Source: Dysgonamonadaceae bacterium
Lineage (GTDB): Bacteria; Bacteroidota; Bacteroidia; Bacteroidales; Azobacteroidaceae
Length of the DNA: 61,782 nt
Reading direction: 5' to 3'
NCBI GenBank assembly: GCA_031253625.1
Contig: JAIRVZ010000084.1
Span: 1 to 61,782 of the forward strand
The notes under the pieces were generated by a model. The model was given only the letters and a program-made list of their open reading frames with translations, did not search any database and was not told where the DNA came from. Position 1 is the first letter of the stretch. Each line of letters starts with the position of its first letter. The position numbers were made by a program, and so were the translations under genes. Positions 1 to 61,782 of this stretch are shown in pieces.

Positions 1-100
1 GGCGGCGTTTGCACCGCCGTCGCTTTCTTCCCTGCAATTGCTTTTTCATTATATGTCGTTGAAAACGACCGCTTTAAGCGACGGCGTTACAAACGCCGCC
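1..100. repeat. Imperfect 24-bp inverted repeat with nested hairpin
   Basis: Bases 1-24 (starting GGCGGCGTTTGC) are the reverse complement of bases 77-100 with two mismatches. The 52-base interior contains a second small hairpin (TCGTT at 56-60 against AACGA at 64-68). The arms are GC-rich against an AT-rich background. It looks like a REP-type palindromic repeat rather than a terminator, because no T-run follows. The window edge cuts off any further left context. Confidence 0.7.
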
Positions 101-170
101 GAACGACGGAGAAACATAGAATACAGCTACGCCCGTTAGGCGAAAGCATTTTTTAGTGCATACCTTATCT

Positions 171-2177
171 TCATTCTGTCATATTATTAACAAAAACTAA
201 TCTTAAAAACTTTCTAGAAACAATGAATTTATCAAAATCTAAGAATTGTCTAACGTTAAAGTAGCTGTATTCTTCATTTATCCAATTGTCTGAATCTAAT
301 TTTTCTCCTAACATCTCCAAACACCATTCTTGCTGCCCATATTTAACCCCACTTCTAATTATCTCTTGATACATGTCGCGATATTTTTTTTGCATATATT
401 CCTTTTTGAATGGAGCCTTCATCATACTGTCAACTCTGTCTTTATTGAAAATAATATAGCCTTTTTCCTGTAATGATTCAAGCATATTCATTGTTGGAAA
501 TATAAAGCCTTTTACTTTCGTAGAATTTGTTTTTTCAAAGTTTTCATCGCATAATCTTCCTGTTCTGTCATAAAATATTCCATATCCAAATTTTTTATTC
601 AATTCGTTGCAATAGTTTATTGCATCTATTTTAGAGAAGACCGTTGTGTTAAGACAATGTTCTAATATTGTCTTATTACCCAAAACTAATTTTACTTCTC
701 CAAAATTTACTACATTATTTGAGATATAATAATTATCTCGGTCATCAATAGGGATATGATTAAAGAGATAAAGAGAAGAATTACAGTTTTTTTCGTTAAT
801 GAATTTCTTAGTCATATCAAGGCTTGTTATATCTAAACTGAAACCAAAACATACATCTTCAAGCGCATATTCAGCTATAAAAAACTCATAAATAGACTTA
901 TGAGCAAATTTCCAATTTGTAGCAACATCTCTTGTTAATAAAGATTGTCCGGTAATTTCATATCCTTCTAAATTGATATTGTGCTTTTTACAAATACCTT
1001 GGGCTATATTTTTGTCTATTCCTTTTGAGTATTCGCCAGACTTATATATCTCAATAGCCACAAGTTTAGAAAATTTCAACAAATCTGATTTGAATTTTTC
1101 TCTAATATCTTTATTATGCTTTCGTTTATCTCCCTCTCTCTCAATCCATTTTTTTATAAGAGTTTCATATATATCAAATGTGCTCGTATAATTTTTATCT
1201 TCATCTACAAGCAAATTAATATATGACAACAGCATAGGTCTAACCATTAACTTTAAAGAATCGCCCCCTGTTATTTTTTTTGCTTTAAGCTTTTTCTTTA
1301 AATTCCAAAATTTAAAAACTCCGAATTTCTTATTCAAATACTTTTTTATATCTTTTTCGTCAAATGGCGATAAATAAAGTTTTGAAAGTTTATGAAAACC
1401 ATCTTTACCAAAACGACGAATATTTAATTCATAAGGACTTTCTTCTTGTGCGGGAAAGTATTGTGTTCTACTTGTTATTACTACATTTCTAAAATCTCTT
1501 GTTATTTCAAAAATTTCATCTAATAATTTTCTAAATCTTTCGTCATCGGTTAATCCGTCAGAATCTTTAGTTGGAAGCAATCCTTTGTACTCATCAAATG
1601 CGTCTAATAATAGAATTGTTTTTTTTGCCTTATTTTGATTTTTAGCAATATCTTTTATTGTCTGTATAATTCTATCATCTCCAAAAGGTAACATTTTCAT
1701 ATCATACTTAGACTTGAAAAAATTTGAAATTGAGTTATATTTCATATAAAGGTTGATTAGGAGCGTAGTTTTTCCCATTCCCGAATCAGCAAGAATTAAA
1801 TAGAACTTATCACTCTCTTTTTTGCCTCGAAAAACATTGTTAATAAAAAAAGGTATTAGTTTTTGCCTTGTTATAAATTTGTTTGCAGTTCCTGGTTCAT
1901 CTTCTTTGGTTGGCGATATATTTTGTCCATTCGTGGGAATGAAGTATTTTGTTGCACGTTTTACATCGTACTCGTTATAATAAGGAGCTAAATCACTTGA
2001 GGTCTTGCGAGTTTTACATCGACTATAAAATGATTTACCGAAATGTATAAGTAAAGAAATTATGATAAACGTAATGATTAAAGCAAAAATACCACTCCAT
2101 TCTTTACCAACACCTAGCCAAAGGAAGAATTTATCTATATAGGTGTATTTTGCTATTTCTACAATAATAGTTTCCAT
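171..2177 (-). CDS. Membrane-anchored NACHT-type STAND P-loop NTPase
   Basis: Protein of 668 residues that I read as a NACHT-family signal-transduction NTPase. A single hydrophobic helix at about residues 28-46 anchors it in the membrane. A Walker A motif (ADSGMGKTT, about 130-138), a Walker B with acidic tail (LLLDAFDE, about 189-196) and TSRTQYFP (about 235-242) follow. FAHKSIYEFF (about 424-433) matches the helical segment that closes many NACHT modules. Residues about 512-570 (IDAINYCNEL, FYDRTG, GFIFPT) resemble the core of FGE/SUMF1-like domains, a weak pattern from memory. Bacterial NACHT proteins often act in antiphage defence, which is an inference here. It is a single-gene unit, AT-rich, with no recognised partner. 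Confidence 0.8.
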   Translation of the reverse strand: METIIVEIAKYTYIDKFFLWLGVGKEWSGIFALIITFIIISLLIHFGKSFYSRCKTRKTSSDLAPYYNEYDVKRATKYFIPTNGQNISPTKEDEPGTANKFITRQKLIPFFINNVFRGKKESDKFYLILADSGMGKTTLLINLYMKYNSISNFFKSKYDMKMLPFGDDRIIQTIKDIAKNQNKAKKTILLLDAFDEYKGLLPTKDSDGLTDDERFRKLLDEIFEITRDFRNVVITSRTQYFPAQEESPYELNIRRFGKDGFHKLSKLYLSPFDEKDIKKYLNKKFGVFKFWNLKKKLKAKKITGGDSLKLMVRPMLLSYINLLVDEDKNYTSTFDIYETLIKKWIEREGDKRKHNKDIREKFKSDLLKFSKLVAIEIYKSGEYSKGIDKNIAQGICKKHNINLEGYEITGQSLLTRDVATNWKFAHKSIYEFFIAEYALEDVCFGFSLDITSLDMTKKFINEKNCNSSLYLFNHIPIDDRDNYYISNNVVNFGEVKLVLGNKTILEHCLNTTVFSKIDAINYCNELNKKFGYGIFYDRTGRLCDENFEKTNSTKVKGFIFPTMNMLESLQEKGYIIFNKDRVDSMMKAPFKKEYMQKKYRDMYQEIIRSGVKYGQQEWCLEMLGEKLDSDNWINEEYSYFNVRQFLDFDKFIVSRKFLRLVFVNNMTE

Positions 2178-2408
2178 TTTTTAATTAATCGTTTATTTAT
2201 TTTGAAAAGTACATTTTTTATTTTAAAGTTCGCTGTCTCAAGTTATCGAACTTTGATTTTTTTTTTACACTCTATCGCAAGTAGCTAAGAAACAAAGACT
2301 TGATAGCCTCACTACCTTCCACTTTCGCCTAAAAATGCAAATATACACAATAATTTGATTCCTGCTTTTTACTTTATCTTTTTATATATAAAATGCAACA
2401 AGTATATA

Positions 2409-3107
2409 TTATAAATAGAATCCTTCGGTTAATTTCCGAAAATCATCACTATAAACATGTCGTTCTTTCTCGATGTAAATTTCTGATATTTCAGGTTTTG
2501 TCTTTGTTTTGGAATATTCAAGCAATATGCGTTTCGGAGCGGCATCAGGTTTCGGGAGAACAACAGTTTTTCGGCAAAGAAACAATCCGCTGTTCTCTGC
2601 AAAAGATTGCATCTGATTTTCTGCATCATAAGGAAGAATCAAGGCGATTTTTCCTTTTTCGGTTAATAGCGTTGTGCTTTTTTTTAGCAGTATTTCGAAT
2701 GATAGCGCATGATTGTGTCGGGCAATATTGCGTTGCTTGTCGGGTGCGGGCAATGAATTGGTAAAATAAGGCGGATTAGATACAATCAAATCATATTTGT
2801 AATCTGCATTAAAATCGTTGAAATCAGATTGAATGACTTGGATTCGCTCTTTGAATATTGAATTTTCGACGTTATATTTTGCCTGTTTGCAAGCATTTTC
2901 ATCTATATCCAACGCATCAATCAGGGCGTTGGAACGTTGGGCTAACATCAAGGCTATCAATCCCGAACCGGTTCCAATATCCAATATTTTTGCGGCTTGA
3001 GAACAATCTGCCCAAGCACCGAGCAAAACGCCATCAGTACCCACTTTCATGGCGCACTGGTCGTGAAATACCGTGAATTGTTTAAACCGGAAATATGGAT
3101 TAGACAT
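2409..3107 (-). CDS. trmN6: tRNA1(Val) (adenine(37)-N6)-methyltransferase-like protein
   Basis: SAM-dependent class I methyltransferase of 232 residues, TrmN6/YfiC type, which methylates N6 of A37 in tRNA1(Val). The opening MSNPYFRFKQF with the CAMKVGTDGVLLGAW segment is characteristic. ILDIGTGSGLIALMLA is the SAM-binding glycine loop and SNPPYF is the catalytic NPPY motif. A start at 3107 is preferred over the in-frame ATG at 3131, because it gives the conserved N-terminus and leaves room for a promoter towards the divergent gene at 3179. Length agrees with the family. Confidence 0.9.
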   Translation of the reverse strand: MSNPYFRFKQFTVFHDQCAMKVGTDGVLLGAWADCSQAAKILDIGTGSGLIALMLAQRSNALIDALDIDENACKQAKYNVENSIFKERIQVIQSDFNDFNADYKYDLIVSNPPYFTNSLPAPDKQRNIARHNHALSFEILLKKSTTLLTEKGKIALILPYDAENQMQSFAENSGLFLCRKTVVLPKPDAAPKRILLEYSKTKTKPEISEIYIEKERHVYSDDFRKLTEGFYL

Positions 3108-3159
3108 CGTTTTTATCAATTTTGAGTTCAAAAATAGTCCAAATTCGATAAAATTTGAT

Positions 3160-3167
3160 TACTTTTG
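3160..3167 (+). promoter_or_regulatory. Candidate -7 box of the HTCS operon
   Basis: TACTTTTG fits the Bacteroidetes TAnnTTTG -7 consensus. It lies 11 bases before the chosen ATG at 3179, implying a very short leader. No clear TTTG -33 element is visible at the expected distance, so support is moderate. Confidence 0.45.
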
Positions 3168-3178
3168 AAGAACAATTT

Positions 3179-6100
3179 ATGAAGAAGTTTATACTCATAC
3201 TTTTTTGTTGTATTGTTTATTCGGCAAACGTTGCTTCCGAGAAATATGTATTTTCGAATCTTTCTCTGAAAAACGGCTTGTCGCAGTTGACTGTTTTGTG
3301 CATTCATCAAGACAAGCAAGGTTTTATGTGGTTTGGTACCCGAACCGGATTGAATCGGTTTAACGGATATACTTTCGACGTTTTTCTTAACCGGCCAAAC
3401 GATTCTACATCCATCAGTAACAATCACATTTTTTCGATAGCAGAAGATTCGGAAGGCAATCTTTGGATTGGCACCAACAACGGACTGAACCGTTTGGATG
3501 TATCTACCAACACGTTTAAACGCTACCAACACAATCCTCAAAACCAAAATTCCTTAACTCACAATATGATTGCCGCCTTATTGGTTGATTCTAAAGGAGA
3601 TTTATGGGTGGGAACAGAAAACGGTTTGAATTTATATCGTACACAAACAGACGATTTTGAAAGAATTAATCCCGACAACTTTTTTTCAAATAACACAATC
3701 AATTCTATTGCGGAAACTCACGATAATCGGTTGGTTTTAGGAACAATGTATCAAGGATTGGTTATTTTGGACACAAAAAACAATACGCACATTACTTTTC
3801 GGAATCAACCCAATAATCCGGGTTCTTTAAGTTCTGACCAAATACGTTCGGTTTTTGTCGACAGCAAGGATAATATTTGGATTGGTACGATTTCCTCCGG
3901 ATTGAATTTGCTGAAAAGTGCCGACAGTAAAAATTCACGGGCATCATTCATTAAATATACCCAAGCTGAAGGTTTGACAAACAATTATATCAGAGGAATC
4001 GACGAATCTCCCGAAGGAAATTTAGTTGTAGGAACTTTCAACGGCTTAAATATTATACATCCATTCGGTGGAATCGAAAAATACAACACCTACGGCTCCG
4101 AGCGTGGAAATCTCAGCCATTATTCCATTTTCCCGGTTTATTTCGACCGGAATCAAACCCTTTGGATAGGAACTTATGCCGGAGGAATCGACTACTCCAA
4201 TCCCTACGGACGCGCATTCAGATTCTACGACATCGAATCGGAACTGAAAACCATCGTAGGAATCATGGGGCCGATGGTCGAATCGAATACCGATTTATTT
4301 ATAGCCACCGAAGGAGGTGGATTGCTCCGTTTCAACAAGCAAAAGGAAACTTTCAAGCAATACAAACTCAATCGCAGTGCCGAACTTTCTTATTCCGAAA
4401 ACATTTTCAAATCTTTATATGTAGACAAGGGCAAAATTCTTTGTGGCACTACCATTGGAACGATTTATTCTTTCGACCCTCAAACCGAAAAGTTTTCATT
4501 GCTCTATGAATTGCCCGAAAAAACGCCGATTTATGTATTGCAAAGAGATTTAGCAGGCAACTTGATTATCGGAGGAGTAAATCGTGTCGGGTTGATTTCG
4601 ATAAGTCCTTCGGGAGTTAAACAGCAAACATTTCCGGTTCAAAACGGAGGGTCGTTTTCTTTTTCCGATGTGCGAAGCTTTTTAGAAACAAGTCCTGGTG
4701 TTTATCTGATAGGAACAAGGAGCGAGGGATTATTCGTGTATGACAAGAACAAGCAAATCAAAACACAGTATAAAAAAACCGGAGAATTACAAAACGACGA
4801 ACTGCCGGATAATTTTATCGACTGCATCGTGAAAGATTCGAAAGGCAGCATTTGGATTGGCACATTCGGAGGCGGATTATGCTCATTCGATGAAAAACAG
4901 GGAAAATTCAAGACTTTCAACACGCATTCAGGATTGCTTAACAACAATATCTGTTCTATCATTGAAAGTGAAAACGGGCACCTGTGGATTAGTTCAATCA
5001 CCGGTATTACCGATTTTAATCCCAAAAACTCCGAGTACAAAAATTACACCTACAGTCACGTTATCAATATCAACGAATTTTCGCCCGGTTCGGGAATAAT
5101 GACAGACAACGGTACTGTCTTTTTCGGAGGGAACAACGGCATTATCTTTTTCAATCCCAAACAGTTGAATATCAATCCTCATATTCCGCCCGTGGTATTG
5201 GAAAGACTTTTTATCGATAACGAAGAAATCATTCCCGAAAAGTCATCTCCGATATTAAAAAAGAACCTGAATTTTGAAAAGGAAATAGTTTTGAAACACA
5301 ATCAATCCAACGTTTCTATCGAATACAGTGCACTCAATTATATTTTCCCGAACAGAAATATGTATGCCTATAAGTTAGAGGGATTTGACCCCGATTGGAA
5401 TGAAGTCGGCAACCGGCGTATGGCCTACTACACCAATATTCCTCCGGGAAATTATACTTTCAAAGTTAAAGCGTCTAATAACGATGGCATTTGGAATGAA
5501 GACGGCACAAGTATCAAAATCACTATTCTACCACCGGTTTGGGAAACGTGGTGGGCATATACACTGTATTTCGTCTTTATCATATTTGTTTTATACCTGA
5601 TATTCCGCTATTTCAAAGAAAAAAACCGGCTGAACAACAACCTGCGCTTAAAACAAGTGGAAGTCAAAACGAAAGAAGAATTTCATCAGGCGCGCAACCG
5701 GCTATTCACAAACTTTTCGCATGAATTGCGCACGCCCTTGACGCTCATTTTAAGTCCTTTAGACGACATCGTAGAGCATGAAGAACTTAAATCCGACATC
5801 AAAGACAGGCTACTGACCATGCGTAATAATTCTCACCGATTGCTCAGATTGGTAAATAACCTGATGGATTTTCAGAAAAACGAGAGTGGAATGTTGGAAC
5901 TGAAAGTTTCCCCAAGTGATATGGTGAAATTTGTTCGCGAAATAACGTTGTCTTTTTCAGAACTGGCACTATCGCGAAACATCAACCTGTTGTTTTATCC
6001 TTCGGTAGAAAGTTTATACTGCCTGTTCGACAAAAATTTGATGGAAAAAGTTTTCTTCAACTTGCTATCAAATGCCATCAAAAATACTCTTGACAACGGA

Positions 6101-7243
6101 CGAGTTGAAGTACGGCTCAATACGAATTCCGACCAATCTCAACTGACAATTGAAATCGAAGATTCCGGTATCGGTATACCTGTTAACGATTTAGAAAAGA
6201 TTTTCGCTCCTTTTTATCAAGTTTCTCAAAGCAAGCACGCTCATTCGGGTACCGGTTTGGGATTGAGTTTGAGTAAATCCATTATCGGAATGCATCACGG
6301 AAAAATTTGGGCTGAAAGCAAAGGAGAAAACACCGGTTCCACATTTATTTTCACTATGCCGGTTGACGATAACTGTTTCAAACCCGAAGAAATAATACCT
6401 GGTTTTGAAGAAAACGAATTTCGTTATACAGTCGATACTTCTACGGATAAAAAAGAGGATGAAAAACCGGAACCTCGCACAGATTACACCTTGCTTGTGG
6501 TTGAAGACAATCCCGATGTACGTCGATATATCGTATCGAAACTGTCCGGAATATATAAAATTTTGGAGGTAACAAACGGAGAAGAAGGATTAACAAAAGC
6601 GTTCAATCATCTTCCCGATTTAATCATTACCGACTTAATGATGCCCAAAATGACCGGTGTTGAAATGTGTTTCAACCTGAAAAACGATATGCGCACCAGT
6701 CATATTCCTGTTATTATGATTACTGCCCGAACGATGCCGGCAGATATTCAGGAAGGTTACGAATCGGGAGCCGATGATTATATTGTGAAACCCTTTAATT
6801 CGTCGATACTGAAAACGCGCATTAGGAATATCCTGCAATCGCGAGAAAAACTGAAAGAGATTTACGGCAAACAGTTTTCCTTGGAAAAACTGGGAGTGAA
6901 AGCAACTTCTTTAGATGAAAAATTCATGCAGAAATTGTATGAAATTACCGAAAAAAACATCTCCAATCCGGAACTCGACCTGAATGAGTTTTATAAAGAA
7001 CTCGGTATGAGCCGTGCCAATTTCTATCGCAAAATAAAAGCGATTACCAACTTATCATTAAGCGAATTTTTACGGAATTTCAGGTTGGAAACAGCAGCTA
7101 AATTACTTAGCGAATCGGATTTGCCGGTTTCGGAAGTATATGTTGCAGTGGGATTTAACAGTCATGCTTATTTTTCCAATTGTTTTAAAGCGATGTATGG
7201 AGTTTCACCGACAGAATACAAACAAAAAAATAATATACCATGA
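3179..7243 (+). CDS. Hybrid two-component system sensor/regulator (HTCS)
   Basis: One-protein signalling system of 1354 residues. A signal peptide precedes a periplasmic double propeller of Reg_prop repeats (many copies of GNLWIGT/GLNRL-type motifs, to about 720), then a Y_Y_Y domain (about 727-790) and a membrane helix (about 791-812). The histidine kinase core has FSHELRTPL (phosphoacceptor His about 847), the N box FFNLLSNAIKN and DSGIGIP/GTGLGLSLS ATP-binding motifs. A receiver domain (VVEDNPDVRR, Asp in ITDLMMPKMTG about 1148, Lys in IVKPFN) and a C-terminal AraC-type HTH (about 1255-1350) complete it. Start 3179 gives a clean signal peptide. The stop overlaps the next gene by 4 bases, so it is probably cotranscribed with its likely targets, a glycoside hydrolase and an acyltransferase-like protein. 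The ligand is unknown, probably an oligosaccharide. Confidence 0.95.
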   Translation: MKKFILILFCCIVYSANVASEKYVFSNLSLKNGLSQLTVLCIHQDKQGFMWFGTRTGLNRFNGYTFDVFLNRPNDSTSISNNHIFSIAEDSEGNLWIGTNNGLNRLDVSTNTFKRYQHNPQNQNSLTHNMIAALLVDSKGDLWVGTENGLNLYRTQTDDFERINPDNFFSNNTINSIAETHDNRLVLGTMYQGLVILDTKNNTHITFRNQPNNPGSLSSDQIRSVFVDSKDNIWIGTISSGLNLLKSADSKNSRASFIKYTQAEGLTNNYIRGIDESPEGNLVVGTFNGLNIIHPFGGIEKYNTYGSERGNLSHYSIFPVYFDRNQTLWIGTYAGGIDYSNPYGRAFRFYDIESELKTIVGIMGPMVESNTDLFIATEGGGLLRFNKQKETFKQYKLNRSAELSYSENIFKSLYVDKGKILCGTTIGTIYSFDPQTEKFSLLYELPEKTPIYVLQRDLAGNLIIGGVNRVGLISISPSGVKQQTFPVQNGGSFSFSDVRSFLETSPGVYLIGTRSEGLFVYDKNKQIKTQYKKTGELQNDELPDNFIDCIVKDSKGSIWIGTFGGGLCSFDEKQGKFKTFNTHSGLLNNNICSIIESENGHLWISSITGITDFNPKNSEYKNYTYSHVININEFSPGSGIMTDNGTVFFGGNNGIIFFNPKQLNINPHIPPVVLERLFIDNEEIIPEKSSPILKKNLNFEKEIVLKHNQSNVSIEYSALNYIFPNRNMYAYKLEGFDPDWNEVGNRRMAYYTNIPPGNYTFKVKASNNDGIWNEDGTSIKITILPPVWETWWAYTLYFVFIIFVLYLIFRYFKEKNRLNNNLRLKQVEVKTKEEFHQARNRLFTNFSHELRTPLTLILSPLDDIVEHEELKSDIKDRLLTMRNNSHRLLRLVNNLMDFQKNESGMLELKVSPSDMVKFVREITLSFSELALSRNINLLFYPSVESLYCLFDKNLMEKVFFNLLSNAIKNTLDNGRVEVRLNTNSDQSQLTIEIEDSGIGIPVNDLEKIFAPFYQVSQSKHAHSGTGLGLSLSKSIIGMHHGKIWAESKGENTGSTFIFTMPVDDNCFKPEEIIPGFEENEFRYTVDTSTDKKEDEKPEPRTDYTLLVVEDNPDVRRYIVSKLSGIYKILEVTNGEEGLTKAFNHLPDLIITDLMMPKMTGVEMCFNLKNDMRTSHIPVIMITARTMPADIQEGYESGADDYIVKPFNSSILKTRIRNILQSREKLKEIYGKQFSLEKLGVKATSLDEKFMQKLYEITEKNISNPELDLNEFYKELGMSRANFYRKIKAITNLSLSEFLRNFRLETAAKLLSESDLPVSEVYVAVGFNSHAYFSNCFKAMYGVSPTEYKQKNNIP

Positions 7244-8364
7244 AACGTATTTTTTTATCCACTATCGTGTGCTGTTTGATACAATTCTTTTCGCACGCAC
7301 AAACGAATGTAAACAGAATAGATTCGCTATTACCCATACGCGGATTAGCCATCGCTGCTCCAACCGTCGATGGATTAGATTTATTCCTGAAATTTATTGA
7401 CGAAGAGCTGGCTCCGGCACATTTTAATTTGCTGATTTTGAGAGTGGACTGGAATTATGCTTATGAAAGTTTCCCAAAATTGAGCGACCCGAATCCGTTG
7501 AAGAAATCTGATGTAAAACGAATTGTTTCGTTATGTCAAAAACATGGCATCCGGCTTGTTCCGCAGATTAACTTGTTGGGACACCAATCTTGGGCAAAAA
7601 CGACACACGCTTTGTTGCGCGAATATCCCGAATTTGACGAAACGCCTCATGTGAAAACAGAAAACTACACCGGTTGGCCTAATCCTGACGGACTGTATTG
7701 CAAGAGTTATTGTCCGCTTCATCCCGATGTGCACAAAGTGGTTTTTCCATTAGTCGATGAATTGATGGATGCATTTGAGGCCGATTGGTTTCATGCCGGA
7801 ATGGACGAAGTTTTCTATATCGGAGATGATAAATGCCCTCGTTGTGCCGGACGCGACAAAGCCGAACTGTTCGCCGGTGAAGTAACCAAGATTCAAAATC
7901 ACTTGGCATCGCAAGGACGAAGATTAATGATTTGGGGTGACCGCTTGATAGACGGTCAGACTACTGGTATCGGAGCGTGGGAGGCCAGCATGAATAATAC
8001 CCACCGGGCAATCGACATGATTCCGAAAGACGTATTTATTTGCGATTGGCATTATGAACGTCCCGATCAAACGGCTGTCTTTTTTGCCATGAAAGGCTTT
8101 GATGTAGCCACTTGTCCTTGGCGAACACCCGAAATTGCCATTGCTCAAATGAACGATATGATTCGTTTCAGACAAAGTTCAACTCCGAAAATGGCGCAAC
8201 ATTTTCAAGGTATCATCGCAACAGTATGGTCGGGTGCCGAAAGTTTCCTGAAAAGCTATTACAATCCGGAAACGTATACACAAACCGTGTCGGATGCCGT
8301 CACATTAAAAGCCTTGATGGAGGCATTTAAGAATCTTTACCAACAACAGAATAATTTGCCATGA
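7240..8364 (+). CDS. GH20-type beta-N-acetylhexosaminidase-like protein
   Basis: Exported protein of 374 residues with a signal peptide ending near FSHAQ. The TIM-barrel region contains HAGMDEVFYIG, matching the GH20 H-x-G-x-D-E catalytic signature in which the Asp-Glu pair supports substrate-assisted cleavage of terminal N-acetylhexosamine. A cysteine cluster (DDKCPRC) follows. At 374 residues it is close to a bare catalytic barrel and lacks the N-terminal GH20b domain of classical hexosaminidases. It overlaps the HTCS gene upstream (ATGA at 7240) and the membrane protein gene downstream (ATGA at 8361), so the three genes look translationally coupled. Exact substrate is not determinable. Confidence 0.85.
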   Translation: MKRIFLSTIVCCLIQFFSHAQTNVNRIDSLLPIRGLAIAAPTVDGLDLFLKFIDEELAPAHFNLLILRVDWNYAYESFPKLSDPNPLKKSDVKRIVSLCQKHGIRLVPQINLLGHQSWAKTTHALLREYPEFDETPHVKTENYTGWPNPDGLYCKSYCPLHPDVHKVVFPLVDELMDAFEADWFHAGMDEVFYIGDDKCPRCAGRDKAELFAGEVTKIQNHLASQGRRLMIWGDRLIDGQTTGIGAWEASMNNTHRAIDMIPKDVFICDWHYERPDQTAVFFAMKGFDVATCPWRTPEIAIAQMNDMIRFRQSSTPKMAQHFQGIIATVWSGAESFLKSYYNPETYTQTVSDAVTLKALMEAFKNLYQQQNNLP

Positions 8365-9593
8365 ATGCACCTGCAACCGATTTTACCCAACGAAATATAG
8401 CCATTGACATACTACGGGCATTGACCATGTTATTAATGATATTTGTCAATGATTTTTGGACAATTACCGATGTTCCCGGATGGATGCAGCACGCGACAAG
8501 AAACCAAGATATGCTTGGCTTATCGGATATAGTTTTCCCCTGTTTCCTTTTTGTTGTAGGAATGTCGATTCCGTTTGCGCTCGAACGAAGATTCAGCAAA
8601 GGACTATCCGGAGTAAGTACGGTTGGGCATATCCTGACTCGTTCATTGGCATTGCTCCTGATGGGTGTGTTTATTGTAAATACAGAGGCAGGCGTGTCGC
8701 AAGAAATCGGTATTTCGAAAGCTGTTTACAGAATACTCATGGTAGTAGGATTTATGCTCGTTTGGAATACCTATCCTCGTTCGGAAAAATCTTTTGTAAA
8801 CCGGTTATATACACTGTTAAAGATTGCCGGAATTCTGCTTTTATGTTATTTAGCCATCATTTTTCGTGATGACAAAGGAGGCGTATTTCAGGCTCATTGG
8901 TGGGGAATATTGGGCTTAATCGGGTGGACTTACTTGGTTTGCGCATTTGTCTATCTGTTTACCCGCGACCGGCTGAAATATCTCATACTCGTTTGGTTGG
9001 TATTTATCACTCTGTGCATCCTTCTGAATGTAACTCGCGGAGGAACTCCGTTATTAAATCTTCCCTCCGGAAATTTTTTAGACGAATGTCTTGGCATATT
9101 GCATATCAACAACGGTGCTTTACCTGCTTTTACAATGGGAGGAATGATTCTTTCGCTCCTCAGCACAAAATACCAACATTTAAATAATCGTAAAAAAGCA
9201 ACAGCTGCTTTGATTATTTTTGTATCTTTGCTACTCGCCGGGTTTATCACGCATCAATTTTGGATAATTTCAAAGTTGCAGGGAACGCCTCCTTGGGTAT
9301 TCTATTGTTCGGCCATAGCTGTCGGAACTTATGCAATACTTTACTGGTTGGTCGAAAAAGGAAAAGCGCATTGGTTCAATATTATCAAGGTTTCCGGCAC
9401 AGCAACCCTGACGTGTTATCTCGTTCCATACGTTGTATGTAATATTCCATACCACTTGGCTCAAATGGGCGTTGAAGTACCGGAATGGATAACTACCGGC
9501 TCTGTCGGTTTATTAAATTCTGCGATTTACGCGTTTATGGTCATCGGCATTACTTACTTATTAGGACGCATACACATTAAATTAAAAATATAA
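8361..9593 (+). CDS. DUF5009/NagX-like membrane acyltransferase family protein
   Basis: Integral membrane protein of 410 residues with about ten to eleven predicted helices. The opening NIAIDILRALTMLLMIFVND, the segment SDIVFPCFLFVVGMSIPF and the following FALERR are typical of the DUF5009/DUF1624 group, related to NagX and heparan-alpha-glucosaminide N-acetyltransferase. Family members are linked to N-acetylglucosamine or amino-sugar metabolism, with an acyl transfer role suggested but not proven in bacteria. The start overlaps the GH20 gene by 4 bases, supporting joint action on amino-sugar material released in the periplasm. Confidence 0.85.
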   Translation: MNAPATDFTQRNIAIDILRALTMLLMIFVNDFWTITDVPGWMQHATRNQDMLGLSDIVFPCFLFVVGMSIPFALERRFSKGLSGVSTVGHILTRSLALLLMGVFIVNTEAGVSQEIGISKAVYRILMVVGFMLVWNTYPRSEKSFVNRLYTLLKIAGILLLCYLAIIFRDDKGGVFQAHWWGILGLIGWTYLVCAFVYLFTRDRLKYLILVWLVFITLCILLNVTRGGTPLLNLPSGNFLDECLGILHINNGALPAFTMGGMILSLLSTKYQHLNNRKKATAALIIFVSLLLAGFITHQFWIISKLQGTPPWVFYCSAIAVGTYAILYWLVEKGKAHWFNIIKVSGTATLTCYLVPYVVCNIPYHLAQMGVEVPEWITTGSVGLLNSAIYAFMVIGITYLLGRIHIKLKI

Positions 9594-9620
9594 TTATACA
9601 CAGATAATTAAGATAACAAA

Positions 9621-11405
9621 ATGAAACTTACAACACACATTTTTATTCAAAGATTACTTTGTCTGTTTATTTGCTTTATTTCCGCAACAATCGCTTTCGG
9701 GCAAAACAACGATTTTCAACACCTAAAAGATTCATTACTAAAAGTAATCGCATCCACACAGGGCGAGGAAAGGTTAAAAGCATACAAGACATTGGTAGAC
9801 TCCGATCAATCCTTTCAACTCTCGGAAGAAGATGTTAATTCAATGTTACAATACATCAGCGATTATATCCACGAAGCACGCAAACAAAAAAACAAAAAAC
9901 ACGAAAGTTCCGCTTACCGAATCGAACTCCGTTATTTGCATAACTCCTTAAGAAGTGATGAATTTAAGCAGAAGGCAAACGAATATCTTCCTTTCTTTAA
10001 GGGAAATGGCGACAATGTAACCTACTACCAATTTTACAGTGCACTGTTACGTGTAAACTCATTGGGCGGAAATTACGAGCGTTGTATACAAGGAGCCAAA
10101 CAAATGTATGAAGAAGCCAAACAAGAAAATGATTTATATGGAATAACTGAAGCTGTCTTGCTGTTAGCTTCAATATATTCAGCGGAAAACCGCTATGAAG
10201 ATGCTGAGAAATACTTTAGAGAAACAATAGACAATGCTCTTAAACTGATACCTTCCAAAGATTCCAACAGTCACCGCTTAGCATCAGATGGATACGATGG
10301 ATTGGCGATTGTTTTGTTGACTCAAGGAAAGATAGACGAGTTTTCTTCTCTAATGTCTGATTGGAAAAAACTATTGACCGCTTTTGAAAAAACTTTCGGT
10401 TATCCCTCTCCGAGCTTAAGAGATTATTATATGAAAATGACCTATATTTACCTCGCAAAAGGAGAATACAATAAAGCTGAACTATATTGCGATTCCATGA
10501 TACCAACACTTTCCGGCAATGTGGATTTGCACCACTTGTATGAGATTAAAGTTCAAATTTATTATGGATGCAAAGAGTATGACAAAGCCATTGATTGGAA
10601 CGATAAAAACATCAAACTAAGCACTGATTTCGGAGAATTAGCTTATACAGTTTCCTTATTAAAGAATAAAGCACAGATATTGAAGAAAATGGGGCGCATG
10701 GAAGAATCATACTCGGTTCTTGAAATGGCATTTCTGCGTAACGACTCTCTCCACCAGATGGAAACCAATGCCCAACTCGATGAAATCCGTACCCAATACG
10801 AAGTTGATAAACACATTGCCGAAAAAGAACACAACTTCAACTATTTTCTCTTTGCCATTGGTGGCTGCATTCTGTTGGCAATCGCCCTCGCAATTTGGAT
10901 GTTTTACAGCCGGAAAATTACCCGAAAAAATCGTATATTAGCGCAGCAAATCAAAGAATCAACGGCCCAACAGGAAAAGCAAATCAATGAAATGCTCGAA
11001 AAAATATCATTCGAGGAAATTGACCCCTACTTGTGTATCGAAAGCCGCATGGATAAATTGTGTATCGCTATCCGTGACCTTTTGCTCAAAGACAAAATTT
11101 ACCGCGACTCTTCCATTACCCAAGAAATTATGGTTAGACAGTTGGGTACAAATAAAAACTTATTTACCCAAGCCATGCTATACTGTTTCGGTATGAAATT
11201 CAACGATTATGTCAATTTCCTTCGCTTGAAAGATGCCGTGCAGTTGCTCGAACAATCCGACCTGTCGATAATAGAGATTTCCGATAAGGTAGGTTTCGGT
11301 GTAGTGAGTACTTTCCGCCGGCAATTTAGTGCCAAATATGATATGACACCTACAGATTACCGGAATTTGACGAAAAAGCCTGACGGTCATCCCGAACGCA
11401 GCTAG
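9621..11405 (+). CDS. Membrane TPR protein with C-terminal AraC-type HTH
   Basis: Regulator-like protein of 594 residues. A signal peptide (ending near IAFGQ) leads into a helical TPR-type region (about 40-400), a single membrane helix (about 410-430, FAIGGCILLAIALAIWMFY), a short basic and coiled segment, and an AraC-type DNA-binding domain at the end (IIEISDKVGFGVVSTFRRQF, then MTPTDYR). It resembles Bacteroidetes transmembrane one-component regulators in which a periplasmic TPR sensor is joined directly to a cytoplasmic HTH. No kinase or receiver domain is present. Spacing of 27 bases to the previous gene allows read-through from the HTCS operon. The adhesin-like gene downstream is a possible target, by position only. 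Confidence 0.85.
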   Translation: MKLTTHIFIQRLLCLFICFISATIAFGQNNDFQHLKDSLLKVIASTQGEERLKAYKTLVDSDQSFQLSEEDVNSMLQYISDYIHEARKQKNKKHESSAYRIELRYLHNSLRSDEFKQKANEYLPFFKGNGDNVTYYQFYSALLRVNSLGGNYERCIQGAKQMYEEAKQENDLYGITEAVLLLASIYSAENRYEDAEKYFRETIDNALKLIPSKDSNSHRLASDGYDGLAIVLLTQGKIDEFSSLMSDWKKLLTAFEKTFGYPSPSLRDYYMKMTYIYLAKGEYNKAELYCDSMIPTLSGNVDLHHLYEIKVQIYYGCKEYDKAIDWNDKNIKLSTDFGELAYTVSLLKNKAQILKKMGRMEESYSVLEMAFLRNDSLHQMETNAQLDEIRTQYEVDKHIAEKEHNFNYFLFAIGGCILLAIALAIWMFYSRKITRKNRILAQQIKESTAQQEKQINEMLEKISFEEIDPYLCIESRMDKLCIAIRDLLLKDKIYRDSSITQEIMVRQLGTNKNLFTQAMLYCFGMKFNDYVNFLRLKDAVQLLEQSDLSIIEISDKVGFGVVSTFRRQFSAKYDMTPTDYRNLTKKPDGHPERS

Positions 11406-11779
11406 GAATCTCCCGCCTTTTTATTTTCATAACTTGCTAATAGTCAATACTCGTGCAGAATTGCTCCTTTTTTGTGCTGTTTTGCACCTTCGTTTTTAAA
11501 CCTCTGTTTTACTTTTGCATTACAATTTTGCAGAGGCAAGAATTGAAATAATACATTCCATTACCTCCGGTGTTTCTTTATCATAAAAAAGAAATTTACG
11601 CAGTCCATATTTGTGAAAATACGGCAAACAGACTTTTTGTAAAAAAAGTTTCTTTTTTATCTTTTTTATTTATGTGTGTGTGATAAAGAACACCGGAGTT
11701 TTTAACAATTGACAGTTGATAATTGACAATTAATAATTAATAACAAATACATACTAACTAAATAAAATAAAAAGAAAAA
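11406..11779 (+). other. 374-base gene-free leader region before the adhesin-like gene
   Basis: No coding potential was seen. The region holds a candidate -7 box TACTTTTG (11510-11517), the long nested inverted repeat at 11565-11698, and an AT-rich repetitive tract at about 11708-11745 (variants of TTGACAGTTGATAATTGACA) of a type often found between Bacteroidetes genes. If transcription starts near 11524 the leader is about 255 bases, unusually long. Confidence 0.6.
11565..11698. repeat. Nested inverted repeat bounding about 97 bases
   Basis: The left arm CTCCGGTGTTTCTTTATCA (11565-11583) is matched in inverted orientation by 11681-11698 (TGATAAAGAACACCGGAG), with a one-base deletion. Just inside, ATAAAAAAGAAA at about 11583-11594 pairs with TTTCTTTTTTAT at 11649-11660. 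The right arm is followed by TTTTT. It could be a structured 5' leader, an attenuator, or a small invertible segment. No recombinase gene is nearby. Confidence 0.65.
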
Positions 11780-13519
11780 ATGATTATGAAAACTATTCAA
11801 AAAACAAGTTTAAAGAACTTGAGGAATCTAAGAAAATTAATGTCATTGGCATCCTTAATTTCCTTAATTTCCTTAACCTCCTTGCACGCGCAAGTAAAAA
11901 TTGGGCAAGATGCCGAACCTAAAAAAGGCACAGTATTAGAATTAAACAGCAATGCGGATGGCTACGTCGGTGGTTTACGCTTGCCCAATGTATGGATAAC
12001 AGATATAAATGTTATTCCGGCTGGATTTACCGAAAATGTATTAAACACTGTAGAAAAAGATTCTTTGGCCGGTGCAATCATTTACAACACAAACCCGGGT
12101 TTGAAAAATGATTTGAATGAAACTACAGGAGTCGGCGTTTATTACTGGACAGGAGCAAAATGGGTAAAAGAAATCGGAAATGCAATCGAACCTTGGTATA
12201 AAGTAGGGACAAATAGTCCTTCAACTCTCAATACCGACGATTCGTATTTGAATGCAAAAGTTGTTATCGGAAGCGATAACACACCACCTATGCCGCTCTA
12301 TTCTCATCCCGATGATATTTATTCTCCATTTTTTAGTCGAGATACTGCTCAATTGACTGTTCATTACGGAGATGCTTATATCAATGGAATCATTTTTGGT
12401 GCGGGTAGGTTTAGAAATCCCGGTGGTGGAAATATTGCAATAGGAGAAAATGCTACTCAAGGTATGAGAAACGGCTCTGGAATGTATAATATCGCTATAG
12501 GAAGAGATGCAATGAAGCGGACAACAGGGAATACATCTCTTTGGAATAATATTGCTATAGGAGAGGGCGCACTTGACAATACGTCATTTACTAGTGGTTT
12601 GGTTCAAAATATTGCCATAGGGTACAACGCACTTAATAGTAGTAATCCCGGACATTATAATGTTGCTATAGGCTCAAATACGCTTTCAGGTATGTCAGGA
12701 ATAGGGAATAATATTTACATTGGTTATGACGGGGCGGGAAACGGACGTAGTCTTGGAAATGGTAATATTATAATTCATAATTCAAATGCACATTACAGCC
12801 ATTCTAGCGAAGGGGATTACAACCTTGTGATTGGAAATTTCTTGTATGGTAGAAATGGCGGAGAAAGATCCAGTGCAAGAGTTGGCATCGGGACAAAAGA
12901 TCCTACCGCAAAATTACATATTTATGGATATCACGGAGATAATACAGGATTCCGGCTTGAGGATGGAAGTCAAAGGACCGGCAGGGTGTTAACTTCTCGC
13001 GATGATGATGGTAATGCCGAATGGAGAGATTTACCAGCACCTGAAACTTGTTGCCCTTTGAAACCCGGAGCGTGGGTACTTATAGCTGAGGTTTGTGACG
13101 AAACTGATGTCGATTGGGAAAAGAAGAAATTTACCTCTTTATTCGATATGCCGACAGGTTTAGTTCTATTTAGAGCTGTGGCTGTGGCAGAAGATGATAA
13201 AGAATGGACGATGCCGAGGTTTGATATGTCTATAATGTCGCACGGATGGGGTACGGTAACATCAGTGATTATAGATAAAAATATCACTGACGGCACATGC
13301 GGTCACGTTTTAACTTGGACACATTTTGTCGACGGGCAAGCAGAAAATGCACATGCTTCAACAATCAATGTGCCACCAAATGACCAAAATACAAGTTATC
13401 AGACTGACATTGCAGTTTCTATCGAATGGCCTCATGGTTATGTGGGTGCCTCCGGTGCTCTTCCTGCGCGCGGATGCGTTCAGATTTGGGCTAAGCAATT
13501 AATGCCTATATGTCAATAA
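11780..13519 (+). CDS. Adhesin-like exported protein with NxAIG repeats
   Basis: Exported protein of 579 residues. The hydrophobic signal peptide ends at LHAQ and is partly encoded by a 9-base tandem repeat. The middle (about 205-320) carries repeats of the form NIAIG-x-A (NIAIGENAT, NIAIGRDAM, NIAIGEGAL, NIAIGYNAL, NVAIGSNTL), similar to the left-handed coil repeats of trimeric adhesin heads and tail-fibre-like proteins. VGIGTKDPTAKLHIYG follows, a motif common in large Bacteroidetes surface and fibre proteins. The C-terminal 150 residues are unrecognised, contain Cys residues, and are not a T9SS tail. An alternative start is the ATG at 11786. Function is inferred as surface attachment, with low certainty. 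Confidence 0.7.
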   Translation: MIMKTIQKTSLKNLRNLRKLMSLASLISLISLTSLHAQVKIGQDAEPKKGTVLELNSNADGYVGGLRLPNVWITDINVIPAGFTENVLNTVEKDSLAGAIIYNTNPGLKNDLNETTGVGVYYWTGAKWVKEIGNAIEPWYKVGTNSPSTLNTDDSYLNAKVVIGSDNTPPMPLYSHPDDIYSPFFSRDTAQLTVHYGDAYINGIIFGAGRFRNPGGGNIAIGENATQGMRNGSGMYNIAIGRDAMKRTTGNTSLWNNIAIGEGALDNTSFTSGLVQNIAIGYNALNSSNPGHYNVAIGSNTLSGMSGIGNNIYIGYDGAGNGRSLGNGNIIIHNSNAHYSHSSEGDYNLVIGNFLYGRNGGERSSARVGIGTKDPTAKLHIYGYHGDNTGFRLEDGSQRTGRVLTSRDDDGNAEWRDLPAPETCCPLKPGAWVLIAEVCDETDVDWEKKKFTSLFDMPTGLVLFRAVAVAEDDKEWTMPRFDMSIMSHGWGTVTSVIIDKNITDGTCGHVLTWTHFVDGQAENAHASTINVPPNDQNTSYQTDIAVSIEWPHGYVGASGALPARGCVQIWAKQLMPICQ

Positions 13520-13536
13520 CAATTAGAAAGTCGCTT

Positions 13537-14175
13537 TTAATTTTTAATAATTCGTAGAATTCGAATATCTACTTGCGGAACATCGCGGGCTCCGGTCGGG
13601 AGTGCCGCGATGGCATCCACAACATCCATTCCTTTAATCACTTCACCAAAAACCGTGTAACTTTGGTCTAAGAAAGGAGTTCCTCCGATGGTTTTATAAA
13701 TGTCTCGTTGATATTCCGTGAAAGTTATTTGATTTTGCATTTCTATTTGATCCAGTTCTTCATCTGAAAAAATGCGACCTTGTACGATATAGAATTGCGT
13801 TGGAGAAGAACGTTTCTCCGGATTCACATGATCACCGGTGCGAGCGGCTGCTAATGCTCCTTTTTTGTGAAAATATCCGGGAACAAATTCGGCAGGAACC
13901 GTATAATTGGGTTCTGCTACGGGAGTAGGTTTAGTTCTTCCATCTCCTGTTTGAATCATAAATCCGGCAATAATCCGGTGGAATAACACATTGTCGTAAA
14001 ATTGTTCTGCTACCAATTTCTCAAAATTTGCTTTGTGCTGTGGTGTTTGCTCATACAGTTTAACCTGAATGTTACCCAAATTGGTTTCAATCGTATACGT
14101 TTGTGTTTGTGCGTTTGATTGGCAAGAAATCATCATAAGTGCAAAAAAATAGATAGGAAATAAATAAGTTTTCAT
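13537..14175 (-). CDS. Cyclophilin-type peptidyl-prolyl cis-trans isomerase lipoprotein
   Basis: Periplasmic or membrane-tethered PPIase of 212 residues catalysing cis-trans isomerisation of Xaa-Pro bonds. A lipoprotein signal peptide ends at MMISC. The cyclophilin fold is shown by ETNLGNIQVKLYE, FDN-like YDNVLFHRIIAGFMIQTGD (the Arg and Phe of FHRI are catalytic) and the later VFGEVIKGMDVVDAI. An insertion relative to short cyclophilins (around ALAAARTGDHVNPEKRSS to QFYI) is common in Bacteroidetes. Start 14175 (MKTYLF) is chosen over the upstream ATG at 14301, which would prepend 42 residues without signal character and run into the divergent gene. Confidence 0.93.
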   Translation of the reverse strand: MKTYLFPIYFFALMMISCQSNAQTQTYTIETNLGNIQVKLYEQTPQHKANFEKLVAEQFYDNVLFHRIIAGFMIQTGDGRTKPTPVAEPNYTVPAEFVPGYFHKKGALAAARTGDHVNPEKRSSPTQFYIVQGRIFSDEELDQIEMQNQITFTEYQRDIYKTIGGTPFLDQSYTVFGEVIKGMDVVDAIAALPTGARDVPQVDIRILRIIKN

Positions 14176-14214
14176 TTTGTTTCGAATTAAAATTTTAATC
14201 GTTGAATACGGATA

Positions 14215-14222
14215 CAAATATA
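14215..14222 (-). promoter_or_regulatory. Candidate -7 box for the cyclophilin gene
   Basis: On the minus strand this reads TATATTTG, a full match to TAnnTTTG, about 40 bases upstream of the start at 14175. A clear -33 TTTG is not seen. It sits nearly back to back with the divergent promoter at 14231-14261. Confidence 0.45.
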
Positions 14223-14230
14223 GTGGAACT

Positions 14231-14261
14231 TTTGTAATAACATGAATATTGTTTAAATTTG
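14231..14261 (+). promoter_or_regulatory. Bacteroidetes sigma-ABfr-type promoter of the 14-21 kb operon
   Basis: TTTG at 14231-14234, a 19-base spacer, and TAAATTTG at 14254-14261 match the TTTG-N19-TAnnTTTG consensus exactly. The first gene starts 26 bases downstream at 14287. Confidence 0.75.
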
Positions 14262-14286
14262 CATCAAATTTTAATAAAATAATATC

Positions 14287-15291
14287 ATGAAAACGAAACA
14301 ATTATTTTGGATATCAATAGGTTTGATATGCCTGTTTGCTACGAGCTGTAAACAACAAACACAATCGGAACCGGAACCCGTTTTGGTTATCTTCGACACG
14401 GATATGGGACCTGATTACGATGATGTGGGAGCATTGGCTATATTGCATGCCTTTGCCGACAAAGGAGAAGCGAAAATTTTAGCCACCATTTCGTCCAATA
14501 AATACACGAATTCGGTGCCATGCATTGAAATAATCAACCGCTATTTCGGCCGGCCGGATATTCCCTTGGGAGCTCCGCGTAATGGAGTCGATATGATTGA
14601 CCCGAGATTTGAAAGGATTTATTGGCCGGAAATTCTACCACTCCTGTATTTTCATGAGACAAAACGATCGGAAGATGCTCCGGATGCAGTATCGGTTTAT
14701 CGGAAAATCCTGAGCAATCAGCCCGATTCAAGCGTTCATATTATCACCGTCGGATTTCTTACCAACTTGGCCGCATTATTGCAATCGCCCCCTGATGAAT
14801 TTAGCGATTTAGACGGAACAGCATTAGTGAAACAGAAAGTGAAACGTTTGATCTCTATGGCAGGCAGATTTCCTCAAGGACAGGAGTTTAATGTTTGTAC
14901 CGATAACGACGCTTCTATACTCGTGTTTGGACAATGGCCTACTCCGATTACGTTGAGCGGATTTGAAACAGGCGTAGAAATTATAACCGGTAAAAGATTG
15001 ACAACCTCCGACGATATAGCAAACAGTCCGGTGAAAGACGCATTTTCAATGGGTATGACTATTGATGTTGACGGACGTTGCAGTTGGGACCAAACTGCTG
15101 TTCTGGTTGGAGTGCGTGGTTGCGGAGATTATTTCGATACCGTTAAAGGACGTATGCTTGTGGCTCCCAATTGCGAGAGCACATGGGAAGATGACCCGGA
15201 CGGAACACACGAGCTTTTGGTTTGGAAAATGCCGAAAGAAGAACTCACCCGTATCATTGAAGATTTAATGATGCATCAACCAAAAAAATAA
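14287..15291 (+). CDS. Nucleoside hydrolase-like (IUNH family) lipoprotein
   Basis: Protein of 334 residues of the inosine/uridine-preferring nucleoside hydrolase fold, which cleaves the N-glycosidic bond of ribonucleosides. A lipoprotein signal peptide ends at FATSC, so it is tethered on the periplasmic or outer surface rather than cytosolic. DTDMGPDYDD near the mature N-terminus is the Ca2+-binding signature of the family (DTDxGxDxDD). First gene of an operon whose next members start 11, 1 and -1 bases after the preceding stop. Substrate could differ from nucleosides, since many exported Bacteroidetes members are uncharacterised. Confidence 0.85.
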   Translation: MKTKQLFWISIGLICLFATSCKQQTQSEPEPVLVIFDTDMGPDYDDVGALAILHAFADKGEAKILATISSNKYTNSVPCIEIINRYFGRPDIPLGAPRNGVDMIDPRFERIYWPEILPLLYFHETKRSEDAPDAVSVYRKILSNQPDSSVHIITVGFLTNLAALLQSPPDEFSDLDGTALVKQKVKRLISMAGRFPQGQEFNVCTDNDASILVFGQWPTPITLSGFETGVEIITGKRLTTSDDIANSPVKDAFSMGMTIDVDGRCSWDQTAVLVGVRGCGDYFDTVKGRMLVAPNCESTWEDDPDGTHELLVWKMPKEELTRIIEDLMMHQPKK

Positions 15292-15302
15292 AAATATCAT
15301 GT

Positions 15303-17270
15303 ATGAAAAAAAATATTTTCTTAATTGTTTGTGTTTGCTGTATTCAATTTGTTAACGCACAGGATAAATTTAAATTTGGCGAAGTTCCGAAAGATTTGTT
15401 GGAGATGACCGTCTATGATAAAGACAGCACAGCTTCGGCTTTTGTCGTTTACGAAAAAAAGGACGTATTTTACGGATGGAATAACGCACAGGAGGATTTT
15501 GAACTGATTTCGGAGTATGTAGTTCGTATCAAAATCCTAACTGCCGACGGTGTAGAGCACGCCGATGGAATCATCCCTTTTTACAAAGGTAGCACTAGCT
15601 CTTCTTCACAAAACATAACCAGTTTAACAGGTTGGACTTATAACTTGGAAGATGGGAAAATCGTAAAAGAAAAATTATCCAAAGATTATGTTTTTACTGA
15701 AGATGTTACCGAAAATTTCAAACGAATGAAATTTGCGCTGCCGTCTGCAAAAGCCGGTTCGGTTATCGAATACAAATACACGCTCAAATCTCCTTTTATT
15801 TATCATCCTGAAAATTTTCAGTTTCAACGTTCCATTCCGGTGCAATACAGTGGGTTTAAGATTTCTATTCCCGAATATTTCCAATTCAACCGCGAAACCA
15901 AAGGATATGAACGCATTAAAGTGAATATTAAACCCGTCAGTATGAGTTTTATTATGCAAGGTGGAAGAGTATTGACTTGTATGGGAGAAGAAATCTCATC
16001 TGAAACAGTTGACCTGCCAGCCTTGAAAGACGAAAATTATGTGTGGAACTATAACGATTTTATGGCAGGAATTTCTTTCGAACTCCGGAAAATTGTTATT
16101 ACCGGTGTACGTTATACAGATTATGCCCAAACTTGGGATAAAGTGGTTGGTGGTTTAATGAATTATGACTATTTTGGTAAAAAGCTGAGTAATAAAGGAT
16201 TATTCAAAGAAGAACTCGCTGCCATCAAAGCTTCGGAAGGCAACGATGAAGATAAATTGCGCGAAATATTGAATTTAGTACGCAGTGAGGTTAAATGGAA
16301 CGACCGTGAAACACTATATATCAACAACCCTTCAAAAGCTTTAAAAGAAGGAGTCGGAAACAGCGGTGAAATCAATTCTTTACTTTTCAATGCCGTAAAA
16401 AATGCGGGATATGAGCCCGGAGTTGTTGTCATGAGTCTGCGTTCCAACGGAAGAATTCCTCGTTACCCTGGTTCGGATGGATTTAATTATTTTATTGTGC
16501 AAGTAAAAGCTGGAGACAAAACGTATTACATGGATGCGACTCGCTCTTATTGCGATTTGAATGTTATTCCGGTAGAGTGTTTAGTTGACCAAGCTTTATG
16601 TATTTACGATAAGACTTTCAACTGGGTTAATTTGACCAAAATAGGAAATAACACCTCGCGGATCAACCTCATTGTTTCATTTAATGAAGATGGTGTATTA
16701 AGCGGTAAAAAATCGAAAATTTTAACAGGCGAATATGTTTTCTCTTTCAGAGAAACTTATGAAAAAGCAAAAAATGAATCGGAATACATTCAGGATGTCG
16801 AAACCGATAACGATATTTCTATTACTAATTATACAATAACAGAAAAGAAGGCTGTTTTGGTAGAGGCTTATGATTTCACATCCAACACGATTCGGATAGA
16901 GGACGAAGATCTCTTGACGATTCATCCTTTGTTGTTCGAAGGTATGTCGAGCAATCCGCTCAAGCAGGAAGAACGAAAACTACCTGTCGAATTCAAATAT
17001 CCTTCAGATGATAGGATTAATATCAATATTATTATTCCGAAAGGTTATGCGCTCGATGAAGTACCCAAATCCGAACGTTTTGTATATGGTGATAATAATT
17101 CGATTGATTTCAGTTATGCCGTGCAAGCTAATGAAAACAGCGTGCAAATTGCTTACCGTCTCAAATTAGATACCTGTATCGTACCGGTAACCGAATACGA
17201 AGATTTGCGTGATTTTTTCTCCAAAGTCTACGCTAAATGTCAGGAAGTATTGGTTTTCAAAAAAGTATGA
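15303..17270 (+). CDS. DUF3857/transglutaminase-like protein, probably catalytically dead
   Basis: Exported protein of 655 residues with a signal peptide ending at VNAQ. An N-terminal DUF3857 domain precedes a transglutaminase-like core and a C-terminal beta domain. At the expected catalytic site it reads GVGNSGEIN (about 350-358), with Ser where the paralogue downstream has Cys (GFGDCKALS). The His position is Tyr (FNYFIVQV in place of NHIILTV). The Asp strand (YYMDATRSYCD) is kept. This suggests a pseudoenzyme or a binding partner of the neighbouring paralogue, which starts one base after this gene's stop. Confidence 0.8.
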   Translation: MKKNIFLIVCVCCIQFVNAQDKFKFGEVPKDLLEMTVYDKDSTASAFVVYEKKDVFYGWNNAQEDFELISEYVVRIKILTADGVEHADGIIPFYKGSTSSSSQNITSLTGWTYNLEDGKIVKEKLSKDYVFTEDVTENFKRMKFALPSAKAGSVIEYKYTLKSPFIYHPENFQFQRSIPVQYSGFKISIPEYFQFNRETKGYERIKVNIKPVSMSFIMQGGRVLTCMGEEISSETVDLPALKDENYVWNYNDFMAGISFELRKIVITGVRYTDYAQTWDKVVGGLMNYDYFGKKLSNKGLFKEELAAIKASEGNDEDKLREILNLVRSEVKWNDRETLYINNPSKALKEGVGNSGEINSLLFNAVKNAGYEPGVVVMSLRSNGRIPRYPGSDGFNYFIVQVKAGDKTYYMDATRSYCDLNVIPVECLVDQALCIYDKTFNWVNLTKIGNNTSRINLIVSFNEDGVLSGKKSKILTGEYVFSFRETYEKAKNESEYIQDVETDNDISITNYTITEKKAVLVEAYDFTSNTIRIEDEDLLTIHPLLFEGMSSNPLKQEERKLPVEFKYPSDDRININIIIPKGYALDEVPKSERFVYGDNNSIDFSYAVQANENSVQIAYRLKLDTCIVPVTEYEDLRDFFSKVYAKCQEVLVFKKV

Positions 17271-17271
17271 G

Positions 17272-19155
17272 ATGAAAAAGCTTTTTCTGTTTCTCTGCCT
17301 GTTGGCTTTTGTAAAAGGATACGGACAGGCAAACTATCCGGTGAGTGCAATTCCCGACAGTTTAAAAACCGATGCACAGGCGGTTGTCCGATATTCTTCC
17401 GAAACATTTATCCAACAGGATGAACAAACCGGAATATACAAAAAAACGTATGTCGTTACCGTTTTGAACGAAAAAGGAAAAGCTTACTCGAATTTTGGCG
17501 TTGGAGAAGATGATTTCTTCGAACTGAAAAAGTTTTCGGGTGAAGTGTATGATGCTGCGGGGAAGGTCATTAAGAAAATTGCCAAGAAGGACTTGATTAC
17601 CGTCGCTATTTCGGCAGATTTGGCCAATGATGCCAAAACTACTTTCTATAACTATCACGCACCGGTTTATCCTTATACGGTAAAATACGAATACGAGGTA
17701 AAGTACAAAAACGGTGTTTGGAGTTATCCTTATTTTGATCCGATTCCCGGTTATGACGTATCGCTCGAACAAGCTATTTGTTTTTTGCAACTTCCTGCCG
17801 GTCGGAAATTAAGATACAAAACACAGGGAACAAACATCCAACCCACAGAAATAAATCAGGTAGCCGGAATCTATATTTGGGATTTGCTCGGAGTGAAAGC
17901 GATTACTTACGAAGAATGGGCACCGACAAAAGAACTGTTTCCGGTTATCTACTTTTCGCCCGAAACATTTTGTACCGCCAACGTTTGTGGAAGTATGGTC
18001 AATTGGGAAACTTTCGGGCAATGGAGTGCCGAGTTGTTGAAAGGACGAAACGTTTTGCCCCCAAAAAACATTGATAAAGTCAAGGAGTTGACTCAAAATG
18101 CCGACAACCAGAGAGAAAAAGTAAAAATCCTATACAATTACCTACAAAAAACAACCCGCTATGTCGGCATCCAATTAGGGATAGGAGGATGGCAACCCAT
18201 GAAAGCAGAAGAAGTTGCTAAAACCGGATTCGGTGATTGTAAGGCACTTTCTAATTACATGAAATCGATATTGGAAGTAGTGGAAATTCCTTCGTATTAC
18301 ACAATTATCAGCACGAAAAGAAAACGTTTCTTTCCCGATTTCCCCAGTATTGAACAAGCTAACCATATCATTTTGACAGTTCCTATCGAAAACGATACTG
18401 TGTATTTGGAATGTACTTCTCAGACTGCTCCATTCGGATATATCGGTTCTTTGGCAGGACATGATGCTTTGGTCGTAAATAGCGACAAAGTTTTTTTTCA
18501 TACTTTGCCGGAGTTACCATTGCGTGCCGATGAAGAATCTAATCATATTCAAATGCAAGTAGATGCTGATGGCACCGGACACCTGACTGTTCATTCTGTT
18601 TTCAAAAACAAAGAATTTGAAAAACTGTACTTTCCTTTGAAAAATGCCAGCATCAAGGAAACCAACGAAATTTTGTCAAGCCTGCTGCACGTACACAAGC
18701 CTACTATCAGTAATTTCCGGAAAGAAGAAATATTGGATGTTTTGCCTCGCTTGGATCTCTATTTCATAGTTGATTGCGAAGATTTTGCCACGCAAACTGG
18801 TTCACGGATATTTATTCCAGTCAATCCTTCACGTTCAAGTTTGAAAAATCTACTAACAGGCTCTTCCAGAAAATACGATATAGTGATGGAGGCAAGCAAA
18901 TATCAAAACGATACTATCACCATCCGAATACCCGAAGGATACAGCATCGAAAATCTGCCGAAAGCAGTCGAAGTAGAATCTCCATACGGGTATTTCAAAT
19001 CGGATATTGCCGAAGACAATGGACAACTTATCTATACTCAAATTCTTGAAATTAAGAAAGGTCGCTTTTCGGCAGCAGAATTTGAAGAAATGAAGAAGTT
19101 TTATAACCGAATCGAAACACTGCAAAACGGAAGAATCGGATTGAAGAAAATATAA
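17272..19155 (+). CDS. DUF3857/transglutaminase-like protein, catalytic Cys and His retained
   Basis: Exported protein of 627 residues, signal peptide ending at GYGQ, with the same DUF3857 plus transglutaminase-core layout as the preceding gene. Cys in GFGDCKALS (about residue 323) and His in QANHIILTV are present. The third residue lies in YLECTSQT, where Glu occupies the usual Asp position. Transglutaminase-like folds act as proteases, amidases or crosslinkers, and the substrate is unknown here. Start 17272 is chosen because it gives a signal peptide; the longer frame from 17209 would overlap the upstream gene by 62 bases. The stop overlaps the ABC exporter start by one base. Confidence 0.85.
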   Translation: MKKLFLFLCLLAFVKGYGQANYPVSAIPDSLKTDAQAVVRYSSETFIQQDEQTGIYKKTYVVTVLNEKGKAYSNFGVGEDDFFELKKFSGEVYDAAGKVIKKIAKKDLITVAISADLANDAKTTFYNYHAPVYPYTVKYEYEVKYKNGVWSYPYFDPIPGYDVSLEQAICFLQLPAGRKLRYKTQGTNIQPTEINQVAGIYIWDLLGVKAITYEEWAPTKELFPVIYFSPETFCTANVCGSMVNWETFGQWSAELLKGRNVLPPKNIDKVKELTQNADNQREKVKILYNYLQKTTRYVGIQLGIGGWQPMKAEEVAKTGFGDCKALSNYMKSILEVVEIPSYYTIISTKRKRFFPDFPSIEQANHIILTVPIENDTVYLECTSQTAPFGYIGSLAGHDALVVNSDKVFFHTLPELPLRADEESNHIQMQVDADGTGHLTVHSVFKNKEFEKLYFPLKNASIKETNEILSSLLHVHKPTISNFRKEEILDVLPRLDLYFIVDCEDFATQTGSRIFIPVNPSRSSLKNLLTGSSRKYDIVMEASKYQNDTITIRIPEGYSIENLPKAVEVESPYGYFKSDIAEDNGQLIYTQILEIKKGRFSAAEFEEMKKFYNRIETLQNGRIGLKKI

Positions 19156-20939
19156 TGACTCTCTTTCAGCTTTTTAAAAATATTATGCCATACGTCCGGC
19201 CATATAAGTGGTTGGTTACGTTGGCATTGGTGTTGACTTTTATCGGTGCACTGACAGCACAGGTTAATGCTTATGTGCTGCAATATACCGTCAATAGCAT
19301 CGCCTCACTTGTGGAGCAGCAAAAACCATTGAAGGATGGAATGCACATTTTGACGATTATTTCTATTATTCTGTTGAGCAAAGAATTAATCAATATTTTT
19401 ATCTCTTTCGGACAAAAATTCTTCGGTGAAAAAATCAGAATTTTGATTTCGAAAGATCTTGCTCAAAAGGTGATAGAGAAAGTTCTGACCTACCGCATGG
19501 CGTTTTTCACTGCCGATGAAAGCGGTTCGGGAAAATTGCAAACCCGTATCGACCAAGGCGTTTCGAGTTTAACACGCACAGTACAAAGTTTTTTTATCGA
19601 CATCTTCCCGCTTTTCACATCAGCCATTGTGGCTTTAATTGGTATGTTCAATGCTAATCTCTATGTTGGACTTGTGGGATTGTGTATCGTGCCGATTTAC
19701 TTTTTTATCAGTAAAAAACAGGCGCAGAAACTCCAAGGCTGGCGTCGCAACATCCGCACTTACCGCGAAAACAAATCGGGCGGAATCATCAATATTTTGG
19801 AATCGATAACCGTGATAAAATCGTTTAATCGCGAAAATATTGAGGCGAAAAAGCAATTAGATTTGCAAACGGCTCTCACAGATACGCAAATGCGCACTCG
19901 CTCAACTAATTTCAAGTTCGACGGATTGAAAACTTTTACCGAACAATTTGGCGTGGTAATTATCATTATATTAACAGCTTATCTCGTGCTTATAGGGCAA
20001 ATGCAAATCGGAGCAATCATGCTGCACATCATGTTGTTTAACAATGTTACCGCTCCCATCCGCCAATTGCACCGCATTTATGACGACGTCAACGATGCTC
20101 TGATTTACGCTGAAGGTTTCTTCGATATTATGGATTCCGAGCATCAAAAAGAACAATCGGGTGAATATCGTCCCGAAAAAATCTACGGAAAATTTGAGAT
20201 GCGTAACGTTGATTTCACTTATCCAAACGGTACGCAAGCTTTGTTTGATGTAGATATGACTATTCTCCCCAATAAAATCACGGCATTGGTTGGACTTTCA
20301 GGTGCGGGAAAAAGTACGGTCATCAATTTGCTCGACAAATTCTACGAACCCGACAAAGGAGAAATTCTGCTCGACGGTGTACCTTTGCGCGAATACAACA
20401 CGCAGTTTTTGCGTGAAAATATTGGCTTGGTTTTGCAGAAAAATCATATTTTCAGCGGCACGATAGCCGAAAATATTCTCTACGGAAATCCCAACGCCTC
20501 TTACGAAGAAATGATAGACGCAGCTAAACAAGCTTATATCCACGAACAAATTATCCAATTGCCCAACGTTTACGAATCTTCTGCGTTATTGCTTTCGGGT
20601 GGTCAGCAACAGCGAATTGCCATCGCACGGATGTTTTTGAAAAAACCACCTATCATCTTCCTCGATGAACCGACGGCAAGCCTCGATGCCATCGCAACCG
20701 AACAAATTAAAAACAGCCTCGATGCCATCAAAAAAGACCGCACGGTGATTATGATTTCACACAGCATTTCGCAATTTATCGATTCGGAAATGATTTATGT
20801 AATGAAAAACGGCCGGGTAGTAGAATACGGCACACACGAAGATGTTTACCATCAAGATGGTACCTACAAAGAGATATTCGATGCTGCTGCCCGTAGTTTA
20901 AATGTCGAAAAAATCAGCGGCACAATAGAAAAGGAATAA
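19155..20939 (+). CDS. ABC exporter, fused permease and ATPase
   Basis: Half-transporter of 594 residues. About six membrane helices fill residues 10-300, followed by an ATP-binding domain with Walker A GLSGAGKST (about 381-389), Q-loop LVLQKN, signature LSGGQQQRIAIAR, Walker B IIFLDEPTASLD and H-loop MISHS. It would work as a homodimer exporting lipid, peptide or drug. The gene is the last of the operon with the two DUF3857 proteins, so it may export a product these act on, by context only. It faces coaE convergently, with 16 bases between stops and no terminator hairpin visible. Confidence 0.92.
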   Translation: MTLFQLFKNIMPYVRPYKWLVTLALVLTFIGALTAQVNAYVLQYTVNSIASLVEQQKPLKDGMHILTIISIILLSKELINIFISFGQKFFGEKIRILISKDLAQKVIEKVLTYRMAFFTADESGSGKLQTRIDQGVSSLTRTVQSFFIDIFPLFTSAIVALIGMFNANLYVGLVGLCIVPIYFFISKKQAQKLQGWRRNIRTYRENKSGGIINILESITVIKSFNRENIEAKKQLDLQTALTDTQMRTRSTNFKFDGLKTFTEQFGVVIIIILTAYLVLIGQMQIGAIMLHIMLFNNVTAPIRQLHRIYDDVNDALIYAEGFFDIMDSEHQKEQSGEYRPEKIYGKFEMRNVDFTYPNGTQALFDVDMTILPNKITALVGLSGAGKSTVINLLDKFYEPDKGEILLDGVPLREYNTQFLRENIGLVLQKNHIFSGTIAENILYGNPNASYEEMIDAAKQAYIHEQIIQLPNVYESSALLLSGGQQQRIAIARMFLKKPPIIFLDEPTASLDAIATEQIKNSLDAIKKDRTVIMISHSISQFIDSEMIYVMKNGRVVEYGTHEDVYHQDGTYKEIFDAAARSLNVEKISGTIEKE

Positions 20940-20955
20940 TTTTGGCATCATTACC

Positions 20956-21528
20956 TTAAATTAACAACAGACTCTCTATTTGCGGAATAATTGCCCTGTC
21001 ATTATCATTATAAATAACGAAATCCGACATCCGACATTTTTCTTCATCCGGCAGTTGATTCGACATTCGGCTTAAAATTTCCTCCCGGGTGGTATTGTTC
21101 CTCTTTAAAACTCTTTGGATGCGTTCTTCTTGAGGGGCAGTAACTGTAATGATTATATCTACTATTTTATCAAGTTTCGATTCGAATAAAATAGCTGTTT
21201 CAATGGCAACTATATTTTTATTGGAGTGTTTGGTAGACCATGTCTCAAAATCGGACACGACTTCGGGATGTATAATCGAATTGACGATTTTTAGGTTTTC
21301 TTTGTTCTCAAAAATCAGAGAGGCCAATAGCACTTTGTTTAGAACTCCTCCGGCATATAAATCTTCTCCAAATTGCTTGATTAATTGTTCTTTTATGCGG
21401 GGAGATGTTGATGTGATTTTTTTCGACTCATCGTCGGCTACATAAACAGGAATTCCCGTTGCTTTAAGAAACGAGGCAACAACCGATTTGCCGGCTCCGA
21501 TTCCACCGGTTATTCCTAATTTTATCAT
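20956..21528 (-). CDS. coaE: Dephospho-CoA kinase
   Basis: Enzyme of 190 residues for the last step of coenzyme A synthesis, phosphorylating the 3'-hydroxyl of dephospho-CoA. The P-loop GITGGIGAGKS opens the protein, and YVADDESKK, the substrate-binding region IHPEV and the lid sequence QRVLKRN are in order. Length is usual. The start overlaps the ybbR stop by 4 bases, and it is the last gene of the nusB-yajC-ybbR-coaE cluster typical of Bacteroidetes. Confidence 0.96.
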   Translation of the reverse strand: MIKLGITGGIGAGKSVVASFLKATGIPVYVADDESKKITSTSPRIKEQLIKQFGEDLYAGGVLNKVLLASLIFENKENLKIVNSIIHPEVVSDFETWSTKHSNKNIVAIETAILFESKLDKIVDIIITVTAPQEERIQRVLKRNNTTREEILSRMSNQLPDEEKCRMSDFVIYNDNDRAIIPQIESLLLI

Positions 21529-22529
21529 TGAGAACTTTTTTGTTCGATTAAAAATTCTACTTTCTCGGGATTTATCCTGTAACTCTTAATCCAATCCGGT
21601 TTTTTTGTTAGAGTTACATTCGCCGTATAATTCTGAGAGTTCAGCAATTCCAAATAATCAATGGTGACTTCGAAATTGATTGCGTCAATCTTTCCGTAAT
21701 CGGCAAGGGCAACGAGACAAATAATTTCAACGGATGGCGGAAAAATATGTATTTTGTAATTCGGAGGCAAGTTTCTGCAAATAACAGGAACCTGTAAGAC
21801 TTTTTCTGTAAATTCTTCTGCCGAAACATTTAATTCCACCTCGGTTATGTCTAAATTAATTCCTTTCGGAACCTTCAATTTAACTCTTTTTGTTATTGGA
21901 GAATTGATGTCTTCAATAAATATATTTTCCGTATAAATGGCTGATAATGAATCTAAAACAGTTTTAGCGCCGTAAGCATAAACCGTGGCAGGCGTAAAAA
22001 GGGCAGTGTCTATCAGAAGATAGCCTGAAGATGGTATTAATTTTCCGGACAATGCTACCGGCAATTTCTTTTTTTGTAAAGATTGATATTCGATATTCAA
22101 AAAATCAGGTATACTTGAAACAAAAACGGTATTCGGTGACAAATGATTGGAGATTTTTGTTACCAAATCTTTGGAAGAAATAGTATACACAGATTTTTTT
22201 AAATCGATTTTTTCAAGATCTATTTCAAGCGGTTCGTGCTTTTTTTTTCCGACAGTATATTTCAAAAGAGCAGTACCTTTATCTTTTATTATTACTTTTA
22301 TTTCAGTCGGGACATCGTTATTTAAAACGACTTCTTTAGGAATATTGATGTAATGAATAGGAATAACAATCCCTCTTTCGAACGGTTGTTGTAAACTTTG
22401 TAACAACCAAAATCCGAAAGCAAGTACGAGAAAAAACAAAAAAGTCAAAGTTTTTTTCCAAAGATACCCCTGAAAGAAAACTTTGACTTTTGCTCGCAAA
22501 TTCTTGCTATTGTGCTTTTGGGAGATCAT
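21525..22529 (-). CDS. YbbR-like domain protein
   Basis: Protein of about 334 residues with one N-terminal membrane helix (FLFFLVLAFGFWLLQSL) and tandem YbbR-type beta domains outside the membrane. In Firmicutes, YbbR-domain proteins (CdaR) regulate diadenylate cyclase; the Bacteroidetes member sits between yajC and coaE and its role is unknown. Start 22529 (MISQKHNSK) overlaps yajC by 23 bases. An ATG at 22559 would extend it by ten residues with more overlap. Confidence 0.85.
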   Translation of the reverse strand: MISQKHNSKNLRAKVKVFFQGYLWKKTLTFLFFLVLAFGFWLLQSLQQPFERGIVIPIHYINIPKEVVLNNDVPTEIKVIIKDKGTALLKYTVGKKKHEPLEIDLEKIDLKKSVYTISSKDLVTKISNHLSPNTVFVSSIPDFLNIEYQSLQKKKLPVALSGKLIPSSGYLLIDTALFTPATVYAYGAKTVLDSLSAIYTENIFIEDINSPITKRVKLKVPKGINLDITEVELNVSAEEFTEKVLQVPVICRNLPPNYKIHIFPPSVEIICLVALADYGKIDAINFEVTIDYLELLNSQNYTANVTLTKKPDWIKSYRINPEKVEFLIEQKSSQ

Positions 22530-22836
22530 CGGCAGCAGCGAAAACAGAAGCTTTGTCAACCTTAATCCTCACATTTTCTGCAATTTCAATTGTGAAAGAA
22601 GTATCGTTCACATCTTTAATTTTGCCATATATACCACCCGAAGTAATTACCTTATCTCCGGCTTTCATTGATTCTCTCATTTTTTTAATTTCTTTTTGTT
22701 TCTTTTGTTGAGGGCGAATCATAATGAAATACATAATTGCGAAAATAGCAACCATCATTAATGGGAAAGACCATTTGCTTGCCTCTGACTGGCCACCGGT
22801 TGCCTGTGCCTGTAATAAAATACTTAATAGTTCCAT
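22507..22836 (-). CDS. yajC: Preprotein translocase subunit YajC
   Basis: Small membrane protein of 109 residues that associates with SecDF in the Sec translocon. The single helix (LMMVAIFAIMYFIMI) is followed by the family hallmark RPQQKKQKE and then GDKVITSGGIYGKI. Length and position in the nusB-ybbR cluster agree. It lies 44 bases downstream of nusB and overlaps ybbR. Confidence 0.95.
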   Translation of the reverse strand: MELLSILLQAQATGGQSEASKWSFPLMMVAIFAIMYFIMIRPQQKKQKEIKKMRESMKAGDKVITSGGIYGKIKDVNDTSFTIEIAENVRIKVDKASVFAAADDLPKAQ

Positions 22837-22880
22837 CTTTTATATATTAGTTAAAATGTTTTTGCAAATGTAATAAGAAA

Positions 22881-23804
22881 TCAGTTCTTGAACAATATTT
22901 TTTCACTTTTTAGTTCTTGAACAATAGCATCCAGTGTTCCGTTGATGAATGTTCCGCTTTTAGAAGTGCTGTAATATTTAGCAATATCAATATATTCGTT
23001 CAGTGTAACATTAATCGGAATTGAAGGAAATTTAAGCAACTCTGTGATTGCTACTTGCATGATATACAGGTCGATAGAGGCAATTCTGTCTAATTCCCAA
23101 TTTTTGATATGTTTCTCAATCCTTGCATTGTGCGATTGCCCTTCTAATATAGATTGTCGTAAAAGACTGATAGCAAAACGCCTGTCTTCTTCATCTTTAA
23201 ACATGGGAAGTAGCGGTTCGTCGGGTGCTGTCGATTCTTCAAATCGTTTGATTGTTTTCAAGGCAAATGTACCGATAACATCCAAATCGTCGTTCCAATA
23301 AATACTTTTATCTTCCAGCAATTCGCTTAATTCCTCACTTGCAAGAATATATTGCTTGAATATTTTCCTCCAAAACTCTTTATCGGATTCATAATTATCC
23401 GGAGATTTCAAATATTCGGCATAAATATCGGACGAAATAATCTGGTCTAAAATTTTCTTCAAGAAAACATCTTCGTCTGTCCAAACAGAACCTTTTTCAT
23501 TCGAAAAAGCAAGAAGTTGTTTATTTTTGCTTAATTGTTCTGCCAAACGATTGTTAATGAAACGAGTGTCGGGATTTTTTTCTTCCTCTGTGGCTAAATA
23601 CTTGTGCTTATTTTTATCCAACCGCTTTTGTTCTACATCCGTAAGCGTGATGATAAGCGCCAATAGATAATGGTATAAGTCGTATGATTTTTGCAAACTG
23701 TGAAGAAGTTCATTCTCCGCAAGTGCTATATCTTTACTGTCTTTTTGGTAATACGCATATATGATTTGAAGTACTTTTATGCGAATTATAATACGATTAA
23801 TCAT
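22881..23804 (-). CDS. nusB: Transcription antitermination factor NusB, long Bacteroidetes form
   Basis: Protein of 307 residues, about twice the length of E. coli NusB, as is usual in Bacteroidetes. The NusB fold is recognisable at both ends: N-terminal RIKVLQIIYAYYQ and C-terminal ELDRIASIDLYIMQVAITELL with NEYIDIAKYYSTSKSGTFINGTLDAI. NusB binds boxA RNA with NusE (S10) during rRNA antitermination. It is the first gene of the cluster running to coaE. A TACCTTTG box on the minus strand (23837-23844) may be its promoter. Confidence 0.95.
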   Translation of the reverse strand: MINRIIIRIKVLQIIYAYYQKDSKDIALAENELLHSLQKSYDLYHYLLALIITLTDVEQKRLDKNKHKYLATEEEKNPDTRFINNRLAEQLSKNKQLLAFSNEKGSVWTDEDVFLKKILDQIISSDIYAEYLKSPDNYESDKEFWRKIFKQYILASEELSELLEDKSIYWNDDLDVIGTFALKTIKRFEESTAPDEPLLPMFKDEEDRRFAISLLRQSILEGQSHNARIEKHIKNWELDRIASIDLYIMQVAITELLKFPSIPINVTLNEYIDIAKYYSTSKSGTFINGTLDAIVQELKSEKILFKN

Positions 23805-23926
23805 GATTTGTTAAAGAACTTGATGTTTTGAGACTGCAAAGGTAATAGATTTTTTAAAAATAAAATGTACATTTGCCAAATGTTGTATTTACATACAAAA
23901 AAACATTTAACTGTCTAATTAGGGTC

Positions 23927-24286
23927 ATGGAGGGATATAAGAAAAAAATTGATTTTAGAGAAACCGATATTGTTTTCTCACAAGCAATTAAAGCCGGTAA
24001 GAGGATTTACTACTTTGATGTGAAAAAAAACAGAAAAGATGAATTGTTCCTGACAATTACAGAAAGTAAAAAAATAGAATCGGAAGATATTAATGCTCCT
24101 GCACAATTTGAAAAACATAAAATTTTCCTCTATAAAGAAGATTTCGACAAATTCACCGGAGGCTTAAGTGAAGCATTAGACTATATCAAAGAAAACAATA
24201 CGGTGAATTTTGTTCCCTCAAAAGTAGAAATCGCTCCCGAAGAAATCCTTTTAGATGAAGACATTAGCATAAAAATTGATTTTTAA
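23927..24286 (+). CDS. PUR-alpha-like DUF3276 nucleic-acid-binding protein
   Basis: Protein of 119 residues. The sequence RETDIVFSQAIKAGKRIYYFDVKKNRKDELFLTITESKK matches the Bacteroidetes and spirochaete PUR-domain family (DUF3276), single-domain relatives of eukaryotic Pur-alpha that bind single-stranded DNA or RNA. Start 23927 (MEGYKKK) is chosen because the 18 upstream residues of the longer frame are not conserved-looking. A candidate -7 box TACATTTG lies at 23868-23875. Divergent from nusB. Confidence 0.85.
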   Translation: MEGYKKKIDFRETDIVFSQAIKAGKRIYYFDVKKNRKDELFLTITESKKIESEDINAPAQFEKHKIFLYKEDFDKFTGGLSEALDYIKENNTVNFVPSKVEIAPEEILLDEDISIKIDF

Positions 24287-24337
24287 GCAGAATCAGGCGA
24301 GAATAAATTGTTAATTTCAGTTAAATAGTATAGGGTA

Positions 24338-24369
24338 TTTGTAAATATCGGAATTACATATTACATTTG
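24338..24369 (+). promoter_or_regulatory. Promoter of the giant T9SS protein gene (cassette 1)
   Basis: TTTG at 24338-24341, a 20-base spacer and TACATTTG at 24362-24369 match the Bacteroidetes consensus. The start codon lies about 90 bases downstream, leaving a leader with the CAC-rich motifs ACACACACG (24392-24400) and AAGCACAC (24436-24443), which recur before the paralogue at 56868. Confidence 0.65.
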
Positions 24370-24459
24370 CTGGTCTTTTTACTATAAAAGTACACACACG
24401 AATTTTATTAAATTCACACGAATACGAATTTTAATAAGCACACTATTTATAACAATTAA

Positions 24460-27400
24460 ATGAAATTTATGAAAACAGTATTACGAATTACTGGGTATAA
24501 ATGCGTTAAGTATGCATTTTTATCCTTGTTTTTATTAATGGTAAGTTCTTCGCTTTTTGCTCAAACACGCTACTATTGGACAGGAAAGGCAGGAGACTAT
24601 AATTGGTCGACCATTGGAAACTGGTCATCTGTCAGTGGAGGTGAAACAGTTGAAGGTATTAGTCAAGCGCCATCGTCTATCAATACGGTAGTATTCGATG
24701 TCAATTCGGGATTGGGGGCGAGTAGTGCCCTAAGAACAATTAGTATCAGTGGTGCTGTCAATTGCGACAGCTTGATCGTAACAGCCGACTGCCCTAATGC
24801 ACCTAGATTTGATATGGGAAGTAATTCTTCCAACTATATTAACATAAACGGTTCATTGTTGTTAGAAAGAACGGGAGTATCATTCTATGGAGCAAATGGC
24901 AGTAGCCCAATTTTAAAATTTACCAGTGATCGTTCCAACGAGACTATCCAAACTAATGGAACACATATTGGTGGTAATTTTCAGTATAGTAGATATTTAA
25001 ATTACAGTGCCATGTTGTTTTCCGGTGTCGGTAGCTGGCGATTAATCAATGGACTTACCTGTTCCGGGTTACAAGTGCAAAATGGTACATTGAATTTAAA
25101 TGGTCACAATTTAACTACTATGAATGTCGTGGTTACGGGTGGAAAAATGGTATTTCCAAATGTAACTATAACTTGTACGGGTGATTGGACTTATACCGGA
25201 GGTGCTGCACTAACTTCTGCCGAAACCGGCGGTTCATTGATCCGTATGCACGGAGGTGTTTTTTCCGGAAGGAGTACGGATATTTATCACAATGTAGAAT
25301 TTTATGGAAATAGTTTTCCCCATTCTATTGATAAGGGCCAATTTGATGAAATTCTTTTTTCAGCAGGAAGAGGTCAAATAGGAACAACTGCTGCCGGTGA
25401 ATTGAAAACGAAAAATCTGATAATCAAGGCGAGCGATGAATATAATTTTCAGACGATAACTGTCAGTAGTAAGTTTGAGGCTATGCCTCCCGTATCATGT
25501 GGTGGACAAGTGTGGTTGCGTGGTTTAAATGCAACATCTGATGTTAGCCAACGCTCCATTACCTTGGGTGGCAGTGCTACAGTTAATGTAGAGCGAGCCG
25601 TGATTAACGACTTGGATATTACAGGCGGTACATCGCGTACTGCGGTCAATTCCCACAACTGGGGCAACAATAGCGGATGGACATTTACCGGAGCACCTGC
25701 GGCCGGACGCAATATGTATTGGATCGGTGGTGCCGGATCGTGGAACGACCCCGCCCATTGGTCAACATCTTCCGGTGGCACTTCTGTTGGTTGCATACCC
25801 ACATTGGCAGATGATGTATTTTTCAATGCAGGTTCAGGAACCATTGGCAATACGTTTGCTACCGGTATATGTATATATGGAACGGCATGGTGTAAAAATA
25901 TGACAATCAACGGAGTATCGGGTACTCCCAGACTTTATTCTTCTGGAGGGAGTAGCACAATAGAAGGTGATATTCTACATTCTTGTAGATTAGTAATCGG
26001 AGGCTCTTTGACACTTCAAGAAGGTATGGTTAGTTTTGGTGATGGTAATAGTAATATTAATTTTGTCAGTAACATCTCTAACAATGAAATTTGGTCCAAA
26101 GGTGTCAATATTACTGCGATTTTGAATTTTCACAGTATATCCGGAGCCGGAGGTTGGAAATTGATGGATGATGTAGGTGTTCTTAATGCTGCCAATGGTA
26201 ATGCTAATACCGGCCCTGCTTCTATTAACTTATACGCAGGTCATTTAGATCTTAGCGGAAGACAGGTGGTACTAAATGGCAATGGTCATTTCGATATTCT
26301 TCACGACAACTCTATCTCCGGCTTTTCCGGTCAATCTTCCTTGCGTACACTGAATATTGCCGGTTCGTTTATTGAGAGTGGTTTGTATTGGAGTAGTTTC
26401 GGAGGGCAGAAATTGACAGCAGCTCAATCGAGTTCATCGCTTATTATAAATAGATTCATGTTCCGTACAAAAAATGGTGACGAATATAATAATGTCGAAA
26501 TGATCCAATTTCGACAAGGTTGGACTAGTTCTCTTGCTGCTGGAGCAGCTGGAGACGGCAGTGGTATTACTTCCTTTAATAAGATCATTCTGTCCGGAAT
26601 GGAATCTCACATTTATGATGGTATGCACCCCGATTCTTTGATTCTCGCAGGGAATGGAACGTATTCCATTAACGTAGATATAACAATCAATAAATACTTA
26701 GCTTCTTCATTAGAATGTGGCGGACAAACACACCTAAAGTCTGTAGATCCGGCGCGGCCGATAACTATTACTATGGGCACCGCATTGTCGAAAAGCGAAC
26801 GTGTAAAGGTTCAAAATACAATAATAGAGAATGTCAGCATTACTCCTGATGGGCCTTATGATATAACCGACTGTACTTTAACAGGCACAAGCACCGGTTG
26901 GAAAAACACTAATGTTAATCCTGCCAAAACTTATTATTGGGTAGGAGGAACCGGAGATTGGGGTGATCCGAATCACTGGTCATTAATCAGAGGATCTCAT
27001 GATGGAAACACTTGCATACCGCGAGCAATCGACAATGTTGTTTTCGACAATAATTCGTTTGTTTATCCCGACACCTTAACCCTGAACATTTCTGCTTATT
27101 GCAACAATATGACTTGGGAAGGCGGTTCAACACAGAAGCCAAGATTTGACTTAGATGTTTATCGAATGTATATCGGAGGTTCTCTTGTGTTACAATCGGG
27201 AATGACGGTTAATTCCTCCTATTCTAATCCTTATGGTTTCTATTTTGCATCGAATCGCTTGACTGAAACTATCCGTACTAATGGAGTTACAGCTGGAGCA
27301 ATTTATAATTTTAATGGTACGGGAGGTTGGAAATTAGAGGACGCATTAAACACTAGCAATGACATTGTTTTTGAAAAAGGGACTTTGAATTTTAACGGTC

Positions 27401-30165
27401 AAAGAGTACAATTTTATCCTAGTGTCGGTGTCTTTAGAGAAGGCTCACCTGATAACCGTAACAATCGGAATTTACGCATAGAAGGTGCAAAGATCACTGC
27501 AAATGGATGGAGTTATACCGGCAATTTACAGGCAGAAGGTTCTGAAATCTATATTGGTAGCACCAGTAGTGGTCAGTCTTTCACTGCCGAAACAGGTGCC
27601 CGTTATCACAACCTGACCCTGACTACCGGTTCCAGTTACAATATTAAACCTGTTAATGGTGGTATTTACAATAAGATAACAGCACTTCAATCTAGCATCT
27701 TCAACGGTATCGAAACCGATACGCTGCAGTTAGCTAATAATAGTAACTACGAGTATCAATTTACATCAGGCAGTACTACTACTGTCAAGGAAGCTTTCTA
27801 TGGTAGCGGAACGCCATGTAACAATGGTGTTATTTTGCGCTCAACAGAGGAAACAGAGCCTGCAATCTTTGACATCAAGCGCAAAGCAGCTAATGATAAC
27901 GATAATGTCCTTGTAATTAACTATGCTCGTATACATGGTATCAAAGCACTCACTAATTCGGATAATGCCCGCCTTCACAAGGAAAGATATTGTGCCGACG
28001 AAAATAAGGGTGGCTCTGCCCCTGCTTCATGGGGTTACGGTAAGGGTACCGGTAACTACAATGAAGGCTGGTTGCCGATGGCTAATTATGTACAGGAAGA
28101 ACCCAGACCATTCAATGGAGACAGATTCTTACCGTGCGATAAATTCCCCTACACGCTTACCTCAGCCAACTTCGCACCGACACCGGAAACTACTTTTAAA
28201 TGGAGGATTGGGAAAGCTACGAACCCTGTAGTCAGCACAGAGGCTAACTTGATTATTGACGGTCCGGAAACATATTTCCTTACTGTTGATTATGGAAACA
28301 AATGTGAATCTTCCGATCATTTAACAATAACCACCGGAGAAGGTGACTCATTAGTATGGACAGGTGCTGTCGGAAATAGAGACTGGAATGATCCTGCTAA
28401 CTGGTATCATCCCGGAACAAGTGCTGTTTCTACCTTTGCTCCTGACAAATGCATAGACGTGCTAATACCTGCCGGAAAAGGTAATTATCCTGATTTGACT
28501 CCTTTTAACGGCACTTTCGGTACCGACTATACACAAGAGTTTTATGAAACAGCAGCTTGTAATCATATTTGGTTTGAACATGGCGGTGAAGTCGTCCGTA
28601 CAGATTCTTTGGATTACAATAGAGCCTTTGTCGAATTAACTCTTGCAGCCAACCGTTGGAATATGATTTCCGCACCGTTACGTTATATGTATACGGGTGA
28701 CTATTACAAAAACGATCCATGTCCTCACGCAGATAAATTGCGCATTTATCAACAACTTTTTGAAACGGCAAATCCGCAACCTGATGTAGCAGAGGAAACA
28801 ATTCAAAATGCTACAGGTGGTTGGACAGGCGCATTCAATAATCCTGAAGTAGAAATACCTGTCGGTTTCGGTTATGCCGTACACTTGCTTGATGACGGTA
28901 CAGCTTTTAATGAAGATTTTGTTAAAATTCCGGTTGCCAACGAAACAGACTGGGTTGCAGCAACAGGTCGTCACTCTATTTGGTTCCCTAAAAATGATAA
29001 GAGTTATAATGTTTACTGGCTTACAAGTGTAAACGGAGATCAAAAACCTCCAATTAATGCTTCTTGTGAGAATGAAGACATTAAAAGCACTCATTCTATA
29101 TATAGAGGCACCGGTTTGAATAATGATAACAACTACCGCTTTGTTTACGAAGCCGAAAGCACTTGGAAAACCTCAGGTAATGTCACGCTCACCACAACCG
29201 GAGCATCTGCTGCAGGTAAGCAAGTGATTGTAGGTAATCCGTTTATGTCACACTGGGATTTCAGCAACTTTGCTGCACAAAATCCGGGCAAAATCAAAGA
29301 TGAATACAAAGTATTAGAAAGCAAAGATGATGCTGCTTATACTACTTATTCTTCTTTAACAGCCACCAATAAACTGATAGCTCCTATGCAATCTGTATTG
29401 ATTACCTCAACTGCCAACATTGGAACAACAGAATTGAAAACCAATTTTAAGGCCATGGCAGAAAAGCCGGGCGATAAATTGAAAAGCGCAAGCAATACAG
29501 AATCGAGCTTGTTGAAAATTGTAGTCGAGAAAGAAGATAAAAGCAACAGTACGCATATTATGTTTGATGCAATGGCCGATAACAGCTACGATTTGAATAA
29601 AGACAGCTACAAACTGTTTGTTGATGAAGTCACCAAGCCGGTTGCAGTCTACACCCGTTCACAAGATGGTATTGCTCTTGACATCAATGTATTTGGTGAC
29701 ACCAAAGAAATGATTCCGTTGGGAGTTCGTACTTCTACCACAGGAACAATCAACTTGCGATTTGAAGGAGTCGACAACTTCTACAAACTGTACTTGATTG
29801 ATGCTCTACATCCTAATAGCCCTATTGACCTGAAAGAAACACCTGAATACAGTTTCGATAAAACAACATCAGGCTTGTTCATGGACGGAAGACTTTTCCT
29901 GTCAGTGGAGAATGCACCTAACAGTGACTTATTCCCGACACAAGGCGCAGTTTCTGTATTCACTTCAGGAAAACAATTACAAGTGGTTTCCAACAGCAAC
30001 ATCGACGAAGTTCAAGTATTTGATATGCAAGGAAGAATGTTACACCAAGCACGCAATATCGACACATCGACATATACCTGCAACTTATCAAACAGTGGTA
30101 TGTATGTTGTAAAAGTATTGACCGGAAAAGATGTAACAATAAAGAAAGTAACAATAGATAAGTAA
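24460..30165 (+). CDS. Giant modular surface protein with T9SS type A sorting tail
   Basis: Exported protein of 1901 residues. After a signal peptide (ending LFAQ) the protein shows repeated modules opening with YYWTGxxGDWxxxxNWS: at about residues 37, 418, 824 and 1298. The first three are about 400 residues each and also share C-x-P-x-x-D-x-VVFD, GSLxLQxGM and GGWKL motifs, suggesting beta-helix-like repeats. From about 1298 onward the protein is closely similar to the protein encoded at 56868-60275. The last 80 residues (VQVFDMQGRML, SGMYVVKVLTG, IKKVTIDK) form a T9SS type A sorting domain, so it is probably carried across the outer membrane and anchored or released at the cell surface. 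Function is unknown. A start at 24469 is also possible. It is followed by a REP-like palindrome and the 42-codon ORF. Confidence 0.9.
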   Translation: MKFMKTVLRITGYKCVKYAFLSLFLLMVSSSLFAQTRYYWTGKAGDYNWSTIGNWSSVSGGETVEGISQAPSSINTVVFDVNSGLGASSALRTISISGAVNCDSLIVTADCPNAPRFDMGSNSSNYININGSLLLERTGVSFYGANGSSPILKFTSDRSNETIQTNGTHIGGNFQYSRYLNYSAMLFSGVGSWRLINGLTCSGLQVQNGTLNLNGHNLTTMNVVVTGGKMVFPNVTITCTGDWTYTGGAALTSAETGGSLIRMHGGVFSGRSTDIYHNVEFYGNSFPHSIDKGQFDEILFSAGRGQIGTTAAGELKTKNLIIKASDEYNFQTITVSSKFEAMPPVSCGGQVWLRGLNATSDVSQRSITLGGSATVNVERAVINDLDITGGTSRTAVNSHNWGNNSGWTFTGAPAAGRNMYWIGGAGSWNDPAHWSTSSGGTSVGCIPTLADDVFFNAGSGTIGNTFATGICIYGTAWCKNMTINGVSGTPRLYSSGGSSTIEGDILHSCRLVIGGSLTLQEGMVSFGDGNSNINFVSNISNNEIWSKGVNITAILNFHSISGAGGWKLMDDVGVLNAANGNANTGPASINLYAGHLDLSGRQVVLNGNGHFDILHDNSISGFSGQSSLRTLNIAGSFIESGLYWSSFGGQKLTAAQSSSSLIINRFMFRTKNGDEYNNVEMIQFRQGWTSSLAAGAAGDGSGITSFNKIILSGMESHIYDGMHPDSLILAGNGTYSINVDITINKYLASSLECGGQTHLKSVDPARPITITMGTALSKSERVKVQNTIIENVSITPDGPYDITDCTLTGTSTGWKNTNVNPAKTYYWVGGTGDWGDPNHWSLIRGSHDGNTCIPRAIDNVVFDNNSFVYPDTLTLNISAYCNNMTWEGGSTQKPRFDLDVYRMYIGGSLVLQSGMTVNSSYSNPYGFYFASNRLTETIRTNGVTAGAIYNFNGTGGWKLEDALNTSNDIVFEKGTLNFNGQRVQFYPSVGVFREGSPDNRNNRNLRIEGAKITANGWSYTGNLQAEGSEIYIGSTSSGQSFTAETGARYHNLTLTTGSSYNIKPVNGGIYNKITALQSSIFNGIETDTLQLANNSNYEYQFTSGSTTTVKEAFYGSGTPCNNGVILRSTEETEPAIFDIKRKAANDNDNVLVINYARIHGIKALTNSDNARLHKERYCADENKGGSAPASWGYGKGTGNYNEGWLPMANYVQEEPRPFNGDRFLPCDKFPYTLTSANFAPTPETTFKWRIGKATNPVVSTEANLIIDGPETYFLTVDYGNKCESSDHLTITTGEGDSLVWTGAVGNRDWNDPANWYHPGTSAVSTFAPDKCIDVLIPAGKGNYPDLTPFNGTFGTDYTQEFYETAACNHIWFEHGGEVVRTDSLDYNRAFVELTLAANRWNMISAPLRYMYTGDYYKNDPCPHADKLRIYQQLFETANPQPDVAEETIQNATGGWTGAFNNPEVEIPVGFGYAVHLLDDGTAFNEDFVKIPVANETDWVAATGRHSIWFPKNDKSYNVYWLTSVNGDQKPPINASCENEDIKSTHSIYRGTGLNNDNNYRFVYEAESTWKTSGNVTLTTTGASAAGKQVIVGNPFMSHWDFSNFAAQNPGKIKDEYKVLESKDDAAYTTYSSLTATNKLIAPMQSVLITSTANIGTTELKTNFKAMAEKPGDKLKSASNTESSLLKIVVEKEDKSNSTHIMFDAMADNSYDLNKDSYKLFVDEVTKPVAVYTRSQDGIALDINVFGDTKEMIPLGVRTSTTGTINLRFEGVDNFYKLYLIDALHPNSPIDLKETPEYSFDKTTSGLFMDGRLFLSVENAPNSDLFPTQGAVSVFTSGKQLQVVSNSNIDEVQVFDMQGRMLHQARNIDTSTYTCNLSNSGMYVVKVLTGKDVTIKKVTIDK

Positions 30166-30180
30166 TCAACGGGTTTATCA

Positions 30181-30240
30181 CTGCGTTCGAAATGACGGTG
30201 CAACAAAGCATGACCAAAGAGCTCGTCATTTCGAACGCAG
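30181..30240. repeat. REP-like perfect 17-bp palindrome
   Basis: CTGCGTTCGAAATGACG (30181-30197) is exactly inverted at 30224-30240, with a 26-base loop. There is no T-run, so terminator function is doubtful. The arm resembles the CATTTCGAACGCAG-type intergenic repeats of Bacteroidetes. It sits between the giant gene and the 42-codon ORF, in a spacer that lacks it in the second cassette. Confidence 0.8.
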
Positions 30241-30276
30241 CGAGAAAACTAACGAACATTAAACAAAAATAAAGCA

Positions 30277-30405
30277 ATGAAAGAAACAAGAGAAATATAC
30301 GATGCTCCAATAGTGGAAACCGTAGAAGTGATGGTTGAACAGGGATTTCAAATGTCAGCCCCATCAAAGAGCAATCCTGATCCGCTTAAAGAAAAGATAA
30401 GATAA
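30277..30405 (+). CDS. 42-aa conserved peptide, copy 1
   Basis: Short ORF beginning MKETREIYDAP and ending DPLKEKIR. A second copy at 60316-60444 follows the paralogous T9SS gene. The two peptides are identical at 40 of 42 positions (Ile12-Val13 against Val12-Ile13), while 11 further codons differ synonymously, strong evidence that it is translated and under selection. There is no signal peptide, no membrane helix and no Cys. The layout (charged N-terminus, Y-x-A-P, then VEQGF and a Ser/Pro-rich end) recalls other short Bacteroidales ORFs seen near surface-protein genes, from memory only. Role is unknown: a co-secreted or signalling peptide, a chaperone-like partner or a peptide precursor are all possible. 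Confidence 0.8.
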   Translation: MKETREIYDAPIVETVEVMVEQGFQMSAPSKSNPDPLKEKIR

Positions 30406-30467
30406 GAAGATTTAGCGATTATTTTAAATATTAACACAGTAGTAGTGGTAATTTACAATAAAAATAT

Positions 30468-30475
30468 TACCTTTG
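30468..30475 (+). promoter_or_regulatory. Candidate -7 box for rplY-pth-hslR
   Basis: TACCTTTG matches TAnnTTTG and lies 78 bases before the rplY start at 30553. No good -33 TTTG is visible. Confidence 0.45.
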
Positions 30476-30552
30476 CCCCGCTTTAAAATTCCGTGTGATG
30501 GGAAATTGAGGAGCATTATGTCTTAATTTTGAGTAACACAAAAAAATTAAAA

Positions 30553-31125
30553 ATGAAATCATTCGAATTAAAAGGAGAATTAAGAAACGACTTAGGAAAA
30601 AAAGCATCTAAGTTGAGTCGCAAAGAAGGCGAAGTGCCATGTGTTCTTTATGGAGCAGGTGAAGTTGTTCATTTCAATGTAACTAAAGACGGAATCCGGA
30701 AACTTGTTTATACTCCGGAAATCTTTTTAGTTAATCTGACTATCGGTAAAAAAACATGCAATGCTATCTTAAAAGATATGCAATTTCACCCGGTAACAGA
30801 TAATTTGTTACATGTTGATTTTTACCAAGTTACAGAAGGAAAACCCATTGTGATGGAAGTTCCTGTTGTATTGGAAGGTTTGGCCGAAGGTGTTAAAGCC
30901 GGGGGTAAATTATCGCTGGAATTGAGAAAGGTGAAAGTAAAAGGTATGCACAAACATATTCCTGAAAAATTGACTATCAATGTCGAAAGTTTAGGATTGG
31001 GCAAATCAATACAAGTTGGTAACTTGTCGTTTGACAATTTGGAATTAATGAATGCTAAAAATAATGTTGTTTGCGCTGTTAAATTGACTCGGGCAGCAAG
31101 AGGTGCGGCAGCTAAAGGAAGTTAA
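30553..31125 (+). CDS. rplY: 50S ribosomal protein L25, CTC form
   Basis: Long-form bL25 of 190 residues that binds 5S rRNA. The N-terminal L25 domain ([30 protein letters not shown]) is followed by the C-terminal TL5/CTC beta domain ([18 protein letters not shown], then [12 protein letters not shown]). Start 30553 (MKSFELKG) is preferred; a frame from 30529 adds eight residues with no family support. It overlaps pth by one base (TAATG), an arrangement common in Bacteroidetes. Confidence 0.95.
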
Positions 31126-31688
31126 TGAAATATTTAATTGCCGGCTTGGGGAATATTGGTTATGAATACCAAAATACCCGCCACAACATAGGATTTATGG
31201 TATTGGACGCTTTGGCTAAAGCGTCCAATCTTGTTTTTACCGATCAGCGATATGGTGCGGTAGTGGAGATGAAAGTGAAAAATCGTCAATTGTTTTTACT
31301 AAAGCCATCCACTTATATGAATTTAAGCGGAAATGCAATCAGATATTGGCTGCAAAAAGAAAATATTCCTGTAGAAAATTTATTGGTGGTTGTGGATGAT
31401 GTGGCGTTGCCGTTCGGGACGTTGCGATTAAAACCACAAGGCAGTGACGCTGGCCATAATGGTCTCAAACATATTCAAGAAATATTGGGAACACAACAAT
31501 ATAATCGCCTTCGATTCGGTATCGGAAATGATTATCCGAAAGGAATGCAAATCGATTATGTGCTAGGTGCTTTCTCTGAAGAAGATCAAAACGTATTACC
31601 GGAAAAAATCGAACTGGCAGGAGAGATTGTCAAAAGTTTTTGTTTAGCCGGTATTCAAAACGCAATGAATCAGTATAATAATAAATGA
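31125..31688 (+). CDS. pth: Peptidyl-tRNA hydrolase
   Basis: Enzyme of 187 residues that recycles peptidyl-tRNA by cleaving the ester bond. Family motifs in order: [20 protein letters not shown] with the catalytic His, [21 protein letters not shown] and [12 protein letters not shown]. Length is usual. It sits between rplY and hslR with overlaps of 1 and 4 bases, so the three are cotranslated. Confidence 0.97.
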
Positions 31689-32122
31689 ATGAGGTTCGTA
31701 TAGATAAGTGGATGTGGGCAACACGGATTTTCAAAACCCGAACGATTGCGGTTGAGGCTTGCAAGAAAAACAGGGTGATGATAAATGATGTAGCTGTCAA
31801 GCCTTCCCGGATGATTAAGGTCGGAGATGTTATACAAGTCCGTAAACCTCCGGTCGTTTATTCATTTAAAGTGTTGAGACTGACTCAAAACCGGATGGGA
31901 GCTAAATTAGTTCCTGAATATTTGGAAAATATCACTCCTCCGGAACAATATGAAATCCTTGAACTGAACAAAATAAGCGGATTTGTAAATAGAGCCAAAG
32001 GCACAGGTCGCCCGACAAAAAAAGACAGACGCAATATAGATGAATTTCAAGATACTCCGATGTTTTTGGATGATGATTTTGATTTCGATTTCGACTTTGA
32101 AGAAATTAACGAACGCAGCTGA
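31685..32122 (+). CDS. hslR: S4-domain RNA-binding protein (HslR/Hsp15 type)
   Basis: Protein of 145 residues with an N-terminal S4 fold ([20 protein letters not shown], then [17 protein letters not shown]). Hsp15 binds free 50S subunits carrying nascent chains and helps rescue stalled ribosomes. The tail is very acidic with alternating Asp/Phe (about 127-139). The last codons and the stop lie inside the REP-like arm beginning at 32114, so the C-terminal residues are repeat-derived. Last gene of rplY-pth-hslR. Confidence 0.9.
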
Positions 32123-32206
32123 CGCGTATAACGCGGATTTTCGCAGATTTTAATTATATATTCATTGTATTATCTGCGGGAATCCGCGTTATCCGCGTCA
32201 TCTGCG
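32114..32206. repeat. Palindromic repeat of the GACGCGGATAACGCGGAT type
   Basis: The arm at 32114-32148 is mirrored by 32171-32206 as an imperfect inverted repeat of about 35 bases, with a 22-base AT-rich loop. It lies between the convergent hslR and ftcD genes and could fold as a long hairpin at either transcript's end. Related GC-rich intergenic palindromes are common in Bacteroidetes. Confidence 0.8.
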
Positions 32207-32232
32207 TTCAAAAAAACTTTTGAGGAGCCTCA

Positions 32233-33129
32233 TTACTCCATCAGATGCGTTTCCAAGATTTGTTTTGTAGAGAATCCTTCCAAACCCAAATAATACGAAG
32301 TTGTATCAGCGACCGCTTGCAAGGGGAGCAAGCCGATTAATTCGCATCCGGCTACAGAAACACCGTAGCGTTGCGCCTCAAAACGAATCATTTCTACCGC
32401 TTGGTAAATAGAAGTCTTAGTGTAATCCGTCAGGTTCATAGATACTTGCATCAATCCTTGCTCTTTCAAATCTATGCCCATCGCTTTACAATAACGCAAT
32501 CCACCTCCGATGTGGCGCACTTTTTTCGCGATTTTATCAGCGATTTCGAAATTGCTTGTATGTAGATTTACGTTGAATGCTATCAAAGGCATGCGAGCTC
32601 CTATTACGGTAGTACCTGCAGTCGGATGTCGTTCTTCCGGACCTAAATCGGGTTTCCATTCCGGTAGTTTCATTTTTTCGACCAGGCCTTCAAATTCACC
32701 TTTACGAATGACAGCCAAGTTTCGACGATGTTCTGCTGAGGCGGATTTTTCGTAAAAATAAACCGGCAACCGGTATTTTTCCGACACTGCTTTCCCTACC
32801 TCTTTTGCCAAAGCGTCGGCCTCTTCTATGGTCATGCCTTTTATCGGAATAAATGGGATTACGTCTGCTGCACCCAAGCGAGGATGTTGTCCTTTTTGCT
32901 TCGTCAAATCAATTGTTTTGATGGCTACTCCAACAGCTTCAATGATACAGTTTTTCATTGCTTCCGGTTCACCGATTGCGGTAATGACCATGCGGTTATG
33001 GTCTTTATCGCTACTGTAATCCAATAGCTTAATGTTTTCCTTGGCGCGAAAAACGTTTACAATACATTCTATTTTTTCTAAATCACGTCCCTCGCTGAAA
33101 TTCGGGACACATTCAACTATTTTATTCAT
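32233..33129 (-). CDS. ftcD: Glutamate formimidoyltransferase
   Basis: Enzyme of 298 residues that transfers the formimino group from N-formimino-L-glutamate to tetrahydrofolate in histidine degradation. The opening VECVPNFSEGRD, the segment LDYSSDKDHNRMVIT and HPRLGAADVIPFIP are hallmarks of the formiminotransferase domain. Length fits the monofunctional form without cyclodeaminase. No other hut gene is adjacent, so it is isolated here from its pathway. Confidence 0.95.
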   Translation of the reverse strand: MNKIVECVPNFSEGRDLEKIECIVNVFRAKENIKLLDYSSDKDHNRMVITAIGEPEAMKNCIIEAVGVAIKTIDLTKQKGQHPRLGAADVIPFIPIKGMTIEEADALAKEVGKAVSEKYRLPVYFYEKSASAEHRRNLAVIRKGEFEGLVEKMKLPEWKPDLGPEERHPTAGTTVIGARMPLIAFNVNLHTSNFEIADKIAKKVRHIGGGLRYCKAMGIDLKEQGLMQVSMNLTDYTKTSIYQAVEMIRFEAQRYGVSVAGCELIGLLPLQAVADTTSYYLGLEGFSTKQILETHLME

Positions 33130-33254
33130 AATATAATGATCTTTGTCTTAGACATGATATTTTATTGCGAAGATAGTAAATGTTTACAATACATTAAATG
33201 AAAAATGCGTCCCAAATTTTAATGAGGGACGCATTCGACTATTTATTCAATAAT

Positions 33255-34049
33255 TTAATTCATTTTATTCAATGTCTCGATTCTCTTTTTCAAATCGGGA
33301 TGGCTTGAGAATAATTTATTAAATTTACTATTTTCGGGAGTACCGGCTTCTTCTTGTAATTTAAGTAAAACTCCTAACGATGATGCCATGTTGTTGGGAT
33401 CTTTTCCGCATTTTTTCAAGAATTCATATCCGTAGGCATCAGCTGCATTTTCTTGTTTTTGCGAATATTGTGCATTGGCAAGCGATTCGGCCAAATCACT
33501 CAATTGAGCGTCATTTAATTTTTGTACTGTATTTCCACCTACAGCTCCGGCAGCATCTTTCAACGCGGAAACTCTTAATGCGGTAGCAAAAGCATCTTTC
33601 GAATCTTTATTGACTATGTGTCCGATTTCGTGACCGATAACAGCCAATATTTGATCGTCCGTCATTAAATCCATTAAAGCAGCAAAAACACGGATGTCTC
33701 CATTAGCGCAAGCAAATGCGTTTACATCTATAACATAGTACGATAATATATTTAAATTCAACTCTTTTGTCAAATTTGCAGGAACAACCGATACGATTTT
33801 TGCCAAACGGTCGGCTACTTCTTTCATCCCTTTATCTTTGTCAGTCGTTTTACATACCGGATTGTGTGCATCCGACCATTGCATATACTCATCGGCATAT
33901 CCTTTGATTTCTGCATCCGATAGTGTAAATGATTTAACGCCTTTGGCAGCTGCATCTACAGCTTTATCCAATTTAATTTTCCCAAACTGAGCACTTGCCA
34001 AGAAATTACATAACAAGGCTAAAACAACTGTTAATACTACTTTCTTCAT
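33255..34049 (-). CDS. M48-family zinc metalloprotease
   Basis: Exported protein of 264 residues with a signal peptide ending at LASAQ. The zinc motif HEIGH (in AVIGHEIGHIVNKDSKD) and the downstream Glu ligand in QENAADAYGYEFLKK are intact. The protein ends with the S-H-P-x-x-x-x-R-I signature (FSSHPDLKKRIETL). It is related to periplasmic Oma1/BepA/LoiP-type proteases that take part in envelope protein quality control. No membrane helix beyond the signal, so probably periplasmic. Confidence 0.92.
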   Translation of the reverse strand: MKKVVLTVVLALLCNFLASAQFGKIKLDKAVDAAAKGVKSFTLSDAEIKGYADEYMQWSDAHNPVCKTTDKDKGMKEVADRLAKIVSVVPANLTKELNLNILSYYVIDVNAFACANGDIRVFAALMDLMTDDQILAVIGHEIGHIVNKDSKDAFATALRVSALKDAAGAVGGNTVQKLNDAQLSDLAESLANAQYSQKQENAADAYGYEFLKKCGKDPNNMASSLGVLLKLQEEAGTPENSKFNKLFSSHPDLKKRIETLNKMN

Positions 34050-34091
34050 AACTTTTTGATTCTAATTGTTTTTATAGTTTATAAATAAATC

Positions 34092-35762
34092 TTACAAAAA
34101 TATCAATATCATCAATTGAGCGCAAAGCACTCTCAAAAACATTGTCAACGGATAAACGGTAGCGTAACTTACAGCAGGAATATCGTTTCCGGCAGTTGCA
34201 TTAGAATAAGCCAAGGCCGGAGGATCGGTTGTGCTGCCCGCCATCAATCCCATCAGTGTAAAGTAATTCAGTTTGAAAACACTTCTTCCCAATATGCCTG
34301 TAATAAATAACGGCACTACGGTGATTATGATTCCTAAACCAACCCAGGTTAATCCACCTTCGTACATCAAGGTGTGAACGAAATTTTTTCCGGCACCAAG
34401 TCCTACGCAAGCCAAGAAAAAGCAAATTCCAATTTCTCTTAACATCAGGTTAGCACTCATTGTGGTATAAGTAACCAACTTATATTTGGGACCAAAGATA
34501 CTCATTAAAATAGCAATAATCAATGGGCCACCGGCCAATCCTAATTTAACCGGTTGTGGGATGCCGGGAAATGCAAACGGAATACTGCCCAATATTACAC
34601 CCAAGAATATACCGATAAAAATAGGAATAAGATTAGGCTCATTCAAGCGTTTCATTTCATTTCCAAGCGCTTTTTCTACGTTTTTAATCGCCTTTTCATC
34701 TCCGACAACAGTCACGCGGTCGCCCATCTGTAAATGGAGATTTGCCTGTGCCATCAAATCTACTCCTGCACGATTGATGCGGGTGATATTAACACCGAAA
34801 GCAGCCCGTATATTAAGTTGTTTCAACGATTTACCATTTACTTCGTGTTTGGTAATTAAAATCCGACGAGAAACCAATTGTTTGTCTAAAAGGCTCCAGT
34901 CGTCTTGATTCATATCTACTTTTTCACCGATAAATGCAGTGACTTTCTCCCGTTCTTCCGGAGTTGTTGCAACAAACAATTTATCTCCTTCATTGATTAC
35001 GGTCAGAGAAGATGCAATTTCAATCTTATCGGTTTGGTTATGCAACACGCGAGATACAATAAACTTTTGACCTACAAGTTTCGAAATTGTTTTTATATCT
35101 TTTCCAAAAACTGCCGGATTTTTTACCTCTAAAGATGTTAATTCTATATTTGACGTTTGTTTCGACTGCTTTTGTAAATTTTCATTTTCCTGTTCAAGTT
35201 TCACTTTGAATATATATTTCATGGCTATAATGGAAAAGATAATTCCCACAACACCTAAAGGATAAGCAACGGCATATCCCATTGAAATTGTTTCATCGGC
35301 CACTCCTTTTATATCGTAAAATGCCTGTTGTGCGGCTCCAAGACCCGGAGTGTTTGTTATTGCTCCCGACATAATCCCCACCATTGTTTGTATCGGGATG
35401 CCGGTAATAAAATGTAAAGTAATTGTAACTATAACAGCAAGAAAAACGGTTCCTGCGGCTAACATATTCAATTGAATTCCTCCTTTTTTAAAGGAAGAAA
35501 AGAAACCGGGACCTACTTGCAAACCAATGGAATAAACAAAAAGAATCAATCCGAATTCTTTCATAAAATGAAGTACTTCGTTGTTTGCCTCAAAACCGAA
35601 GTGACCGGCTAAAATACCGACAAATAATACAAACGTTATACCCAGCGATATGCCGAAAATTTTGATTTTGCCCAGTGCAATTCCTATTGCAATTACGAAA
35701 GCAAACAGCAGAACAGTATGCGCGACCCCCTCGCCCCATAGTAAATCATTCAACCAATCCAT
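34092..35762 (-). CDS. AspT/YidE-family putative transporter with RCK_C domains
   Basis: Membrane protein of 556 residues with the family's duplicated layout: an N-terminal block of about five helices (15-180), two central TrkA-C (RCK_C) domains (about 215-295 and 300-380, with [14 protein letters not shown] and [13 protein letters not shown]), and a second helical block (about 390-556). AspT exchanges aspartate for alanine, whereas the YidE/YbjL members have no proven substrate. The conserved glycine-rich segments [12 protein letters not shown] and [13 protein letters not shown] mark the two repeats. The regulatory domains suggest ligand control. Confidence 0.9.
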
Positions 35763-35872
35763 AAGTAACCATTATAAGTGAATTTTTTCTTGAAAAGCGG
35801 TGCAAAAGTAGACAAAGATTTGACTGTATGCAAGTGTTTTGAGGAAATAAGGAGTTATGTTATAATCTTTTG

Positions 35873-36877
35873 CTACCACAATAATTCATCATCTTTGTTG
35901 AAAAAGGCATCTAATCTTCTTAATAAGATAAATTTACCATCAGTATGATTTAATCTGACCAAATATTCTTTACCGTATGATGTCATAATGAAAGAAAACA
36001 TCAGTCCCGGAACAATTAAAATATCAGGATATTTAGTTGTAAATTTTCCTTCAAAAGTAAAATTATCATCTGCAAACTGTAAAGGGTAGAAACCAACATC
36101 TGTTGCAATAAATGGTCGTTTGTTTATAACAAGCGCATAAATTCCTGTAGGTTTTTTGTTTCCTTTGAATTTAATTATATTTCTCCTTATGCTCACATTC
36201 GCCAAAGTATCATCCGGAATTTGGTTTTTAAATGAATCGTAAGAAAAATATAAGCCATTTTTGTATTCAGGATTATTGTAAATATAGATATCTCTTTTGG
36301 CGATACTATCTGGTGAAATTATTTCTGTATAGTTAAGCAAACGGTCTGTATTGCCTTTTTTTGTCAAATTATTAACAATCGCATTTGCAAATATTTGGCT
36401 GCTAAAATCCAAAATTTTACTTTCTCTTCTAGATTTTATTCTTTCAACTTGATCGTAACTTTCAACGGGCAAATATAAATTCCCACTCTTCTCATATATA
36501 TCTGCTTGAAATACAACATTAAAATATGTTTCCTCATTCCAACGAGAAGTTTTCTCAAAACGTCTTATAAGAGCAAGTTTTCTCAAAACAACAACCATTG
36601 TATCTTTTCTATCCACACCTGCAATAATATCGTTGACATATTTGCTTATTTGCACCGATAATCCGGGTTTTACAACAACAGTGTAATCATTTATTGTACC
36701 AAGATATTTTTTATTTAAAGCATTTCGCTTATCAATCAATTGAACATAACTGTAAGACGAATTACTAATACTCTGTTCTGATATTGGCAAAATAAATTCC
36801 ATCAACCTTTTTTGTGTCTGAGCAAAAGAATTTATTGCCAACACTGTAAAAATTGAAATAAAAATGATTCTTTTCAT
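35873..36877 (-). CDS. Exported protein of unknown function
   Basis: Protein of 334 residues that I do not recognise. A signal peptide (MKRIIFISIF to NSFAQ) supports a start at 36877 rather than the ATG at 36922. The mature part is soluble and rich in aromatic and charged residues, with no Cys, no membrane helix and no obvious catalytic motif. It appears to be a single-gene unit between the AspT-like transporter and the toxin-antitoxin pair. Periplasmic or outer-membrane-associated location is inferred. Confidence 0.75.
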   Translation of the reverse strand: MKRIIFISIFTVLAINSFAQTQKRLMEFILPISEQSISNSSYSYVQLIDKRNALNKKYLGTINDYTVVVKPGLSVQISKYVNDIIAGVDRKDTMVVVLRKLALIRRFEKTSRWNEETYFNVVFQADIYEKSGNLYLPVESYDQVERIKSRRESKILDFSSQIFANAIVNNLTKKGNTDRLLNYTEIISPDSIAKRDIYIYNNPEYKNGLYFSYDSFKNQIPDDTLANVSIRRNIIKFKGNKKPTGIYALVINKRPFIATDVGFYPLQFADDNFTFEGKFTTKYPDILIVPGLMFSFIMTSYGKEYLVRLNHTDGKFILLRRLDAFFNKDDELLW

Positions 36878-37000
36878 ATTTTCTTGCTGTGTTATTATTG
36901 TAAATTTATTTATCATTGACAAGAAATTCCCTCGTTAAACAAAAATTTTGAAATACGCACAAATGTAAAAATAATTCTTTCTGATATCAAAAAAATGTCT

Positions 37001-37008
37001 TAAATTTG
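37001..37008 (+). promoter_or_regulatory. Candidate -7 box of the toxin-antitoxin pair
   Basis: TAAATTTG is a full TAnnTTTG match 40 bases before the antitoxin ATG at 37048. The -33 position reads TTTC (36978-36981) with a 19-base spacer, one mismatch from consensus. Confidence 0.55.
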
Positions 37009-37047
37009 CTGTTTCTAAATACAAAGAAATTTTATAACAAAAACGCT

Positions 37048-37215
37048 ATGGAAACAAAAGTGTACAATAAATCAAAAGGCATTGTTACTCCTTATGACTT
37101 TACTGAAAAGGAGCTTTTAAAAGAAATCAGAAAAGCTGAAAATGGTAATTTTTACCCTATTGAACAACTAAAACAAAAAATGATGGCATGGATGGAGTTA
37201 CAGAAAAGAAAGTAG
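37048..37215 (+). CDS. Short antitoxin-like protein
   Basis: Protein of 55 residues, charged, ending in EQLKQKMMAWMELQKRK, a helix of the kind that antitoxins pack against RelE/ParE toxins. The stop lies 28 bases inside the downstream toxin ORF, the usual order and overlap for type II modules. The start is placed at the ATG at 37048, since the frame opens further only through a TTG at 37006. No DNA-binding domain is visible in so short a protein, so autoregulation is uncertain. Confidence 0.7.
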   Translation: METKVYNKSKGIVTPYDFTEKELLKEIRKAENGNFYPIEQLKQKMMAWMELQKRK

Positions 37216-37520
37216 TCTATTCTGACTTTGTTATACCAGACCTTCAAGAAATTTTCAACTATGGCAAAGAGACTTTTGGCATTTTTTATGCAGAACGGTA
37301 TGTTTTGAATATTATTGAGGAAATTAATTCCTTAAAAATACATTACCTTTTACATCCCCAATGTAGCCGGATAGAAACAAAGTCTAAAATCTACAGGAAT
37401 ATCATTGTTGGTTCTCATTTGGTTATATATCGAATCAGTGAGAAAATTGAGGTATTAAGAGTTATGCACTCTGCATCCAGCAATAACAAAATAAAGAAGA
37501 TTAAACAAATTCAAACTTAA
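37188..37520 (+). CDS. ParE/RelE-superfamily toxin
   Basis: Protein of 110 residues with the ParE/RelE pattern: SDFVIPDLQEIFNYGKETFG at the N-terminus, a central Arg-bearing strand (YRNIIVGSHLVIYRI) and the final VLRVMHSASSNN strand. RelE members cleave mRNA at the ribosome and ParE members target gyrase; the sequence does not decide between them, although the central Y-R-x-I-x-x-x-x-x-x-x-Y-R pattern favours the ParE side. Probably translated from the ATG at 37188 in overlap with the antitoxin. Confidence 0.85.
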   Translation: MDGVTEKKVVYSDFVIPDLQEIFNYGKETFGIFYAERYVLNIIEEINSLKIHYLLHPQCSRIETKSKIYRNIIVGSHLVIYRISEKIEVLRVMHSASSNNKIKKIKQIQT

Positions 37521-37556
37521 AAAGAAAGCTTTTACAAGAATATCAATATTCTTTGC

Positions 37557-37564
37557 TACTTTTG
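37557..37564 (+). promoter_or_regulatory. Candidate -7 box for thrA
   Basis: TACTTTTG fits TAnnTTTG and ends 22 bases before the thrA ATG at 37587. The -33 position is AT-rich without a clean TTTG. No riboswitch or leader peptide is visible between the toxin stop (37520) and thrA. Confidence 0.5.
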
Positions 37565-37586
37565 TAACTCCTAAATTTTTAGAATA

Positions 37587-40022
37587 ATGAAAGTAATGAA
37601 ATTTGGCGGAACATCCGTAGGTTCCGTGAAAAGCATTTTAAATGTTAAGCAAATTATTGAAGGGGTTAAAGAACCCATTGTTGTTGTCGTTTCCGCTTTA
37701 GACGGAATAACCGACCAGTTGATTCTCACATCGAAATTGGCCGCTCAAGGCGATTATACTTATGAAAAAGAGTATAATCAGATGGTAAGTCGCCATATTG
37801 AAATGGTTGAAGCTGTGATAACAGACACGACGACGAGAAATAACGTACTGAAAGAAGTTGTTTCGATTCTCGACGAATTGGGAAATATATATAAAGGTGT
37901 ATTTTTGATACAAGATTTGTCGTTCAAAACATCAGACATCATTGTAAGTTATGGAGAACGCCTTTCTTCTTTGATTGTAAATAACATGATCAAAGGCAGC
38001 AAGTTGTATGATGCCCGTGAATTTATCAAAACAGAAAAACAGTCGGAAAAGCATATTGTTGATTTTGGAACAACGAATAAACTGATTCAATCTCAATTCA
38101 AAGAGATGCCCAAAGTGGCTATCGTCCCCGGATTTATTTCAAGTAATGTGACTTCAGGAGAAGTCTCGAATTTAGGTCGAGGCGGTTCTGATTATACGGC
38201 CTCCATTATCGCTGCAGCATTGAACGCATCTATTTTGGAGATTTGGACTGATGTCGATGGTTTCATGACTGCCGATCCGAAAGTAATCAGTAATGCGTAT
38301 GTCATAGAAGAAATGACGTATATAGAAGCTATGGAATTGTGCAATTTCGGAGCAAAAGCGATATATCCTCCGACCATTTTCCCGGCTTATCATCACAATA
38401 TTCCCATTCAACTTAAAAACACTTTTAATCCGGATGCTCCGGGAACTCATATTGCTAAAGAAAAAAAATCAACAGGAAAGGCTATCATAGGCATTTCTTC
38501 TATCGACGATACCTGTTTGATTACCGTACAAGGGCTTGGAATGGTTGGCGTTATCGGTGTAAACTATCGTATATTCAAGGCGTTAACTAAAGCCTCTATC
38601 AGTGTTTTCATGGTTTCGCAGGCATCTTCCGAAAATACGACTTCATTTGCTGTGAAAAATGCCGATGCCGATTTGGCTGTCGATGTGTTGAAGAAAGAAT
38701 TTGCTTTAGAGTTGGCTCAAGGAGAACTCAACGATATTAAAGCTGAAAAAGATTTGGCTACATTGGCTATCGTTGGGGAAAATATGAAACGTACTCCGGG
38801 CATTGCAGGTAAACTTTTCGGCACACTCGGTCGTAGTGGTATCAGTGTAATCGCTTGTGCACAAGGTGCATCCGAAACAAATATTTCTTTTGTTATCAAA
38901 AAAGAAGACTTGCGGAAAGCGCTGAACTCCATTCACGATTCTTTCTTCCTCGCAGATTATCAGGTGTTGAATGTTTTTCTTGCCGGAACAGGAACCGTTG
39001 GCGGAGATTTGCTAAGTCAGATTAAACAGCAACAGCCATTGCTTTTGGCTCAAAACAGCCTGAAATTTCGTGTCGTTGGAATTGCCGATATCGACAGCGT
39101 AATTTTTGATCGGAAGGGTATTGAATTGGAAAATTATCAAGAAACGTTGCGCACAAAAGGCCAACCGACAACTCCCGAATTTTTGAGAGATGAAATCTTG
39201 AAAATGAATATTTTTAATTCTGTTTTTGTAGATTGCACGGCAAGTCCTCAAATTGCTGCTTTGTATGAAGATTTTCTTTCTCATAATATTTCGGTAGTAG
39301 CAGCCAATAAAATTGCGGCATCGTCGGCTTACGATAATTACCTCAATTTAAAAGAAATTGCTCGCAAAAAAGGGATTAAGTATCTCTTTGAAACCAATGT
39401 CGGAGCAGGACTTCCTATCATCAACACGATGAATGCACTAATTAACAGTGGAGATAAAATCTTAAAGCTCCAAGCTGTTTTATCGGGAACTTTGAACTTT
39501 ATATTTAACACAATCAGTGCTGAAATTCCTTTGAGCAAAGCGATTCTGATGGCCCAAGAGGCTGGTTTTTCAGAGCCTGACCCACGCATTGATTTGAGCG
39601 GAACCGATGTCATTCGTAAGTTGGTAATTCTTTCGCGTGAAGCAGGTTATCGTGTAGAACAAGCTGATGTAATTAAAAATCTGTTTATCCCCGACAAATA
39701 CTTCCAAGGCTCTTTAAAAGATTTTTGGAAAACAATTCCCGAAATGAATGCGGAATTTGAGGCTAAACGCAAAAAGCTTGAAACAGAAGGAAAAAAATAT
39801 CGTTTTGTTGCAGAGATGGATAACGGAAGTTGCAAAGTCGGATTGCAGGAAGTAGACCGAAGTCATCCTTTCTACGAATTAGAAGGCAGCAATAACATTA
39901 TCATGATAACAACCGAACGTTATAACGAATATCCGATGATTATCAAAGGATATGGCGCAGGAGCGAGCGTAACGGCTGCGGGCGTTTTTGCGGATATTAT
40001 TTCTATTGCAAATATTCGGTAA
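37587..40022 (+). CDS. thrA: Bifunctional aspartate kinase / homoserine dehydrogenase
   Basis: Fused enzyme of 811 residues for the first and third steps from aspartate to threonine and methionine. The aspartokinase domain (about 1-290) opens with VMKFGGTSVG and has NLGRGGSDYTA and WTDVDGFMTADP. Tandem ACT-type regulatory regions (about 310-460) follow, suggesting feedback control by threonine. The homoserine dehydrogenase domain (about 465-811) has the NAD-binding GTGTVGGDLL, FVDCTAS and FETNVGAGLPIINT. Length matches ThrA/MetL fusions. An alternative start at 37596 (MKFGG) is possible. Confidence 0.97.
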   Translation: MKVMKFGGTSVGSVKSILNVKQIIEGVKEPIVVVVSALDGITDQLILTSKLAAQGDYTYEKEYNQMVSRHIEMVEAVITDTTTRNNVLKEVVSILDELGNIYKGVFLIQDLSFKTSDIIVSYGERLSSLIVNNMIKGSKLYDAREFIKTEKQSEKHIVDFGTTNKLIQSQFKEMPKVAIVPGFISSNVTSGEVSNLGRGGSDYTASIIAAALNASILEIWTDVDGFMTADPKVISNAYVIEEMTYIEAMELCNFGAKAIYPPTIFPAYHHNIPIQLKNTFNPDAPGTHIAKEKKSTGKAIIGISSIDDTCLITVQGLGMVGVIGVNYRIFKALTKASISVFMVSQASSENTTSFAVKNADADLAVDVLKKEFALELAQGELNDIKAEKDLATLAIVGENMKRTPGIAGKLFGTLGRSGISVIACAQGASETNISFVIKKEDLRKALNSIHDSFFLADYQVLNVFLAGTGTVGGDLLSQIKQQQPLLLAQNSLKFRVVGIADIDSVIFDRKGIELENYQETLRTKGQPTTPEFLRDEILKMNIFNSVFVDCTASPQIAALYEDFLSHNISVVAANKIAASSAYDNYLNLKEIARKKGIKYLFETNVGAGLPIINTMNALINSGDKILKLQAVLSGTLNFIFNTISAEIPLSKAILMAQEAGFSEPDPRIDLSGTDVIRKLVILSREAGYRVEQADVIKNLFIPDKYFQGSLKDFWKTIPEMNAEFEAKRKKLETEGKKYRFVAEMDNGSCKVGLQEVDRSHPFYELEGSNNIIMITTERYNEYPMIIKGYGAGASVTAAGVFADIISIANIR

Positions 40023-40026
40023 ATTT

Positions 40027-40070
40027 TTTTTGAGACACATATCCTTATGTGCCTATGTGTTTCAAAAAAT
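40027..40070. terminator. Hairpin between thrA and gldB
   Basis: TTTTTTGAGACACATA (40027-40042) pairs with 40055-40070 (TATGTGTTTCAAAAAA) with one mismatch and a 12-base loop. The A/T-rich stem ends make it a possible bidirectional terminator, although the T-run lies inside the stem. It lies only 14 bases before the gldB start. Confidence 0.45.
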
Positions 40071-40083
40071 AACTTTAAATATT

Positions 40084-41070
40084 ATGAAACATAAATTTAT
40101 TTTGGTTTTTCTGTGCAGTTTCTTTTGTTTGAGTTGCACCAATCCGAAAGCATTTGGAGAGGATTCTTTATCTATTAGAATCAATCGGTTCGATGTAGAT
40201 TTATATCAGTTTTTGCAAAATAAAACAGCCGACGAGGAGTTTTTACAAAAGGATTCTTTGTTTCTGAATGTTTTTGGAGAAAGAGTTGTTTTTATCGGCA
40301 CAACCGATTCTGTCGGTTTTTTCGAACGTTTGCGATATTTCTTTTCAGAACCGACTTTAAGGAGTTTGTATGGAAAACAACAGGAAGTTTTTGCTGATGT
40401 AACTCCTTTTGAAAAGGAACTTTCTACAAGTTTCAGTTTGTTGTTGAAAGAATTTTCTCAATTAACGTTGCCTCAAATTTATATGCACGTTTCCGGACTA
40501 AATCAGAATATTATAGTGACTGATTCTATCCTTTCTCTCTCTGCCGATAAATATTTGGGCTCGGATTTCCCTCTTTATCAAGAGTTTTTCTACGATTATC
40601 AAAGGCAAAGAATGCGTCCCGAACAAGTTGTTCCCGATTATCTTTTGGGTTTCCTGTATTCGGAATTGCCGTTTGAAGGAAATGAAAATGCCTTGTTAGA
40701 CAGAATGTTATATGAAGGAAAAATTCATTATATCCTGTCTCAAATATTAACCGAAAGGGATGCTTGGGAAACTTTTGGTTACACAAAAGAGCAATATGAG
40801 TGGTGTGTAAAAAGTGAGGACCGTATTTGGAAAACGATATTGCAACAAAAGCAGTTATACACTACCGATTATATGATAACATCGCAATTTATAAATGATG
40901 CGCCTTATACTGCTCCTTTAACAGATTCTTCTCCCGGAAGGGTAGGAGTGTGGGTTGGTTATCGCATAGTGTCATCGTTTATGAAAAATCATCCCAAAAT
41001 AACTTTTAGTGAATTGATTGAGATGACTAATTATCAAGATTTTTTGAAGGAGGCAAGATATAAGCCCTAA
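40084..41070 (+). CDS. gldB: Gliding motility lipoprotein GldB-like
   Basis: Lipoprotein of 328 residues, lipobox CFFCLSC. IRINRFDVDLYQFLQ near the mature N-terminus, the central VPDYLLGFLYSELPFEG and the final GRVGVWVGYRIVSSFMKN are GldB family features. GldB was described in Flavobacterium gliding and is also found in non-gliding Bacteroidetes, where its job is unclear; presence is consistent with the T9SS substrates in this window. Start 40084 (MKHKFI) gives a proper lipoprotein signal, while the frame from 39988 overlaps thrA. Confidence 0.88.
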   Translation: MKHKFILVFLCSFFCLSCTNPKAFGEDSLSIRINRFDVDLYQFLQNKTADEEFLQKDSLFLNVFGERVVFIGTTDSVGFFERLRYFFSEPTLRSLYGKQQEVFADVTPFEKELSTSFSLLLKEFSQLTLPQIYMHVSGLNQNIIVTDSILSLSADKYLGSDFPLYQEFFYDYQRQRMRPEQVVPDYLLGFLYSELPFEGNENALLDRMLYEGKIHYILSQILTERDAWETFGYTKEQYEWCVKSEDRIWKTILQQKQLYTTDYMITSQFINDAPYTAPLTDSSPGRVGVWVGYRIVSSFMKNHPKITFSELIEMTNYQDFLKEARYKP

Positions 41071-41083
41071 AAATTAGAAAAAA

Positions 41084-41497
41084 TCATAGTAACATAACGA
41101 GGGTACCTGCAAGAATCAATATTCCGCCGATAATAACTTTCGCGCTTACGGTTTCTCCCAAAAAGATAAAAGCAAGTATCATAACGAAAACAATGCTCAA
41201 TTTATCGATTGGTGCCACTTTGGAAACATCGCCTGTTTCTAATGCTTTGAAGTAGAAAATCCAAGAAAGGCCGGTAGCTATGCCTGATAGTACCAAAAAA
41301 ATCAGGTTGGTACGGTTTAATTCTTTTACTTCTTTTATTTGTCCGCTGAACAAGACAATTCCCCAAGCTAACAGTAAGACGACACCTGTGCGTATCGCTG
41401 TAGCCACGTTTCCGTTGATGCCTTTAATGCCTACTTTGGCTAAAATAGCAGTGAGGGCGGCAAAAACAGCGGATAAAAGAGCATACCATTTCCACAT
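41084..41497 (-). CDS. Small EamA-domain membrane protein
   Basis: Protein of 137 residues with four to five helices covering one EamA (DMT superfamily) repeat, whereas full-size drug/metabolite exporters carry two. The motif LAKVGIKGINGNVATAIRT near the start and FLGETVSAKVIIGGILILAG at the end are typical. Probably acts as a dimer. Substrate unknown. Downstream of the beta-barrel protein gene with 12 bases between, so likely cotranscribed. Confidence 0.9.
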   Translation of the reverse strand: MWKWYALLSAVFAALTAILAKVGIKGINGNVATAIRTGVVLLLAWGIVLFSGQIKEVKELNRTNLIFLVLSGIATGLSWIFYFKALETGDVSKVAPIDKLSIVFVMILAFIFLGETVSAKVIIGGILILAGTLVMLL

Positions 41498-41509
41498 TTT
41501 AGTATTTAG

Positions 41510-44440
41510 TTATTCTCTGATTCTCATGCCTCCACCTTGACCTCTGCCACCTTGTCCTCTTTCTCGTATTATCATAGGCCCTTCGGGTTGCATATCTTGT
41601 GCCGATGCGTTTCCTCCGGGGAATACTTGGAATTTGTAGATGAAACTACACATAAAAAACCTTGAAAGAACAGTGGATTCTCTATCGGTTGTAAAGCTGT
41701 TTCTAACATCGTGAGTAAGGGTTTTACGATCTTGCAGTATGTCATAAATACTAAGTTTAACGGTTCCTGCTCCTGCTTTCGAATTGAATAATTGTTTGGA
41801 TAGGGCTGCATTCCAAATGGTTTGGCTTGTATTAAATCCTGTATTGTATCCACTTCTGAATTGGCAACTTATGTCCGACTCAAAAGTGAAATTATGAGGA
41901 AGATACCATGTTGTATATCCTCCTGCCGAATAATCGTAAGTATCTCTGTTGTTTTGAGGTTGCAATCTATTGTTTACATTTTGATAAGAGATACCACCAT
42001 TGACTCCCAAATCAAATAATTCCGACCGGTAATTGACATTTACTCTATCCATTATAGTGAAACTTTTGGTGGTATTTTGAAATCCATTGGTATAGCCTGC
42101 CAAGTTACGGTAAGACAACATCGCAAAACTTGAAACCGTGAACTTTTTATTCCGTAAAGGAGTATTAAACATACCACGCAGTTGAGCATCCCAATTACCA
42201 CTTACGTTTTCGTAAGTTGTTTGTATTCTCCCTGCAGTGTCACTTGTGAGTACTTCTACAATATCGCTGAGTGTAAAGCTTCCTCGGAAATCGAAATTAT
42301 AGAAAAATTGAGTTTCCGGAACAAATTTGCTAAATCGAGCAGAAAAGTTATTCGTATAACTTGGTTTCAAAGCGGAATTTCCTTTGATAGTATTCATAGG
42401 GTCACTTACATCAAGTATTGATAACTGATTAGGCGTAGGTTGAACCATATCTCCCGAATAATCGATACGCAAATTAGTTCGTGGGCCAAACAAATAATTG
42501 AAATTTACATTAGGGGAAAATCTTGGCTTATTTTGAACAACAGGTTTGTTTGCAAGAGAATCTCCGATTATGTTAGAAAATCGACCTTCGTAAGTAGCCG
42601 GATATATTTGAAGTCCATCTACACTCGGAATATAGGTATAGTTTGTCGATGAAGACGGATCGATATTCAAACCAACAGTATAATTATACTTTGCTCTTAC
42701 CGATTTGAAAGCCAAGTTTACGCGCTGGGTGATAGCATCTCTGACGTTACTCCGACTTTGTTGCATGTTTTGACTCCATTGTTGATGATCGGGAACAGTA
42801 TCCAAATCATAAGTGCTGTTTACATTTTCCGAATAATTTTTATTGAAACGATAAGAGGCTTGAATAAAATTGCTGTTTCCTATCGGCTCTACATAAGTTA
42901 CAGAAAAACCGTATCTTGTCGAATAATTGTTATTTAATAATTGTTGTGTAGCTATTGAATCCCTGTTGTAAAGTCCACCTTCGTAAATATTCTTGAGGTA
43001 AGTATATTCTCCATTTGAGTAGCTGGTGTTGTAGTTTCCGTTAATTGATGCAGAAATTACTCTTCCCTGCTTGTTTAATTTTCTTGCAAATTCGAGCGTT
43101 GCACCTGTTTGATAACCTTCGCCCCAGTTGTAGGAATGAGATCGTCCGTCGAATAAAGTGTCTTTTCCTGCGGCAGCCAGCATGTTGAATCTGCTGAAAT
43201 CCCGGTCTTCCGTACTGTTACTTTTGTTATAGCTGAAATTCGGTCTGAAAATAACTGTAGTACTGCTATCCGGTCGCCATTCCATTCTGAATCCTACATT
43301 GAAATTATCAGAAATATCGTTGTTCCTACTATTTGTTCTATCTTTCAGTCTTGTCGGATTTTGCGCCCTTTTGTCTTCATTATATGTTTTTTCGGTTATG
43401 TTGTTAGATTCTCTATCCGAACTGTTGTACGAAATATCTCCATTTAAAGAAAGTTTTTTGGAAATTTCTTTATTCATATTAAAAGCAAAATTTTCGGAGG
43501 TGTTGATTCCACCCATTCCTCTACGCATACCGCGCATTCCGCCAAACCGGTTTCCTCCTAAATCGGAAGCTCCCATGTTGTTGGTGTTATTGGCACGAAT
43601 CAATAATGTATAGCGGTCGTTGTCGGTCATGTTATTGATCATGGCTCCGGTTTCGTAGCGCAAATTACCTTTGTCGGTTCCTTTGAGAATGTCGTGTCCT
43701 AATCCGGCCATGGCATTTCCCATGGTGCCTTTTTTCATTCCTTCGCGGATAGTGAGGTTGATAACCGTTTCTTCGTCACCATCGTCAAATCCGGTCAAGC
43801 GAGCCATATCAGATCTTCGATCATGGACTTGTACTTTTTTTACCATTTCGGCAGGAAGATTCTTGGATGCTACTTTGGGGTCGTCGGAAAAAAATTCTTT
43901 ACCGTCGACCAAAATCTTTTTGATTTCTTTTCCGTTGATGGTGATGTTACCATCTTTATCAACTTCTGCTCCCGGTAATTTTTTAAGCAATTCTTCTAAA
44001 GCGGCATTTTGTGGAGTTTTGAAAGAATCGGCATCGTATTCGATTGTGTCGCCCTTGACGACTACTTCCGGCACTTTTCCTACAACGACTGTTTCTTTTA
44101 AAAGTATATCGTCGGTTGCAAGCGAAATGGTACCCACATTAGTTGTAGCATTGGCTCCGGAAAGAGTTACCGGTTTATAAACCGGCTTATATCCCACATA
44201 CGTTACGTTGATGAGAAAATTTCCTTTGGATACGCCACGCAGGGTAAATACACCCTTAGCATCACTCATGTTTCCGGAAACAAAAGAACTGTCTTTTGCA
44301 TTTAATAAACTAACGGTCGCAAAATCAACCGGTTCTTTAGTGGTATTATCAACAATAATTCCTGTTATAGAGAGATTGTTCTGACCAAAAAGGGTAAAAG
44401 AACAAAACAAAAATACCCAAAATGCCTTAAAGGATTTCAT
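41510..44440 (-). CDS. TonB-receptor-like outer membrane beta-barrel protein
   Basis: Outer-membrane protein of 976 residues. After the signal peptide (ending LFGQ) comes a carboxypeptidase-regulatory-like beta-sandwich (about 15-100, ITGIIVDNTTKEPVDFATVSL), a plug-like region (about 125-230, LEELLKKLPGAEVDKDGNITINGKEIKKILVDG is one stretch of it in positions 130-162), and a long beta-barrel of the OMP_b-brl_3 type. No SusD partner is adjacent, so it is not a classical SusCD pair. The C-terminus carries a Gly/Arg/Gln-rich tail (RGQGGRGQGGG). The start 44440 (MKSFKAF) is chosen for its signal peptide over the ATG at 44485. Substrate unknown. Confidence 0.88.
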   Translation of the reverse strand: MKSFKAFWVFLFCSFTLFGQNNLSITGIIVDNTTKEPVDFATVSLLNAKDSSFVSGNMSDAKGVFTLRGVSKGNFLINVTYVGYKPVYKPVTLSGANATTNVGTISLATDDILLKETVVVGKVPEVVVKGDTIEYDADSFKTPQNAALEELLKKLPGAEVDKDGNITINGKEIKKILVDGKEFFSDDPKVASKNLPAEMVKKVQVHDRRSDMARLTGFDDGDEETVINLTIREGMKKGTMGNAMAGLGHDILKGTDKGNLRYETGAMINNMTDNDRYTLLIRANNTNNMGASDLGGNRFGGMRGMRRGMGGINTSENFAFNMNKEISKKLSLNGDISYNSSDRESNNITEKTYNEDKRAQNPTRLKDRTNSRNNDISDNFNVGFRMEWRPDSSTTVIFRPNFSYNKSNSTEDRDFSRFNMLAAAGKDTLFDGRSHSYNWGEGYQTGATLEFARKLNKQGRVISASINGNYNTSYSNGEYTYLKNIYEGGLYNRDSIATQQLLNNNYSTRYGFSVTYVEPIGNSNFIQASYRFNKNYSENVNSTYDLDTVPDHQQWSQNMQQSRSNVRDAITQRVNLAFKSVRAKYNYTVGLNIDPSSSTNYTYIPSVDGLQIYPATYEGRFSNIIGDSLANKPVVQNKPRFSPNVNFNYLFGPRTNLRIDYSGDMVQPTPNQLSILDVSDPMNTIKGNSALKPSYTNNFSARFSKFVPETQFFYNFDFRGSFTLSDIVEVLTSDTAGRIQTTYENVSGNWDAQLRGMFNTPLRNKKFTVSSFAMLSYRNLAGYTNGFQNTTKSFTIMDRVNVNYRSELFDLGVNGGISYQNVNNRLQPQNNRDTYDYSAGGYTTWYLPHNFTFESDISCQFRSGYNTGFNTSQTIWNAALSKQLFNSKAGAGTVKLSIYDILQDRKTLTHDVRNSFTTDRESTVLSRFFMCSFIYKFQVFPGGNASAQDMQPEGPMIIRERGQGGRGQGGGMRIRE

Positions 44441-44544
44441 GACTAATGCGATAAGTTTGAAAATTAATAAAATAGCGACCCGCAAAGATAGACTTTTTTA
44501 GTCTATAGAAAGTTTAAATGTATTGTTATTTTTTCTAAATATTG

Positions 44545-45348
44545 CTATGAATTCAGATATTTTCTATTGGAATTTTCTTGCAAAATGTGCATTTGTTGAA
44601 TAGCGATTTGATTTAATTTTATCAATCTGTCGCGTTGCGAGATGCCATCATTTATCAAAACTGCATTGATATTTTCCATATTTGAAAGACAAATCAATTC
44701 ATTAATTGTTGCATAATCTCGTATATTGCCTTTCAAATCGGGATTTTGGCTGTGCCACTCTTTTGCAGTCATTCCAAAAAGTGCCACGTTTAAAACATCT
44801 GCCTCGTTGGCATAAATGTATGAAATTTGCAAAGGGGTAAGTTCGGCCGGTATTAAATTGTGTTTAATTGCATCGGTGTGTATATGGTAATTTATTTTCG
44901 CTAATTCGCGTTTTGCTGTCCAGCCGATTGCATTTTGTTCTTCTTCTTTTAGCCGTTGATAATCTTTAATAAGATAAAATTTGAACTCAGGACTAATCCA
45001 CATCGCAAATTCAAAAGCAATATCTTTGTGTGCATAAGTACCGCCATAACGCCCTGCTTTCGCTCGTATGCTTATAACATTGGTTTTTTCTACTAATTCT
45101 TTTGCGCTGATTTTGAAATTATTAAGTCCTGCTTGACTTTTAATTGTAGCGAATTCGCCATAATTAAAATTAGAATTATATACTTTTTCCCAGATTCCAA
45201 TATACTCTAATGTATTTCTGTTTCGTAACCAATCAGAAACAAAAAACTCACCGTCTTTAGCTTTTATCATATCTGTAATGCAGATATAATCTTCGTTATT
45301 GATTCGCAGAATGGTTATTTCTGTATTTTTTACAGTTAGTTTTGCCAT
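44545..45348 (-). CDS. KilA-N domain protein
   Basis: Protein of 267 residues with an N-terminal KilA-N fold (EDYICITDMIKAKDGEFFVSDWLRNRNTLEYIGIWE), a DNA-binding domain of phage and large DNA virus origin. The middle (GRYGGTYAHKDIAFEFAMWISPEFKFYLI) is the conserved second half of the domain, and the C-terminal 120 residues resemble the accessory region of chromosomal KilA-N proteins in Bacteroidetes. No integrase, capsid or tail gene is nearby, so it is a solitary gene rather than part of an intact prophage. Target unknown. Confidence 0.88.
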   Translation of the reverse strand: MAKLTVKNTEITILRINNEDYICITDMIKAKDGEFFVSDWLRNRNTLEYIGIWEKVYNSNFNYGEFATIKSQAGLNNFKISAKELVEKTNVISIRAKAGRYGGTYAHKDIAFEFAMWISPEFKFYLIKDYQRLKEEEQNAIGWTAKRELAKINYHIHTDAIKHNLIPAELTPLQISYIYANEADVLNVALFGMTAKEWHSQNPDLKGNIRDYATINELICLSNMENINAVLINDGISQRDRLIKLNQIAIQQMHILQENSNRKYLNS

Positions 45349-45469
45349 AATTTAAGATATTTGTATGTTTAATTGTTTGGTTTTTTGCTCACGCAAAGTT
45401 AATTATTTTTGATAATTCACAGCGTTTTTCTCCCTTAAAGTGAAAGCTATTACCCCATGCGGGATTTTT

Positions 45470-45500
45470 TTTGTATGATTGCAAATAATGCATAACTTTG
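45470..45500 (+). promoter_or_regulatory. Promoter of the MsbA-like exporter gene
   Basis: TTTG at 45470-45473, a 19-base spacer and TAACTTTG at 45493-45500 match the consensus exactly, 31 bases before the ATG at 45531. Confidence 0.75.
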
Positions 45501-45530
45501 CGCTCTTTATAATAATACAAGACAAGAAAA

Positions 45531-47381
45531 ATGAAAGAGTTTTTAAAAGTTCTTAAGCGATTTGTTCCTCCGTATAAAAAGTTTTTAATTGGCAGTATTG
45601 TAATGACCATTTTGTCGGCATTGCTGACTTTAATTTCATTTTACAGTATCATGCCTATTTTGAATATGTTGTTTAAGACAGGCCAAGTGAAATCGTATGA
45701 ATATATGAATTTTGATTTTCATTTCTTTTCTATCAATTCATGGCAGGAAATGGCAAAAGCATTAGAGAATAATCTCTATTACGTTATTTCAGAAACCGTT
45801 CAAGTGCAGGGAGCCGGCTATGTATTGTTCTTGTTGGGATTGTTTTTGATTGTAACGACCATATTAAGAACAGCGGCCATGTATTTTTCTTTTTATTTCA
45901 TGATTCCGTTGCGTACAGGAGTTGTCCGTGACATCAGAAACCAAATCAACGATAAAGTAACCGCATTGCCTTTAGCATTTTTCTCGGAAGAACGTAAAGG
46001 CGATATATTGGCTCGGATATCGGGCGATGTGAATGAAATTGAAAATTCGATTATAAGTTCGCTGGATATGTTGTACAAAAATCCAATTTTGATTATCATT
46101 TATTTAACCGGAATGTTAATTATCAGTTGGCAGTTAACTCTTTTTGTCTTCATTATGTTGCCGATTGCCGGTTATATCATGGGACTCATCGGTAAAAAAT
46201 TAAAGAAAAAATCGGTCCTCGGACAACAACAATGGGGTGGACTAATGGCGCAAATAGAAGAAACATTGGGCGGTCTTCGCATCATCAAGGCATTCAATGC
46301 CGAAAAGAAAATCTCAAATCGTTTTCATGAAAGTAACGAGGTTTTCAGGAAGACTACCAATCGTATTTTCAGACGACAACAATTAGCGCACCCAATGAGT
46401 GAGTTATTAGGAACAATCACGATTGCTATTGTTTTGTGGTATGGCGGATCCTTGATTTTGTCGGATAGTAGTCCAATTAATGCTGCTGGATTTATGTTTT
46501 ATTTGACCATATTTTATATGCTAATTAATCCTGCAAAAGATTTATCGAAAGCAACCTATTCTATCCAAAAAGGGCTTGCTTCTATCGAGCGTGTCGACAA
46601 AATATTGAAAGCCGAATCGAATATAAAAGACCCTGCGCAGCCTCAACCCATTCAATTGCACGACAAAATCGAATATAAAAATGTTTGGTTCAAATATCAG
46701 GAAGCGTGGGTTATCAAGGATGTCAGCCTTACCATACAAAAAGGCAAAACAATTGCTTTGGTCGGACAATCGGGCTCGGGAAAATCTACAATGGTCGATT
46801 TGCTGCCTCGTTTTTACGATGTTAATGAGGGCGCTATAACCATTGACGGAACCGATGTGAGAAATGCAAAATTGCACGATGTGCGGCAATTGATGGGAAT
46901 TGTCAATCAAGAGGCTATTTTATTCAACGATACATTCTTTAATAACATTGCTTTTGGGGTTGAAAATGCAACGTTGGAGCAAGTTACCGAAGCAGCGAAA
47001 ATAGCTAATGCTCACGAGTTTATCATTGCTACTGAAAATGGCTATGAAACCAATATTGGCGACCGGGGATGCAAGCTTTCGGGAGGTCAACGGCAAAGAA
47101 TCAGCATTGCTCGTGCTGTTTTGAAAAATCCGTCTATCCTGATTTTTGATGAGGCAACTTCTGCATTAGATACGGAATCCGAGCGCTTGGTACAAGATGC
47201 ATTAGAAAACTTGATGAAAACCCGAACAACCATTATAATTGCTCACCGTTTGTCGACCATTAAGCATGCAGATGAAATTTGTGTAATGCACGAAGGCAAA
47301 ATCGTTGAGCGAGGAAAGCATGATGTATTATATGAATTGAACGGATATTATCGTCGGCTTTGTGATATGCAAACTTTTTGA
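45531..47381 (+). CDS. MsbA-like ABC exporter
   Basis: Half-transporter of 616 residues. Six membrane helices lie in residues 15-345, including the extended extracytoplasmic loop after helix 1 (about 60-95). The ATPase domain has Walker A GQSGSGKST (about 417-425), Q-loop MGIVNQEA, signature LSGGQRQRISIARA, Walker B ILIFDEATSALD and H-loop IIAHRLSTI. The canonical exporter sequence is like MsbA, so lipid A-core flipping at the inner membrane is the most likely role; a lipid or drug exporter is the alternative. Single-gene unit ahead of the tRNA pair. Confidence 0.93.
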   Translation: MKEFLKVLKRFVPPYKKFLIGSIVMTILSALLTLISFYSIMPILNMLFKTGQVKSYEYMNFDFHFFSINSWQEMAKALENNLYYVISETVQVQGAGYVLFLLGLFLIVTTILRTAAMYFSFYFMIPLRTGVVRDIRNQINDKVTALPLAFFSEERKGDILARISGDVNEIENSIISSLDMLYKNPILIIIYLTGMLIISWQLTLFVFIMLPIAGYIMGLIGKKLKKKSVLGQQQWGGLMAQIEETLGGLRIIKAFNAEKKISNRFHESNEVFRKTTNRIFRRQQLAHPMSELLGTITIAIVLWYGGSLILSDSSPINAAGFMFYLTIFYMLINPAKDLSKATYSIQKGLASIERVDKILKAESNIKDPAQPQPIQLHDKIEYKNVWFKYQEAWVIKDVSLTIQKGKTIALVGQSGSGKSTMVDLLPRFYDVNEGAITIDGTDVRNAKLHDVRQLMGIVNQEAILFNDTFFNNIAFGVENATLEQVTEAAKIANAHEFIIATENGYETNIGDRGCKLSGGQRQRISIARAVLKNPSILIFDEATSALDTESERLVQDALENLMKTRTTIIIAHRLSTIKHADEICVMHEGKIVERGKHDVLYELNGYYRRLCDMQTF

Positions 47382-47400
47382 ACTAAAAAATAAAAAATGA

Positions 47401-47431
47401 TTTGCAAAAAACAAAAATAGCAGTATCTTTG
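47401..47431 (+). promoter_or_regulatory. Promoter of the tRNA-Gly/tRNA-Leu unit
   Basis: TTTG at 47401-47404, a 19-base spacer and TATCTTTG at 47424-47431 match the consensus exactly, 12 bases before tRNA-Gly. Confidence 0.8.
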
Positions 47432-47443
47432 TCGTCGCAAAAC

Positions 47444-47516
47444 GCGAAAGTAGCTCAGTTGGTAGAGCATAACCTTGCCAAGGTTAGGGTCGCGGGTTCG
47501 AGTCCCGTCTTTCGCT
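47444..47516 (+). tRNA. tRNA-Gly (GCC)
   Basis: A 73-base cloverleaf. Acceptor GCGAAAG pairs with CTTTCGC, D arm GCTC/GAGC, anticodon stem CCTTG-like with anticodon GCC, and T arm with GGTTCGAGTCC. CCA is not encoded. It reads GGC/GGT glycine codons. Cotranscribed with tRNA-Leu 20 bases downstream. Confidence 0.95.
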
Positions 47517-47536
47517 CTTTAGTTCTTTAAATGGAT

Positions 47537-47620
47537 GCTCGGATGGTGGAATGGTAGACACGCAAGACTTAAAATCTTGTGACCATCGCGGTTGTGCGGG
47601 TTCAAGTCCCGCTCCGAGTA
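47537..47620 (+). tRNA. tRNA-Leu (TAA)
   Basis: An 84-base class II tRNA. Acceptor GCTCGGA pairs with TCCGAGT, anticodon stem CAAGA/TCTTG frames the loop CTTAAAA with anticodon TAA, a long variable arm follows (GTGACCATCGCGGTTGT), and T arm with GGTTCAAGTCC. CCA is not encoded. Confidence 0.95.
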
Positions 47621-47621
47621 C

Positions 47622-47658
47622 AAAAAAATAGCCTGTTCATTTCGAACAGGCTATTTTT
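47622..47658. terminator. Bidirectional intrinsic terminator after the tRNAs
   Basis: GCCTGTTC (47631-47638) and GAACAGGC (47644-47651) form an 8-bp stem with a five-base loop, flanked by A-run and T-run (TATTTTT). The symmetry lets it end both the tRNA unit and the converging OmpA-like gene, whose stop lies at 47684. Confidence 0.9.
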
Positions 47659-47683
47659 GTTTACATGAAATTTTGGAAATTTC

Positions 47684-48358
47684 TTATCTTCCTTGTTCTG
47701 CGTCTTGAATCATCTTAGCGTTAGGTAAGATATAAACTTCTACGCGACGATTTTGAGCTTTTCCTGCTGTTGTAGCATTGCTGGCAACCGGGTCGGAAGA
47801 ACCAAAACCTTGTGTTTGCATACGTGCAGAAGAAACACCTTGAGAGACTAAGAAACTTTTAACAGATGCTGCTCTTTGTTCGGAAAGAGGCTGGTTGACT
47901 GCGTCGCTACCTGTACTATCGGTATGCCCTGCAATTTTAACATCTGTGTCGGGATGTGCTTGCAAACTAGCTGCAAATTGAGACAAAGCTGTTTTTGAAG
48001 CAGCATTCAAATCAGATTTACCTGTAGCAAATAAGATACCTGAATCGAAAGTAACTTTAATTGCTTGTCCGTCGTTGATAGATTCAACTTGAGCATTTTG
48101 GAGGGCTTCCAATTCTTTCTTTTGTTTGTCCATTTTTGCACCAATAATTGCACCTGCACCTGCACCGGTTACTGCGCCAATACCTGCGCCCCAAGCTGCG
48201 CCTTTACCTCCACCGATTAATGCACCAATTCCGGCTCCAATAGCGGCTCCTGCACCGGCTCCAATACCGGTTCCTTTAGCTGTGTTACTTGCATTACATG
48301 CAGAGAACAAAACGGCAGCACTCAACAAAAGGGCTGCGAAAAAATTCATTTTTCTCAT
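47684..48358 (-). CDS. OmpA-family lipoprotein with glycine zipper
   Basis: Protein of 224 residues. The lipobox LFSAC is followed by a glycine-zipper segment (about 30-75, with GAGIGALIGGGKGAAWGAGI) that probably inserts into or oligomerises at the membrane, then a C-terminal OmpA domain (about 105-215) with IAGHTDSTGSDAVNQPLSE and NRRVEVYI that binds peptidoglycan. The layout is like E. coli YiaD/Pal-type proteins and tethers the outer membrane to the cell wall. An alternative start three codons in (MNFF) is possible. Confidence 0.92.
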   Translation of the reverse strand: MRKMNFFAALLLSAAVLFSACNASNTAKGTGIGAGAGAAIGAGIGALIGGGKGAAWGAGIGAVTGAGAGAIIGAKMDKQKKELEALQNAQVESINDGQAIKVTFDSGILFATGKSDLNAASKTALSQFAASLQAHPDTDVKIAGHTDSTGSDAVNQPLSEQRAASVKSFLVSQGVSSARMQTQGFGSSDPVASNATTAGKAQNRRVEVYILPNAKMIQDAEQGR

Positions 48359-48399
48359 TCTAAATTGTAAATTATTTGTTAATAAAAAAATATGCTTGA

Positions 48400-48732
48400 T
48401 TAATCAAAAATATCCAACGATTCGCAATAAGCTAATTCTCCTTGTACAATAAATGTAATTTCTTCCGGAGAGAATTTTCCTACTTTGTCTTTTTGGGCTT
48501 GTTTGATAACAAAAGTAATCAATTCTTCTTCGTCAATTTCCACTTCTACTTCATCATCGGTTTCTTCAAGAAATCCTTTGTCTTCATAGAATTCGTAAAT
48601 CAAATCAATAATATAATTCAACTCATCAGAAGAAAATTTTTCTTTCAATTCTTGTGGTAAAAAATTCTGAATAAACGCTACAGCTTCGTCATCGTCATAT
48701 TCGAATCCTAAATCTTTATTATCTTCACTCAT
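48400..48732 (-). CDS. Small acidic protein of unknown function
   Basis: Very acidic cytoplasmic protein of 110 residues, with stretches such as EYDDDEAVAF and DDEVEVEIDEEEL and predicted helical ends. No signal peptide and no known catalytic motif. It looks like a conserved Bacteroidales hypothetical, judged from memory. It lies upstream of the OmpA-like gene (41-base gap) and downstream of the DUF5606 gene. Confidence 0.8.
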   Translation of the reverse strand: MSEDNKDLGFEYDDDEAVAFIQNFLPQELKEKFSSDELNYIIDLIYEFYEDKGFLEETDDEVEVEIDEEELITFVIKQAQKDKVGKFSPEEITFIVQGELAYCESLDIFD

Positions 48733-48763
48733 AAGGCATTATTTTTTAGTTTTTATTGTTTTT

Positions 48764-48844
48764 ACCCCTAAATCCCCTAAAGGGGACTTTGTGGCAGTAT
48801 AATGAACAAGTTAGCTATCTAACTCCCCTTTAGGGGTTGGGGGT
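48764..48844. repeat. CCCCTAAAGGGG-type inverted repeat
   Basis: The arm at 48764-48787 (ACCCCTAAATCCCCTAAAGGGG core) is mirrored imperfectly at 48821-48844 (TCCCCTTTAGGGGTTGGGGG core), with 33 bases between. The right arm runs into the DUF5606 reading frame and encodes its last residues. Such repeats are common between Bacteroidetes genes. Confidence 0.8.
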
Positions 48845-49248
48845 GTTTCTTCCTGTTCTACTTTTTCAAAATCAGTAATTCCGGCATTCAACAAAATGTT
48901 ATACCAACCCATGATTTTTTTCATATCCGAAGGATAAACTTTGTCTTTATCATATTCCGGCAATATTTGTTCGAAATATGTACGTAATTCTGCCGGTTGT
49001 ATATTTGACTTCATGTCAATTGCAGCACCCGATTCTTTTATTTTGATATTATTAAGAACAGTAGCAAGCGGTAATTCTTCCGTTTCGGTATAAACAGCAA
49101 TGTCTCCCAAAGAAACAACTTTGTCTCGTGCATATACAGGAACTCGTTTGCCGTCAAGCAGAGATTCTACAATATACATATTTTTTCCTTGAGAAACCAT
49201 TTTGAATAACCCCGGTTTTCCTGAAACTGATAATATTTCTTTCAGCAT
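48811..49248 (-). CDS. DUF5606-family protein with repeat-derived tail
   Basis: Protein of 145 residues. The start MLKEILSVSGKPGLFKMVSQ, the DGKRVPVYARDKVVSLGDIAV segment and YFEQILPEYDKDKVYPSDMKKI-type residues are diagnostic of DUF5606, a Bacteroidetes-restricted cytoplasmic family with no assigned function. The final TPPTPKGELDS is encoded by the right arm of the intergenic repeat at 48764-48844, so the normal C-terminus is probably around EQEE. Next gene downstream is the acidic protein at 48400-48732. Confidence 0.88.
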   Translation of the reverse strand: MLKEILSVSGKPGLFKMVSQGKNMYIVESLLDGKRVPVYARDKVVSLGDIAVYTETEELPLATVLNNIKIKESGAAIDMKSNIQPAELRTYFEQILPEYDKDKVYPSDMKKIMGWYNILLNAGITDFEKVEQEETPPTPKGELDS

Positions 49249-49337
49249 AAAAATTATATTTATAATATTTTAATGTGTGAACGTCTGAAATCGAGTGCAA
49301 ATATAATAATCTCATTAAACAAAACAAGCATTTTTCA

Positions 49338-51587
49338 TTAAATATCTACTTGAGTTTTTAAACGAATGTCACCGGAAGATGTACCTACAAGGATTTCAAT
49401 CGCTCCATTTTCTAAAATCCAATCGTATTTAGCCTCATCCCAATAACGAAGATTTTTTACCGGAATTTCCAAAGTGAGTTTTTTTGTTTCACCTGCTTTC
49501 AGATTTACTCTATCAAATGCTTTTAATTCTTTGTAAGGCCAAAAAACTTTGGATTTCAACCGGTGTACATAAATCTGCACGACTTCGTCGGCATCGGCTT
49601 TCCCTGAATTGGTCAAATCAACACTTACTTTTATCGTTTCGTCTGATTTGTATTTTGCTTTATCCGTTTTGATACTTGCATATTGAAACGTAGTGTAGGA
49701 CAAACCGTGTCCGAAAGGAAACATTGGTTTTATGTTTTTAGTATCAAACCAACGATAACCTACCAAAGATTCTTCGGAATAATATGCAAGGTCTTTATTG
49801 TCGGTTGATTTCAACTCAGAACGATTTTCGTTTACCAAATCGGCAAAAATATCTGAATTAGCCTCACCGGTTTGAGGGTAATTTCTCAAAAAATAGGCCG
49901 GAGAATCTTCTAATTTTACCGGCAAAGTGAACGGCAATTTGCCCGAAGGAGAAATTGTTCCCAGTAAAACATCTGCCAAAGCATGTCCTGCAGCACTTCC
50001 GTTGAACCACGACATTAAGATGGCAGGAGAATATTGATTAACCGCTCTTAAATCGACCGGAGCACCCGATACAATAATCGACACGATATTCGGATTAACT
50101 TCAGCCAATGCTTTGATTAATTCATCCTGACCGGATGGCAGGCAAATCGATTCACGGTCGGTTCCCTCTGTTTCCAAGTCACGGTTGGTGCCTCCGAAGA
50201 AGAGAACAATATCTGCATCTTTTGCTACATTCACTGCCTCTTTCAATAAATCAGGATCTGCCGAAGTACATTCCGGTTGGCGGGTTCGTGTGCCTTCTTG
50301 ATAACGACGATATGGCTTATAGCCGGGAGCATAAACAATTGTTACCTGATTGCCCAAACGGTCTCTCAAGCCCTGTAGTGGTGTAATTTCAAAAAGTGCT
50401 TTTACGCCTGCACCCAATCCACCGGTTGCATTTTTTTGCATGGCATTGGCACCTATCACTGCGATTTTCTTATACTTAGCAGTGTCTAACGGAAGTTGAG
50501 TTTTTTCATTTTTCAGAAGTACAATCGCTTTAGAAGCCACTTCGTATGCGATTTGCTGTTGACGTGGTTGAGAAGTCATGATCCGGTTAGCCTCATGCGG
50601 AGGAACCGGTTTTACATGCAAGCGAACGCGCAAAATTTCGCAGGCTCTCTGATTGATAATTTCTTCCGAAACAACTCCGGCTCTCACGGAATCTAACAGT
50701 TTATCTCCTAAATATTGTCCGGTTGGCATTTCAACATTCAGACCGTTTGTTATGGCTGCTACCGTTGAATGAGTTCCTCCCCAATCGGAAACGATAAAGC
50801 CTGCGAAACCCCATTCATTCCGAAGAATTTGATTTTGTAACAAATCATTTTCAGAACACCAATACCCGTTGACCTTATTATATGCTGCCATAACACCCCA
50901 AGCATCAGCCTCTTTTACTGCGGCCTCAAAAGGTGGTAAATAAATTTCCCGCATGGTGCGCGGACTTACAATAACATCCACCTTGCCGCGATTATTTTCT
51001 TGATTGTTCAAGGCATAATGCTTTATACAAGCAGCAATTCCTTGATCTTGAACTCCTTTAGTATATCCTACGGAAAGACGGGCACTCAAGAAAGGGTCTT
51101 CGCTCAGATATTCATAAGTGCGTCCTCCGGTAGGGATCCGTTGAATGTTGATTGCCGGCCCGAGGAGCATATCTTTGCCTCGAGTACGCCCTTCGGTTCC
51201 GATAGCAACGCCGTAATCGTATGCTGATTCCGGGCACCAAGTAGCAGCTAAAGCCGAGCCTGTCGGGAAAAATGTAGCTAAATCATTTCCCAAACCTGCG
51301 GGCATCCATGAGTTTGGCATCAATTCTTCGCGAATTCCGAAAGGACCGTCGGCATACTCAACATCGGCAATTCCCAAACGAGGAACCCCGGCAGAAGAAA
51401 ACATCCGAATACCAAAAAACATATTCACTTTTTCTTCCAGCGTCATTTGAGCGAGAATTGTGTCGATTCGGGCATCGTAGTTTGATAATACGGATATGTT
51501 TCTGTCCGACTGGGCATTGACTTTGATACTAAAGCACGCGAGAATTCCTGTTAATAGCAGGAACGAAAGTTTAATTTGACTTTTCAT
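49338..51587 (-). CDS. Glycoside hydrolase family 3 beta-glucosidase-like protein
   Basis: Exported enzyme of 749 residues, signal peptide ending at VNAQ. The GH3 N-terminal barrel carries KHYALNNQE and the nucleophile motif GFIVSDWGG; the second alpha/beta domain (about 390-600) and a C-terminal fibronectin-III-like domain (about 660-745, VSVDLTNSGKADADEVVQIYV) complete the standard layout. It hydrolyses terminal beta-glucosides or related sugars in the periplasm; substrate choice among beta-glucose and beta-xylose links is not visible. It stands alone rather than in a SusCD polysaccharide locus. Confidence 0.95.
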   Translation of the reverse strand: MKSQIKLSFLLLTGILACFSIKVNAQSDRNISVLSNYDARIDTILAQMTLEEKVNMFFGIRMFSSAGVPRLGIADVEYADGPFGIREELMPNSWMPAGLGNDLATFFPTGSALAATWCPESAYDYGVAIGTEGRTRGKDMLLGPAINIQRIPTGGRTYEYLSEDPFLSARLSVGYTKGVQDQGIAACIKHYALNNQENNRGKVDVIVSPRTMREIYLPPFEAAVKEADAWGVMAAYNKVNGYWCSENDLLQNQILRNEWGFAGFIVSDWGGTHSTVAAITNGLNVEMPTGQYLGDKLLDSVRAGVVSEEIINQRACEILRVRLHVKPVPPHEANRIMTSQPRQQQIAYEVASKAIVLLKNEKTQLPLDTAKYKKIAVIGANAMQKNATGGLGAGVKALFEITPLQGLRDRLGNQVTIVYAPGYKPYRRYQEGTRTRQPECTSADPDLLKEAVNVAKDADIVLFFGGTNRDLETEGTDRESICLPSGQDELIKALAEVNPNIVSIIVSGAPVDLRAVNQYSPAILMSWFNGSAAGHALADVLLGTISPSGKLPFTLPVKLEDSPAYFLRNYPQTGEANSDIFADLVNENRSELKSTDNKDLAYYSEESLVGYRWFDTKNIKPMFPFGHGLSYTTFQYASIKTDKAKYKSDETIKVSVDLTNSGKADADEVVQIYVHRLKSKVFWPYKELKAFDRVNLKAGETKKLTLEIPVKNLRYWDEAKYDWILENGAIEILVGTSSGDIRLKTQVDI

Positions 51588-51664
51588 TTTTATAGGAATA
51601 ATGATTTATTTAATTTAGACGTTTTTTCAATTTGTGGAGCAAAGATAAAAATTATTCGCATCAT

Positions 51665-53191
51665 TTAAAACGGATATGCCACATCATTGAAACTTTCAAA
51701 TTTTCGTTCATTGGGAATGCTTGCCGGAACGATGTCGGCTTGTCCGTTGTAGCGAGATTGAAATTCTCCGACAATTTGGTCTTCATCTATATTTTGGAAA
51801 CGGGCATATTCGTTTTTAAAACTCAACAATACATCGCCAGTGGCACCATTACGATGCTTGGCGATGATGATTTCGGCTTTTCCGGTTAAGTCATTTCCTT
51901 TTTCATCGACAAATATTTTGTAGTATTCCGGACGATGGATAAAGCACACCATATCGGCATCCTGCTCGATGGCTCCCGATTCGCGAAGGTCGGACAACTG
52001 CGGACGTTTTCCGTCATTTCCTACGCGGCTTTCCACACCACGATTCAGCTGAGAAAGTGCGATAATGGGGATATTTAACTCTTTGGCTAATCCTTTCAAC
52101 GAACGGGAAATCGTACTTACTTCTTGCTCGCGATTACCTCCCGACTTCATCATCCCGCTGGCATTCATCAATTGAAGATAGTCGATAATGATACATTTGA
52201 TTTGATGTTCACGCACTAAACGTCTGGCTTTTGTACGAAGTTCGAATACGGAAAGGCTCGGTGTATCATCGATATAAATCGGAGCATCAAAAAGCTCTTT
52301 GATTTTATAGTCTAATTGTTCCCATTCGTAAGGAGCCAATTGACCTGTTTTGATTTTCGAACCGGGAATCTGGCAAACGTTAATAATCAAACGGTTAACT
52401 AACTGAACATTCGACATTTCCAACGAAAAAACAGCAGTGGGAATATTGAAATTAACTGCCATGTTTTTAGCCATTGATAACACGAATGCCGTTTTTCCCA
52501 TAGCAGGACGAGCAGCGATAATAATCAGGTCGGAATTTTGCCAGCCGGAAGTCACTTTGTCCAACTCTTTGAATCCGGACTGTAAACCGCTTAATCCGTC
52601 GGTGCGTTGTCCGGCTATCTGCATCATTTGAATGGCTTCCCGAATAACCGGATTGATTTGTGTAACGTCTTTTTTTACATTTCGTTGGGAGATTTCAAAC
52701 AATTGGCCTTCTGCCTCTTGCATCAAATCATCTACATCATTGGTTTCGTCGAATGCCTTGGTTGCTACGTCAGAAGTAAATGAGATCAGTTCTCTGGCTA
52801 AATATTTTTGGGCAACAATACGAGCGTGATATTCAAGGTGAGCGGTAGAAACCACCTTACCCGAAAGTTGTGCAATATAAAATGGTCCTCCGACATAATC
52901 CAATTCTCCTCTTTTTCTCAATTGCTCCACGACTGTTAGCATGTCGATAGGCTTTTGCTGCACAGCCAAATCCTGTATGGCAGAAAAAATCATTTCATGC
53001 GTTTTATCGTAGAAACTTTCCGGACGAAGAATGTCGCCGATAACCGAGTAAGCATCTTTTTCCAGCATCAATGCTCCCAATACGGCTTCTTCCAACTCTC
53101 TTGCTTGTGGTTGTAACCTGCCGACTTCTTCCGAATTGGTTGCTATTTTACGTCCTTTCGATCGGGAATTATTTTTGTCTTGTTCTGCCAT
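51665..53191 (-). CDS. dnaB: Replicative DNA helicase DnaB
   Basis: Hexameric 5'-3' helicase of 508 residues that unwinds DNA at the replication fork. The N-terminal helical domain (LEEAVLGALMLEKDAY) leads through a linker to the RecA-like domain with Walker A ARPAMGKTAF, Walker B IIIDYLQLM and SRSLKGLAKELNIPIIALSQLNR. No intein is present. Start 53191 (MAEQDKN) is chosen over the ATG at 53215. A TACCTTTG box on the minus strand at 53213-53220 is a candidate -7 element, although close to the start. Confidence 0.97.
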   Translation of the reverse strand: MAEQDKNNSRSKGRKIATNSEEVGRLQPQARELEEAVLGALMLEKDAYSVIGDILRPESFYDKTHEMIFSAIQDLAVQQKPIDMLTVVEQLRKRGELDYVGGPFYIAQLSGKVVSTAHLEYHARIVAQKYLARELISFTSDVATKAFDETNDVDDLMQEAEGQLFEISQRNVKKDVTQINPVIREAIQMMQIAGQRTDGLSGLQSGFKELDKVTSGWQNSDLIIIAARPAMGKTAFVLSMAKNMAVNFNIPTAVFSLEMSNVQLVNRLIINVCQIPGSKIKTGQLAPYEWEQLDYKIKELFDAPIYIDDTPSLSVFELRTKARRLVREHQIKCIIIDYLQLMNASGMMKSGGNREQEVSTISRSLKGLAKELNIPIIALSQLNRGVESRVGNDGKRPQLSDLRESGAIEQDADMVCFIHRPEYYKIFVDEKGNDLTGKAEIIIAKHRNGATGDVLLSFKNEYARFQNIDEDQIVGEFQSRYNGQADIVPASIPNERKFESFNDVAYPF

Positions 53192-53327
53192 AATAGTTAT
53201 TTTTTTGAATTGCAAAGGTAATTAACAAGAAGGGGAAGAATAGTATTTTCTCAGTTATAAGTTTCAACATCTTATTAACAAATAAAAAATAAAAACTTTG
53301 AACAACTTTATTTTTCCGGAAAAGTGA

Positions 53328-53335
53328 TACCTTTG
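53328..53335 (+). promoter_or_regulatory. Candidate -7 box for upp
   Basis: TACCTTTG matches TAnnTTTG, 32 bases before the upp ATG. A TTTA at 53307-53310 stands in a loose -33 position. Confidence 0.5.
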
Positions 53336-53366
53336 GCATCAAATTATAAACACTTAATCATCATTC

Positions 53367-54023
53367 ATGAAAATTCATAATCTCTCAACAGAAAACAGTA
53401 TTGTTAATCAGTTTGTCGCTGAATTAAGGGATGTTAATATACATAACGATAGCATGCGATTCAGAAAGAATTTAGAAAGAATCGGTGAAATTCTCGCATA
53501 CGAGATAAGTAAAACGTTGACGTATAGCACAAAAAATGTTCAAACACCTTTAGGTATTGCTGAAGCTCCTCTATATTCGGATCAAATTGTTTTATCAACC
53601 ATATTAAGAGCAGGATTGCCGTTACATCAAGGTTTCCTCAATATATTCGACGGGGCGGAAAATGCTTTTGTTTCTGCTTTCAGAAAATACAAACGCGACC
53701 ATAGCAGTTTCCAAATTGTGGTGGAATATATGTCGTCTCCGAGTTTGGATGATAAGATACTGATTTTAACAGACCCTATGTTGGCAACCGGAAGTTCCAT
53801 GGAATTGGCTTATTGCGGTTTATTGCAAAGAGGAACGCCCAAGCATATTCATTTAGCATCTGCAATTGCCAGTCAACAAGGGATAGATTATGCTTCACAG
53901 ATTTTCCCCAAAGAAAAAACTACCGTTTGGACTGCCGTTGTCGATCCCGATTTAAATGAACATTCATATATAGTTCCCGGAATCGGAGATGCCGGTGATT
54001 TGGCTTACGGACAAAAGATTTGA
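53367..54023 (+). CDS. upp: Uracil phosphoribosyltransferase
   Basis: Salvage enzyme of 218 residues making UMP from uracil and PRPP. The PRPP-binding loop ILTDPMLATGSSMELA and TILRAGLPLHQGF fit the family, and the C-terminal IVPGIGDAGDLAYGQ holds the uracil-binding segment. Length is usual. RuvB follows after ten bases. Confidence 0.95.
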   Translation: MKIHNLSTENSIVNQFVAELRDVNIHNDSMRFRKNLERIGEILAYEISKTLTYSTKNVQTPLGIAEAPLYSDQIVLSTILRAGLPLHQGFLNIFDGAENAFVSAFRKYKRDHSSFQIVVEYMSSPSLDDKILILTDPMLATGSSMELAYCGLLQRGTPKHIHLASAIASQQGIDYASQIFPKEKTTVWTAVVDPDLNEHSYIVPGIGDAGDLAYGQKI

Positions 54024-54033
54024 GATATAAATA

Positions 54034-55056
54034 ATGGATGATTATTTCGATATAAGGAAACAGCAATATAGCGACAAAGAGAAAGATTTCGAGACTGCCT
54101 TGCGCCCGCTTTCTTTCAAAAGTTTCAGTGGACAAGATAAAGTCGTTGAAAATTTGCAGATCTTTGTTCAAGCCGCTAAAATGAGAATAGAGGCATTAGA
54201 CCACGTCTTATTGCACGGCCCTCCCGGACTTGGAAAAACAACCTTGTCGAATATTATTGCCAACGAGTTGAATGTCGGATTTAAGATTACCTCCGGTCCT
54301 GTTTTAGACAAACCGGGTGATTTGGCAGGCATTCTCACTTCGCTCGATAAAAACGATGTGTTGTTTATTGATGAAATCCATAGGTTGAGTCCGATCGTGG
54401 AAGAATATCTTTATTCGGCCATGGAAGATTACCGGATTGATATTATGATCGATAAAGGACCGAGTGCCCGTTCTATTCAAATCGAACTGGCTCCGTTTAC
54501 ATTGATTGGTGCCACCACTCGCAGCGGTTTGCTGACTTCTCCTTTGCGTGCTCGTTTCGGAATTAACATGCACTTGGAATATTACGACAGCGAAACATTG
54601 ACTTCAATTATCAAACGATCGGCCGGTATTTTAGATATAGAATGTAGTGATAGCGCGGCATCCGAAATTGCCTCTCGCAGTCGGGGAACTCCTCGCATTG
54701 CAAATGCTTTGCTGCGTCGGGTTCGTGATTTCGCACAAGTGAAAGGCACCGGAAAGATAGACAAGGCTATCGCCTGTTACGCTTTGGAAGCATTGAATAT
54801 CGACAAATACGGTTTAGACGAAATCGATAATAAAATCCTCTGCACAATCATTGATAAATTCGGTGGAGGCCCCGTAGGAATAACAACCATTTCTACCGCA
54901 TTGGGCGAAGATGCCGGCACAATCGAAGAAGTTTACGAACCCTTCCTCATCAAAGAAGGTTTTATGAAACGTACCCCAAGAGGAAGAGAAGTAACGCCAT
55001 TGGCCTATTCTCATTTAGGAAGAAGTCGCACAGACAAACAAGGATACTTATTTTAA
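54034..55056 (+). CDS. ruvB: Holliday junction DNA helicase RuvB
   Basis: AAA+ motor of 340 residues driving branch migration with Ruv[17 protein letters not shown] opens the protein, Walker A is [12 protein letters not shown], Walker [11 protein letters not shown], sensor 1 [18 protein letters not shown], and the winged-helix C-terminus contains [17 protein letters not shown]. Only ten bases separate it from upp, so they are likely cotranscribed. The stop is followed at once by a repeat-filled spacer to the flippase gene. Confidence 0.97.
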
Positions 55057-55059
55057 TGG

Positions 55060-55122
55060 AAAGTTGAGAATTGAAAGTTGAAAATGACAACTTTCAACTT
55101 TCAACTTTCAACTTTCAACTTT
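55060..55122 (+). repeat. CAACTTT heptamer array abutting the flippase start
   Basis: Five perfect tandem copies of CAACTTT occupy 55088-55122, one base before the ATG at 55124. Two copies of the reverse complement AAAGTTG (55060-55066 and 55074-55080) precede them, so the leader can fold on itself. Heptamer slippage would change the leader but not the coding frame. Confidence 0.9.
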
Positions 55123-55123
55123 T

Positions 55124-56626
55124 ATGAGCGGAATGAAATCTTTGGCCAAAGAAACGGCCATTTACGGAGTGAGCAGTATTTTGGGCAAAACGCTCAACTG
55201 GTTACTTACTCCTCTTTTTACATACACATTAGCAACTACAGGAGAATATGGGATTATCACCAATCTTTATGCTTATGTCGCACTGGTTATTGTGATTTTA
55301 ACTTTCGGAATGGAAACCGGATTGTTCCGCTTCGCCAATGAGAAAGACAAATATGATCCGACTGAAGTTTATTCTACGACGCTTATTTCGGTTGGGTCTG
55401 TTGTGTTGGTGTTTTTCGCACTTATGACAATATTTCTTAAACCGGTCACCTTATTGTTGGATCCAAGGATATCAACAACATATATTTACCTGATGGCATT
55501 GGTTTTATGTATGGATGCTTTCAGTTGCATTCCGTTTGCATACTTACGGTACAAAAGACGTCCGATCAAATTTGCAGCGCTTAAGATACTTTTCATTGTA
55601 TTGTATATTTTGTTGTGTCTTTTCTTTTTATTACTTTGTCCTTTCCTTTACAAAAATTATCCCGCGTTGGTCGATTGGTTTTACAAACCTAATTCGGGAG
55701 TTTTGTATATTTTAATTTCCAATCTGATCGCCACGTTTGTTCAAACTTGCTTTTTGGCATCCGAATTGATCGGTTTCAAATATAAATTTTCATGGTCGCT
55801 ATTCCGGAAAGTGTTTAATTATTCATTTCCATTATTGATATTAGGAATTGCCGGGATATTGAGTCAAACGATCGATAAAATTATTTTTCCAATAGTCTAT
55901 CCCAACCAAGAAGCTGCTTTGGACCAATTGGGAATTTATGGAGCCGCTTTCAAAATAGCAGTAGTGATGGTGATGTTTACGCAGGCTTTCCGATACGCCT
56001 ACGAACCTTTTATTTTTGCCAAAAATCGCAGTTCGGATAACCGGCAAGCATACGCTGAGGCCATGAAATATTTTATTGTCATCGGATTGTTTATATTTCT
56101 TGGCGTGATGTTCTATATGGATATTCTGAAATTCTTTATCAAACCTACTTATTTCGAGGGACTTGTAGTCGTTCCCATCGTCATGATGGGTGAACTTTTC
56201 TTCGGCATCTACTTTAACCTGTCGTTGTGGTATAAATTGACAGACAAAACATATTGGGGTGCCATTTTTTCAGTTGCCGGATGTATTATTATAATTGCCT
56301 TGAATATTATATTTATTCCGAAATACGGTTATTTAGCCTGTGCTTGGGCATCTTTTATCGGTTATCTCCTAATCATGTTGGCGTCTTATTTTGTCGGGCA
56401 AAAAGAATATCCTATCAAATACGATTTAAAAACAATCGGAATATATTTCGGTTTGGCATGGGTTTTGTATGTAATATCTCAGTTGGTTTACTTTGAACAT
56501 ACAGGCATTCGGCTTGTTTTTAACACCATATTATTGATAGTTTATCTTTCTGTTTTATTAAAACGAGATTTGCCGTTATCTGAGATTCCTTATCTGAATA
56601 AATTTGCAAAAAACAGATTCAAGTAA
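55124..56626 (+). CDS. Oligosaccharide flippase (MATE/Wzx-like membrane protein)
   Basis: Integral membrane protein of 500 residues with about 12-14 helices. The opening KSLAKETAIYGVSSILGKTLNWLLTPL is typical of Wzx/RfbX-type polysaccharide flippases of the MOP superfamily, which move lipid-linked sugars across the inner membrane. No glycosyltransferases are adjacent. The start directly follows five CAACTTT heptamers with no visible Shine-Dalgarno sequence, so initiation may depend on leader structure. Ends 241 bases before the T9SS protein gene. Confidence 0.9.
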   Translation: MSGMKSLAKETAIYGVSSILGKTLNWLLTPLFTYTLATTGEYGIITNLYAYVALVIVILTFGMETGLFRFANEKDKYDPTEVYSTTLISVGSVVLVFFALMTIFLKPVTLLLDPRISTTYIYLMALVLCMDAFSCIPFAYLRYKRRPIKFAALKILFIVLYILLCLFFLLLCPFLYKNYPALVDWFYKPNSGVLYILISNLIATFVQTCFLASELIGFKYKFSWSLFRKVFNYSFPLLILGIAGILSQTIDKIIFPIVYPNQEAALDQLGIYGAAFKIAVVMVMFTQAFRYAYEPFIFAKNRSSDNRQAYAEAMKYFIVIGLFIFLGVMFYMDILKFFIKPTYFEGLVVVPIVMMGELFFGIYFNLSLWYKLTDKTYWGAIFSVAGCIIIIALNIIFIPKYGYLACAWASFIGYLLIMLASYFVGQKEYPIKYDLKTIGIYFGLAWVLYVISQLVYFEHTGIRLVFNTILLIVYLSVLLKRDLPLSEIPYLNKFAKNRFK

Positions 56627-56700
56627 TCTCTGATTTTCAGGGGCTTACGACAATCAAATTTGAAATCTGTAGCAAAATTGTTAAAAATAATTAAAAACGC

Positions 56701-56729
56701 TTGCTATTACAAAAAACTAATTACCTTTA
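56701..56729 (+). promoter_or_regulatory. Candidate promoter of the second T9SS cassette
   Basis: TTG at 56701-56703, 18 bases, then TACCTTTA at 56722-56729, one base off TAnnTTTG. The ATG lies about 140 bases downstream. The leader repeats ACACACACG (56760-56768) and AAGCACAC (56793-56800), also found in the leader of the paralogue at 24460. Confidence 0.45.
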
Positions 56730-56867
56730 CAACGAAATGTCTGCAAGAAGAATTGCGTGACACACACGTACCATGTAATAAAAAAGTATTTTAAGCACAC
56801 AAAGTACAGTATAAAAAAAATTGAATCACACATTACTAAATTACTAATCGAATTTAAGTTTACAGTT

Positions 56868-59800
56868 ATGGATAAGAATCTGAAGTTTTTAAAACGATTT
56901 TTCGTTGGAGGTTTCCTTTTATTGTCATTAGGAATCCTTAATGGACACGCGCAAGGTTGTACGATTGATGATGATAGCTATTACACAATGGATCCTGCCG
57001 GATTCAGCCAGCTTTGTTCAGGCGGAACAGCGGCTTGGCAATGTGGTGACTGGGGGAGTGATAATCGCTATCTTGAAGCCTCAAGTTTGGCAGACATCCC
57101 TTCCGGACTTATAAGTGCCGGAACGATACAATTTGCAGTAAACACTCCGGGAAAACGACACATAGTCTATACAGGTACCGATCCTCTAACGATTAAGTTT
57201 TTGGGATCAGGTAGCATATATTTTAAATCTACTGTTGCCCCTGTAACGATAACCGGCACCTTGGATGGCATTGGTCGCTTGATCTTAGACGGTCCGGTTA
57301 CTTATACCTATACTACCGAGATTAAAGGTAATTTAGCGATATGTGAAAACACAAAAGTAATATATAATGGGCCTATTGCTGTTCATGACGGATGCTTTAG
57401 TACTGACGTGGGTATGAATATCTACAATAGAGGGATATTTACCGTCAATGGAGGATTTAGATTTAACGGTTCTAATTTTTTCAACAATGGGGAAATGCTT
57501 ATAATAGGGGATTTTTACCCATCAAACCAAAAAACGGCTCTTTTTGTGAATAATGGAAGAATTAGGGTAACTAAAGACTTAATGATCACATCAGGAACGA
57601 TTTGTCTTGCTAATGGTTGTTTTGATGTGGATAAAAATATTTGGAATCCTAATAATCCGTTGGAATTTGTCGGTATAATGGGAGATGGAGGAGGCATTCA
57701 CTTTGAAGGTAATTATATCTTTGGAAATGGTTCATTTTCGGTTCCTCTTGTACAATCGGGACAAAATGTATCTATCACAGCCGGTGCGAACTCGCTCGCT
57801 CAATGGGTAAATGCTTCCGGAGTAACGTTTCCTTTTGAGGGATTACCGGATTTTAATGGTTCTTATTGGAATCTCAATTGGACTCAATTGTTGGGTTGGG
57901 GTACTTTCCTAACGAGAGGTGATGCTTGTGGTGATTATACCGGTAATGTAACTTTCAGCGCTCCCGATCAAGAGGCTTGTGAAGGTGATAATGTTTCCGT
58001 TAACGTTTTTCCTCAAGATGATGTTTATGAGTATCAATGGTTTAAGAGTAATGGCGCAGGAGGATGGACTTCCATTGGAAGTCGTAGTTCAAGCGGTTAT
58101 ATCAACGTTATAAAAAGCAGTGCCGGATTAGATGTATACTATGTAGATGTTTACGATGTAAATCTTGTAGCTCCGGTAAAGACAAAACATCCGGTAAATC
58201 TTTATTTAGCAGCCGCAGGAGAATGTAATTCTTTCGTTTTCACTGCTCCCGATGTGATGGCTTGTGAAGGAGATAATGTCAGACTCAATATTTTCCCTCA
58301 AGAGCCAACTTTGTCGTATGAATGGTTCAAGAGCAATGGAGCAGGAGGATGGATTTCACAGGGAGTTCATGCTAACGGTTATTTTGATGTTATAAAAGGA
58401 TCAGGATCATTAGACTCATACGCTGTTGATGTTAGAGAATCATCAACTCTGATAGAAGGAAAATTTCCGGTAAATCTTTATTTAACAGCCGATACTTTGG
58501 TTTGGACAGGAAGTGCCGGTAATAAAGATTGGAATGATGCTGCCAACTGGAACTATCCGGGCACAGGTTCTTTATCCGGTAAACCGGAATTATGGATTCC
58601 TCGTCCTTGTACCAATGTGTTAATCCCTGCCGGTAAAGGAAATTATCCTGATTTGAGTGTCACAAGCACAACTATTTATAGCGATGCAGCTTGTAACAAG
58701 ATTTGGTTTAGGCATGGTGGCGAAGTTGTTCGCACCGACTTGTTGAACTATAAAAAAGCAAACTTGGAATTAACGCTCGAGGCCAACCGTTGGAATATGA
58801 TTACTGTACCTTTGCGGTATGTGCATACTGGTGACTTTTACAAAAATGATCCGTGTCCTCATGCAGATAAATTGCGCATTTATCAACAACTTTTTGAAAC
58901 GGCAAATCCGCAACCCGACGCAACAGTTAATCCTACAGGTGGCTGGACAGGGCCTTTCAACAATCCTGAAATAGCTATACCTGCCGGTTTCGGTTATGCC
59001 GTACACTTGCTTGATGACGGTACAGCTTTTGATGAAGATTTTGTTAAAATGCCGGTTGCCAACGAAACAGACTGGGTTCCTGCAACAGGTCGCCACTCTA
59101 TTTGGTTCCCTAAAAATGATAAGAGTTATAATGTTTACTGGCTTACAAGTGTAAACGGAGATCAAAAACCTCCAATCAATGCTTCCTGTGAGAATGAAGA
59201 CATTAAATCTACTCATACTATAGAAAGAGGAAGTGGTTTTGATAACTACCGCTTTGTTTATGAAGCCGGAAGTACTTGGAATACTACAGGTGACATCACG
59301 CTTACTACAAGCAGTGCTTCTGCAGCAGAAAAGGCAGTGATTGTAGGTAACCCATTCATGTCTCACTGGGATTTCGATAAATTCGCTGCACGAAATACAG
59401 GTAAATTCAAAGATGAATATAAAGTATTAGAAAGTGGCAATGATGCTGTTTATGTTACTTATTCTTCTTTAATTTCTTCCAACAAACTGATAGCACCTAT
59501 GCAGTCGATATTGATTACCTCAAATGCTGTTTTTGGAACAACAGGTTTGAAAACCAATGTTGAAGACATGGCTCAAAAACCGGGTAATGTCTTAAAAAGT
59601 GCAAGCAATACAGAATCGAACTTATTGAAAATCGTTGCCGAGAAAGACGACACAAGCAACCAGACACATATTTTGTTCGATGTTTCAGCCAACAACAACT
59701 ACGTGTTTGAGGAAGATAGCTACAAATTGTTCGTAACCGATGTAACCGGGCCTATTGCAGTTTATACTCGCTCTTCGGATGGTGTTGCACTCGATATCAA

Positions 59801-60275
59801 CGTTTTTGGTGACACTGATCAACTGATTCCGCTTGGTGTGCGTACTTCTCAAACGGGAAATATTGACCTGCGATTTGAAGGTGTCGAAAACTTTGGAAAG
59901 TTGCAATTGATTGATACTCTATACCCTAATGATGCTATCGACCTGAAAGAAACGCCCGAATATAGTTTCAAGAAAACAACATCAGACTTGTTCTTGGATG
60001 GAAGATTCTTCCTGTCATTCAAAAAGGCTCCTAACAGCGACCTCATTCCGACACAAGGAGCGGTTTCTATCTTCACTTCAGGTAATCAATTACAAGTGAT
60101 TTCGGATAGTGCCATAGATGCAGTTCAAATATTCGATATGCAAGGAAGATTGTTAAAGAAGGCAACTAATGTTAGAAATTCATGTATTCTTGATTTGCCA
60201 CAAAGTGGTGTATATATTGTGAAAGTTTTAACAAAAGAGAGTTCGATTGTTGAAAAAGTAATGGCAAGTAAATAA
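56868..60275 (+). CDS. Modular surface protein with T9SS type A sorting tail (cassette 2)
   Basis: Exported protein of 1135 residues, signal peptide ending at GHAQ. A beta-rich N-terminal region (about 30-350) is followed by two tandem Ig-like repeats of about 95 residues (starting about 362 and 457; shared EACEGDNV/MACEGDNV and WFKSNGAGGW). One LVWTGSAGNKDWND module comes at about 543, and the remainder is closely similar to the C-terminal half of the protein at 24460-30165. The end (VQIFDMQGRLL, SGVYIVKVLT) is a T9SS sorting domain. Start 56868 is chosen since the frame from 56757 adds 37 residues lacking signal character. Function unknown; the 42-codon ORF lies 40 bases downstream. Confidence 0.9.
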   Translation: MDKNLKFLKRFFVGGFLLLSLGILNGHAQGCTIDDDSYYTMDPAGFSQLCSGGTAAWQCGDWGSDNRYLEASSLADIPSGLISAGTIQFAVNTPGKRHIVYTGTDPLTIKFLGSGSIYFKSTVAPVTITGTLDGIGRLILDGPVTYTYTTEIKGNLAICENTKVIYNGPIAVHDGCFSTDVGMNIYNRGIFTVNGGFRFNGSNFFNNGEMLIIGDFYPSNQKTALFVNNGRIRVTKDLMITSGTICLANGCFDVDKNIWNPNNPLEFVGIMGDGGGIHFEGNYIFGNGSFSVPLVQSGQNVSITAGANSLAQWVNASGVTFPFEGLPDFNGSYWNLNWTQLLGWGTFLTRGDACGDYTGNVTFSAPDQEACEGDNVSVNVFPQDDVYEYQWFKSNGAGGWTSIGSRSSSGYINVIKSSAGLDVYYVDVYDVNLVAPVKTKHPVNLYLAAAGECNSFVFTAPDVMACEGDNVRLNIFPQEPTLSYEWFKSNGAGGWISQGVHANGYFDVIKGSGSLDSYAVDVRESSTLIEGKFPVNLYLTADTLVWTGSAGNKDWNDAANWNYPGTGSLSGKPELWIPRPCTNVLIPAGKGNYPDLSVTSTTIYSDAACNKIWFRHGGEVVRTDLLNYKKANLELTLEANRWNMITVPLRYVHTGDFYKNDPCPHADKLRIYQQLFETANPQPDATVNPTGGWTGPFNNPEIAIPAGFGYAVHLLDDGTAFDEDFVKMPVANETDWVPATGRHSIWFPKNDKSYNVYWLTSVNGDQKPPINASCENEDIKSTHTIERGSGFDNYRFVYEAGSTWNTTGDITLTTSSASAAEKAVIVGNPFMSHWDFDKFAARNTGKFKDEYKVLESGNDAVYVTYSSLISSNKLIAPMQSILITSNAVFGTTGLKTNVEDMAQKPGNVLKSASNTESNLLKIVAEKDDTSNQTHILFDVSANNNYVFEEDSYKLFVTDVTGPIAVYTRSSDGVALDINVFGDTDQLIPLGVRTSQTGNIDLRFEGVENFGKLQLIDTLYPNDAIDLKETPEYSFKKTTSDLFLDGRFFLSFKKAPNSDLIPTQGAVSIFTSGNQLQVISDSAIDAVQIFDMQGRLLKKATNVRNSCILDLPQSGVYIVKVLTKESSIVEKVMASK

Positions 60276-60315
60276 AAGAGGAAACTAACGAATAACTTAA
60301 AAAATAGATAAAGCA

Positions 60316-60444
60316 ATGAAAGAAACAAGAGAAATTTATGACGCTCCGGTTATAGAAACCGTTGAAGTGATGGTTGAGCAAGGATTTCAAATGTCTGCAC
60401 CATCAAAGAGTAATCCTGATCCGCTTAAAGAAAAAATAAGATAA
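60316..60444 (+). CDS. 42-aa conserved peptide, copy 2
   Basis: Second copy of the peptide at 30277-30405: same length, 40 of 42 residues identical, with 11 synonymous codon differences. The spacer from the T9SS gene is 40 bases here, without the palindrome found in copy 1, but keeps the shared AAACTAACGAA and ATAAAGCAATG elements. A strong terminator follows 22 bases after the stop, so the T9SS gene and this ORF form a closed two-gene unit. Confidence 0.8.
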   Translation: MKETREIYDAPVIETVEVMVEQGFQMSAPSKSNPDPLKEKIR

Positions 60445-60466
60445 GGATGTGGAGGAAATAACAGAG

Positions 60467-60504
60467 TTGGGCAAGTCTATTCTTTAGACTTGCCCAATTT
60501 TTTG
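60467..60504 (+). terminator. Intrinsic terminator of the second T9SS cassette
   Basis: TTGGGCAAGTCT (60467-60478) pairs with AGACTTGCCCAA (60486-60497), 12 perfect bp with a seven-base loop, followed by a run of six T. Confidence 0.92.
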
Positions 60505-60536
60505 TGTTAAGATAAATTTTAAAATTCAGAAATAGA

Positions 60537-61782
60537 ATGAAAAAGATTATTTGGAGCATTGTTTTTTTGCTGTCGGCTACAACGTTATTAGCTGATGAAG
60601 GTATGTGGATGTTAAACAAGTTGACTTCCGGCAATTTGGAAAGAATGAAGGAATTAGGTTTTACCCTTTCGGAAACAGAACTTTATGACACCATAAATCC
60701 CTCTATCAAAGATGCGGTTGTAATTTTCGGAGGCGGATGTACCGGGATTACGGTTTCCGGCAAAGGATTGATTTTTACTAATCATCATTGCGGATTTGAT
60801 GCCATACAATCTCAAAGCTCGGTTGAAAATGATTACCTGAAAAACGGATTTGTCGCTCAAACACAAGAAGATGAAATGAAAATACCCGATTTGGAAGTTC
60901 GCTATTTGCTGTATACGGAAAATGTTACGGATCGTTTACTTGCAGCTGTCGATACCATTGCCGATGAATTTGAACGCATGACCAAAATCTATGAATTAGT
61001 CCAACAAATAGAAGATTCTATTTCAGCCGGCAATGAATTTATTGTAGCTGAAATAGCCCCGTATTACGACTACAATGAATTTTATTTGAACGTATACGAA
61101 GTATTCAAAGACATACGGATGGTTTTTGCTCCGCCGTCTTCCGTAGGTAAATTCGGTGGCGAAACGGATAACTGGATGTGGCCGCGCCATACGGGTGACT
61201 TCAGTGTGTTCCGGGTGTATGCCAATGCTGAAAATAAACCGGCAACCTACAGTGTGGATAATATTGCTTATTCTCCTAAATATTTTGTTCCTGTTTCTCT
61301 TGAAGGCTACAAAGAACATGATTATGCCATGACTATCGGTTTTCCCGGCAGCACCGACTGCTATTTATCTTCTTGGGGAGTAAGTCAACGAGTAAAAAGC
61401 AGCAATGAGCCTCGTATTGAAACCAGAGGTATAAAACAGGATATTTGGAAAGATGCCATGTTGAAAAGCGATGAAATTCGTATTAAATATGCTTCCAAGT
61501 ATGCAATGAGTTCAAACTACTGGAAAAATTCAATCGGGATGAACCGGGGAATCGAACAAATGAACGTAATTGAACGCAAGCAAATCTTGGAAAAAGAGTT
61601 TCTCGATTGGCTGAATGAAAATCCGGAACAAAAAGCCATTTATGGGAATGCATTAACCCTTATACAAGAGGGATATAATGATACTGATGACGCAAAAAAG
61701 GCATTGATTTACTTAATGGAAACACTTGTGAATGGTGCGGAAATCGTAAGACTTACTTTTGCTGCTATGAGGTATGATGTTC
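60537..61782 (+). CDS. S46-family dipeptidyl-peptidase (partial, runs off the window)
   Basis: The first 415 residues of a protein that should be about 700-720 long. Signal peptide ends at LLADEG, and MWMLNKL follows as in DPP7/DPP11. The catalytic His lies in FTNHHCGFDAI (about residue 84), and the Asp region TDNWMWPRHTGDFS is intact near residue 220; the catalytic Ser lies beyond the window. The family removes dipeptides from peptide N-termini in the periplasm, feeding amino-acid-fermenting Bacteroidales. Substrate preference (hydrophobic DPP7 against acidic DPP11) is decided by a C-terminal residue not visible. Confidence 0.93.
   Translation, partial: MKKIIWSIVFLLSATTLLADEGMWMLNKLTSGNLERMKELGFTLSETELYDTINPSIKDAVVIFGGGCTGITVSGKGLIFTNHHCGFDAIQSQSSVENDYLKNGFVAQTQEDEMKIPDLEVRYLLYTENVTDRLLAAVDTIADEFERMTKIYELVQQIEDSISAGNEFIVAEIAPYYDYNEFYLNVYEVFKDIRMVFAPPSSVGKFGGETDNWMWPRHTGDFSVFRVYANAENKPATYSVDNIAYSPKYFVPVSLEGYKEHDYAMTIGFPGSTDCYLSSWGVSQRVKSSNEPRIETRGIKQDIWKDAMLKSDEIRIKYASKYAMSSNYWKNSIGMNRGIEQMNVIERKQILEKEFLDWLNENPEQKAIYGNALTLIQEGYNDTDDAKKALIYLMETLVNGAEIVRLTFAAMRYDV

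Follow-up and report, generated by a model that had tools for sequence, protein, structure and literature searches.

Precursors of lasso peptides carry a YxxPxL leader motif that has been reported to be required for recognition by the B1 protein (PMC10368454, PMC6784204); in BsfA, alanine changes of the Y, P and L left phosphorylation unblocked and only the triple change lowered cleavage. The kinase-bearing lasso clusters, namely those of paeninodin (PadeK), pseudomycoidin (PsmK/PsmN) and BsfA (BsfB1, BsfK and BsfN), have in common with the Bacteroidales system described here a YxxPxL-type leader, a discrete PqqD-like RRE, an HprK-like kinase with the same catalytic residues, a nucleotidyltransferase and an ABC exporter. 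Unlike these clusters, however, the present system has no PF13471 B2 protease, no cyclase was seen beside its cassettes, and it contains an S26-like protease instead and several dispersed precursors located beside surface protein genes. A PqqD-family protein is also used by the HprK_rel_A system (TIGR04352, with PqqD_rel_X), to which the present kinase showed a weak match (E 3e-5; 23 of 200 bits, far under the curated cut-off). Small leader-bearing precursors from the same order are likewise found among the Bacteroidales RiPPs with GG leaders and PCAT exporters (PMC10352776), but the present peptide differs from these in its E-x-G-F motif and its separate S26-like protease and ABC gene. A term search of that paper found no passages on a nucleotidyltransferase or an HPr-type cassette.

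The component parts are known, and no published description of the combination of peptide and cassette was found in the literature searched, which was without most subscription journals and preprints. The criterion for rule-based lasso mining quoted in PMC13289728 is PF13471 plus Asn synthetase, and this suggests that mining that needs both would miss the present system.

The window (the whole stretch of 61,782 nucleotides analysed, from a Dysgonamonadaceae bacterium) contained both of the 42-aa ORFs reported by the first-pass annotation. With moderate confidence, we read them as precursors of a lasso-like, probably non-cyclised, phosphorylated and exported RiPP, of which several would be served by one dispersed enzyme set. 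The features of the window are as follows:

24460..30165, plus strand: 1901-aa protein ending in a T9SS sorting domain and lying 111 nt ahead of copy 1 (domain match)
30174..30247, no strand assigned: inverted repeat (arms TCATTTCGAACGCAG) within the copy 1 spacer; the spacer of copy 2 lacks it
30277..30405, plus strand: peptide gene copy 1, 42 aa (ORF, codon comparison, homologues)
56757..60275, plus strand: T9SS-sorted protein, 40 nt upstream of copy 2 (domain match)
60316..60444, plus strand: peptide gene copy 2, 42 aa (ORF, codon comparison)

The copy 1 peptide is MKETREIYDAPIVETVEVMVEQGFQMSAPSKSNPDPLKEKIR, and that of copy 2 is identical except for VI replacing IV. Pairwise alignment revealed 40 of 42 residues to be shared and 15 nucleotide changes across 13 codons, of which, as annotated earlier, 11 were synonymous and two exchanged Ile and Val; over codon positions 1, 2 and 3, the changes were distributed 2/0/13. 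None of 20,000 simulated random placements of 15 changes was as low in non-synonymous codons or as high in third-position changes, and NG86 estimates for the pair were dN 0.025 and dS 0.80 (dN/dS about 0.03). The dN/dS ratio, the third-position excess and the random-placement test thus bore out the earlier claim of codon-level purifying selection on the peptide, and the same pattern ruled out conservation of a non-coding element. A third near-identical copy (G000:C119:29662-29787) showed 8 nucleotide changes, 7 of them at position 3. The C-terminal 480 aa of the neighbouring T9SS proteins yielded dN 0.168 and dS 0.66 (dN 0.33 over the last 75 aa), corresponding to a protein divergence about 7-fold above that of the peptide; because the neighbour's dN was higher at similar dS, selection is stronger on the peptide. 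On this sequence evidence, the 42-residue peptide is a real and strongly conserved gene product. Its description as too short for standard gene calling was overstated, since the ORF of 129 nt exceeds the 90-nt minimum of Prodigal.

Across 393 genomes, the peptide was found in 15, the kinase in 33 and both in 12 (10/12 genera). The kinase was thereby present in 12/15 peptide-bearing versus 21/378 other genomes (Fisher p=6e-12, which overstates independence as the genomes are related); it was missing from three peptide-bearing genomes, and 21 kinase-bearing genomes were without a peptide match. At six loci (G000 C45, G015, G025, G029, G032 and G055), the peptide gene was located directly upstream of an HprK-like gene, and the relatives' cassettes comprised, with varying completeness, an HprK-like kinase, an S24/S26-like protease, PqqD, NTP_transf_5 and an ABC exporter. 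These cassette-linked homologues occurred in the same family and in G055 (taken as Dysgonomonas sp. 511), usually behind a T9SS protein, whereas order-wide the peptide gene was mostly separated by 5-50 nt from a downstream lipoprotein gene, in some cases one with BspA-type LRRs. The partner common across lineages is a predicted HprK-like/S26-like/PqqD/NTP_transf_5/ABC cassette of RiPP type, outside of which the window copies themselves are located. Throughout gut Bacteroidales, the peptide is found next to giant surface proteins. These findings tie a RiPP-like enzyme set to small ORFs that neighbour T9SS proteins and other proteins of the cell surface. Genomes had one kinase match each versus up to 11 precursors; G044, with 11 peptides, one kinase and no T9SS domain, would be a good model for a single enzyme set serving many precursors. 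In several Alistipes loci (L074 7794-8660 and neighbours), kinase and S26-like genes adjoined an ABC-type gene, and PqqD and NTP_transf_5 were not detected nearby, which could mean that this lineage has a split cassette.

Alignment of 27 family members revealed Y8, P11, E21 and G23 to be invariant (27/27) and F24, A25 and S27 to be near-invariant, with Q at position 25 in the window copies, while residues from 28 onward were variable. A scripted search found Y..P.[VILM] in 26/27 members, its last position being mostly V or I and not L, and a Y-to-G spacing of 15 in 26/27. The peptide therefore bears the lasso leader motif YxxPx[VIL], which is short, followed by E-x-G-F-[AQ]-x-S and a tail that varies, dividing the window copies as follows:

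30298..30345, plus strand: copy 1 conserved leader-like segment from Y8 to G23, YxxPx[VIL] ... E-x-G (alignment of 27)
30346..30402, plus strand: copy 1 proposed core, F24-[AQ]-x-S27 and variable tail (conservation profile)
60337..60384, plus strand: copy 2 conserved leader-like segment from Y8 to G23 (alignment)
60385..60441, plus strand: copy 2 proposed core (conservation profile)

If cut after G23, a site suggested by the conservation profile, copy 1 would release FQMSAPSKSNPDPLKEKIR as its mature product. A conserved leader, a variable core and nearby modifying and export genes are general features of RiPP precursors, and the peptide family shows them, with the window copies lying away from the cassette. 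The leader motif is not in itself proof of kinase use, because the BsfA alanine changes did not block phosphorylation. A profile of the peptide had no meaningful match in the PDB, and no signal peptide was evident in its sequence. The peptide as T9SS cargo was rejected: searching the window peptides against Pfam and NCBIfam returned no family, and hence no T9SS C-terminal domain, which only the neighbouring proteins matched. For this family without a Pfam or NCBIfam match, the cassette offers a testable function.

Among the cassette proteins, PqqD gave no match in the PDB with a profile of four sequences, but with one of 28 sequences its best matches were TfuB1 (E 7e-7) and TbiB1. Its predicted fold was also closest to TbiB1 and TfuB1, which were crystallised in complex with leader peptide, and the cassette PqqD is thus a predicted lasso B1-like RRE. 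The kinase profile matched only P-loop proteins in the PDB by sequence, whereas a fold search with the predicted structure returned the HprK/PEPCK fold; its residues H131, G146, G149, G151, K152, S153, D171 and D172, invariant in 44 sequences, are the catalytic set reported for lasso-peptide kinases. In the S26-like protease, SMxP, HR and GDG were invariant, as in archaeal-type signal peptidase I, with TIGR02228 scoring below its cut-off. In L121 and L135, the HprK-like domain was situated inside ORFs of 725-726 aa, possibly as a fusion with another cassette protein.

The host genome (G000) holds five peptide copies, namely the two of the window (30277 and 60316) and those on C119, C45 and C93. 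On C45, the peptide gene precedes an HprK-like gene and then an S26-like protease gene, an HprK profile search gave one match in this genome, and its PqqD and NTP_transf_5 genes, one each, lie together on C101. From this gene set and the cassettes of relatives, we infer a pathway in which the leader (Y8xxP11xV13) and the strand that follows would bind the PqqD-type RRE, after which the HprK-like kinase would phosphorylate the peptide, for which Ser27 (near-invariant) or a Ser in the tail is the candidate site. A further group may be attached to this phosphate by the NTP_transf_5 protein, in the way suggested for pseudomycoidin PsmN; the Ser-His signal-peptidase-like protease would cut near E-x-G|F, and an ABC exporter would secrete the tail. 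In the host, the single HprK and S26-like proteins (C45, beside one precursor) and the single PqqD and NTP_transf_5 proteins (C101) would act in trans on all five precursors, both window precursors included. Because the precursor usually lies beside a large surface protein (T9SS-sorted in the host, a lipoprotein elsewhere), the likely role of the product is to act together with that protein at the cell surface or to report its expression. More tentatively, and at somewhat short of even chances, these loci might represent a widespread, undescribed Bacteroidales RiPP class, its products being linear peptides that carry phospho- (perhaps glyco-) groups and depend on lasso-type enzymes for recognition and tailoring, with no cyclase, many surface-protein-paired precursors and one enzyme set acting in trans.

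The linkage to kinase and RRE, together with the tight linkage to large surface protein genes, would also suit a phosphopeptide that stays inside the cell as a kinase/RRE substrate and regulates the neighbouring surface protein. We consider this unlikely, as the cassettes contain S26-like protease and ABC exporter genes.

Slightly less likely still is a peptide dedicated to the T9SS-sorted protein next to it, whether as chaperone, signal or modifier. Both window peptide ORFs do come after a T9SS-sorted gene (TIGR04183, Por_Secre_tail, at 31.9 and 35 bits; cut-off 23), as had been annotated; the 56757..60275 protein (1172 aa if translated from GTG and 1135 aa if from ATG, the likely start) is 70% identical to the 24460-30165 protein over the last ~610 aa. 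In the host, 4/5 copies directly followed one of about 57 T9SS C-terminal domains genome-wide, with a chance probability of about 1e-6 that assumes independent copies, although at least three arose by module duplication. Several copies in relatives were also located behind such domains. The C119 copy follows a T9SS domain close to that of copy 1, and the similar dS of peptide (0.28) and domain (0.35) fits duplication of the T9SS C-terminus and peptide as a single unit. The linkage to T9SS proteins described by the first-pass annotation is thus real in the host, but elsewhere in the order homologues mostly precede lipoprotein genes, G044 carries its 11 peptides without T9SS domains, and the peptide lacks an evident signal peptide. 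Of the options raised earlier, a modifier or secreted peptide stays in line with our RiPP precursor reading, while a dedicated T9SS partnership is unsupported. The sole host copy without a T9SS neighbour, on C93 (G000:C93:55801-55878; L020:9738-9932), has an intact leader and a different tail and overlaps a convergent gene at that gene's 3′ end; it could be an orphan or in decay.

That the product is a true lasso peptide, cyclised by an unlinked B2 protease and C cyclase, would accord with the leader motif, B1-like RRE, HprK-like kinase and NTP_transf_5, which match lasso tailoring clusters, but is very improbable. PF13471 was not found in the host and exceeded its cut-off in 1/29 genomes, no cyclase-like family recurred among the genes neighbouring the kinase loci examined, and core positions 7-9, as numbered from the assumed cut site, had no conserved acidic residue.

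Least probable of all is a cis-acting upstream ORF or attenuator of which the translation rather than the peptide matters, since the short gap to a downstream lipoprotein gene at many loci is outweighed by purifying selection at the amino-acid level and by the window peptides coming after their partners, with unrelated genes next. The latter we take to be ribosomal L25-like and S46-peptidase-like genes. Ahead of the peptides, the two spacers share AAACTAACGAAYA and ATAAAGCA, immediately before the ATG, in agreement with the shared elements annotated earlier. The copy 1 spacer is longer because of the inverted repeat at 30174..30247, which resembles a repetitive element or a terminator-like hairpin.
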